From Microcaldota archaeon (GTDB lineage Archaea > Micrarchaeota > Micrarchaeia > Micrarchaeales > CABMGC01): a stretch of DNA of 35,730 bases. The notes beneath the pieces were generated by a model. That model did not search any database, was not told the origin of the DNA, and worked only from the letters and a program-made list of their open reading frames with translations. Positions 1 to 35,730 of this stretch are shown here, piece by piece (the first letter of the stretch is position 1; the number at the start of each line of letters is the position of its first letter). The translations under genes were made by a program, and so were the position numbers. The DNA lies in the NCBI GenBank assembly GCA_021850625.1, contig JAJZLJ010000004.1, positions 1 through 35,730 of the forward strand, given 5' to 3'.

Positions 1-447
1 GCACCATCCATAACTCACGTGAAATATCCAAATAGGCTCATGTGCAGTATTAACTGCAATCTCTTCTAAATTATCATCTACTAAAAGCACTTCTATATCT
101 CCTAAACCTAAATATACATTTGCCATGTATGCTAGAAGTACCTCTTTGTTATCCCCGCTTATTCCTGGAAGATATTTGTCTATGACTGAGGATGCAGCCT
201 CTTTATATTTTCTATTCAATTCTTTAAGATATTTTTCATCTTGTATTCGTGTTTGATCTATTGAAACTAAGGAAAGCAGCTCTGCGCGCAAAGACATCAA
301 AAGTATTTTTGTAGCATCTCCAACCCCTGGATAAGAAACTTCATATGTAGGTACGAACTCATTTTTTTTAGAGATAACTACATTTACCAAAAGCCCATTG
401 GCATTTAGTGTATACTTGACTGCTTTACCATCTTCTAATTCCGCCAT
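1..447 (-). CDS. Type II/IV secretion (archaeal pilus) ATPase, N-terminal part, cut by window edge
   Basis: The first 149 codons are visible; the gene runs off the left edge. The sequence includes GLGDIEVLLVDDNLEEIAVN, the N-terminal-domain signature that precedes the RecA-like core in the VirB11/GspE/FlaI/TadA secretion ATPase superfamily. The Walker motifs lie outside the window. Such ATPases drive assembly of archaeal type IV pili or archaella from prepilins with class III signal peptides. The ATG at 445-447 starts 9 nt after the stop of the upstream coiled-coil gene on the same strand, so the two are probably co-transcribed. Two class III signal-peptide proteins lie within 12 kb and are plausible substrates, but that link is inference. 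The family call rests on the N-domain only. Confidence 0.72.
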   Translation of the reverse strand, partial: MAELEDGKAVKYTLNANGLLVNVVISKKNEFVPTYEVSYPGVGDATKILLMSLRAELLSLVSIDQTRIQDEKYLKELNRKYKEAASSVIDKYLPGISGDNKEVLLAYMANVYLGLGDIEVLLVDDNLEEIAVNTAHEPIWIFHVSYGWC

Positions 448-456
448 AATTAAACC

Positions 457-1746
457 TTATTTTTTCTTATCCTTTTTGTCTTCTTTTTCATCCTTTCCTA
501 TTTTAGAAAGTCTACCATTAAGTTTTCCTACTTTATCATCTATCTCCTTCACTTTCTTTTCTCCTTCTAATATTTTTTTATATTTTCCAAAAGGCGTCTC
601 TTTTTTATCATTGCCTACTCTTTTTAATATTTCAGATAATTCTGCAATCTCTTTTTTTGTATTTTCGCCTTCTTTTGTTAGTTCTTCAAGCTCCTGTCTT
701 ATCTGATTTATCTCTTGATACATACTATCTATTTTTTTAAGTTTTTCAAGTTCTTCGCTTACCTTTTCATCAACGCCTTCAAATTTTTTAACACCTGTTG
801 AATAAATTCTATCTATACGCTGTTTTGCTAACAGTGCCTTGTCTAAAACTGCGCCCCTCTCTTTTTTTACTTTTATGTTTGTCTCAGCAGCTTCTCTTTT
901 ATATTCTTCTAATTTTTCATTATACTTTGAAAGTTGTTTTTGTATATTATCTGCAAGATTATTGAGAACCTTCTCTTCATTTTTAACATTATCTCTAAAT
1001 TCAAGTATTTTTGTTCTCTCCTCATTTATCCTTTTATCAAACTCCTTAGTTATATCATTTACACTGCTATGCATATATGAAGCCTTACTTCTTATATCAT
1101 CTATTATGGCTCTGGCATTTTTAGAAACCAAGTCAACATTTTCAAATGAAAGATACTCTCTGCTAAAATCAAAACTACCGGTTTTTAATTGTTGAATCAT
1201 TGCCTCAACCTGATTCATATACTCTACAACTCCGTTTATGTTTTTTGAAGCTTCTGTTCTAAAACCTAACAATTCTGCAGAGGTATTTTTTATAATCGGT
1301 TCATTAGTTTTCATAGTTTCTTCTGCATTTTTCATATACGCATTAAACTCTTTAATCTTATTATTTAATGCCTCTATGTTTTTTCCCTGCACCTTCAAAT
1401 TATCCTGTATTACGGCTGTTTTTATATCATTTAATTTTTTAATTTCATCTGTATTTACCTTCTGCTTACCTTCAAAATTTATAGTCCCATCTCCAGTTAC
1501 TCCACTAGTCTTATCATCATTATCTATACTAATCGATGTTGTAGTGGGGCTTACATACATCTTTCCAAGTTTATACACTATAAGGATGAGTTTTGCTTTT
1601 TCTAAAACTGCCGACCATTCTAATACGGTACCTTCACTAACACCAAGGACAGAGGCCAAAGTGGTTGTATCCACCTCCCCATTTTTATTTATGTAATTAA
1701 GTAATGAATCAATGCCTGTTACTACATCAGTTGCCATAATATTCAT
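457..1746 (-). CDS. Winged-helix/coiled-coil protein upstream of the pilus ATPase
   Basis: About 429 residues. Residues roughly 5-70 look like a small winged-helix domain (DSLLNYINKNGEVDTTTLAS, then a recognition-helix-like VSEGTVLEWSAVLEKAKLI). A Ser/Thr/Asp-rich linker follows, then more than 250 residues of charged heptad-like coiled coil and a Lys/Asp-rich tail ending KKDKKDKKK. There is no signal peptide or membrane segment. The ATG at 1746 is chosen because a TATA-like box (TTTAAGTA, minus strand, near 1769) lies about 25 bp upstream; the in-frame ATG at 1737 (MATDVV) is nearly as good, and a TTG at 1758 is less likely. Adjacency to the secretion ATPase suggests a cytoplasmic accessory role in pilus assembly, which is inference. 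I do not recognise the family. Confidence 0.7.
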   Translation of the reverse strand: MNIMATDVVTGIDSLLNYINKNGEVDTTTLASVLGVSEGTVLEWSAVLEKAKLILIVYKLGKMYVSPTTTSISIDNDDKTSGVTGDGTINFEGKQKVNTDEIKKLNDIKTAVIQDNLKVQGKNIEALNNKIKEFNAYMKNAEETMKTNEPIIKNTSAELLGFRTEASKNINGVVEYMNQVEAMIQQLKTGSFDFSREYLSFENVDLVSKNARAIIDDIRSKASYMHSSVNDITKEFDKRINEERTKILEFRDNVKNEEKVLNNLADNIQKQLSKYNEKLEEYKREAAETNIKVKKERGAVLDKALLAKQRIDRIYSTGVKKFEGVDEKVSEELEKLKKIDSMYQEINQIRQELEELTKEGENTKKEIAELSEILKRVGNDKKETPFGKYKKILEGEKKVKEIDDKVGKLNGRLSKIGKDEKEDKKDKKK

Positions 1747-1890
1747 AAACAATAACAAAAGAATACTTAAATAGTTTTGCTTATAACCTTTTTCTTATGC
1801 AACACATTATTATGAAAAAAACCTGTAAAAATAATAATTCTCCAAAACTGCTATTAACATATATGCTTAATTTATTCTTGTGGTGTTACT

Positions 1891-3660
1891 TTGTTATTTA
1901 ATGAGGTTGCGCAGTATTATCAAAAATTAGAAGAGGTATCTTCAAGGCTTTCAATGATTGACATACTTTCAGAAATGTTCTCAAAAACCTCAAAGGAAGA
2001 GATAAAAGCGCTTATTTATCTTACACAAGGTGCATTGTCTCCTCCATTCGAAGGCAAAGAAATTGGAATGGCAGAAAAACTTGTAATTTCTTCTCTGGCA
2101 ATCAGTACTGGAGCAGAACAAAAAACAATAGAAAAGCTTTTTAGTACCACTGGAGATTTAGGACAGACAGGAGAAAAACTCGTAATAACCTCAAAGCTTA
2201 AGTCCTTCAATTCAAAGAAACTTACTGTTTTGGATTTATTTGAATCATTGACAAAGATTTCTAACACCTCGGGGGTTGGAAGCAAGGACATAAAAATACG
2301 TCTTTTTGCAGGTTTAATATCTAATTCATCACCTATAGAAACACGATACATAATACGTTTTTCTCTTGGTACATTAAGATTGGGGTTGGGTGACGCTACA
2401 ATACTAGAAGCACTTTCCAAATCAATTACCGGAAATAGAGATTCAAAAGAACTTCTCGAAAATGGTTATAATATCTGCGGAGATTTAGGCAAGGTTGCAT
2501 ATATTCTTTTTGATAAAGGAATAAAAGGCATAGAGAATATGGAGGTTGAGTTATTCAATCCTATACGGCCTGAACTCGCAGAGCGTGCAAAGAGTTTCGA
2601 AGAGATAATCGAGCGTATGGGGGTTGCATGTTCTGTAGAAGGCAAGTATGATGGTCTACGTGCACAGCTTCACATGGACAAGAAAAAAAATAAAATTGAG
2701 ATCTTCTCGAGAAATCTGGAGCGAATGACGTTAATGTTTCCAGATATATTAAAAAATGCTTTTTCCGAGATAAATGCAGAAAGCATAATAGTAGAAGGAG
2801 AAGCAATAGCGTATAACGAAAATACCGAAGAGTTTCGTCCTTTTCAAGAAACTATACAAAGAAAAAGAAAACATGAGGTAGAGGAAAAAAGTGCAGAGGT
2901 TCCACTGCATCTTTTTCTATTCGATATAATGTATTTAAATGGAAAACAACTCATGTCATTGCCATATGAAGAACGCAGATCAAAATTAGAAGCTGTACTT
3001 GTAAAACGAAAGATGATACTTCCATCTGCAAAAATAATAGCAAAGACATCCAAGGAGATCGAGCTTTTCTTCAATAAGGAAATAACTGAAGGCCTAGAAG
3101 GTGTAGTTGCAAAGGATCTTAATTCTAAGTATGTCGCAGGAGCAAGGAAATTTAGTTGGATAAAGATGAAAAGAAGCTACCGAAGCGAACTTTCTGATAC
3201 TGTAGATCTTGTAATAATTGGTTATTTCTCTGGTAAAGGATCTAGAACAGAGTTTGGTCTTGGTGGTCTTCTTGCTGCAGTATATAATGACAAAAAAGAT
3301 TTATTCGAGAGCATAACTAAAATAGGAACCGGATTTACAGAAAAGCAAATGCTTTCTTTAAGTGAATTATTAGGTAAGATAAAAACAAAGAAAAAGCCTG
3401 CTAGAGTAGAATCTACCGTAGAACCTGATTTTTGGGTGGATCCTAAATATGTGGTAGAAGTAAGAGCAGATGAAATCACAAGATCTCCTATGCATATGTG
3501 TGGAAAGGAAACATATTCGCAGGATGAAATAGGTTATGCACTTAGATTCCCAAGGATTGTAAGTGATGGAGTTCGCGATAAAAAAGCAGAGGATGCTACT
3601 ACAACAAAAGAAATTCTAGAGATGTTTTTGCTTCAAAAGAAAAAACCATTATCTGATTAA
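1891..3660 (+). CDS. lig: ATP-dependent DNA ligase
   Basis: A 589-residue archaeal/eukaryal-type DNA ligase, the normal size for archaeal Lig1. It seals 3'-OH/5'-phosphate nicks during Okazaki fragment joining and repair. An N-terminal helical DNA-binding domain (about 1-220) precedes the nucleotidyltransferase core. The adenylated lysine is K252 in motif I, EGKYDG. Later motifs include FDIMYLNG (III), EGLEGVVAK (IV) and WIKMKRSY (V). The C-terminal OB domain carries the FWVDPKYVVEVRADEIT and RFPRIV signatures. The start is TTG at 1891 (TTG TTA TTT AAT); no ATG upstream is in frame, and the next residues FNEVAQYYQKLE match the usual N-terminus. It is divergent from the coiled-coil/ATPase pair across 144 bp. 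Confidence 0.97.
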   Translation: MLFNEVAQYYQKLEEVSSRLSMIDILSEMFSKTSKEEIKALIYLTQGALSPPFEGKEIGMAEKLVISSLAISTGAEQKTIEKLFSTTGDLGQTGEKLVITSKLKSFNSKKLTVLDLFESLTKISNTSGVGSKDIKIRLFAGLISNSSPIETRYIIRFSLGTLRLGLGDATILEALSKSITGNRDSKELLENGYNICGDLGKVAYILFDKGIKGIENMEVELFNPIRPELAERAKSFEEIIERMGVACSVEGKYDGLRAQLHMDKKKNKIEIFSRNLERMTLMFPDILKNAFSEINAESIIVEGEAIAYNENTEEFRPFQETIQRKRKHEVEEKSAEVPLHLFLFDIMYLNGKQLMSLPYEERRSKLEAVLVKRKMILPSAKIIAKTSKEIELFFNKEITEGLEGVVAKDLNSKYVAGARKFSWIKMKRSYRSELSDTVDLVIIGYFSGKGSRTEFGLGGLLAAVYNDKKDLFESITKIGTGFTEKQMLSLSELLGKIKTKKKPARVESTVEPDFWVDPKYVVEVRADEITRSPMHMCGKETYSQDEIGYALRFPRIVSDGVRDKKAEDATTTKEILEMFLLQKKKPLSD

Positions 3661-3703
3661 TTAAAACAAAAAGTTTTCATTTATTTGAAGAGGTTTAGTG
3701 ATA

Positions 3704-3802
3704 ATGAAAAAACGAGTGTCATCATATGAAAATGGAGTTAAAGTTGAGTGTGTAAAAAAGTATATCAGAAAAAGAGTCTATGTTATAATCATAAAGTACT
3801 AA
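3704..3802 (+). CDS. Possible small basic protein, 32 aa
   Basis: A 32-codon ORF (MKKRVSSYENG to the C-terminal VYVIIIKY) in the gap between ligase and the first propeller gene. An AGAGGT Shine-Dalgarno-like sequence sits about 10 nt upstream of the ATG. The peptide is Lys/Arg-rich with a hydrophobic C-terminal end. I do not recognise it, and an ORF this short could arise by chance in AT-rich sequence; the ribosome-binding site is the only positive evidence. Confidence 0.25.
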   Translation: MKKRVSSYENGVKVECVKKYIRKRVYVIIIKY

Positions 3803-3880
3803 TCATAGACTTATGTTCCAATCAGCTTTAGCAATATATTTAAATATATTTATCTTTTAAATTATCACAGACAGGATATT

Positions 3881-5293
3881 ATGAAAATTTTATTTGAACA
3901 TTTTAAGGCTCAAAGTGCAATGGAATATTTAATGACTTACGGCTGGGCTATTCTTCTGATAGCAATAGTTCTAGTCGCATTTTTTACTCTTGGGGTATTT
4001 AAACCAAATAAACTGACCTCAAGTGCATGTGTAGCTCAAACTGGTTTTCTTTGTTCGCAACCTGTTCTTTCAACCAATGGAATACTTCAGATGGAGGTAG
4101 GGGTTAATAACGGGCAGCAATTATCAGTAATTGGTGATGCATGTACCAATTCTTCTAATATTCCAACACAAACTTCATTTACTGACTTCTATTCAAATAT
4201 GAATCTTAATCCAGGAGTACAATATCAATTCACCTTTCAATGCCCACTCACATCAAATATTATCGGAACACCATTTACTGGAAAGTTATGGTTACTTTAT
4301 GATAGCGCATCTACCTCAAATCAAATAATGTCTATAGGAACAGTTTCATCTTCAATTACAACCTCCAACTCAATAGTATTAACTACTGGTGGTATACAAC
4401 CAACCGTTCCTAGTACTTATTATATTCCTTCTGGTGGCTATGGTTTTCAATATATTTCATTTTTACCATCCGGTAGTTACTTTTATCTTTCTGCACTCGG
4501 ATCCGGTGATTTTTTAAATATTAGCACAACTTCTTATAATGTTGCAAATACCTTATTTTTATCTTCTTTTGCAGCACCATATTCACTTGCATTCTCTTCT
4601 TCCGGAAATTATGCATATGTTGTAAATACTGGTGGCTATAACGGCCAGGCATATAATGGAAATATGTTGATTATAAATATGCTTACTAATACTGTAGTAA
4701 ATACAATAGAATCTACGTCCTTCAATTCTCCATTAGATATTGCATTGTCTGGCAGTTATGCGTATATTACAAATGAATACGGTGATGTTCCGAGTGTTTA
4801 TGATGGCAATATATTAATTATAAGTACCTCAACAAACTCTATAGTAGGGTCGATTACTTCAACATCCTTTAACGCTCCAAGAGGTATTTCAATATCTCCA
4901 GATGGAAGTTATGCATATGTTGTAAATAGTGGCGGTTATAACGGTCAGGCATATACTGGAAATATATTAATTATCAGTTTAATTTCTAACTCTATAATAG
5001 GTTCTATAGAATCTCCGGCATTTTCTTCATTATATGATGTAGCAATAGCTCCGTCTGGAACTTATGCATATGTAACTAATTCCAACGGGCAATCTAACGG
5101 TGCAAACATGGGCAATATCCTAATAATAAACACCGCACTGAACTCTGTTGTAGGGTCTATAGAACCAAGTACAGCACCTTCGTATTATGGTCTTACTGGA
5201 ATTGCTTTTTCACCGTCTGGAGCTAATGCATATGTTGCTTCTCCAAACCAGCAGGCTGCACCTTCGGGCTTCTTTATCATTAATAATAATTAA
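3881..5293 (+). CDS. Class III signal peptide (prepilin-like) protein with YVTN beta-propeller
   Basis: A 470-residue secreted protein. The N-terminus MKILFEHFKA/QSAMEYLMTYGWAIL is a textbook archaeal class III signal: short basic leader, cleavage before Q11, E+5-type SAMEY, then a hydrophobic helix to about residue 37 that could pack into a pilus core. Residues about 45-165 form a domain with cysteines at C-x6-C (CVAQTGFLC), ACT and FQCP. This domain recurs in the propeller genes at 8722 and 22182. From about residue 180 to the end there are YVTN-type blades (GSYAYVVN, GNILIISxxTNSIVGSI) typical of surface beta-propellers. A strong AT-rich TATA-like element lies at about 3835-3850. Likely a pilus-linked or membrane-displayed adhesin; the ligand is unknown. 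Confidence 0.85.
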   Translation: MKILFEHFKAQSAMEYLMTYGWAILLIAIVLVAFFTLGVFKPNKLTSSACVAQTGFLCSQPVLSTNGILQMEVGVNNGQQLSVIGDACTNSSNIPTQTSFTDFYSNMNLNPGVQYQFTFQCPLTSNIIGTPFTGKLWLLYDSASTSNQIMSIGTVSSSITTSNSIVLTTGGIQPTVPSTYYIPSGGYGFQYISFLPSGSYFYLSALGSGDFLNISTTSYNVANTLFLSSFAAPYSLAFSSSGNYAYVVNTGGYNGQAYNGNMLIINMLTNTVVNTIESTSFNSPLDIALSGSYAYITNEYGDVPSVYDGNILIISTSTNSIVGSITSTSFNAPRGISISPDGSYAYVVNSGGYNGQAYTGNILIISLISNSIIGSIESPAFSSLYDVAIAPSGTYAYVTNSNGQSNGANMGNILIINTALNSVVGSIEPSTAPSYYGLTGIAFSPSGANAYVASPNQQAAPSGFFIINNN

Positions 5294-5446
5294 ACATGCA
5301 TCTTAAAATAATATACTTATTTATATACAAAACAATTTCACTTCAATCTAATAACGGTATATGACACATCTTTAAATAATTACAAAGCTAAAGATTTTTC
5401 TATCGTCGTAGAATTCTTATTTTAAATTATTAAACTGGGCAGAAAT

Positions 5447-5503
5447 TTAAGTATTTTAGTAATATTATGTATTATACTTAAGTAAATTTCATATACTTAA
5501 ATA
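5447..5503. promoter_or_regulatory. Repeated ACTTAA(G/A)TA elements, candidate operators for the ftsZ operon
   Basis: TACTTAAGTA at 5475-5484 is a perfect 10-bp palindrome. TACTTAAATA at 5494-5503 is a one-mismatch copy 19 bp downstream, about two helical turns away. TTAAGTA at 5447-5453 is a third half-match. They lie 50-110 bp upstream of the ftsZ1 TATA box, a plausible place for regulator binding. AT-rich sequence makes such matches less surprising, so this is a candidate only. Confidence 0.35.
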
Positions 5504-5555
5504 CATGAATTAAGCTGTCAGTCGGGAATTCCGCTATTTTATTTTTTAACAAAAG

Positions 5556-5563
5556 GTATTTAA
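5556..5563 (+). promoter_or_regulatory. TATA box of the ftsZ1-ftsZ2 operon
   Basis: GTATTTAAAC fits an archaeal TATA box. Transcription would start about 25 bp downstream, near 5584. That places the in-frame ATG at 5572 upstream of the transcript start and favours the ATG at 5596, preceded by AGGCGAT at 5586-5592, as the true ftsZ1 start. Confidence 0.55.
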
Positions 5564-5595
5564 ACTTATTTATGTTTATTATTTCAGGCGATCAT

Positions 5596-6648
5596 ATGGT
5601 AGATTTTTCCGGAGACCTTTTAGGAAAAAGTGTAGACAACAGCAGTGTGAATTATTCCCCACAGATTAAAATAGTAACTGTGGGAGTTGGAGGCGGAGGC
5701 AACAACACCGTAAACCGATTGATAAAGGTCGGCGTAAAGGGAACAGAGCTTGTGGCCGTTAACACAGACGTGCAGCACTTCAAAATTCTTGATGATAGAA
5801 TCAAAAAGATACTTATAGGAAAAAGTCTTTCAAGAGGATTAGGAGCAGGAGGAGATCCTGAAGTAGGAGCAAAGGCAGCAGAGGTAGACAGACAACAATT
5901 AGAGGAGGTTCTTTCAGGTGCACAGCTTGTATTCTTATGTGCAGGAATGGGAGGAGGTACCGGTACTGGAGCAATACCAGTAGTTGCTCAAATAGCAAAG
6001 GAGCAGGGTGCCATAGTAGTTTCAATGGTAACATATCCTTTTGATCTCGAGAGAGTAAGAAAGGTAAAGGCAGAAGAGGGAATTCAAAAGTTGAGAAAGT
6101 TCAGCGACAGCGTAATAATATTAGATAACAACAGATTGGTAAAATTAGTTCCAAATCTTCCTATGAACGAGGCATTTGCAGTAGCTGATGATATACTTGC
6201 AAAAGCTATAGGCGGTTTGGTATGGACTATAACTCAACCAAGTTTGATAAACATAGATTTTGCAGATGTTCGCTCAATCATGGGAAGCGGAGATGTAGGA
6301 TTTATATCTGTAGGAACAGGTAAAGGCAATGAAAAGGTTGCAGCAGCGTCAGAACAGGTAATAAAGAATAAGCTTTTAGATGTAGATTTTGAAAATGCAA
6401 AAGGAGCGTTGATACACATATCTGGCGCATCAGATCTTACTTTAGGAGATGCAATAAAAGCAGGAGAACTCATAACTGAGAGAATGGATCCTAAGGCAAA
6501 TGTCAAGTGGGGCGCAAGAATAATACCTGGGTTCGAAGGACAACTTGAGATAGTTGCAATAGTTACTGGAGTAAGCGGTTCAAGCATACTAGGCAAGTTT
6601 GAAGAAAAGAAAAAGAGCTCCTCATTTGGAGGCATAGAGATGATATAA
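5596..6648 (+). CDS. ftsZ1: Cell division protein FtsZ (first copy)
   Basis: A 350-residue tubulin-like GTPase that polymerises into the cytokinetic ring. Visible motifs are the GVGGGGNN loop near the N-terminus, VNTDVQHF, the tubulin signature GMGGGTGTG and the T7 catalytic loop NIDFADV, which supplies the aspartates that hydrolyse GTP of the adjacent subunit. All are intact, so it should be an active GTPase. The C-terminus ends FGGIEMI after a Lys/Ser linker, reminiscent of FtsZ tails that bind SepF. The start at 5596 is chosen over 5572 from the promoter position and the AGGCGAT site just upstream. Its TAA overlaps the ATG of the second ftsZ by one base, so translation is probably coupled. 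I number the copies by order only, not by assignment to the FtsZ1/FtsZ2 clades. Confidence 0.97.
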   Translation: MVDFSGDLLGKSVDNSSVNYSPQIKIVTVGVGGGGNNTVNRLIKVGVKGTELVAVNTDVQHFKILDDRIKKILIGKSLSRGLGAGGDPEVGAKAAEVDRQQLEEVLSGAQLVFLCAGMGGGTGTGAIPVVAQIAKEQGAIVVSMVTYPFDLERVRKVKAEEGIQKLRKFSDSVIILDNNRLVKLVPNLPMNEAFAVADDILAKAIGGLVWTITQPSLINIDFADVRSIMGSGDVGFISVGTGKGNEKVAAASEQVIKNKLLDVDFENAKGALIHISGASDLTLGDAIKAGELITERMDPKANVKWGARIIPGFEGQLEIVAIVTGVSGSSILGKFEEKKKSSSFGGIEMI

Positions 6649-7667
6649 TGGCCGAATTTGATTACGACGCATTTCAACCAAAGGTGGCTGTGGTAGGTCT
6701 TGGTGGTCAAGGAAGCAATCTAATAAATAGATTGGTTTCAGGCGGCATAAAAAGCGCAGACACAATAGCTATGAACACAGATGTTGGTCATCTTAATATG
6801 ATAAAGGCTCAAAAGAAACTTCTTCTGGGTAAAGATATAACAAATGGCCTAGGAGCAGGAGGATATCCTGAAGTAGGAGCAAAGGCAGCAGAGGTAAGCA
6901 AGCCAGAGATCTCAGCTATGCTTGAAGGCTATGATCTTGTCTTTATAGCAGCAGGAATGGGAGGAGGAAGCGGAACAGGTTCTGCACCTGTAGTAGCACA
7001 AGTAGCAAGAGAGATGGGCGCTACAGTAATAGCTACAGTAACATATCCTTTTTCACTAGAACGCAGCAGGAAACTTAAGGCTGAGTGGGGAATAGAGCAG
7101 CTAAGCAAGCAGGCAGATTGTGTCATAGTTATAGAGAATGACAAGCTTTTGTCTTATGTCCCTAATCTTCCAATTGAAAGAGCATTTGAGCTTGTAGATA
7201 ATATAACCGGCAATGCAGTAAAAGGTATAGCAGACACAATAACTCTTCCAAGCCTTATAAATCTTGATTTTGCAGATTTAAGGAATGTGGTAAGAAATAC
7301 TGGAACTGCTGTAATAAGCATAGGTTCTGGTTATGGCGGAGACAGAGTCGAGCAGGCAATACGATCTACAAAGGCACATCCATTGCTTACTGTAGATAAT
7401 GCAGGAGCAAAGGGAGCACTTATACATGTTGTAGGAGGTTCGAATCTCACCATAAGCGATGCTACTAGAATAGGAGAGGGTGTAACAGACAATCTCGCTT
7501 CAGATGCAAATGTAATCTTTGGTGCAAGAATGTTGCCTGAACTAAACGATCAACTAAGAGTCATGTCAGTAATAACAGGAGTAAAGGCAAGATTCGGAGA
7601 GGCAAGAAACAAGGAGGCTCGTGAAGCACACTCAATACGACTAGAAGCAGCAGAACAGATATACTAA
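6648..7667 (+). CDS. ftsZ2: Cell division protein FtsZ (second copy)
   Basis: A 339-residue FtsZ paralogue. It has GLGGQGSN in place of the first copy's GVGGGGNN, MNTDVGHL, the signature GMGGGSGTG and the T7 loop NLDFADL with both aspartates, so GTP hydrolysis should be retained. The C-terminal tail (REAHSIRLEAAEQIY) is different and lacks the FGGIEMI-type ending. Many archaea carry two FtsZ proteins with distinct roles in assembly and constriction; the tail difference suggests only one partner contacts the membrane anchor SepF here, which is inference. The start overlaps the preceding stop (TAATG). A 47-nt tract is almost identical to the first copy (see findings). Confidence 0.96.
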   Translation: MAEFDYDAFQPKVAVVGLGGQGSNLINRLVSGGIKSADTIAMNTDVGHLNMIKAQKKLLLGKDITNGLGAGGYPEVGAKAAEVSKPEISAMLEGYDLVFIAAGMGGGSGTGSAPVVAQVAREMGATVIATVTYPFSLERSRKLKAEWGIEQLSKQADCVIVIENDKLLSYVPNLPIERAFELVDNITGNAVKGIADTITLPSLINLDFADLRNVVRNTGTAVISIGSGYGGDRVEQAIRSTKAHPLLTVDNAGAKGALIHVVGGSNLTISDATRIGEGVTDNLASDANVIFGARMLPELNDQLRVMSVITGVKARFGEARNKEAREAHSIRLEAAEQIY

Positions 7668-7756
7668 GCAAAGAAACACAAAAATTACAGAAAAACAACT
7701 TCAACCATGCGATGAGATGCAAAGGTATGGCCTTATCTAATTAGCGATTATTCAGT

Positions 7757-7778
7757 CTATGGGGATATCTCCTCATAG
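7757..7778 (+). promoter_or_regulatory. Stem-loop between ftsZ2 and the zinc-ribbon gene
   Basis: CTATGGGGA and TCCTCATAG pair over nine positions with one G-T wobble around a TATC loop. It sits about 90 nt after the ftsZ2 stop and 25 nt before the ATG at 7803. It is not followed by a T-run, so it is more likely a 5' leader or mRNA-processing structure than a terminator. The 3' arm contains CTCCT and the 5' arm GGGGA, so it could also affect ribosome access. Function is inferred from structure alone. Confidence 0.4.
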
Positions 7779-7802
7779 AAAAGGCTTTTGCATGTTGTTT
7801 TC

Positions 7803-8618
7803 ATGGTAGTTGTTTCGGAAAAAAAACGATTGGAGCTTACAGAGTTTGAGCATATAATAAAGCGATGCCCAATCTGTTTGAAGGATACAGAGCAAAAGGC
7901 TTATTATTCGCATAGGCCTGATCTCTCAATACACATAAAAACAGAAACCAAACCACCGTTAACAATCATTATCCTTCCATATACAGGACATGTGTATGAA
8001 TGGGATGTTCTTGCAACATGCCTTTCATGCAATTATACTTACAGGGTGATTGGCGTGCCAAAAATGAAAGAAAAAGATATTCCTAAAAAAAGCGTTATGG
8101 CCGACATTGAGTTTGCACTTACTTGCTGTGATGTATGCTATAATGACTATTATCGTTATACTATAAGTGATATCTTTATAAATCTAACTTCCGGCGGTAA
8201 GGTTTATCTGTGCAAATCTCATGCTTTAGAGATAGAAACTGATAAGGCAAAATCAGGAAATTATAACTCCCTCATTTCTAAGATGGGCGCCTGGTTTGGT
8301 AAAAAAGAGGTTCCAATAGTAATAAAAACAAAATCTGGAAACGAGCTACTTCTAAAAAAATTCAATGGCATAACTCCAACAATTCTAAAATTGCTTCTTA
8401 AAAATGAAGCCTCTACCAAAAACGAACTGTTTTCATTTGTTCTAAAAAATATTGATGAAATAAACTCGCGTGAGGTGCTTGAAAGTATCGGTTATCTTAA
8501 GGGTATGTCATTACTTGAAGAAAAAGAAGATGGATTTTTAATAAAGAAAAAGGTCTTTTCCTTATCCTCAAATGGAAAGGAGGTTGCAGAGGCTCTCTCA
8601 AATCTTAATACTATATAA
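7803..8618 (+). CDS. Zinc-ribbon protein with C-terminal winged-helix-like domain
   Basis: A 271-residue soluble protein, not recognised as a named family. Cysteine pairs CPIC (near residue 23) and CLSC (near residue 79) could form one zinc ribbon; CCDVC plus the later YLCKSH (about residues 105-147) could form a second site. The C-terminal 80 residues read as a winged helix (TPTILKLLLKNEASTKNELF, then LESIGYLKGMSLLEEKEDGF). A nucleic-acid-binding role is therefore likely. The start is set at the ATG at 7803; a TTG at 7788 would add five residues. It follows the ftsZ pair by 135 bp on the same strand and may share its transcript, making it a candidate division-linked regulator by context only. 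Confidence 0.72.
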   Translation: MVVVSEKKRLELTEFEHIIKRCPICLKDTEQKAYYSHRPDLSIHIKTETKPPLTIIILPYTGHVYEWDVLATCLSCNYTYRVIGVPKMKEKDIPKKSVMADIEFALTCCDVCYNDYYRYTISDIFINLTSGGKVYLCKSHALEIETDKAKSGNYNSLISKMGAWFGKKEVPIVIKTKSGNELLLKKFNGITPTILKLLLKNEASTKNELFSFVLKNIDEINSREVLESIGYLKGMSLLEEKEDGFLIKKKVFSLSSNGKEVAEALSNLNTI

Positions 8619-8721
8619 TTTTATAATATGGTTAATATATTTTTTACATTACATAAACTTCGATACATAATAAGGTTATAAAAATATTGCTGTATTATAT
8701 TACTTATTGAAAGGTATTATA

Positions 8722-11637
8722 ATGCAACTGCTTAACAGAATAAAAACTCTTACAAATAAAGATTTACATAACTGCAAAAACTTTTCAGAAAAAGAAGTAT
8801 TTTCAAATCGAATAATTTCTAAGAACAATTTCCTAACTAAATTTACTAAATTTTTTACAAAATTATTAATGTCTCAAAGCATAATTAGGTATCAGAAACT
8901 TTTAGCTTCAAAGAAGATAACTCTTGAAAACAAAGTTGCCAGAGCTTCATCAAAACCTATTCACGCGCAAAGTGCTATGGAGTATCTGATAACATATGGC
9001 TGGGCAATATTAGTATTAGCTATTGTACTTTCTTTACTTTTTGCATTTGGTTTTTTCAATGGCAATAATGCAGTAGGGCAGATATGTAGCATAAATCAAG
9101 GTTTTGATTGCATTAATTATTATATGAGTACAAATGGCGTTGCTGTTTTTACAATTAGCCAGACCTCTGCATCATACATTAACGTTACTGAGATTGGATG
9201 TTCTTCAGATCCAAACAATCAGCACCTTACTCCTTTAAGTACGCCATCTAATCAGATCTATTTGCCATACGCCACTGCATATAATTTTTCAGTGCAATGC
9301 TATACTCCTTCTGGACCTGCATCCTTGCAATTAGGTCAGGTATTCTATGGTACTTTATATATTTCTTATGTTAATGATGTAAATAGTTTTGAAGGAGCTG
9401 CTACAGGAAAAATAACTATAAAGCCAAGTATAACTGGCATATCTAATGGCGGAGGAACTTCAGGCTCTGGCACTGAAAGTTATATCCCAGTTACATTAAC
9501 AAATTACCAGTCAAATACCGTATCACAGAATTTCCAGCAAATGATATACTTTAATCCACAAAGCTATTCTGCAAATGAAATGGCAAACCTAAGCAATATA
9601 GAGTTTACTGCAGACGCTCCAATAGGAACTTCCGGAAATGTTCCGTTAAATGCATGGATTGAAAGCGGTGCTTCTTCATCTGCCTCAAATACTGTCATGT
9701 GGATAAATTTAGGCAGTAATACAATCGGCGCTGCAGGAACAGGTTCTAATACGTTAACAATTTATATGAATTTCCTCAGCAACAATAATCCAGTAACGCA
9801 AGGCTATACGGGTTATGCACCGCAGTTGTGGTGCGCAAGCGGTTGCTTCCAGACAGGATACGCGCAATACGACGACGGAGCGAATGTGTTTCTTTTATAT
9901 TTCAATGGTAACACTATTCTTAGCGATTTTACTAGTCCAGACACTCTCTCTCAAGCAAGTGTAACTGGTCCAACAGGCACTACTATAAATGTTATTAGCA
10001 TAACAGGATATGCAAGTAATTTTGGTTTTGTTTATACAGCAAAATCAATTACAGATCAAGCTGTCATATCTGAATCAAGTTCACAGCAGAATGGTCTTGG
10101 AGCTGGTGGTTTAAGTGCGGACAACGGTCAAGTGTCAATTTTAGATAAAACTTCATCAACTAATTTAAATGCTATATCTGTAGATATGGGTTATGGTAGT
10201 GCTTATTTCGTAAATGACTATTTTGTAGGTGGAGCAAGGTCTGAAGTAAATCAACAAGGTTCAGCGAATGCAAATTGGCATTATGCTTCTGTTACTTACG
10301 CAGGCTCATCTGCGACAAGTTGGTCTGGATATATAGCTCCACAACTTTATTCTACCTCTGGAGGATATTCTGGCAGTGTTTCAGATAATCCCTTCAGTTC
10401 TTCCACCTCTTTATACTTGGGGCTTATTGGCAATGTTAATAGTGCTGACGAGTGGCAAACATATATAAATTGGATGCGTGCTCGTGCATATCCTCCTAAC
10501 GATATAATGCCAAGTTTTAGTTTTGGAAATTATAATAATCAACTTATGGGTTCGGTATCTCTAAGTAGTACTCAATTATTTTTAAATAATGCAGAAACAC
10601 TTACAGCAATGGTTTCTGGAGGAACCTCGCCGTATACTTATCAATGGTATGAAGAAGCTCCAGGAGCAGGATCATTTTCAGCAATAAGTGGTGGAACTTC
10701 TCAGTCTTATCTTTTTTCAACAACAAGCAAAAATACGCAGGGAATATATAAATTCTATGCTGAAATTACCGATAGTAATGGCGTACATGTAAATAGCAAT
10801 ACTGCTAGTATAAATGTTATACAAGAGCTTGGTCAATACGCATATGTAACTAATTACGCAGGAGGAAATGTAGTTATAATAAATACTGCAACAAATACAG
10901 TAGTAAACTCAATACCAGGTAGTTACAGCAATCCTGACGGCGTTGCTTTCTCTCCAGACGGAAGTTATGCATATGTTGTAAACTGGGGAACAGGATATAT
11001 AGATACAATAAATGCGCTTTCGAATACGATATTAGGATCATTTTATATAGGATATCCTCAAGACCAAGGAGTTGCATTTTCTCCTTCAGGAACTTATGCA
11101 TATGGAGTAATAAATGATGCAAGTGTTGGGCCAATAGCATATATAGAAAATAATGCAGTATCATCCGTAATTAGCATTAATGCAGGATTAGGCTGTCCTT
11201 TAGGTGTCGCATTTTCAAAAACAGGTGCATATGCATATATAGTGAATATGTATTCTACAAATAATTGTAATAGTGGCACTGGAAATGTAATAATTATGAA
11301 TACCGCAACAAATACCGTTATTAATTCAATAACTCAAGGTTTAGATAATCCTGCAGGAATAGCAATTGCACCTAGTGGTACATATGGATATATTACAAAT
11401 AGAGGAAGTAATAACGTAGTAATATTCAATACTGCAACAAATACTGTAATCGGAGCTATAACGCCAAGTGACTTCAGTACTCCTAGCTTTGTGGCTTTCG
11501 ATCCTACTGGAACCTTTGCTTATGTCGCAAATTACGGCTCTAACAATGTAGTAATTATAAATACCGCAACAAATACTGTTGTTAATTCTATAACAAATGG
11601 ATTTAATGGACCAGTAGGTGTTGCATTCATACCATAA
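8722..11637 (+). CDS. Giant prepilin-like protein: class III signal, DUF2341-like, Ig-like and YVTN propeller domains
   Basis: A 971-residue surface protein. The class III signal KPIHA/QSAMEYLITYGWAIL occurs only after about 82 residues, so the cytoplasmic leader is unusually long; an internal ATG at 8869 would shorten it to 33. After the hydrophobic helix comes the Cys domain shared with its paralogues (CSINQGFDC, GCS, VQCY). Residues about 253-600 resemble DUF2341 (NIEFTAD, LNAWIESG, MWINLGS, LTIYMNFLSNNN). An Ig-like domain (about 609-705, YQWYEEAPGAG) follows, then YVTN propeller blades (AYVTNYAGGNVVIINTATNT) to the end. ATG 8722 is chosen over TTG 8707 because AAAGGT lies just upstream; a TATA element is at about 8676-8685. 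Probably a pilus-linked or membrane-anchored adhesin. Confidence 0.82.
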   Translation: MQLLNRIKTLTNKDLHNCKNFSEKEVFSNRIISKNNFLTKFTKFFTKLLMSQSIIRYQKLLASKKITLENKVARASSKPIHAQSAMEYLITYGWAILVLAIVLSLLFAFGFFNGNNAVGQICSINQGFDCINYYMSTNGVAVFTISQTSASYINVTEIGCSSDPNNQHLTPLSTPSNQIYLPYATAYNFSVQCYTPSGPASLQLGQVFYGTLYISYVNDVNSFEGAATGKITIKPSITGISNGGGTSGSGTESYIPVTLTNYQSNTVSQNFQQMIYFNPQSYSANEMANLSNIEFTADAPIGTSGNVPLNAWIESGASSSASNTVMWINLGSNTIGAAGTGSNTLTIYMNFLSNNNPVTQGYTGYAPQLWCASGCFQTGYAQYDDGANVFLLYFNGNTILSDFTSPDTLSQASVTGPTGTTINVISITGYASNFGFVYTAKSITDQAVISESSSQQNGLGAGGLSADNGQVSILDKTSSTNLNAISVDMGYGSAYFVNDYFVGGARSEVNQQGSANANWHYASVTYAGSSATSWSGYIAPQLYSTSGGYSGSVSDNPFSSSTSLYLGLIGNVNSADEWQTYINWMRARAYPPNDIMPSFSFGNYNNQLMGSVSLSSTQLFLNNAETLTAMVSGGTSPYTYQWYEEAPGAGSFSAISGGTSQSYLFSTTSKNTQGIYKFYAEITDSNGVHVNSNTASINVIQELGQYAYVTNYAGGNVVIINTATNTVVNSIPGSYSNPDGVAFSPDGSYAYVVNWGTGYIDTINALSNTILGSFYIGYPQDQGVAFSPSGTYAYGVINDASVGPIAYIENNAVSSVISINAGLGCPLGVAFSKTGAYAYIVNMYSTNNCNSGTGNVIIMNTATNTVINSITQGLDNPAGIAIAPSGTYGYITNRGSNNVVIFNTATNTVIGAITPSDFSTPSFVAFDPTGTFAYVANYGSNNVVIINTATNTVVNSITNGFNGPVGVAFIP

Positions 11638-11740
11638 TTATTTTATTTATATTTATGATTTCAATATGTGAAATTGTAAAAAAAAGATACTTTAGTGATT
11701 AAAGATTTGATAATCTACTATCTTTAAATACTTTTATTTG
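10627..11740 (+). repeat. Source segments of a partial duplication (propeller-gene 3' end), copy A
   Basis: 10627-10885 is repeated, with scattered substitutions, at 12510-12768. 11564-11740 (last 71 bp of coding sequence, stop codon and about 100 bp of 3' flank) is repeated at 12769-12947. The 678 bp between them (10886-11563) are absent from the second copy. Both boundaries fall inside the recurring blade sequence that encodes INTATNT, so the deletion looks like recombination between propeller repeats. 678 is a multiple of three, so the reading frame is kept. Confidence 0.85.
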
Positions 11741-12025
11741 CGCAGAAGAATACCTCGGCCACTTGTGGCGGGATTACAAATTTCGAAACTACAACTTTTA
11801 AATAACTTCTTTGATAATACCTACTGTAGTGGTTTTACACGCTAAACATAAAGTTTACAAAATAAATATCCTATAGGGAAAAAAGATCTTTTTGATTAAA
11901 CGTTTTCCAAAAGTTCAGATTATTTGCACTGCCTTATTGAAGGTTTAGAGCCCATTGATTTAATTGTAAATCAAAGTTGGGCGATTCAAGATAAGATTTA
12001 ATATCTGCACATACGTAATATAATC
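11638..12025. other. 388-bp intergenic region between the giant propeller gene and hicB
   Basis: The first about 100 bp are the 3' flank duplicated at 12843-12947. It contains CTTTAAATAC (11722-11731), the counterpart of the acylphosphatase promoter box. The rest (11741-12025) is unique: a small GCCAC/GTGGC inverted repeat near 11758-11769, a strong stem-loop at 11950-11982, and a TATA-like ATTTAATATC at about 11996-12005 serving hicB. No ORF supports a further gene. Confidence 0.55.
11950..11982 (+). promoter_or_regulatory. Strong imperfect inverted repeat upstream of hicBA
   Basis: GCCCA pairs with TGGGC and, inside it, TTGATTT pairs with AAATCAA around AATTGT, with a 3-nt bulge on the 3' side: 12 base pairs in all. 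It ends 43 bp before the hicB ATG and just upstream of the TATA-like box. It may be an operator for HicB/HicAB autoregulation or a structured RNA; the short HicB here has no visible DNA-binding domain, which weakens the operator reading. Confidence 0.4.
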
Positions 12026-12235
12026 ATGGAAAAGATGAAGTACAGAGTAATAATAGAGAAAGACGAAGATGGAATATATTTAGCCAAGGTTCCAGATCTG
12101 CCAGGCTGCGCCACAGAAGGCAAGACTAGAAAGGAATTGATGAAGAACGTTAAGGAGGCAATACATGCTTATCTAGAAGCGCTGAAAAAACACGGCGACC
12201 CTGTTCCAGTCGAGATGGTGCAAGTAAGTGTCTAG
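12026..12235 (+). CDS. hicB: HicB-like antitoxin
   Basis: A 69-residue HicB-fold protein: KYRVIIEKDEDGIYLAKVPD, LPGCATEGKTRKELMKNVKE, then an AIHAYLEAL helix. This is the partial RNase H-like fold of HicB antitoxins, which bind and neutralise HicA. It stops after the fold, with no C-terminal helix-turn-helix or ribbon-helix-helix, so it is the short form. It overlaps hicA by 8 nt if hicA starts at 12228. A TATA-like box about 25 bp upstream of the ATG implies a nearly leaderless message. Codons look richer in G+C (CTGCCAGGCTGCGCC) than in neighbouring genes, in line with transfer of a mobile toxin-antitoxin pair. Confidence 0.88.
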   Translation: MEKMKYRVIIEKDEDGIYLAKVPDLPGCATEGKTRKELMKNVKEAIHAYLEALKKHGDPVPVEMVQVSV

Positions 12236-12488
12236 ACTAGTGCCAGTAAACTATGACATGGTAATCAAAGCCCTCACTAACGCAGGCTATATAGTAAGCC
12301 ACCAGAAAGGCAGCCACATAGTAATGCGGCTATCTGATAAGACAAAATATGCATCTATTTTTGGAGAACGCAAGCCGGAAAACATGATTGTAGTCCCAGT
12401 CCACAGGCCGATAGGCAAAGGTATGGTACGAACCATAATGCGAGAGGCAGACCTATCTGTAGACGAATTTAACAAACTTCTAGCCTAA
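12228..12488 (+). CDS. hicA: HicA-like toxin (mRNA interferase)
   Basis: An 86-residue HicA with the dsRBD-like fold: VNYDMVIKALTNAGYIVSHQ, then KGSHIVM containing the catalytic His of the GSH motif, then a VPVH strand and the helical end (IGKGMVRTIMREADLSVDEF). HicA cleaves mRNA when HicB is lost. The GTG at 12228 gives an 8-nt overlap with hicB; the GTG at 12240 (VPVNYDMV) is equally possible and gives a 4-nt gap. Length and motif are complete, so it appears functional. The order antitoxin-toxin is the reverse of the classic hicAB but is common. Confidence 0.9.
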   Translation: MSRLVPVNYDMVIKALTNAGYIVSHQKGSHIVMRLSDKTKYASIFGERKPENMIVVPVHRPIGKGMVRTIMREADLSVDEFNKLLA

Positions 12489-12497
12489 CTTTTATAC

Positions 12498-12842
12498 GTG
12501 TTGTTAAGTTCGCCGTATACTTATCAATGGTATGAAGAAGCTCCAGGAGCAGGATCATTTTCAGCAATAAATGGTGGAACTTCTCAGTCTTATCTTTTTT
12601 CAACAACAAACGGAAATATTCGGGAAATATATAAATTCTATGCTGAAATTATTGATAGTAATGGCGTACATGTAAATAGCAATATTGCTAGTATAAATGT
12701 TATACAAGAGCTTGGTCAATACGCATATGTAACTAATTACGCAGGAGGAAATGTAGTTATAATAAATACCGCGACAAATACTGTTGTTAATTCTATAACA
12801 AATGGATTTAATGGACCAGTAGGTGTTGCATTCATACCATAA
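12498..12842 (+). pseudogene. Truncated copy of the giant propeller gene
   Basis: This reading frame encodes part of the Ig-like domain (SPYTYQWYEEAPGAGSF), the first YVTN blade, and then the last 23 residues of the giant gene, ending at the same GVAFIP and stop. It lacks the signal peptide, pilin helix, DUF2341-like region and 226 propeller residues, so it should not be exported or fold as a propeller. Substitutions relative to the parent (N for S, GNIREI for KNTQGI) show it has diverged since duplication. The homology starts at 12510; the codons before it are unrelated. It may be a dead remnant or a silent donor for recombination with the parent. Confidence 0.8.
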
Positions 12843-12947
12843 TTATTTTATTTATATTTATGATTTCAACATGTGAAATTGTAAAAAAATTAGATACTTC
12901 AGTGATTAAAGATTTGATAATCTACTATCTTTAAATATTTTTATTTG
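12510..12947 (+). repeat. Partial duplication of the propeller-gene 3' end, copy B
   Basis: Counterpart of the segments 10627-10885 and 11564-11740, joined at 12768/12769. The 3' flank is copied too, up to the TTATTTG just before acylphosphatase, with a 2-nt indel in an A-run near 12885. The hicBA module and its upstream unique DNA (11741-12509) sit exactly between copy A and copy B. Confidence 0.85.
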
Positions 12948-12958
12948 AAAAATAATAT

Positions 12959-13261
12959 ATGCAAGTTTTTTTAGTAGTACATGGTATTGTTCAAGGCGTA
13001 GGATATCGGCGTTTTGTTGCTGAAATTGCTGATAAATATAAATTAGTGGGCTTTGTAAGAAACGTCAGCGACGGCGGTGTGGAGATTCTTGTAATTGGCG
13101 AAGACAACTCAATACTGCATTTCAAAGATGAAATACACGTACAACTTGATAAAATAAAGGTTTTTAAAATTGATGAATATTTGCCGGAAAATAAGAAATT
13201 TGCAAAAGAGTTCAATAAAACTTACGAAAATTTTACAATAGAAAAGACGCTTACACGCTGA
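12959..13261 (+). CDS. acyP: Acylphosphatase
   Basis: A 100-residue acylphosphatase that hydrolyses carboxyl-phosphate bonds of acylphosphates such as carbamoyl phosphate or 1,3-bisphosphoglycerate. The signature VHGIVQGVGYRRFV carries the phosphate-binding arginine (R17), and GFVRNVSDGGVEI carries the catalytic asparagine N35. A TATA box (CTTTAAATAT, about 12929-12938) lies about 25 bp upstream of the ATG, so the message is probably leaderless. That box is inside the duplicated segment, so the promoter may have been copied from, or originally shared with, the 3' flank of the propeller gene. Its 3' end overlaps the convergent nuclease gene by 11 nt. Confidence 0.93.
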   Translation: MQVFLVVHGIVQGVGYRRFVAEIADKYKLVGFVRNVSDGGVEILVIGEDNSILHFKDEIHVQLDKIKVFKIDEYLPENKKFAKEFNKTYENFTIEKTLTR

Positions 13262-14561
13262 ATTCATCAAGAATTGACGGAACTATGACGTTCAATTTTT
13301 TGCTTATGCTGTTCTTAAGCTGCTCTGACTTAAATTTTTCCCCATGAACTATAAATACATACTTTAGATTATTTATCTTGCTTATAAAATGAAGAAGCTG
13401 CTGTCTGTCTGCATGAGCAGACAAATGATACTTTTCTATTTTCATTGTAATATTTACCCTCTTCTTTCCTATCAATATTGTTCTTTTGCCGTCAAGAAGT
13501 TCTCTTCCTCTTGTGCCTTCTGCTTGATAACCTACAAAAATAATTTTATTCGTTTCATTGTGTCCAAGCTGTTCTAGATATTTTAAGACAGGACCTCCAG
13601 ACAGCATGCCGCTTGTAGTCACTATTATACATGGAGATTTATCTTGAATTACTTTTTTTCTTTCCTTTATTGAAAGGACATGGACAAAGTTCTTACTTTT
13701 AAAAGGATCATCATCATTCATAAGTATGCGTTTTTGAAGCTCATCTCTGCAATATATGACATTATGTCTATGTATTCGCATGGCTTTGTTTACCATACCG
13801 TCCATGTATATTGGCACCGCAGGTATCAATCCAGAGCGCATATAATCATCCAATATAAGTACTACTTCCTGCGCTCTCCCTACTCCAAAGCTTGGAATTA
13901 TTACTTTTGCATTATTTTTTATAGTATTGGAAATACTTGCTGCCATATCGGCAAGCGTTATTTTTTCTGAAGGAAACATATCTTCGTCTCCGCCATATGT
14001 ACTTTCTGTTATGAGTATATTCTCATTTAGATTTTCAGAGTATCCTGCATCAAGTAGTTTTGTAGTCCTAAAGTTTGCATCTCCAGTATATAAAAGCTTT
14101 TTACCATTGGCATTTATCTCTATCATTGAGCTTCCCAAAACATGCCCGGCAGGAAGCAATTTCGCCTCAACATCCTTTATTTTAAAGCTCTCATGATACT
14201 CCTTAAGGACAAATTGCTTTGGCAGTTTTGCAATACCCTGCTTTGTTATATTCTCAGGATTTGATATTTTTATATAATCATTTACTAGTATATTAACAAG
14301 TTCATATGTTGGTTTTGTAGAATAAATTGGACCTGCATATCCAATACTTAGCGCATGTGCAAGATAGCCGCAGTGATCAAGATGCGCATGTGATATTATT
14401 ATGGCATCTATAGAGGCAAGAACCTCATCAGGAATGAGTGGATATTCATGCGGCTCTGCCATCTTTATGCCACAATCGAGAAGAAGCTTAGCCTCCTTAC
14501 TTTCTATAAATATGCAACTCCGCCCAACCTCGGAAGCAGCTCCGTAGAATTTTATTTTCAC
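13251..14561 (-). CDS. Archaeal CPSF2-type metallo-beta-lactamase/beta-CASP ribonuclease
   Basis: A 436-residue MBL/beta-CASP nuclease without the N-terminal KH domains of aCPSF1, so it matches the aCPSF2 branch in size. HAHLDH (58-63) coordinates the zinc pair; GHVLGS, LYTGD and the late YHLSAHAD supply further ligands. The beta-CASP insert includes FGVGRAQE and TTSGMLSGGP. Family members act as endo- and/or 5'-3' exonucleases in RNA processing and transcription termination. The start is a GTG at 14561 directly following the stop of the upstream coiled-coil gene, so translation is probably coupled. No catalytic residue appears missing. Confidence 0.92.
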   Translation of the reverse strand: MKIKFYGAASEVGRSCIFIESKEAKLLLDCGIKMAEPHEYPLIPDEVLASIDAIIISHAHLDHCGYLAHALSIGYAGPIYSTKPTYELVNILVNDYIKISNPENITKQGIAKLPKQFVLKEYHESFKIKDVEAKLLPAGHVLGSSMIEINANGKKLLYTGDANFRTTKLLDAGYSENLNENILITESTYGGDEDMFPSEKITLADMAASISNTIKNNAKVIIPSFGVGRAQEVVLILDDYMRSGLIPAVPIYMDGMVNKAMRIHRHNVIYCRDELQKRILMNDDDPFKSKNFVHVLSIKERKKVIQDKSPCIIVTTSGMLSGGPVLKYLEQLGHNETNKIIFVGYQAEGTRGRELLDGKRTILIGKKRVNITMKIEKYHLSAHADRQQLLHFISKINNLKYVFIVHGEKFKSEQLKNSISKKLNVIVPSILDEFSV

Positions 14562-15437
14562 CTATTCGCCTTCATAGTCATTGGTATCTGTATCTTGCTC
14601 TTTTTTACCTTTTATAACTGCAATGTCTGCAAGGCTTACCTCCATCGGCTTTTGTTCATGTATCTGCTTATCCTTTTTATGAGGTATAAATGGTTTCTTC
14701 TGTTGGCCACTAAGTTTTCTAAGTTCGCCGTAAAGTTCATCAAGCTTCTTTTCTATCTCTAATATCTTTTTGTTTGAGTCTTCTATGCTCTTATTAAGTT
14801 CTAATATATCTCCTTCTATGAATTCGGCCTTTCTTCTAGTCCTGTAGCTTTTTATTGCTTCATCAAGCTCTGCATCTATCTCGTTTTTCTTACGTATTAG
14901 ATCTCGTTCTGCTTCAAGCGTATACGCCTCTGTAGATATTCTAAATTCTAATCTTTCCTTCTTTCGTCTTAAGAAACCTATATTCTTTGTAGTATTTTTA
15001 CCTGTCTCAGTAAGCTTCTTTGTTGCTTCTTTTTCTGCAAGTTTATATGCCAATCTTCGCTTGAACTTTTTAATATCAAAAATTATCTGGGCTTTTTTCT
15101 TGCGCTCATCTTCTATAGCCTTTGCCAATTCCTTCTGGCGCTCAGTAGCTCCTTCTGGAAGTTTAACTGTATAGTCAAATGGCTGTGAAGGCTTATATGC
15201 ATGTTTATCATGAGAAATTTGTTGCTGTTTATTTTGTTGTGTAGTTGCTGTTTTTTCAACAGTTACTGCAGAAGGCACGGTTTCACTTGGTTTTAATGTT
15301 TCAGAAGCAGTGCTTTCTGTCATAGGCTTATCGGCCTTAGCACCTTTGTCCTCTTTTGGAGATCTGCGCTCCTTCGTGTCCTTGGATTTAACTTCTTGCT
15401 TATCATCCTTTTTGTCTTCTTGTTTACTTCCCTGCAT
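14562..15437 (-). CDS. Charged archaeal coiled-coil protein (COG1340-like)
   Basis: A 291-residue soluble protein. Residues 1-90 are low-complexity, rich in Lys, Asp, Glu, Ser and Thr and probably disordered. Residues about 95-250 are long charged helices. The stretch KKERLEFRISTEAYTLEAER resembles the conserved core of the uncharacterised archaeal coiled-coil family COG1340. The tail is again polar. No membrane segment or catalytic motif is visible. It abuts the GTG of the aCPSF2-like nuclease with no gap, suggesting a functional link to RNA processing, which is inference. The COG1340 match is from memory of the motif and is tentative. Confidence 0.75.
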   Translation of the reverse strand: MQGSKQEDKKDDKQEVKSKDTKERRSPKEDKGAKADKPMTESTASETLKPSETVPSAVTVEKTATTQQNKQQQISHDKHAYKPSQPFDYTVKLPEGATERQKELAKAIEDERKKKAQIIFDIKKFKRRLAYKLAEKEATKKLTETGKNTTKNIGFLRRKKERLEFRISTEAYTLEAERDLIRKKNEIDAELDEAIKSYRTRRKAEFIEGDILELNKSIEDSNKKILEIEKKLDELYGELRKLSGQQKKPFIPHKKDKQIHEQKPMEVSLADIAVIKGKKEQDTDTNDYEGE

Positions 15438-15518
15438 GGTATGTACAATACTTAACTCTTCCAGTCAATCGCCTTTATCTGATATTTTAGATTTAATTAT
15501 TATTTTTTTATAATATTT

Positions 15519-16679
15519 TTAATTTCGGTCAAGCGTAGAGCTATAAATCTCAAGGAGTTTATCAGTCACTTTACTTGGAGAAAACCTCATCGCGGTTCTT
15601 ACCGCATCAGTAATATATGCATCTGAATTATTTAAAGCTTTTTCTATCTTTTTAGAGCAAGCAAGATAATCGCCTGGAGGGAACTTTTCTCCGTTTTTTC
15701 CATTAATTATCAGTTCTTTTAATGCCAAATAATCAGCTCCTACCACTGGTTTTCCGCTAGCCATAGCTTCGAGTGCAACTATTCCTTGAGTTTCAAATGT
15801 TGAAGGTATACAAAAGGCATCAGAGGCGGCATAAACCTCCGGAAGTTTTTCTCTACTTATCGGACCTAAGAAATGAGTGTTCTCAAGTCCAAGCCTTCTT
15901 GCCATAAATTTATAGTGCAGTTCTGCAGGACCAGAACCTGCTATGAGAAATTTTATGTTACTTTTTTTATTAGACATAACCTTAGCGGCTTTAAGAAAAA
16001 CCTCTAGCTTCTTTTCCTTGCTAATTCTTCCGACGTAAAGAACTACCTTTTCATTATCCTTTATGCCTAAAGATTGTTTATAACTAGATCCGTCAACCTT
16101 TGGATTAAAATGATTCACATCCACACTATTTGGCACTGTAGAGACATTGTTTATGTCATGTTTTAAAAGCATCTGCGTTATGATCTGCGATGGTGTTGTA
16201 ACTGCATTACATTTTTTGTAAAAAAACACTACATACCTCCATAGATATTTGCTTGTAAGCTTGCGAAGTTGAGGATTTTTAGGATAGTAATCATTTATAA
16301 CTGATTTGTTGTTGACCATTGTATGGAATGAGCCTATTATTGGATATTTACCAAGTTTTGCACTCATCATTCCTGCTATTCCCATAAAAAAAGGAGTATG
16401 TGCATGTATTAAGTCTATATTAAGCTTGCTTAGCTTGAGTATTGAATTATACGGAAATAAGGCAACATTATATTGAGGATATGGCTTAAAGCCTATTCCT
16501 GGATAAAGAAAAATGTTTTTGCGTTTTGTAGTCTTCAAGCTAAGTTTAGAGCTAGTAAAAATATATACATTATGCCCTCGAGATTCCAGCTCACGCTTAA
16601 AGTTTGTTATCGAGCTAACAACGCCGTCTATAGCTGGTTCATATGTGTCTGTATAAAAAGCTAGATTAAGCTTATCCAT
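15519..16679 (-). CDS. GT4-family glycosyltransferase
   Basis: A 386-residue GT-B fold glycosyltransferase. The N-terminal Rossmann half opens LAFYTDTYEPAIDGVVSSI and contains IHAHTPFFMG. The C-terminal nucleotide-sugar-binding half includes LYVGRISKEKKLEVFLKAA, FLIAGSGP and the E-x7-E motif ETQGIVALE, followed by ASGKPVVGAD. Related enzymes transfer hexoses to diacyl- or archaeal lipids or to glycans; the acceptor cannot be told from sequence. There is no transmembrane segment. It starts 10 nt after the stop of uL15, so it is probably transcribed with the ribosomal genes. Confidence 0.92.
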   Translation of the reverse strand: MDKLNLAFYTDTYEPAIDGVVSSITNFKRELESRGHNVYIFTSSKLSLKTTKRKNIFLYPGIGFKPYPQYNVALFPYNSILKLSKLNIDLIHAHTPFFMGIAGMMSAKLGKYPIIGSFHTMVNNKSVINDYYPKNPQLRKLTSKYLWRYVVFFYKKCNAVTTPSQIITQMLLKHDINNVSTVPNSVDVNHFNPKVDGSSYKQSLGIKDNEKVVLYVGRISKEKKLEVFLKAAKVMSNKKSNIKFLIAGSGPAELHYKFMARRLGLENTHFLGPISREKLPEVYAASDAFCIPSTFETQGIVALEAMASGKPVVGADYLALKELIINGKNGEKFPPGDYLACSKKIEKALNNSDAYITDAVRTAMRFSPSKVTDKLLEIYSSTLDRN

Positions 16680-16689
16680 CGATACACAA

Positions 16690-17088
16690 TTACAACGTTA
16701 TTGCTTCTCCTCCTGCTGATTTTATTTTTTCTATAGCCTTCTTAGAAAAAGCCTCCGCTTTTATAGAAACAGGCTTTACCAACACTCCGTTGCTAAGTAC
16801 CTTATATCCCTTAAGTTCTATAACTGGCTTGTCCTCTTTTGAATGCTCTGCTTTTAATGACACTGAATCTAAATCTATGACCTCAAGTTTAGTTGCATGC
16901 CAACGTGTAAAGCCTGGTTTTCCTATTCTATCTTTTTGATATTTTACTATATGTGTCCATTTATGCTTTCTCCCTGCCTTTCCCGTACCTCCTCTGCTGC
17001 CTGCTCCTCTGTTGTTCTTTTTATTTCCAACAGCCCAGGTTCTTCTGCCTAAATTCTTTCTGTTCTTTTTATTTCTTCTCAATACCAT
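16690..17088 (-). CDS. rpl15: Ribosomal protein uL15
   Basis: A 132-residue large-subunit protein. The N-terminus is basic and Gly-rich (RNKKNRKNLGRRTWAVGNKK, then GAGSRGGTGKAGRKHKW), as in archaeal/eukaryal L15/L27a. The C-terminus has the globular end with KGYKVLSNG and SKKAIEKIKSAGGEAITL. A Shine-Dalgarno-like AAAAGGT lies just upstream of the ATG. It follows uL30 by 11 nt, the usual archaeal spc-operon order, but the next gene is a glycosyltransferase, not secY. Confidence 0.97.
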   Translation of the reverse strand: MVLRRNKKNRKNLGRRTWAVGNKKNNRGAGSRGGTGKAGRKHKWTHIVKYQKDRIGKPGFTRWHATKLEVIDLDSVSLKAEHSKEDKPVIELKGYKVLSNGVLVKPVSIKAEAFSKKAIEKIKSAGGEAITL

Positions 17089-17099
17089 ATCTAAACCTT

Positions 17100-17525
17100 T
17101 TATAACATTCTTTTTATCAGATCATTTATTGCTTCTCCACGATATCCTAATGCCCCTCCAGAGCTGTATCCGAACTTTGTCCCTTCATATCCATGCCTTG
17201 GCGGATGCATTGTTATAGTTTTATTTATTACATTTCTTAAATTAACCTTTCCAGCCCTTACGGACTCTAGCTCATCTTTTTGCAATTTTATCTGTTTTGC
17301 CTCAAGTAGTTTGTTGAACATACTGTCTGTTATCTCACCATATGTGACAAAATCATTACATTTTTGTATCATTCCTAGATTGGATTTGTTTCCATAGATT
17401 ACAGCAAGATTATTTACTCTGCTTAAATTTAACCTCTTTAGCGTTTCAGTTATGCTTTGCCTTACGCCTACCCTTCCTCTAACCCGTATTACGACGAGCA
17501 GTTTGTTTTCTAATTTTGAGTTCAT
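17100..17525 (-). CDS. rpl30: Ribosomal protein uL30
   Basis: A 141-residue archaeal-type uL30 (longer than bacterial L30). LLVVIRVRGRVGVRQSITET is the L30 core, followed by LKRLNLSRVNNLAVIYGNKS. The C-terminal archaeal extension contains INKTITMHPPRHGYEG and GALGYRGEAINDLIKRML. The upstream gene of the usual operon (uS5) is not present: the region upstream is a 171-bp divergent promoter shared with the membrane protein at 17697. AAAGGTC lies about 8 nt upstream of the ATG. Confidence 0.96.
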   Translation of the reverse strand: MNSKLENKLLVVIRVRGRVGVRQSITETLKRLNLSRVNNLAVIYGNKSNLGMIQKCNDFVTYGEITDSMFNKLLEAKQIKLQKDELESVRAGKVNLRNVINKTITMHPPRHGYEGTKFGYSSGGALGYRGEAINDLIKRML

Positions 17526-17696
17526 AAAAAGACCTTTAATCCTTCAGATAAGAATCAATTTTTTTCATAGATATTGAGTTATGAAGTTATTTATTACTTT
17601 CTAGTTATTTTTGCTATGTTTGACAAATATATTATACAGAGTATATTATACATCAAAGTATTTAAATATTAACACGGCATATATCTGATTGATTAA

Positions 17697-18470
17697 ATGC
17701 GTGCATTTATTTACCTAGGTATTCTTTTTGGGTTCTTTCTAATGCTTGCTAACTCTTATGCTTATTACAACATAACCTCAATAAATACAACTCTAATCTT
17801 AAATACTAATCAAAGCGCACATGTTGTCGAGCAATTCATAATTTATATTAGTAACACTTCCATATCAACCTATCAACAAAATAAGGATGCTATAGGTCTT
17901 ACTCTTAGCGACTGGCAAAAGGTTCTTTATTCTCCAAATCTTGAGGAACATATACTTGGAGGCAGTGGACATAGTTTTTACAATTTTGAACTGCTTCCAG
18001 GACCATTAATAACTGTGCCAGGGGGCGGCTATGCTACAATGACAATGAACTATTACGTTAAGAATGTCACATCAATACAAAACATAGCACCTAGAAAGTT
18101 TGAGTATAATTTTAACACAAGCGTATTTAACTTCGAGCAGGGAGCAAGCGGACAGATTCTTCCAAGCGATGTAAGACTTAATTTTATAATTCCTAAAGGT
18201 GCAGAGGTAATCGGTGTCTATCCGCTTCCTGATTATCCAAAGCCAAATTTTATAGGGAACTACTCTAATATAACAGAGTTTTCCTGGTATACTGGAGAGC
18301 CACTTTCGCAATTCTCTTTTAATTATGTAATTACCGAATCTCCTGAAACCGAGGTATTGAACTATCTGCAAAATACCTATATCAATTATGGTGAATGGAT
18401 ATATCTCATAATAGCAATAGGAATAATAGTGAGTGCATTATACATCTACAAAAAAGGCAAATCCAGTTAA
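17697..18470 (+). CDS. Secreted, C-terminally membrane-anchored protein
   Basis: A 257-residue protein with an N-terminal Sec-type signal (hydrophobic 4-22, YLGILFGFFLMLANSYAYY). An extracellular beta-rich domain of about 200 residues follows, with many Asn-x-Ser/Thr sites. A single C-terminal membrane helix (about 233-251, WIYLIIAIGIIVSALYIYKK) ends in a short basic cytoplasmic tail. The topology resembles archaeal surface proteins held by one anchor. No catalytic motif is recognised and I cannot name the family. TATTTAAATA about 30 bp upstream of the ATG suggests a nearly leaderless transcript. It is divergent from the uL30-uL15 operon. Confidence 0.75.
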   Translation: MRAFIYLGILFGFFLMLANSYAYYNITSINTTLILNTNQSAHVVEQFIIYISNTSISTYQQNKDAIGLTLSDWQKVLYSPNLEEHILGGSGHSFYNFELLPGPLITVPGGGYATMTMNYYVKNVTSIQNIAPRKFEYNFNTSVFNFEQGASGQILPSDVRLNFIIPKGAEVIGVYPLPDYPKPNFIGNYSNITEFSWYTGEPLSQFSFNYVITESPETEVLNYLQNTYINYGEWIYLIIAIGIIVSALYIYKKGKSS

Positions 18471-18511
18471 AAAAGCTTAAATAAGATAGATAAACAGAAT
18501 CATAAAAATAC

Positions 18512-18560
18512 TTCAAAAATTAAAAAATAAAAAAATTAAAAAAATAAAAAAGAAAAGGTT
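18512..18560 (-). terminator. Poly-T tract after the DUF1059-like gene
   Basis: Read on the minus strand, the sequence beyond the 18565 stop is a run of T-tracts (TTTTTTATTTTTTTAATTTT) without a hairpin, the typical archaeal termination signal. It lies in the convergent gap after the membrane-protein gene. Confidence 0.5.
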
Positions 18561-18564
18561 TTTA

Positions 18565-18738
18565 TTACTGTACCTCTTCAATTGCTCCTGATACTTGCGC
18601 TTCTGTCAAACCTGCGCACACTGAACATGTTTTTGCATGTTCTGCTGCTTTCTTTATTACTTCTTGCCTATCTAGTGCACTTGCTTCGAAGTTGCACTCT
18701 TTTCCTAGTTTCTTTGCTGATACTTTATATGTTGGCAT
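18565..18738 (-). CDS. DUF1059-like small protein
   Basis: A 57-residue protein (MPTYKVSAKKLGKECNFEAS, a helical AEHAKTCS region, then GLTEAQVSGAIEEVQ). The layout of a small strand pair with a Cys, then a helix with AAEHA, then a short C-terminal helix resembles DUF1059, described as a small metal-binding family. Cysteines at about 15, 38 and 41 and a His at about 34 could bind metal. The gene lies alone between a convergent membrane-protein gene and a divergent HTH gene. A TATA-like sequence (minus strand, about 18767-18775) precedes the ATG by about 30 bp. Confidence 0.72.
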   Translation of the reverse strand: MPTYKVSAKKLGKECNFEASALDRQEVIKKAAEHAKTCSVCAGLTEAQVSGAIEEVQ

Positions 18739-18852
18739 TTTTTCACCAATACTCTTTTTTTGTTAAAGTATTTATATATATGTTATTTTTTCATATGATT
18801 TATTTCCATATAAAAAGGGAATATTTAAATAACTAAACGATGAATAATAAAT

Positions 18853-18859
18853 GGAGGGG
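18853..18859 (+). promoter_or_regulatory. Unusually strong ribosome binding site
   Basis: GGAGGGG, 5 nt upstream of the ATG at 18865, is the longest anti-SD match noticed in the window. Most other genes are leaderless or use AGGT-type sites. It fixes the start of the HTH gene and implies efficient translation. Confidence 0.6.
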
Positions 18860-18864
18860 TTTTT

Positions 18865-19299
18865 ATGCGCAAAACGTATACTCAAAAAGAAACTATTTAT
18901 GAAATAATAGGAAATAAAAGCAAAATAAAGATATTAGATGCACTTCTTTCCGGGCCTCTTTCAGTAAATAAAATAGTCAATGCTACTAATATGGAGCAGA
19001 CAAATGTTTCACACACCCTCAAATATTTACGCACGGTTAATGTGGTGAATAGAAGAGTTATCGGAAGAAATCATGAATATTTTGTAAGTGAAGAGATACG
19101 CCCTTTTTTGAAGAAGATATTTTCTGACATAAAGAAAAATGAAGATCTGCTTAAAAAAGCAGGATTAATAGCCGCAATGGTTATTTTAACATTGAAATTT
19201 GTACCTAATGGCGATATAACAAATCTTATAACAACATCATACCAGTTTATCGTACAGAATAATACAACTATGTCTATATCCTCTATTTTAGCTTTGTAA
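18865..19299 (+). CDS. ArsR-like winged-helix transcriptional regulator with hydrophobic C-terminus
   Basis: A 144-residue protein. Residues about 7-80 are an ArsR/MarR-type winged helix: IIGNKSKIKILDALLSGPLS, then the recognition helix MEQTNVSHTLKYLRTVNVVN and a wing (RRVIGRNHEYFVS). Residues about 98-113 (LLKKAGLIAAMVILTLKFV) are hydrophobic enough to be a membrane or dimer helix, followed by a polar C-terminus rich in Asn, Thr and Ser. There are no metal-binding cysteine pairs, so it is not an obvious metal sensor. It stands alone with its own promoter (ATATTTAAATA, about 18819-18829) and strong SD. The target is unknown. Confidence 0.8.
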   Translation: MRKTYTQKETIYEIIGNKSKIKILDALLSGPLSVNKIVNATNMEQTNVSHTLKYLRTVNVVNRRVIGRNHEYFVSEEIRPFLKKIFSDIKKNEDLLKKAGLIAAMVILTLKFVPNGDITNLITTSYQFIVQNNTTMSISSILAL

Positions 19300-19390
19300 T
19301 CTGAGTTTATCACTCTAAAAGCCTACAGACTTAGCCATGATAGGTGTATCTAACGCGCAATAATCGAATACTTATTCAAAATTACAATTT

Positions 19391-20083
19391 CTATTCTTTA
19401 AATGCGCTGATCATAGCATGAAGTTCATGTCTGTCTAGTTGGGATCTTCTTAACATCTTCCTAAAAATTCTACTCACTGATTTTTTATCCCTTATTCGTT
19501 TATTTCTAATTGAGTCATCAAACAATGAAAGAAGCATCTTCTGTTCTTCTATACCCGGCTTTTCTAAGTTCAAAGAGGATTTTTTATAATTAAATCTATT
19601 TGCTTCATATAAAAGAATTGCTATCGAATGAGAGATGTTAAGCACCGGATATTCTAAATTTGCATTTATATGTACAAGGATATCACATAATTCTAGTTCT
19701 TTTGCAGTAAGGCCTTTGTCATCTCTGCCTATGACGAGTCCTACTATCATATTTTTTTTATATCTCTTTGATTCATCTAATATTTTTTTGTATGCGTTTT
19801 CAGGTGTATAGACCTGCCCTAGACGCGGATTGCTTCTAAATATGCCGCTGGTTCCTACTAGAACATCACATTCATTTGCAAACTCCTCTAAGGTATTTTT
19901 TATAAAAGCACTATCTAAAAGATCATGTGCATGTTTCGAATACATAATAGCTTTTTTTCCATGTATATTAGCTCGTGGTTTTACAAAATAAAGTTTGTCT
20001 ATTCCAAAATTTTTTGCAACTCTGGCTATATATCCAACATTTAATTGGTACTTTGGGCTTACTATAATTAATTTTAATTCCAT
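19391..20083 (-). CDS. TrmJ-like SPOUT tRNA/rRNA 2'-O-methyltransferase
   Basis: A 230-residue SPOUT (trefoil-knot) methyltransferase. The three SpoU motifs are present: NVGYIARVAKNFG (I), VGLVIGRDDKGLTAKELELC (II) and LEYPVLNISHSIAILLYEA (III), the last two forming the AdoMet-binding knot. TrmJ methylates ribose at tRNA position 32; the archaeal enzyme is a plausible orthologue, but substrate cannot be fixed from sequence. The ATG directly abuts the TGA of the upstream hydrolase gene, so the two form a tight pair. A C-terminal basic helix region (SRIFRKMLRRSQLDRHELHA) matches the usual extension. Confidence 0.9.
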   Translation of the reverse strand: MELKLIIVSPKYQLNVGYIARVAKNFGIDKLYFVKPRANIHGKKAIMYSKHAHDLLDSAFIKNTLEEFANECDVLVGTSGIFRSNPRLGQVYTPENAYKKILDESKRYKKNMIVGLVIGRDDKGLTAKELELCDILVHINANLEYPVLNISHSIAILLYEANRFNYKKSSLNLEKPGIEEQKMLLSLFDDSIRNKRIRDKKSVSRIFRKMLRRSQLDRHELHAMISAFKE

Positions 20084-20932
20084 TCAAATTACCTCCAGCC
20101 ATTTTTCAACATTTTTACGCAGCTCGAATTCATGATTGTAAAATGAATGCATAGCATTTTTTATTATTACAGAAGAAAAATACTTAGATTGCGATTTATT
20201 TTCCAATATCGAAAGATACTTAGAAACCTTTCTATCTCTATACTCTTCCTTACTTCCAAAAATTGCAAGGATGGGAAGTTTTATCGAGGAAAAGAGCTTA
20301 AGTTGCCCATTATAATAAAATATATTAGCTTCTATACTTTTAAAATAATACGCAGAAAGAAAACGTTTAGGAGTAAAAAAGCCAAACTCTTTCATTGGCG
20401 TATCTCCCTCATTATGCTTAATCAAATTCCTCGCTTTTAAAATACGGTTTTCAAATCTACTGCCTTCTTTTTTTGTTATTGAAAGATCATCAGCAGGTGC
20501 AAAAAGTATAATTCCGGATATACGTTTATCTTTTTTAATGCTTGCATAATATGTAATTTTTTGGCAACCAGTACTATGGCCTGCAAGAAATATCCTATCA
20601 AAACCCAAACTAGCAATTGTTTTTATGGCTCCTTCAATATCATATTTTGCATTGGTAAATACCTCCGCTCCTGTTCCTGCCAAGACGCTCTTTTTGTTAT
20701 TCTTTGTTTTTATTGTTGAGATAACATCATGACCACGTGTATTTATTGAGAATACTGAGAACTTATTGCTTTTTGAGAGTTCTAAAGGTATATTGCTTTT
20801 ATAAAAATTGCCGTTCATTCCGTGTAAATATATAACACATGTTTTTTTATTTCGTCCGATAAGAATGCCATCAAGCTTCATTTTATCCGAAGCTGTAAAT
20901 TTAATCAGTGTGCACTCAAAAGCATTTTCCAT
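20084..20932 (-). CDS. Alpha/beta hydrolase
   Basis: A 282-residue soluble alpha/beta-hydrolase. The oxyanion HG is at 37-38 (YLHGMNGN). The nucleophile is S120 in GHSTG, preceded by FDRIFLA. The catalytic His is probably that of NAMHSFYNHE about 20 residues from the end, with an acid in the FGSKEEYRD region. This is the layout of esterases or acyl-peptide hydrolase-like enzymes (also DUF1749-like). The substrate is unknown. It is probably co-transcribed with the TrmJ-like gene, with no intergenic base between stop and start, although no functional connection is obvious. Confidence 0.85.
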   Translation of the reverse strand: MENAFECTLIKFTASDKMKLDGILIGRNKKTCVIYLHGMNGNFYKSNIPLELSKSNKFSVFSINTRGHDVISTIKTKNNKKSVLAGTGAEVFTNAKYDIEGAIKTIASLGFDRIFLAGHSTGCQKITYYASIKKDKRISGIILFAPADDLSITKKEGSRFENRILKARNLIKHNEGDTPMKEFGFFTPKRFLSAYYFKSIEANIFYYNGQLKLFSSIKLPILAIFGSKEEYRDRKVSKYLSILENKSQSKYFSSVIIKNAMHSFYNHEFELRKNVEKWLEVI

Positions 20933-20983
20933 GATATATTTTTACATAACATCCTTATAAAATATCCTTATTTATGCCAATAA

Positions 20984-22063
20984 CTACATCTTTTTATTTT
21001 TTGAACTCATTTTTTTTATTTTACTTTTATATTCTGTTTTTGTATTTTTAATATGCTTTAATCTTCTTACTGCCAGGAAATATGAGGGTATCGAAACAGC
21101 TATTACAGTTATAATTACCAATAACAATCCCAAATTTATTGAATCAAGATTAGGTATATTTATTCCTGTTGGTATGCTGAAATTTGCTATTCCCGGAAGC
21201 AAAAGAAGAAACATACCACCTAAAACAAAAGCCATTCCACCATACGCAAGCATGCTTCCTGAAGTTTCTCTTCCTATAAATGTTATCTCATTTTCGGTGT
21301 ATTTTCTACTTCTCATCCACTTTCCAATAGCCGCTCCAAAAAGTATCTGCATTATCATTGTGCCCACTCCAAAAAGTGCGCCAGGAATCCAAGCTACATA
21401 AGCATTTGGCATCATTGGTGCTATCACAGTATATAAAACTATTGCAAAAGCACCAAATCCAAAGCCGGCTATCAATCCATGAAGGATAGTTAATTTAATT
21501 GGAACGGGTCGTGGTTCTAAAACATCGTGTTTTGAAAATATATTATGTTGTTGCATACTTTCTACTTCAGCCTTATGTCCTTTAGGATCCAAAATCTTAT
21601 GTAGATAATGTGAAAGTTTATGAAAATGAACATACATTCCGCGTTTTAATACATAAAAACCAGAAATCGCCATCACACTACCAACAACAATATATATTAT
21701 TCCATTTATAGAATCAAGCCTTAAAAATGGCGCAAGAACCAAAAAGGCAAGCTCCGACATTAATGCTCGTTGAAAAGTAAATCCTAATGAAAAGAACAAA
21801 CCTGCCTTTGCACCTTTCTTTGTTGTCATAGCCCCAACTGCATAACTAAAGGTTATAGGCCATGTATGCTCATCTGGAGTCACACCATGTATTAATCCTA
21901 AAATCAATGAAAGAAATAAAGCTGCTCCAAGGCTTAGTCCAGTTGCTGTGGGGGAGAATATATTCTGCGTTGAGAAGAAATACTGATATAATTCATAAAA
22001 TAGTACTGCAATAAAAATAACTATCAATCCTATTAATATCAGTTTTATATATTTATTTTTCAA
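20984..22063 (-). CDS. NicO/RcnA-like nickel-cobalt membrane transporter
   Basis: A 359-residue polytopic protein with about eight hydrophobic segments. GLIHGVTPDEHTWP has H59, D64 and H66, resembling the metal-binding H-x4-D-x-H-type motif in the NicO/NiCoT/UreH-like families. A cytoplasmic loop (about 145-185) is rich in histidine (HFHKLSHYLHK, GHK, QQHN, KHD), as in RcnA exporters. A role in Ni/Co movement is therefore likely; direction is unknown. The start is TTG at 22063, supported by AAGGTG 6 nt upstream. The nearby NikR-like gene and repeated AACATT sites in this promoter support metal-responsive control. Confidence 0.72.
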   Translation of the reverse strand: MKNKYIKLILIGLIVIFIAVLFYELYQYFFSTQNIFSPTATGLSLGAALFLSLILGLIHGVTPDEHTWPITFSYAVGAMTTKKGAKAGLFFSLGFTFQRALMSELAFLVLAPFLRLDSINGIIYIVVGSVMAISGFYVLKRGMYVHFHKLSHYLHKILDPKGHKAEVESMQQHNIFSKHDVLEPRPVPIKLTILHGLIAGFGFGAFAIVLYTVIAPMMPNAYVAWIPGALFGVGTMIMQILFGAAIGKWMRSRKYTENEITFIGRETSGSMLAYGGMAFVLGGMFLLLLPGIANFSIPTGINIPNLDSINLGLLLVIITVIAVSIPSYFLAVRRLKHIKNTKTEYKSKIKKMSSKNKKM

Positions 22064-22081
22064 AAAAGCACCTTACTGTGT

Positions 22082-22133
22082 AACATTCTGAATATTAATA
22101 TTAATAAACATTTCTATAAATGTTATTAACATT
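22082..22133 (-). promoter_or_regulatory. AACATT/AATGTT repeat cluster in the transporter promoter
   Basis: AACATT occurs at 22082-22087, 22107-22112 and 22128-22133, and AATGTT at 22119-22124. Together they give two overlapping inverted repeats: AACATTT-CTAT-AAATGTT (22107-22124) and AATGTT-ATT-AACATT (22119-22133). The cluster lies 20-70 bp upstream of the transporter TTG start, overlapping its likely promoter. It is a plausible operator array for a ribbon-helix-helix regulator such as the NikR-like protein at 23763. Confidence 0.5.
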
Positions 22134-22181
22134 ACTATAACACAAACGTTTATTTTATATTTTTACATCTAAAAAATATAC

Positions 22182-23597
22182 TTAGACAATTTGTCGATTA
22201 TTGTTTAAGATTATTATATTTCCATTACTCGAACCACTATTACTGTTTAATACATACGCATAAGCTCCATCTGGGGCTATTGCAATAGAGTAAGTATTGT
22301 TAAATTCCAAAGAGGATATTGACTCTTGGAGTTGGTTTGTAATAGTATTCAATATAAGAATATTTCCAGTTTGTTCAGGACCTCCTCCATTGTTTACTAT
22401 ATACGCATAATTTCCGTTAGGTGCGAAGGATATAGAATAAGGGTAATTAAATGCTGATGAATTTATCAAATTAATTGAGTCTTGTGCAGAATTTATAAGA
22501 GTCAAATATCCAGTCTGGTTTGATCCATTATATGTGTTCAATATATATTCATCTGCGTTATTTGAAAATCCTACTCCATCCGGATTTGAAACAAAGGAGG
22601 TGTTTATTGTGCTTATTATTGAATCATTTATAGTATCTATAGTAAATACAGTCTTATTTATAATTTGATTATAATTGCTATTATTGAAAGTAGCTATCAC
22701 ATCTATGTAATTTCCATTTACAGTTATAGCATACGGTGCTATAATTAATTCTGAGCTTATTTCTTTAACTATACTATCAGTCGAGGTATTTATTACTAAT
22801 ATATTATTATTTCCTTCATTTGAAACATACGCATAAGCACCATTCGGTGTAAAAGATATATCGGTAGGGGAATTAAATTGCGGAGAGTTTATAGAGCCTA
22901 CTATGGCGTTTGTTGCAGTGCTTATTATCAATATATTTCCTGTGCCTATAGCCGTTGTAGCATTAGCGCTGTTGTTTGTAATAATCTCTGAATTGCCATT
23001 TTTGTTTATTACATATGCATAATTACCTGATGGAGAAAATGCTATTGCAGTAGGCGATGCAAATGCTGCAGAAGAAATTGAAGCTGAAAGTTCAGGTAAA
23101 AGGCCGGTATAAAATGGTATAGCATTAGAGCTCGTTTCCTTGCCAGATATAGATGCGAACATGGTCTGTACCCTACTTGAATTATTTTTTGAATATGAAA
23201 GCCATAAGTAGACTGTAGAATCTCCTATTAATTGATTTTCAACAGGACATTGAAAAGTAAGTGTGGAAGTGCTTCCTGGAACTATTGTCAGATTTTTAAG
23301 GAACCAATCATAAGAAGAATTTTGCGGTTGGACGCTGGAACTAGTGCATGCATCAGCAGAAACGGTCAATGTTCCTATACTTTCGTTTATATTTATCTTC
23401 AACATACCTTTTGTATTAATTACCTGTCCGTAGCACGAAAAGCCTGACTGAGCAAAACAACCACTTCCAATTCCAATCGAATAAAACATCAGTAAAAGTG
23501 CAACTGCAATAACAATTACACTCAAAGCTACAATTTTACGATATCTTTTAACATAACGCTCGGTTTTTTTAACATTATGTTTTAGAGCCTTAGCCAT
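22182..23597 (-). CDS. Membrane-anchored YVTN beta-propeller protein (third paralogue)
   Basis: A 471-residue protein related to those at 3881 and 8722. The same Cys domain is present (CFAQSGFSC, ACT, FQCP), then propeller blades (NYAYVINKNGNSE, GNILIISTATNAIVGSI). The N-terminus differs: a basic KHNVKKTERYVKRYRKIVAL is followed by a single hydrophobic helix (about 26-46) without the QSAMEYL cleavage motif. It is therefore likely an uncleaved N-anchored protein, not a pilin-like subunit. Many Asn-x-Ser/Thr sites fit surface glycosylation. TATTTATATA (about 23629-23638) is about 32 bp upstream of the ATG. It is divergent from the NikR-like gene. Confidence 0.82.
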   Translation of the reverse strand: MAKALKHNVKKTERYVKRYRKIVALSVIVIAVALLLMFYSIGIGSGCFAQSGFSCYGQVINTKGMLKININESIGTLTVSADACTSSSVQPQNSSYDWFLKNLTIVPGSTSTLTFQCPVENQLIGDSTVYLWLSYSKNNSSRVQTMFASISGKETSSNAIPFYTGLLPELSASISSAAFASPTAIAFSPSGNYAYVINKNGNSEIITNNSANATTAIGTGNILIISTATNAIVGSINSPQFNSPTDISFTPNGAYAYVSNEGNNNILVINTSTDSIVKEISSELIIAPYAITVNGNYIDVIATFNNSNYNQIINKTVFTIDTINDSIISTINTSFVSNPDGVGFSNNADEYILNTYNGSNQTGYLTLINSAQDSINLINSSAFNYPYSISFAPNGNYAYIVNNGGGPEQTGNILILNTITNQLQESISSLEFNNTYSIAIAPDGAYAYVLNSNSGSSNGNIIILNNNRQIV

Positions 23598-23762
23598 ATA
23601 TTTACCATTAGATAACTAGAAGGCAAGGTATATAAATATTTTCCAGACTTTGGACTTTCAAATATGTCTAATATTTATACTTGTTATAAGCATGTAACTA
23701 ATAGAGATAATATGATTAAGCAAATACCTGCTAAAGTTTCTGGGCTTTCTTGTTTACATTAG

Positions 23763-24179
23763 GTGAATATAGTGGAAATACTTAGCATTTCTATAGACGA
23801 TAAAACTCTGTTGCAATTAAAAGAGATACAAAAAGAACTTGGATTTAAAAGTAGATCTAAACTTCTAAGAAGTGCAATATTAAATATTACTAAAGAATAT
23901 CAAAGTCTTAACTCAATGACCGGAGAGGTAGAGTGCGTTTTTGTTTTGACATATAAAGAAAACGAAAAGAATCATGTCTCTGATTTATTGCACAAATTTA
24001 AATCTATTATAAAAACCGAGATGCATTATCATAGTTACGGTATGGGTGTTGACATGGTAATCGTATCAGCTCATGCAAGCAGTGCAAATAGTCTTTTACT
24101 TACATTGAAAAAAAATAAGTGTATATACTCAGTAACGTACTCAATAATTGGAAAAACTCAAAATAAGATAAAGACATGA
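23763..24179 (+). CDS. NikR-like ribbon-helix-helix regulator with altered nickel site
   Basis: A 138-residue protein. The N-terminal ribbon-helix-helix (LSISIDDKTLLQLKEIQKEL, then SRSKLLRSAILN) binds DNA; the C-terminal ACT-like domain starts near residue 53. Aligning with E. coli NikR by spacing, the nickel ligands H76, H87 and H89 correspond to H77, H88 and H90 here (LLHKF and MHYH), but the fourth ligand C95 is V96. The protein may bind a different metal or use another ligand such as M94. GTG at 23763 is taken as start; GTG at 23772 would remove three residues. It probably controls the NicO-like transporter nearby, by inference. Confidence 0.82.
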   Translation: MNIVEILSISIDDKTLLQLKEIQKELGFKSRSKLLRSAILNITKEYQSLNSMTGEVECVFVLTYKENEKNHVSDLLHKFKSIIKTEMHYHSYGMGVDMVIVSAHASSANSLLLTLKKNKCIYSVTYSIIGKTQNKIKT

Positions 24180-24191
24180 TCTTTAATCAAT

Positions 24192-24294
24192 TCCCGTTGG
24201 GGAGAGTCGAACTCCCAACCTATCGGTTTCCTCCTTGAAAACCCAAGAAGTTAACAGACTACAGCCGATCGCTCTGCCATTGAGCTACAACGGG
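24192..24294 (-). tRNA. tRNA-Tyr (GTA) with intron
   Basis: The minus strand folds as a full cloverleaf: 7-bp acceptor CCCGTTG/CAACGGG, D-arm GCTC/GAGC, anticodon stem ATCGG/CCGAT with anticodon GTA at 24262-24260, and T-arm GGGAG/CTCCC with loop TTCGACT. The discriminator is A at 24192. The exons are interrupted after position 37 by an intron of about 31 nt (24228-24258), the canonical archaeal site for a bulge-helix-bulge cut by the splicing endonuclease. CCA is not encoded. Confidence 0.95.
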
Positions 24295-24305
24295 ATAAAA
24301 GCAAC

Positions 24306-24333
24306 TATATATAAGCATTAGATAACTATAAAA
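24306..24333. promoter_or_regulatory. Crossed TATA boxes between tRNA-Tyr and the AAA+ gene
   Basis: TATATATA (24306-24313) lies about 27 bp before the ATG at 24337 and fits as TATA box of the AAA+ gene, giving a leaderless message. CTATAAAAA (24325-24333), read on the minus strand, would start tRNA-Tyr transcription near 24303, 9 nt before the mature 5' end. The two TATA boxes thus cross: each lies nearer to the other gene. Simultaneous occupancy of both would be sterically difficult. Confidence 0.45.
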
Positions 24334-24336
24334 ATT

Positions 24337-27192
24337 ATGCCTGATACAAAAAAGCCTGTAATATCCAAGGTAACGTATATGGGAAACACTAATAAGATAG
24401 CTGTCACTGCAAGTGATTCTTCTTCAAAAAACACTAAGACTTTAAAGATGCCAATAAAAAATGACATCGAGAAATATACTAAGAAAGAAAAGAAAGAGAG
24501 TATATACATTCCTATAACATTTTATTGGTTCAAGGAGCTGCTTAGAGAGTTCGCCAACAACAAATATTTTCCAGACGCGGTGCTTTCCTTTTTTGCTCTG
24601 CTTAGCATAGCAATAACCTTTCCATTTTATCCAATAATAGTGATTATTCCTCTGCTTGTCATAACATTTTTATTGGCAAGACTGCATCCTCTTGCGGGAT
24701 TAATGGCGCTTCTTTTTATAGCATTTCCAATGTTTATGTATCAGGCTCCTCTACTCGCATGGTTTTATGCATTCTTTCTTACAATAGCATTGATCTTTGG
24801 TTTTAAACATTATCGTGCAATAATTTTTGCATTTACCTTGGTGGTTTTGCCATTTTCTCCAATAGGATATTTTATTGAGATTCCAGTATTAGTAATAGGT
24901 ATTCTCTATATAGGATTAAAAAGGGCACTTATAGCAACAACAATTGCAGTTGTAGCAATACCTGTAATAGCTGCGCTTTCAGGCACAACTATTTTTGCAC
25001 CGATAGCATATAATGTTGCAGGATTTAGATCTGTCTCTGGCGCATCAGCTGCATTTCAGCTAATGACTCCGGGGAAACAAATCTCAAGCATAGATAACTT
25101 CGCAAGCAATACTGTAGAAGGGATACTAGGTTTCTTTAGCGCCTCGGCATACATTACTAAAGGAATCTACCTTTCAATCACGGCATTAGCTTATGGCTTG
25201 ATTTACATAATAATACAATTAGTCACATGGCTTATTGTTGTTTTTTCTATAAGCATCTATGTAATGAAGCACAGATCTGTATATAAAGGAAGCGAGTCAA
25301 GCCTTTACGGATTTATAATATTAATAGTATATATTATATTGAATTATTCAATTAATAGTCCATTTCCTATTGTAATAATCGCTGGATTTATACTAGCCCC
25401 AATCTCTCTTTTAATTCTTGAATTTAATGATATAGATATAGTACGTGTGCTAGATGTCATGAAGAGAGACTTTTTAAGCACCTTTGGCGAGTCATACGAA
25501 GATCTTGCATATACTGTAAAAGAAACACTTGACGACATAGGTAACTATGAAGAAACAAAAAATGAGCTAAAAGAAGCCATATTACAGCCAATAGAACACA
25601 AAGGCGTAGCAAAGGCATATAATGTCAAACCATCCAGAGGCATATTATTATTTGGACCTCCAGGAACTGGTAAGACAATGCTTATGCGTGCCATATCTAA
25701 AGAAATCAGGGCTAGATTTATTTATGTCAAATCTTCAGAAATATTATCGGCAAATGTTGGAGATAGCTCAAAGGCTCTTTCTAAACTATTCCAATCAGCA
25801 AGGGAGCATATTCCAACTGTTCTTTTCTTCGATGAGATTGACGGTATAAGCGGAAGAAGAACAGCACTAGACAATGAAGCTACAAAAGAGTTGCTTTCAG
25901 ATCTTTTAAGTGAGATGGACGGCTTTCAAAAAATAGAGGGAGTTGTCATTGTAGGTTCTACTAACATGCCTAACCTTATAGATACTGCTCTTTTAAGGCC
26001 AGGAAGATTTGACAAAATAATTTATATGCCCCTGCCTGATAAAAATGGCAGAATAGAGATCTTCAAGAAATATGCAAAAAAATATCCTACAAGTAAGTCA
26101 CTTGATTATGAAAAGCTTGCTTCTTTAACAAATAGATTCTCTGGAGCAGATATATCTACTATTTTTTCTGAAACAGCTGAAAAGGTTGCAAGCGAGGCTA
26201 TAGCCAGCTCAGCTGCCGTAAAGATACAAACCTCTGATCTTATAAAAGTAATAAGCATGATAAAACCTTCAACATCATTATCTCAACTTGAGATTTATGA
26301 ACAGTTTAAGATTGATTATGAAAGAAGATTAAATCCTGAAAAAACCGAGGAAAAAATAAGTGTCACTTTAGATGATGTTGTAAATATACTCGACGCTAAA
26401 AAAGCACTTGATGAAGCTATACGTATACCATTAGAACATCCTAATCTTGTAAAGAGTTACGGCATTAAGAATATAACTGGAATTCTTCTTTACGGACCGC
26501 CAGGATGCGGCAAGACCATGCTTATGAAAGCTATTTCAAATGAATACAAAGACATAAAACTCATAAAATTAATGGGTTCAGATTTAAGCAAAGAAGGCTA
26601 TGATACCGCTGTCAATAAAATAAAAGAGACTTTCTTTAGAGCAAAGGAAAATGCCCCTTCTGTAATCTTTATAGATGAGATTGATTCCTTAGTTCCAGAA
26701 AGAAGTAACACAAGTGAGATAGGTATAAAGATAACCTCTGAATTTTTAAGGGAATTTGAGGAGCTAAAGGAATCTGAAGGCGTTGTACTTGTAGGAGCTA
26801 CTAACAGACCTGAAGCTATAGACACCGCATTAATACGACCTGGACGTTTAGACAAGCTTATTTATGTTAAACCACCAGATAAAACTGCAAGAATTGAGCT
26901 ATTCAAAAAGAATCTAATAGATTCAAAGATAATTGAAGATATAGACCTAGATGCAATAGCAGTTGCATCTCGCGGCTATACTGGTGCAGAAATAGTGGAG
27001 ATATGTAGAGAAGCTAAGATGCAGGCATTAGAAAAAACCATAGATAAAAATGATATTGATGAAGAAACTGCCGATGAAGAAAAAATTACACAAGAGCAAC
27101 TTATCTCCTTAATAAACTCAACAAAACCTCAAGCATCAAAACTTATCCTAAGCAAATACGAACTTTTTGAGTCTGAACATCATAGAAACTGA
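24337..27192 (+). CDS. Polytopic membrane protein fused to a Cdc48-type double AAA+ ATPase
   Basis: A 951-residue protein. Residues 1-70 are polar, 75-235 contain about six hydrophobic segments (FFALLSIAITFPFYPIIVII, FYAFFLTIALIFGF), and 270-365 about three more. D1 AAA+ starts near 400 (LDDIGNYEETKNELKEAILQ); Walker A GPPGTGKT begins at G440 and Walker B FFDEID has D499/E500. D2 has Walker A GPPGCGKT at G720 and Walker B FIDEID at D780/E781. Both domains have RPGR(F/L)D arginine-finger regions, so both should hydrolyse ATP. It resembles Cdc48/VAT, but the substrate-binding N-domain is replaced by a membrane domain. It has no protease domain, unlike FtsH. It may extract or remodel membrane proteins. 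Confidence 0.88.
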   Translation: MPDTKKPVISKVTYMGNTNKIAVTASDSSSKNTKTLKMPIKNDIEKYTKKEKKESIYIPITFYWFKELLREFANNKYFPDAVLSFFALLSIAITFPFYPIIVIIPLLVITFLLARLHPLAGLMALLFIAFPMFMYQAPLLAWFYAFFLTIALIFGFKHYRAIIFAFTLVVLPFSPIGYFIEIPVLVIGILYIGLKRALIATTIAVVAIPVIAALSGTTIFAPIAYNVAGFRSVSGASAAFQLMTPGKQISSIDNFASNTVEGILGFFSASAYITKGIYLSITALAYGLIYIIIQLVTWLIVVFSISIYVMKHRSVYKGSESSLYGFIILIVYIILNYSINSPFPIVIIAGFILAPISLLILEFNDIDIVRVLDVMKRDFLSTFGESYEDLAYTVKETLDDIGNYEETKNELKEAILQPIEHKGVAKAYNVKPSRGILLFGPPGTGKTMLMRAISKEIRARFIYVKSSEILSANVGDSSKALSKLFQSAREHIPTVLFFDEIDGISGRRTALDNEATKELLSDLLSEMDGFQKIEGVVIVGSTNMPNLIDTALLRPGRFDKIIYMPLPDKNGRIEIFKKYAKKYPTSKSLDYEKLASLTNRFSGADISTIFSETAEKVASEAIASSAAVKIQTSDLIKVISMIKPSTSLSQLEIYEQFKIDYERRLNPEKTEEKISVTLDDVVNILDAKKALDEAIRIPLEHPNLVKSYGIKNITGILLYGPPGCGKTMLMKAISNEYKDIKLIKLMGSDLSKEGYDTAVNKIKETFFRAKENAPSVIFIDEIDSLVPERSNTSEIGIKITSEFLREFEELKESEGVVLVGATNRPEAIDTALIRPGRLDKLIYVKPPDKTARIELFKKNLIDSKIIEDIDLDAIAVASRGYTGAEIVEICREAKMQALEKTIDKNDIDEETADEEKITQEQLISLINSTKPQASKLILSKYELFESEHHRN

Positions 27193-27278
27193 CTGAAAAA
27201 ATAAGTAAAATAAAATATGACCAAAAAAACAAGCAACATAAAATAAACAAGTAAAAAATGAAAAATAAATAAAATATA

Positions 27279-27295
27279 GGTAGGAGTTTCCTACC
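27279..27295 (-). terminator. Hairpin terminator between convergent AAA+ and sepF genes
   Basis: GGTAGGA-GTT-TCCTACC is a perfect 7-bp stem with a 3-nt loop. On the minus strand it is followed by TTTTATTTATTTTTC, so it looks like an intrinsic-type terminator for sepF. It may also act for the AAA+ gene on the plus strand, where only CTTTA follows. Confidence 0.6.
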
Positions 27296-27308
27296 CTTTA
27301 CAAAATAC

Positions 27309-27683
27309 TTATCTGCTTGATTTCTTTCTTTTTACTATCTTTACCTTTGCTGGAGTTATAAGGACTCTGTTCTCGTCTATTTGTCCTATATCTCCATTTA
27401 TCTTATCGGTATAAGTCTTAAGCTTAGCTACTATATTGTTTCTAGTAGTAGGACGCTTGTTCAATTCAGAGATATCAAGAAGTATTATGTTTCCTTTTGA
27501 GATCTCCTCCTGTATAAGTTCAGCATCATTTTCGCTGCTAGCCGTTACCGGTTTTATGTACATGTCTGCAGGTTCATGAAGAACATCAACATCCTCCATC
27601 TCTGCCGAGTTCATGTAATCTTCTATGTTTATGTCTTTCGATTGGCCACCTATAGCATGACCGAGCTTATCAAACATTCCCAT
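27309..27683 (-). CDS. sepF: SepF-like FtsZ membrane anchor
   Basis: A 124-residue archaeal SepF. The N-terminus MGMFDKLGHAIGG can form the amphipathic helix that binds membrane. The core (about 40-120) contains KPVTASSENDAELIQEEISK, GNIILLDIS and the typical GDIGQIDENRVLITPAKVKI. SepF links FtsZ filaments to the membrane in archaea that lack FtsA. ATG 27683 is used; MFDKLG at 27677 is the alternative. The sequence upstream, AAAAGGCGAT, matches the AGGCGAT in front of ftsZ1. It is monocistronic, about 150 bp downstream of hel308 reading order reversed, and ends at a hairpin terminator. Confidence 0.92.
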   Translation of the reverse strand: MGMFDKLGHAIGGQSKDINIEDYMNSAEMEDVDVLHEPADMYIKPVTASSENDAELIQEEISKGNIILLDISELNKRPTTRNNIVAKLKTYTDKINGDIGQIDENRVLITPAKVKIVKRKKSSR

Positions 27684-27835
27684 TCTATCGCCTTTTAATA
27701 TTCTGCTATAAATGATGTTGCATTAATTATTAAAGTCTTTCGTATAATGCTGTAAAGGGCACTATACAGTTATTTTATTAAAAAACTGTAAAATATTTAT
27801 TAAAAATAAGGAAAAAGAGCTAAAAAAAGAAAAGA

Positions 27836-29947
27836 TCAGAGCACATCTTCTATTTGTGATAATATCCTTTTTGAGATTTCACTGCCAAAAAGAGCCTCAA
27901 TTTTTTGCCTAGACTCTATTTTCTTAAGATCTTTCACTGTTTTAATTCCAGCATTGAACATTATTCGAGCCCTTACTCTTCCTACCTGTTCCAATCTCGT
28001 CAGATCTAAAAGTTCCTTTTTTATTCCATACTTTACTCTTATTCGTAACTCTACTAAACGTGCAGGGGCAATGTGCAATAATTTTGCAAGCTCTGTACTC
28101 GAATAAAGCATCCAGTCAGCATTTGCTGTTTTAGAGTATAGTGCACCTGGAGTTTCATGATATTTTATCATTATGCCACCATCTCCTGCTTCATTTATCC
28201 AATCATTAAGCATAAGCGCTGTGCTAAATGGCTTTGAAAGGTCATAAAACTCTCCTTCTCCTACATAATAATCTTCATACATATATGAATAGGAAGGAAG
28301 TTTATCTTCCGCCTCTTCTATTACCTTTGCATATGGTCTCATCTCTAAGGTATTTGAGATCATAAATAAGGAGGATACTTCATCCTTTATTTTTGGCAAT
28401 GAGTCTATTAGCCATTTTGCAGATACTGGATCTATATAAAGTTCACTTATTCGTTTCCCTATTTTGGTTGGTGTATACCTGCCATCTTGATTCTCTATAA
28501 AATTCCATGAGCTCAATTGCTCTAAAACATCCTTTATTATTGTTTTGAGATCTGCAACTCCTCCTTTGCTAAAACCGTAAAAGGTTTCATTAAGAAATGA
28601 AAGTATAGCGTCGTCTATTGTAAGAAATGAGGTTGCTATGAATGAAAGTATGTGTGAACGTAGTACGGGCATATAACCAAGTACAGATTCTACTGGTTCT
28701 AACTCAGAAAGCACATACGTATTATAAAGCTCTCGTGCCTCAGAGTCTGTTTTAGCTATTAATAATGCTCTTCCATACGTATCATATTTGGGTCTGCCTG
28801 CTCTTCCAAACAGCTGTGTTACTTCATTTATACCTAATCTAATCTGTCCTTGTTCTGTATTATATCGTGTTATGTCACGTATAAGAACTGTATTTGCAGG
28901 AAGATTCACACCTATTCCAAGCGTTGTTGTTGAACATATAGCCTTAATATATCCACTGCGAAATGCATCTTCTACCATAGCTCTTTGGGAATTGATAAGA
29001 CCACTATGGTGGAATGCAATTCCCTTTTTTACCATTCTAGAAAGCTTTTCGCATTGTTGGGTCGGTTTTCCCAATGCGTTTAGTATTTTGCTAGATAACT
29101 CCTCTAAATAAATCTTTTCGTTATCTGTAAGAAATCTCGAGGTTGTAATAGAAAGCCTTTCTGCTGCTGCCTCGGTATTTCGTTTCGAAGAATAAAATAT
29201 AAGTATCTGCTTTGAACGTTTTATTGTGTCTTCTGTTATTTTTATCTCTGAGTTCTCACTTTTACTGTCTAATTTATCTGTTTTTTCGCCATAAAATATA
29301 TGTTCTTTTACTATAACTCCTTTCTCAAGAGGAACTGGACGATATTCACTCACAACTAGTTCGGCATTTAGCCATTTTGCAATATCTTTTGCGTTGCCTA
29401 TAGTTGCAGATAAGTATATAAACTGCGAGTCAGCGCAGGTTCTGCGCAACCTTGTTATAAGAATCTCAAGTGCTGGGCCTCTGCCGAACTCCCCAAGCAT
29501 ATGCAGCTCATCTATTACTACACATCCTATCTCATCAAGCCATTTTATTCCGTGGCGAATTAAGCTGTCTAGCTTTTCTGTAGATACAAAGATTATATCA
29601 TAGTTCTGAAGCCACATATCAAGCGAATCTAACTCTCCCATAGACATTGCTATCTTTAGATATGGATATGCTGCTTTAAGCTCGCTAAATTTCTCGCTCA
29701 CAAGAGCACGCATTGGAGCTATGTATAGTGCCTTTCTTTTTTTCCAAAACACCGCATTAAGCATCGCAATCTCAGCTATGAAGGTCTTGCCGCTTGCAGT
29801 GGGTGAAGCAACTACTATATCTTTTCCATCTAATAAGCCATGCTCTACTGCTTTTTCCTGTGGCGGTGTAAGTTTAGTTATACCTCTCTCATTTGCACTT
29901 TCAATTATCTCACGCGGAAGTTCTTTTTGCAGCTCTGAAATATGCAT
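27836..29947 (-). CDS. hel308: Hel308 family DNA helicase
   Basis: A 703-residue superfamily 2 helicase of usual Hel308 size. It unwinds 3'-tailed DNA at stalled forks. The Q-motif region is LTPPQEKAV; Walker A is ASPTASGKT (47-55); motif II is DELH (146-149) followed by MLGEFGRG; motif III is YLSATIGN; motif VI is QLFGRAGRPKYD. The winged-helix and ratchet domains follow (about 430-640), and the C-terminus has the helix-hairpin-helix-like LLDLTRLEQVGRVRARIMFN, the autoinhibitory domain V. All motifs are intact. It is divergent from the AdoMet decarboxylase gene. Confidence 0.96.
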   Translation of the reverse strand: MHISELQKELPREIIESANERGITKLTPPQEKAVEHGLLDGKDIVVASPTASGKTFIAEIAMLNAVFWKKRKALYIAPMRALVSEKFSELKAAYPYLKIAMSMGELDSLDMWLQNYDIIFVSTEKLDSLIRHGIKWLDEIGCVVIDELHMLGEFGRGPALEILITRLRRTCADSQFIYLSATIGNAKDIAKWLNAELVVSEYRPVPLEKGVIVKEHIFYGEKTDKLDSKSENSEIKITEDTIKRSKQILIFYSSKRNTEAAAERLSITTSRFLTDNEKIYLEELSSKILNALGKPTQQCEKLSRMVKKGIAFHHSGLINSQRAMVEDAFRSGYIKAICSTTTLGIGVNLPANTVLIRDITRYNTEQGQIRLGINEVTQLFGRAGRPKYDTYGRALLIAKTDSEARELYNTYVLSELEPVESVLGYMPVLRSHILSFIATSFLTIDDAILSFLNETFYGFSKGGVADLKTIIKDVLEQLSSWNFIENQDGRYTPTKIGKRISELYIDPVSAKWLIDSLPKIKDEVSSLFMISNTLEMRPYAKVIEEAEDKLPSYSYMYEDYYVGEGEFYDLSKPFSTALMLNDWINEAGDGGIMIKYHETPGALYSKTANADWMLYSSTELAKLLHIAPARLVELRIRVKYGIKKELLDLTRLEQVGRVRARIMFNAGIKTVKDLKKIESRQKIEALFGSEISKRILSQIEDVL

Positions 29948-30056
29948 TTTTATCTTTATTATTAATCAATTAAAAAATAATAATGTGCGTGTTAAAATGC
30001 AATAATATATGAAAGATATTTAAAAACTAATGTTCTATTTAAAAACGGTCTTTAAT

Positions 30057-30548
30057 ATGGGCGTGTTTGTTAAAAGAGAAAATGACAAGGAAAACTCACA
30101 GTTTAAAGGATCGGCGCACATTAAAGATGATAAACTTGTTCTAAGAGAGCATGTTGTCGAAGGTTTTAAAATTACTGAAGATGACAGAATAATAGGCAAA
30201 CATACCTTTGGAAATCTTTATAAGATAGATAAAACAGCAATAAATGATATTGAGTTTTTGAAGAAGATAATCACAGAAGCAATCTCTATGGCAAATATGA
30301 AGCTTGTAGAGCTGAAGGCATGGTCTTTTGGCGGTAAAAAAGGAGGAGTAACTGTAATAGCTGTCATACAAGAAAGCCATATTGCATTGCATACCTGGAA
30401 TGAGTATGAATATGCAACCTTAGATATCTATACATGCGGTTCAAATTCAGATCCTAACAAAGCATTTGATTATGTGGTAAAGCATCTTAGACCAAAACAA
30501 CATCAAGTTTTTAGTGTAGATAGAAGTCAAATTGAGCTAGAAAAATAA
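30057..30548 (+). CDS. speD: S-adenosylmethionine decarboxylase family protein (SpeD/SpeH type)
   Basis: A 163-residue pyruvoyl enzyme proenzyme. ESHIALHTW holds the self-cleavage Ser (E-S-H), where cleavage makes the pyruvoyl group; [10 protein letters not shown] contains the conserved catalytic Cys, and [14 protein letters not shown] precedes the site. These produce decarboxylated AdoMet for polyamine synthesis. In some archaea the same fold is an arginine decarboxylase, so substrate is uncertain. Start ATG 30057 is chosen because GATATTTAAAA (about 30014-30024) would start transcription near 30045, downstream of the in-frame ATG at 30030. It stands alone. Confidence 0.92.
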
Positions 30549-30570
30549 AAATAGAACAGGTTATTTCTTA

Positions 30571-30601
30571 TTTTTTATAGTTTTTGTTTTTAGTTTTTTT
30601 C
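30571..30601 (+). terminator. Poly-T termination region after speD
   Basis: Three T-tracts (TTTTTT, TTTTTGTTTT, TTTTTTT) in 31 nt just after the speD stop, without a hairpin: the usual archaeal factor-independent signal. Confidence 0.6.
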
Positions 30602-30679
30602 TATTATTATAATTATTTATAAATTTATATTAAATATAACTTATTTATTTACGTTGAAGTTAATTATATCAAATTTTAT

Positions 30680-31458
30680 CTATCCTAAACTATAATAACG
30701 ATAAATAAAGTATAAAATATTTGCAATAAATAAAGAGATCAAAATAGCGTAGTTAATTCCCAATACTGAAAGTAAAATATACAACAATGATGTACCAGTC
30801 CCAAAAACTATCTGATTTCTCTTTCTAGAAGGCGAGGTCCTAGGGTCAGATAACATTACAAAAACAAAAAAGTAGTTTATGCTTAAAAATAATGCAATTA
30901 TTCCACTTATAGTTGTTATAATAAAAATCGATGGAGACATTAGATAATTAATTATGAGTGTTGTAAATATAAATGAAAATGCCGCAGTTAGTCTTTGTGA
31001 CATGTAAGGTAAAATAACTAGAATAGGAGTTATGGTAATTAGAACTCCTCCAATGCTCATAGGTGTTCCAATCCACCACTCATCACCAATAGAAAATATT
31101 GCAAGGCTTATGATAGCCCTATAACTGCAGGATTCAATATATTTGAGCTCTTAAATTTTATTATAAATTTTGAAAAAATAGCAATGGTTACTGCAGTAAT
31201 TATTAATAGTATTGGCGCATTTAAAGGAGCAACTGAACCTATTATCAAAGAGGTTATTATTGCCGAGTATGGAACTCTAAACCTTTTCTTAATATAAAAT
31301 TTTATAATTAAAAACTCAAGAATTATTGCCCATATTACTCCAAATAATAAAGGTAGTGGAAACATATTTGAGCTATATGATGCTGAAACAACAAAAAAAA
31401 CAAGAAGGAGTATTGAATAAAAATAAAGATTTCCAATAGTATATCCAAATATCCTCAT
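30680..31458 (-). pseudogene. RnfD/NqrB-like membrane protein, disrupted by a one-base frameshift
   Basis: Two consecutive frames make one protein of about 259 residues. Frame one (31458-31108) ends SNILNPAVIGLS then TAA; reading on after adding one base near 31112 gives ISLAIFSIGDEWWIGTPMSI in the frame of the second part (to 30680). The total length, 779 nt, is one short of a multiple of three. The NPA(V/A)xGL motif and the late FVMLSDPRTSPSRK followed by QIVFGTG are hallmarks of RnfD/NqrB electron-transport subunits. About seven membrane helices are visible. It could be a pseudogene, a sequencing or assembly error, or programmed frameshifting. An AGGTG site precedes the start, 15 nt after the upstream gene. 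Confidence 0.72.
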
Positions 31459-31473
31459 TTTTAAGACACCTAT

Positions 31474-31992
31474 TTACTGTATAACATAGCCTGTTGAGTT
31501 TACAGCAACAAACCCATCATCAGACAACGAGCCGTCGTTTCCAAAACCATCTTCTGAAAATGTAGTTTCTATGAAATAAAGCTTATCGTTGGAAGCTAGA
31601 GTTATAGATTGATTTATTCCATATCGCTGTTCTTCAATGAATAATTCTATACTGCCATTTGTTAAAGTTCTATTCATTATAGTAAAACCTGAAAGTGCAG
31701 CCTTTGCGTTGCTAGAAAGTGTTCCAGGATATATAAGATAGGAGTATGGATATAGCTGTGATGACGAAAATAAAATGGCATTATTGCTTTGAACTGAGGT
31801 ACCTACGTTGTTAGATGAAGTTGTATTATTTTTTAGGGTAGTCTGTGTGGTAGCGCCAGAATAAATAACGGTAGAAACATATACATTACTTTTTGAAATG
31901 CCTATATCATTTCTATATAAAAATATTAATGATACTACGATTATGCCTAAAATAAATAAAGATAAAATAATTTTTTTATGATTTAGTGACAT
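31474..31992 (-). CDS. N-anchored extracytoplasmic protein upstream of the RnfD-like gene
   Basis: A 172-residue protein with a basic start (MSLNHKKI), one membrane helix (about 8-26, IILSLFILGIIVVSLIFLY) and an extracytoplasmic domain. The first part (30-75) is Ser/Thr/Asn-rich and probably glycosylated linker; the rest (80-172) is a small globular beta-rich domain with acidic FSEDGFGNDGSLSDDGF. No family is recognised. It is the first gene of a two-gene unit with the RnfD-like gene and may be an accessory to that membrane complex, by context only. Confidence 0.68.
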   Translation of the reverse strand: MSLNHKKIILSLFILGIIVVSLIFLYRNDIGISKSNVYVSTVIYSGATTQTTLKNNTTSSNNVGTSVQSNNAILFSSSQLYPYSYLIYPGTLSSNAKAALSGFTIMNRTLTNGSIELFIEEQRYGINQSITLASNDKLYFIETTFSEDGFGNDGSLSDDGFVAVNSTGYVIQ

Positions 31993-32148
31993 TTTATCGA
32001 ATAGTATTTATATTATTAATTAATATATATTACGAAACAGTTAGGTTTTAAGATTTGATGTGTTAATTACATAATAATTAAACATAGTTTAGCTTGAAAC
32101 ATTTAGGGTATAGTTTTTTATAGGTTTAATATCATATTAATAAAAAAT

Positions 32149-32261
32149 GCCCTAGTAGCTCAGTGGTAGAGCGCTTGTCTTGTAAGAAACTTTTAGAAAA
32201 AGTTTCATCAAAACCTAATCAGGAAAACAAGAGGTCGTGGGTTCAATTCCCTCCTAGGGCT
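32149..32261 (+). tRNA. tRNA-Thr (TGT) with structured intron
   Basis: Cloverleaf: acceptor GCCCTAG/CTAGGGC (7 bp), D-arm GCTC/GAGC with loop AGTGGTA, anticodon stem CTTGT/ACAAG, anticodon TGT at 32181-32183, T-loop TTCAATT. The T-stem GTGGG/CCCTC has a T-T mismatch at the 50-64 pair. The intron of about 41 nt (32185-32225) follows position 37 and contains a perfect 9-bp hairpin, GAAACTTTT-AGA-AAAAGTTTC. The TATA-like TTTTTTATAG (about 32114-32123) lies about 30 bp upstream. CCA is not encoded; discriminator is T at 32261. Confidence 0.94.
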
Positions 32262-32352
32262 TTATAGGTATCTTATCAAAATAATATTAAAGCGTGGATA
32301 TTTTTTCATTGAGTGATAGGCAAGACCCGCATGAATATTATACAAAACGAGA

Positions 32353-32698
32353 TACATAAAAAGTAAAGAATATGATATTTTATAAAGACTATAAAATTAT
32401 CGAACAAGTTCAGAGAATATTTTTAGAGGATTGGACTCTGCAACTTTACCATTTAAGTAATCTGATAAGTCAATTATTTTAACTTTTGCATTTGGGATAG
32501 CTGTTTCTAAATACTGTTCTTCTTCTGTCAAAATCTTCATTTCAGATCTTTTTGTAGGAGCATCAATATATTCTGCAAATTTCACAGCAGTTGCATTTCC
32601 TATACTTTTATTTATTGCTATTGCTTCACATCCAGTATCAATAGCAAATTTTATCAATGCATCTACAACAATACTATAATCCTTTTTCAGTGCATTGT
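32353..32698 (-). repeat. Direct repeat, copy 1: 3' end of the repeat-protein gene plus flank
   Basis: Matches 35383-35730. The 302 coding bases (32397-32698 against 35429-35730) align without gaps and differ at about nine positions by hand count; the 3' flank (TACATAAAAAGTAAAGAATA onwards) is also shared, with a small indel. This shows a recent tandem gene duplication that includes the terminator region. Confidence 0.9.
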
Positions 32699-35252
32699 TC
32701 AAAGTTATGCCTCCTTCAAATGAATCAACTAATAATACTGGTTTATTATTCTCCATTCTCCCAAATGCACATATTGCAACTCCATGTACTTTTTGTTTTT
32801 CGAATTCTTTTGCTGTAATACTTGAATCAGTAACTGTAAAGTTTATAAGAGCTATTCCACTGTCAAGTGCGTACTTCAAAGCAGCATATTCATTTACTCC
32901 TCCTATAAAGCAACACGCTCCAGTTTCACTACTCTTTATTTTAATTATATTGTTTTTGTTATCAGTATACGCTACTACTCTGTCACCTTTAGAGATATTT
33001 TTAACACTTCCCATTATAAGAGGTTCAAGTTTTCCTATAAAATCATATATTGGTTCCTTAATAACGATATCTCTTTCAGCGACTGCATTCTTGAAAACGT
33101 CAATTACCTTTCTTGCATTTTCTTTTGATGGATTTTGAAGATAATTGTTAAATTCAACTGCAAGTTGTTTTTTGTATGGACCTTTAATACTTGCCCATCT
33201 ACCAAATACAGACAATATATCTTTTTCTTGGAAATAACCACTTTCAATAAGTAGTTTTTTTGCATTATCAAAGTTTGTCATATCTCTTGAACCGTTAATT
33301 GCATACACCATTGTTTCTAATGCGGTTTTTTGAGAGATCTCAAGAACCTTTGATTCGCCAATTTGTTTTTCGGATATAACTTTACTGGTTATCTCTTTAT
33401 TGTTAAATGGAGATATCTGCTTTAAATTATTAATCCTTCTTTCAATAAAAGCATTTAACTGTTTAGAATTTTCTTCAATATACTCAATATCTTTTAATAG
33501 AATAAATGATTCTTCTATGTCAAATGCCATATATCCTTTTATTCCAAACTTTTCAAATACTGGTAAAATTGATTTTTGTACATACTGTTTTATCTTATTA
33601 GGACCTATAGAAAACAATGTATTCATATCTATACTAAGTAATTTTTTACTATTTATCTCGTATGCTGTACTTGCAATATCATGAATAAGTAAAGTTGCAC
33701 TACCATTCTTAACATTAGCCATTGCAATTCTACAAAACTCTTCATCATAGTTTATCTCTACATCTTCCATCTCTCCAATATTTTTGAGTGATTTCGAGAG
33801 CAAATCATAATAGTCTATTGCATTTTTTATTATACCTTTTGATTTGATTAAAGTGGAAAAATCAGAACCTGCACTTATAGCAATCGCAATTGCACCTCTT
33901 CTAAGAAGCTCAGGATTTCTTGTAATTGCTACCTCTTCAAAATAACTACCGTCTTCAAGATACTTTAAAAGTTCAGCCAATTTTTTTGTTGTGAAATTTT
34001 CATTCGTAAGTACATCTACTGCATTTGTATTTATGATTGCTTCAAAGTACCCATAAGCAGCATGATATCCTAACTCTTTCGCAAAGCCCATAACCTTTTC
34101 ATTCGTAAGTGCATCTACTGCTTTTGTATCTGCGATTGCTTTAAAGTACATCTCAGCAACCTCAGAGCGTAACTCCTTCGCAAAGTCTATAACCTTTTCA
34201 GTCGTAAGTGCATCTACTGCTTTTGTATCTACGATTGCTTTAAAGTACATCTCAGCAACATCAGGCCCTAACTCCTTTGCAAAGCTCATGACATTTTCAT
34301 TCGTAGATTCATGTACTGCTTCTACATACGCGATTGCATAGAAGTATCTTTCCACAGCATCATAATCTAAATCGTCTAAATCGTCTGGAAATCTCGTAAC
34401 ATTTACATCTGTAAGTGCATCTACTGCTTTTGTATATCCGATTGTGTAGAAGTATTTCTCCGCAACATCTGGTTCATTCTCCTCTACAAGATTTATAACA
34501 TTTTCCATGAGTACCTTTTCATTTGTAAGTGCATCTACTGCTTTTGTATATCCAATTACGTGGAAATACCGTCCTGCAACATCAGGCCCTAACTTCTCTA
34601 TAAAGTTTATGATATTTCGCGTGAATATTTTTTGATCTGTAAGTGCATCTACTGCTTTTGTATCTGCGATTGCTTTAAAGTACTCATTCGCAGCATCAGA
34701 TTCTAACGTATACACAAAATTTATAACATTTTCCGTGAGTACCTTTTCATTCGTAAGTACCTCTACTGCTTTTGTATCTGCGATTGCTTCAAAGTACCCA
34801 TAAGCAGCATGATATCCTAACTCATTCGCAAAATTTATAACATTTTCCGTGAGTACCTTTTCATTCGTAAGTGCATCTACTGCTTTTGTATCTGCGATTG
34901 CTTTAAAGTACTCATTCGCAGCATCAGGCCCTAACTCCTTCGCAAAGTCCATAACCTTTTCATTCGTAAGTGCATCTACTGCTTTTGTATCTGCGATTGC
35001 TTTAAAGTACTCATTCGCAGCATCAGGCCCTAACTCCTTCACAAAAATTATAATTCTTTCATCTGTAAATAAATCTACCATTCCTGTACTTCTGATTGCT
35101 TTTAAGTACTCTTTCACAGCATCTAATTTCTTCATCTCTTTTACACAATATTCAAATCTATTCTCAAAAGTATCGGAATTTAAATTTGTAGCGGTGTTGC
35201 CTTCAGAAACCTCATTTTGCTGTTTACAGGACATTTTTAATTTTTTAGCCAT
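32397..35252 (-). CDS. Large helical-repeat protein with unknown C-terminal domain
   Basis: A 951-residue soluble protein, no signal peptide or membrane helix. Residues about 41-427 hold eleven repeats of 33-38 residues (unit such as ELGPDAANEYFKAIADTKAV then DALTNEKV), which should stack as an alpha-solenoid. A helical middle follows (about 430-740). The last about 200 residues form a separate alpha/beta domain (GACCFIGGVNEYAALKYALD, GVAICAFGRMENNKPVLLVD, FAIDTGCEAIAIN), with a vague GNAT-like pattern I cannot confirm. ATG 35252 is used; GTG 35261 adds three residues. A partial paralogue lies immediately upstream. Function unknown; scaffolding or protein binding is likely for the solenoid. 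Confidence 0.82.
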   Translation of the reverse strand: MAKKLKMSCKQQNEVSEGNTATNLNSDTFENRFEYCVKEMKKLDAVKEYLKAIRSTGMVDLFTDERIIIFVKELGPDAANEYFKAIADTKAVDALTNEKVMDFAKELGPDAANEYFKAIADTKAVDALTNEKVLTENVINFANELGYHAAYGYFEAIADTKAVEVLTNEKVLTENVINFVYTLESDAANEYFKAIADTKAVDALTDQKIFTRNIINFIEKLGPDVAGRYFHVIGYTKAVDALTNEKVLMENVINLVEENEPDVAEKYFYTIGYTKAVDALTDVNVTRFPDDLDDLDYDAVERYFYAIAYVEAVHESTNENVMSFAKELGPDVAEMYFKAIVDTKAVDALTTEKVIDFAKELRSEVAEMYFKAIADTKAVDALTNEKVMGFAKELGYHAAYGYFEAIINTNAVDVLTNENFTTKKLAELLKYLEDGSYFEEVAITRNPELLRRGAIAIAISAGSDFSTLIKSKGIIKNAIDYYDLLSKSLKNIGEMEDVEINYDEEFCRIAMANVKNGSATLLIHDIASTAYEINSKKLLSIDMNTLFSIGPNKIKQYVQKSILPVFEKFGIKGYMAFDIEESFILLKDIEYIEENSKQLNAFIERRINNLKQISPFNNKEITSKVISEKQIGESKVLEISQKTALETMVYAINGSRDMTNFDNAKKLLIESGYFQEKDILSVFGRWASIKGPYKKQLAVEFNNYLQNPSKENARKVIDVFKNAVAERDIVIKEPIYDFIGKLEPLIMGSVKNISKGDRVVAYTDNKNNIIKIKSSETGACCFIGGVNEYAALKYALDSGIALINFTVTDSSITAKEFEKQKVHGVAICAFGRMENNKPVLLVDSFEGGITLNNALKKDYSIVVDALIKFAIDTGCEAIAINKSIGNATAVKFAEYIDAPTKRSEMKILTEEEQYLETAIPNAKVKIIDLSDYLNGKVAESNPLKIFSELVR
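33972..35132 (-). repeat. Eleven in-frame coding repeats of 99 or 114 bp
   Basis: Units encode 33 residues (for example KELGPDAANEYFKAIADTKA then VDALTNEKVMDFA) or 38 residues when LTENV or a variant is inserted after NEKV. Several neighbouring units are almost identical at DNA level (CTACTGCTTTTGTATCTGCG recurs many times), while units near the edges are degenerate. The array should be prone to slippage and copy-number change. Confidence 0.92.
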
Positions 35253-35382
35253 GACATTCACTAATCATTACACTTAATTTTCTATTTTTTGATATTTATA
35301 CTTAACTAATCTTCGCAGAGTTTTTTCGAGAAATAAATGTACAGGAACTTGCCAGGACGTTTTAATTGTTTCTTTATATACA

Positions 35383-35730
35383 TACATAAAAAGTAAAGAA
35401 TATAATATATTTTATAAAGACTATAAAATTATCGAACAAGTTCAGAGAATATTTTTAGAGGATTGGACTCTGCAACTTTACCATTTAAGTAATCTGATAA
35501 GTCAATTATTTTAACTTCTGCATTTGGGATATCTGTTTCTAAATACTGTTCTTCTTCTGTCAGAATTTCTATTTCAGATCTTTTTATAGGCGCATCAATA
35601 TACTCTGCAAATTTCACAGCAGTTGCATTTCCTATACTTTTATTTATTGCTATTGCTTCACATCCAGTATCAATAGCAAATTTTATCAATGCATCTACAA
35701 CAATACTATAATCCTTTTTCAGTGCATTGT
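35383..35730 (-). repeat. Direct repeat, copy 2 (reaches window edge)
   Basis: Counterpart of 32353-32698: the 3' flank and the last 302 bases of a second, upstream paralogue. The repeat continues beyond the window, so its full length is unknown. Confidence 0.9.
35429..35730 (-). CDS. Second paralogue of the repeat protein, C-terminal 99 residues only
   Basis: An open frame that runs off the right edge; it is the C-terminal end of a gene almost identical to the one at 32397. In the last 85 residues there are five replacements (for example T to I, A to D and two K to E), ending in the same SNPLKIFSELVR. The internal ATG at 35689 is not a real start, because the frame is open and homologous beyond it. 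About 130 bp separate its stop from the putative promoter of the downstream paralogue, which has a TATA-like AGTATAAATA at about 35292-35301. Confidence 0.88.
   Translation of the reverse strand, partial: NALKKDYSIVVDALIKFAIDTGCEAIAINKSIGNATAVKFAEYIDAPIKRSEIEILTEEEQYLETDIPNAEVKIIDLSDYLNGKVAESNPLKIFSELVR

Follow-up and report, generated by a model that had tools for sequence, protein, structure and literature searches.

The stretch of DNA analysed here (the window) comprises 35,730 nucleotides from a Microcaldota archaeon, and the features considered below are, in coordinate order:

1..447, minus strand: first 149 aa of a clade-A type IV filament ATPase of the FlaI/VirB11 type (PF00437), whose gene continues beyond the contig end
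457..1758, minus strand: winged-helix and coiled-coil protein ('coil'), 433 aa, conserved directly upstream of the ATPase in relatives and part of the pilus operon
3881..5293, plus strand: putative modular pilin 1, with class III signal FKA/QSAMEYL, a helix at residues 2-36, a four-Cys module at ~45-175 and a six-bladed YVTN propeller at ~178-468
8722..11637, plus strand: putative modular pilin 2, with class III motif IHA/QSAMEYL after a long leader, a four-Cys module and a YVTN propeller at residues ~705-971
12498..12842, plus strand: partial, internally deleted duplicate of the 8722 gene, with the PKD-like region and blade 1 fused to the last blade
22182..23597, minus strand: third propeller-bearing family member, with a four-Cys module and a YVTN propeller, in which a basic N-terminus and a plain hydrophobic helix replace the class III motif

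A preliminary description had reported two class III signal proteins of 470 aa (3881) and 971 aa (8722), each joining a pilin-type helix to a Cys domain and a YVTN propeller, and both the proteins and their order of parts are borne out. The two ORFs are real and intact, the class III motifs, canonical for archaea, read FKA/QSAMEYLMTYGW in 3881 and IHA/QSAMEYLITYGW in 8722, and each is followed by a hydrophobic helix of ~30 residues. The propeller of 8722 matches TIGR02276 (E=3.7e-18) and, by phmmer, 1L0Q (E=9.8e-28), while the AF2 model of 3881 places 24 strands in six blades at residues 178-468 and has 1L0Q as its best Foldseek match (E=3.4e-17). This YVTN protein, which comes from an archaeal surface layer, is the top match to the propellers in both structure and sequence and the nearest solved one. 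Between the four-Cys module and the propeller, 8722 carries a DUF2341-like region, recognised by eye only, and then a PKD/Ig-like region. The ORF at 8722..11637 has a TTG opening at 8707; counted from the first ATG its leader is ~81 aa, far above the usual length, and its true start is therefore uncertain.

Structure prediction, recommended in the preliminary description, supports a continuous helix and a propeller in 3881, albeit with modest confidence for the helix, but is of little use for 8722. The AF2 models of the window proteins were built from shallow alignments of 4 rows. In the single-chain model of 3881 the N-terminus forms one unbroken helix (residues 2-36), and residues 36-179 mostly have pLDDT <50; the model of 8722 is poor except for the helix and part of the propeller (mean pLDDT 40.7). 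A profile search of the pilin/four-Cys module against PDB sequences gave chance-level matches only, with no solved relative at E<0.4, and together with the low AF2 confidence this makes a pilin fold of the module putative. Pfam and NCBIfam searches of the window proteins revealed neither a solute-binding domain nor a pilin motif, and a stand-alone member of the family likewise gave no pilin-motif match.

The preliminary description had overlooked the 22182 paralog, whose lack of a class III motif indicates that display of a propeller does not require a pilin signal. Also overlooked was the duplicate at 12498-12842, which matches the C-terminal part of the 8722 gene at 93.5% over 291 b and 97.2% over 106 b.

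Restricting attention to two proteins proved too narrow, as they belong to a family of ~17 members in their own genome, accounting for 3.2% of the assembly (genome 0.8 million bases). The N-terminal module matches 18 places in the genome at E<=0.01, so the resemblance of the class III motifs is not due to chance. Members are either stand-alone pilins of ~170 aa or modular versions of 370-1211 aa, the latter extended at the C-terminus by a propeller, DUF2341, TIGR03790, or Gly-rich or Ser-rich regions; DUF2341 (PF10102) occurs in three family places other than 3881 and 8722, TIGR03790 is carried by a 798-aa member, and at least 11 large members are present in this one small genome. The family runs to hundreds of members overall: the four-Cys/pilin module is found in all 40 of 40 relatives and in 199 of 245 genomes of the phylum, and the fusion of pilin to propeller recurs in genus mates G001-G005 as well as in G013, G018 and G038, which represent several genera. 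No Pfam or NCBIfam model for the family was found, and members can be sought with QSAMEYLMTYGW plus CX7C as a signature. A scan of the genome contig collection with the 3881 module yielded no confirmed relative, and scans of viral contigs found none, giving no sign of a viral origin.

Conservation around the predicted cleavage site is strict in both forms. Modular members (n=33) have Q+1 in 100%, E+5 in 93% (D in 6%) and Y+10 in 100%, and the corresponding values for small stand-alone members (n=25) are 100%, 92% and 100%; a basic residue occupies -2 in 28/33 modular and 22/24 small members. That both forms keep the same Q+1/E+5/Y+10 signature counts in favour of modular pilins. Of 63 Cys patterns, 32 are CCCC and 23 CC.., and the co-occurrence of the third and fourth Cys suggests that the four-Cys module behaves as a single folded domain.

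These patterns bear on whether the helix could simply tether its domain to the cytoplasmic membrane, with the leader cut or not and with no assembly machine involved. The 22182 paralog, with its Cys module and propeller on an ordinary basic and hydrophobic N-terminus, fits such plain anchoring, as does a 984-aa propeller protein of G003 (L086) with a similar anchor, and propellers are also secreted without any pilin helix (C27, L098). However, an anchor needs neither E/D+5, Q+1 nor the basic-A/G/L-Q context, all of which are equally strict in modular and small members, and conservation of E+5 inside the helix in particular argues against a mere membrane anchor. We regard anchoring alone as improbable.

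The assignment of the ATPase as VirB11/FlaI-type stands, although not from the window itself, which holds a 149-aa fragment with no secretion-family match of its own. Contig C13, which shares a 99% overlap of 323 b with the window, carries the remainder of the ATPase gene (PF00437, 128 bits), and the identity is also backed by an unbroken relative locus with identical gene order (L102). Beside the ATPase on C13 are two T2SSF/TadC platform proteins (PF00482) and pilin-like genes, one of them encoding a giant of 892 aa with a helix and LamGx3 (PF13385). The membrane core and prepilin peptidase that the preliminary description had proposed to seek in the genome are thus both present, the latter as an A24 gene (PF01478) at C9:28679-28978, the sole one found in the assembly. 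Three core machine parts (PF00437, 2x PF00482 and PF01478) are therefore encoded in one genome, with ATPase and platform adjoining.

What does not hold is the use of ATPase nearness as a link to 3881 and 8722. Loci L102 and L104, which share the coil-ligase-FtsZ synteny, have no propeller pilin, and among near-complete relatives module genes lie within 3 kb of the clade-A ATPase at 1/7 loci versus 0.6 expected; we therefore rejected the argument that these are pilus genes because they are near the ATPase. A second argument, that there is one type IV machine only and it must be clade A, was also rejected, since relatives have 2-5 ATPases, most of them two or three, in three well-supported clades. 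What survives of it is that eight relatives each yielded just one PF00482 platform pair, which adjoins the clade-A ATPase, and that clade B has none of its own there. Two unassigned products of the clade-C operon, 235 and 251 aa long and matching no Pfam family, may be divergent platforms. Module genes are located in or beside the clade-A platform cluster in three genomes (G003, G005 and G028), a platform-based link to clade A that is weaker than the proximity argument had claimed.

The own assembly, which is ~83% complete, contains one ATPase and no clade-B match, and because relatives have 2-5 ATPases, the real motor may be another one. The modular pilins would then be genuine but driven by a clade-B ATPase of ~440 aa missing from the assembly, perhaps as an alternative motor, or one for retraction, that uses the same platform, consistent with the lack of a separate clade-B pair in the eight relatives. 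Clade-B genes adjoin module genes in G008 (at about 40 bp), G023 and G028, and module genes occur within 3 kb at 3/7 clade-B loci (P=0.04; P=0.013 at 4.5 kb), although both values are uncorrected and this weak, nominal enrichment emerged after three clades had been inspected. In the genus mates G002 and G003, clade B occurs with no module genes nearby, and with no clade-B match in the own assembly we find this motor a doubtful candidate.

On balance we lean slightly towards 3881 and 8722 being archaeal modular type IV pilins with propeller effectors, assembled into a filament and displayed for ligand binding; the presence of a pilus core, the recurrence of the fusion and the module genes adjoining the platform support this reading. 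Motif, modules, machine, family and conservation can be read directly from the sequences. The precursor would be inserted via its class III signal, and by analogy with established pilus biology, the A24 prepilin peptidase would cut before Q+1, leaving the hydrophobic helix with E+5, which the clade-A ATPase and the TadC-like platform pair would draw into a type IV filament or pseudopilus made mostly of ~170-aa stand-alone members. More speculatively, this might place the C-terminal propeller on the cell exterior, either at the tip or as a lateral branch, from which it could bind a ligand on a host cell, a neighbour or a mineral or mat surface; the propeller-tipped fibres for adhesion envisaged in the preliminary description may be of this kind. 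The ~17 members with differing C-terminal modules would constitute a repertoire of interchangeable display heads. Several observations count against the modular-pilin explanation: the enrichment at clade B and not clade A, the motif-less 22182 paralog, the long leader of 8722, the low AF2 confidence for the cysteine module and its lack of a solved relative, and the single peptidase and single ATPase found.

A different outcome of the same processing has a precedent in Sulfolobus, where the large sugar-binding proteins GlcS and AraS carry class III signals, are handled by PibD and BasEF and are SlaA-associated, with no appendage observed (PMC4187195). The proteins studied here might likewise undergo cleavage by the peptidase and be transported or gathered by machinery resembling that of type IV pili; they would then not become pilus subunits but form short complexes in the S-layer or beneath it, with the propellers serving in ligand capture or as envelope components. 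Their size and their domains (propeller, LamG, TIGR03790) resemble surface proteins more than fibre subunits, the closest solved propeller is of surface-layer origin, and the clade-A ATPase does match the bindosome_BasE model, although at 138.7 bits (cut-off 1000) it does not qualify as BasE-type and scores below its match to the FlaI model (255.5 bits, cut-off 550). Against this, many stand-alone members of ~170 aa look like ordinary pilins, no substrate-binding domain was seen, and thin filaments, possibly pili, are reported on Microcaldus ARM-1 (PMC11329633). We consider such S-layer complexes rather unlikely, although they, like simple membrane display, accord with the same data.

A broader explanation can be put forward tentatively, with the balance still against it: that the order has a single type IV filament system with a large, rapidly remodelled set of pilin-fused heads, such as propellers, LamG lectins and TIGR03790. 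This would be a combinatorial organelle for host or surface recognition in presumably host-dependent DPANN cells, and a source of pilins whose annotation in DPANN genomes has been difficult. Bearing on how such archaea find and attach to hosts, pili-like connections are described for ARMAN (PMC5498576) and contact-site filaments for Micrarchaeum harzensis (PMC8975820), as are the ARM-1 filaments noted above, and in Nanohaloarchaeota with T4P-like clusters the pilins were left unannotated (PMC9563170). A conserved pilin module with large binding domains offers concrete candidate subunits and adhesins, and the 'modular pilin' principle known from bacteria would extend to archaea. We found no description of propeller-fused archaeal pilins in the literature searched, a limited search in which absence is not proof.

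PilC/PilY1, the adhesin at the tip of type IV pili in bacteria, is not itself a pilin, its propeller (IPR008707) being a carrier that docks on minor pilins. The likeness to 3881 and 8722 lies in a beta-propeller on a type IV pilus with a role in adhesion, as would be the case for the archaeal proteins, whereas their propeller is of the YVTN type and covalently joined to a pilin-type helix. In propeller type they resemble the archaeal YVTN/PKD surface-layer proteins (1L0Q; Mia14, PMC5498576), and a PKD-like domain also adjoins the 8722 propeller; the Mia14 proteins, however, are described as secreted surface-layer proteins with no mention of a class III pilin module (PMC5498576). As in the bindosome (Bas) of Sulfolobus solfataricus, large proteins with class III signals would be served by a prepilin peptidase together with an ATPase and platform of the type IV-like kind, but bindosome cargo consists of sugar-binding proteins of ABC transporters, whereas here the domains are propeller, LamG or peptidase-like and there is a dedicated pilin module that is found alone as well.

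The closest parallel in design is with bacterial modular pilins, of which more than 1,200 are reported, widespread in bacteria, in a text that does not mention archaea (Raynaud et al. 2021, PMC8179133). Like PilB and PilC of Streptococcus sanguinis, 3881 and 8722 combine a class III signal and its E+5 with a small pilin module to which a bulky non-pilus domain is joined at the C-terminus, and in both systems the T4P machine is encoded in the same genome. The grafted domain is vWA or a lectin in S. sanguinis and a YVTN propeller here, and the pilin module of the archaeal family is a distinct four-Cys domain outside Pfam. Because no match of the type of IPR012902, the pilin motif of the bacterial proteins, was found in Pfam or NCBIfam searches, 3881 and 8722 are modular-pilin-like in design yet fall outside the class by its bacterial signature. 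The 892-aa protein of the ATPase cluster, with its helix and LamGx3, in turn resembles the bacterial lectin-type modular pilins (PMC8179133).

The proteins encoded at 3881-5293 (plus strand, 470 aa) and 8722-11637 (plus strand, 971 aa) are very probably class III modular pilin-like proteins; the class III N-terminus, Cys domain and YVTN propeller assigned to both in the preliminary description are borne out by sequence and by matches to TIGR02276 and to 1L0Q, an archaeal YVTN/PKD surface-layer protein. In the 3881 protein a short leader ends in FKA; next comes QSAMEYLMTYGWAILLIAIVLVAFFTLGVF, then four cysteines (C-x7-C, C, C) and finally a series of YVTN-type repeats. Structure prediction, proposed as a check, recovered its helix and propeller, although the middle part is poorly resolved: in an AlphaFold2 model built on a shallow alignment of four window sequences only, residues 2-36 form an unbroken helix and 24 strands over 178-468 make six four-stranded blades (pLDDT mostly 75-95, loops weaker). 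The best PDB match of this model is 1L0Q (Foldseek, E=3.4e-17). In the 8722 protein the corresponding start is IHA directly followed by QSAMEYLITYGW, and the cysteine module is the same; after a long middle part, the protein ends in a YVTN propeller (TIGR02276, E=3.7e-18; 1L0Q, E=9.8e-28). Further features of the window are as follows.

22182-23597, minus strand: propeller paralog with cysteine module and propeller; N-terminus plain basic/hydrophobic
12498-12842, plus strand: partial copy of the 8722 gene 3' end, internally deleted
32397-35261, minus strand: 954-aa protein with an array of 99/114-b repeats
35429-35728, minus strand: near-identical second copy of the C-terminus of the 954-aa protein, at the contig right end

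The paralog has lost or replaced its class III motif while keeping the four-Cys module; it carries 16 N-glycosylation sequons and the 3881 protein 2. The partial copy consists of the PKD-like region and first blade (93.5% over 291 b) fused to the last blade (97.2% over 106 b), and 51 b are common to both matches. It resembles the product of recombination between nearly identical blade repeats, in which case the propeller would be actively remodelled. Either the 954-aa protein and its second copy are tandem paralogs, or repeats limited the assembly at this end.

The window spans a whole contig of 35,730 b, which belongs to an incomplete archaeal MAG (0.81 Mb, 83% complete). Its ATPase is 69-82% identical to those of close relatives; since these are deposited as 'Candidatus Micrarchaeota archaeon', and two of the records in the ATPase tree are labelled phylum Microcaldota, the lineage is DPANN.

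A genome search with the 140-residue N-terminal module matched 18 places, which amount to about 17 genes: 22182 and 16 others that have the class III motif. Pieces at the end of contig C9 and the start of C21 look like halves of one gene. Four members are stand-alone (166-178 aa), one has 264 aa, and eleven are larger now or originally (370-1211 aa), with propeller, DUF2341, Gly-rich, Ser-rich plus TIGR03790 and other extensions; start codons of long-leader members are uncertain. Together they occupy about 25.9 kb, 3.2% of the assembly. Two carry Ser/Thr-rich spacers.

L025 1358-3142, plus strand: pilin-module protein, 594 aa; C-terminal region related to the L030 protein, with a TIGR03790-like region seen by eye only
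L030 1117-3513, plus strand: pilin-module protein, 798 aa; TIGR03790 at 60 bits, just below cut-off

The module was found in 40/40 relatives and in 199 of 245 genomes sampled phylum-wide (E<=1e-10). Modular (33) and small (25) proteins share Q+1 (100/100%), E+5 (93/92%) and Y+10 (100/100%), and position -2 is basic in 28/33 and 22/24, respectively. The first Cys pair is kept in 59-60 of 63 modules; the third and fourth cysteines are both present in 32, both absent in 23 and single in 4, a joint presence or absence that fits two disulfides. One relative has about 10 tandem pilin-helix proteins of ~300 aa each in 22 kb (G030:C1:581304-603719), which suggests local amplification.

Pilin-module proteins with YVTN repeats occur in five genus mates (G001, G002, G003, G004 and G005; e.g. 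L078, L079, L081-L084, L087) and in the more distant G013, G018 and G038 (L097, L091, L095). YVTN repeats are present in 28/40 relatives, and many of these proteins have a C-terminal membrane anchor instead of the pilin helix; the propeller is thus a general surface module of these archaea and the helix one carrier among several. A protein of the same assembly is predicted to display the same propeller type by another route.

L098 1477-4998 (contig C27): surface protein, 1173 aa or longer, about 20 YVTN repeats; Sec-type signal, no pilin helix

The ORF at 1-447 (minus strand), described earlier as a VirB11/FlaI-type ATPase, is only a contig-end fragment, although its identity is supported by PF00437 on contig C13. 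C13 shares its end with the start of the window (323 b, 99% identity) and continues the ORF, encoding the PF00437 ATPase, a 205-aa protein and two platform proteins of 361 and 335 aa (PF00482); convergent to these are a 157-aa pilin-like protein, an 892-aa protein and a 178-aa pilin-like protein.

L022 2392-5070 (contig C13), plus strand: pilin-like helix with three LamG/ConA-like lectin domains, 892 aa, within the pilus gene cluster

The join is independently supported because L102, an unbroken contig of a relative, keeps the same order (coiled-coil protein, ATPase, 195-aa protein, TadC, TadC; convergent 180, 887 and 157 aa) and the same ligase and FtsZ flanks. The 892-aa LamG protein, conserved in L102 and also matched below cut-off (60 bits) by the NCBIfam TafC fimbrial model, is an archaeal counterpart of modular pilins of the lectin type. 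The TadC/FlaJ-like core and prepilin peptidase sought in the genome are both present, the latter as a single A24 enzyme on C9.

The proximity of ATPase and propeller pilins, previously taken to link them, carries little information, as L102 has no propeller pilin between ligase and FtsZ. Most relatives have three distinct type IV ATPase clades (L106-L145), well separated in the tree. Among seven near-complete relatives, a module gene lies within 3 kb at 1/7 clade A loci (0.63 expected), 3/7 clade B loci (0.86 expected; uncorrected P=0.04) and 0/6 clade C loci. The window ATPase belongs to clade A. Exactly two PF00482 places were found in each of eight relatives, those mapped sitting at the clade A locus, and in G003, G005 and G028 a module-family pilin is inside or adjoins this platform cluster. 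No platform lies alongside clade B genes (~440 aa) in eight genomes checked, and downstream of clade C come two proteins of ~240 aa that match no Pfam family. We consider clade A with its TadC pair the likeliest assembly platform, with fair confidence; clade B may drive it as an additional motor.

In the proposed mechanism the precursor would be cut before Q+1, its helix would be packed among the stand-alone members that make up a type IV filament or a short pseudopilus, and the propeller would be borne outside as a binding head, whose ligand might belong to a host cell, a mat or a mineral. We lean slightly towards incorporation of the modular proteins into the filament. Host adhesion by propeller heads would be plausible given the DPANN lifestyle and the filaments observed where cells touch their hosts in related co-cultures (PMC8975820; PMC11329633).

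That a functional domain can be grafted onto a pilin is established from PilB/PilC of S. sanguinis, and the arrangement is widespread among bacteria (PMC8179133); the proteins here are archaeal and bear a propeller. The Sulfolobus bindosome is an established case of class III signals on large proteins that are not pilins (PMC4187195). YVTN/PKD surface proteins have been noted in Mia14, as have T4P loci and LamG expansions, with some LamG genes linked to T4P loci (PMC5498576). Our search of the open PMC literature turned up no account of a propeller-pilin fusion in archaea, none that treats the four-Cys pilin module as a family, and none of an archaeal genome with its own repertoire of modular pilins; nor did the module match any Pfam or NCBIfam pilin model. 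We regard the system as a variant of the established modular-pilin principle.
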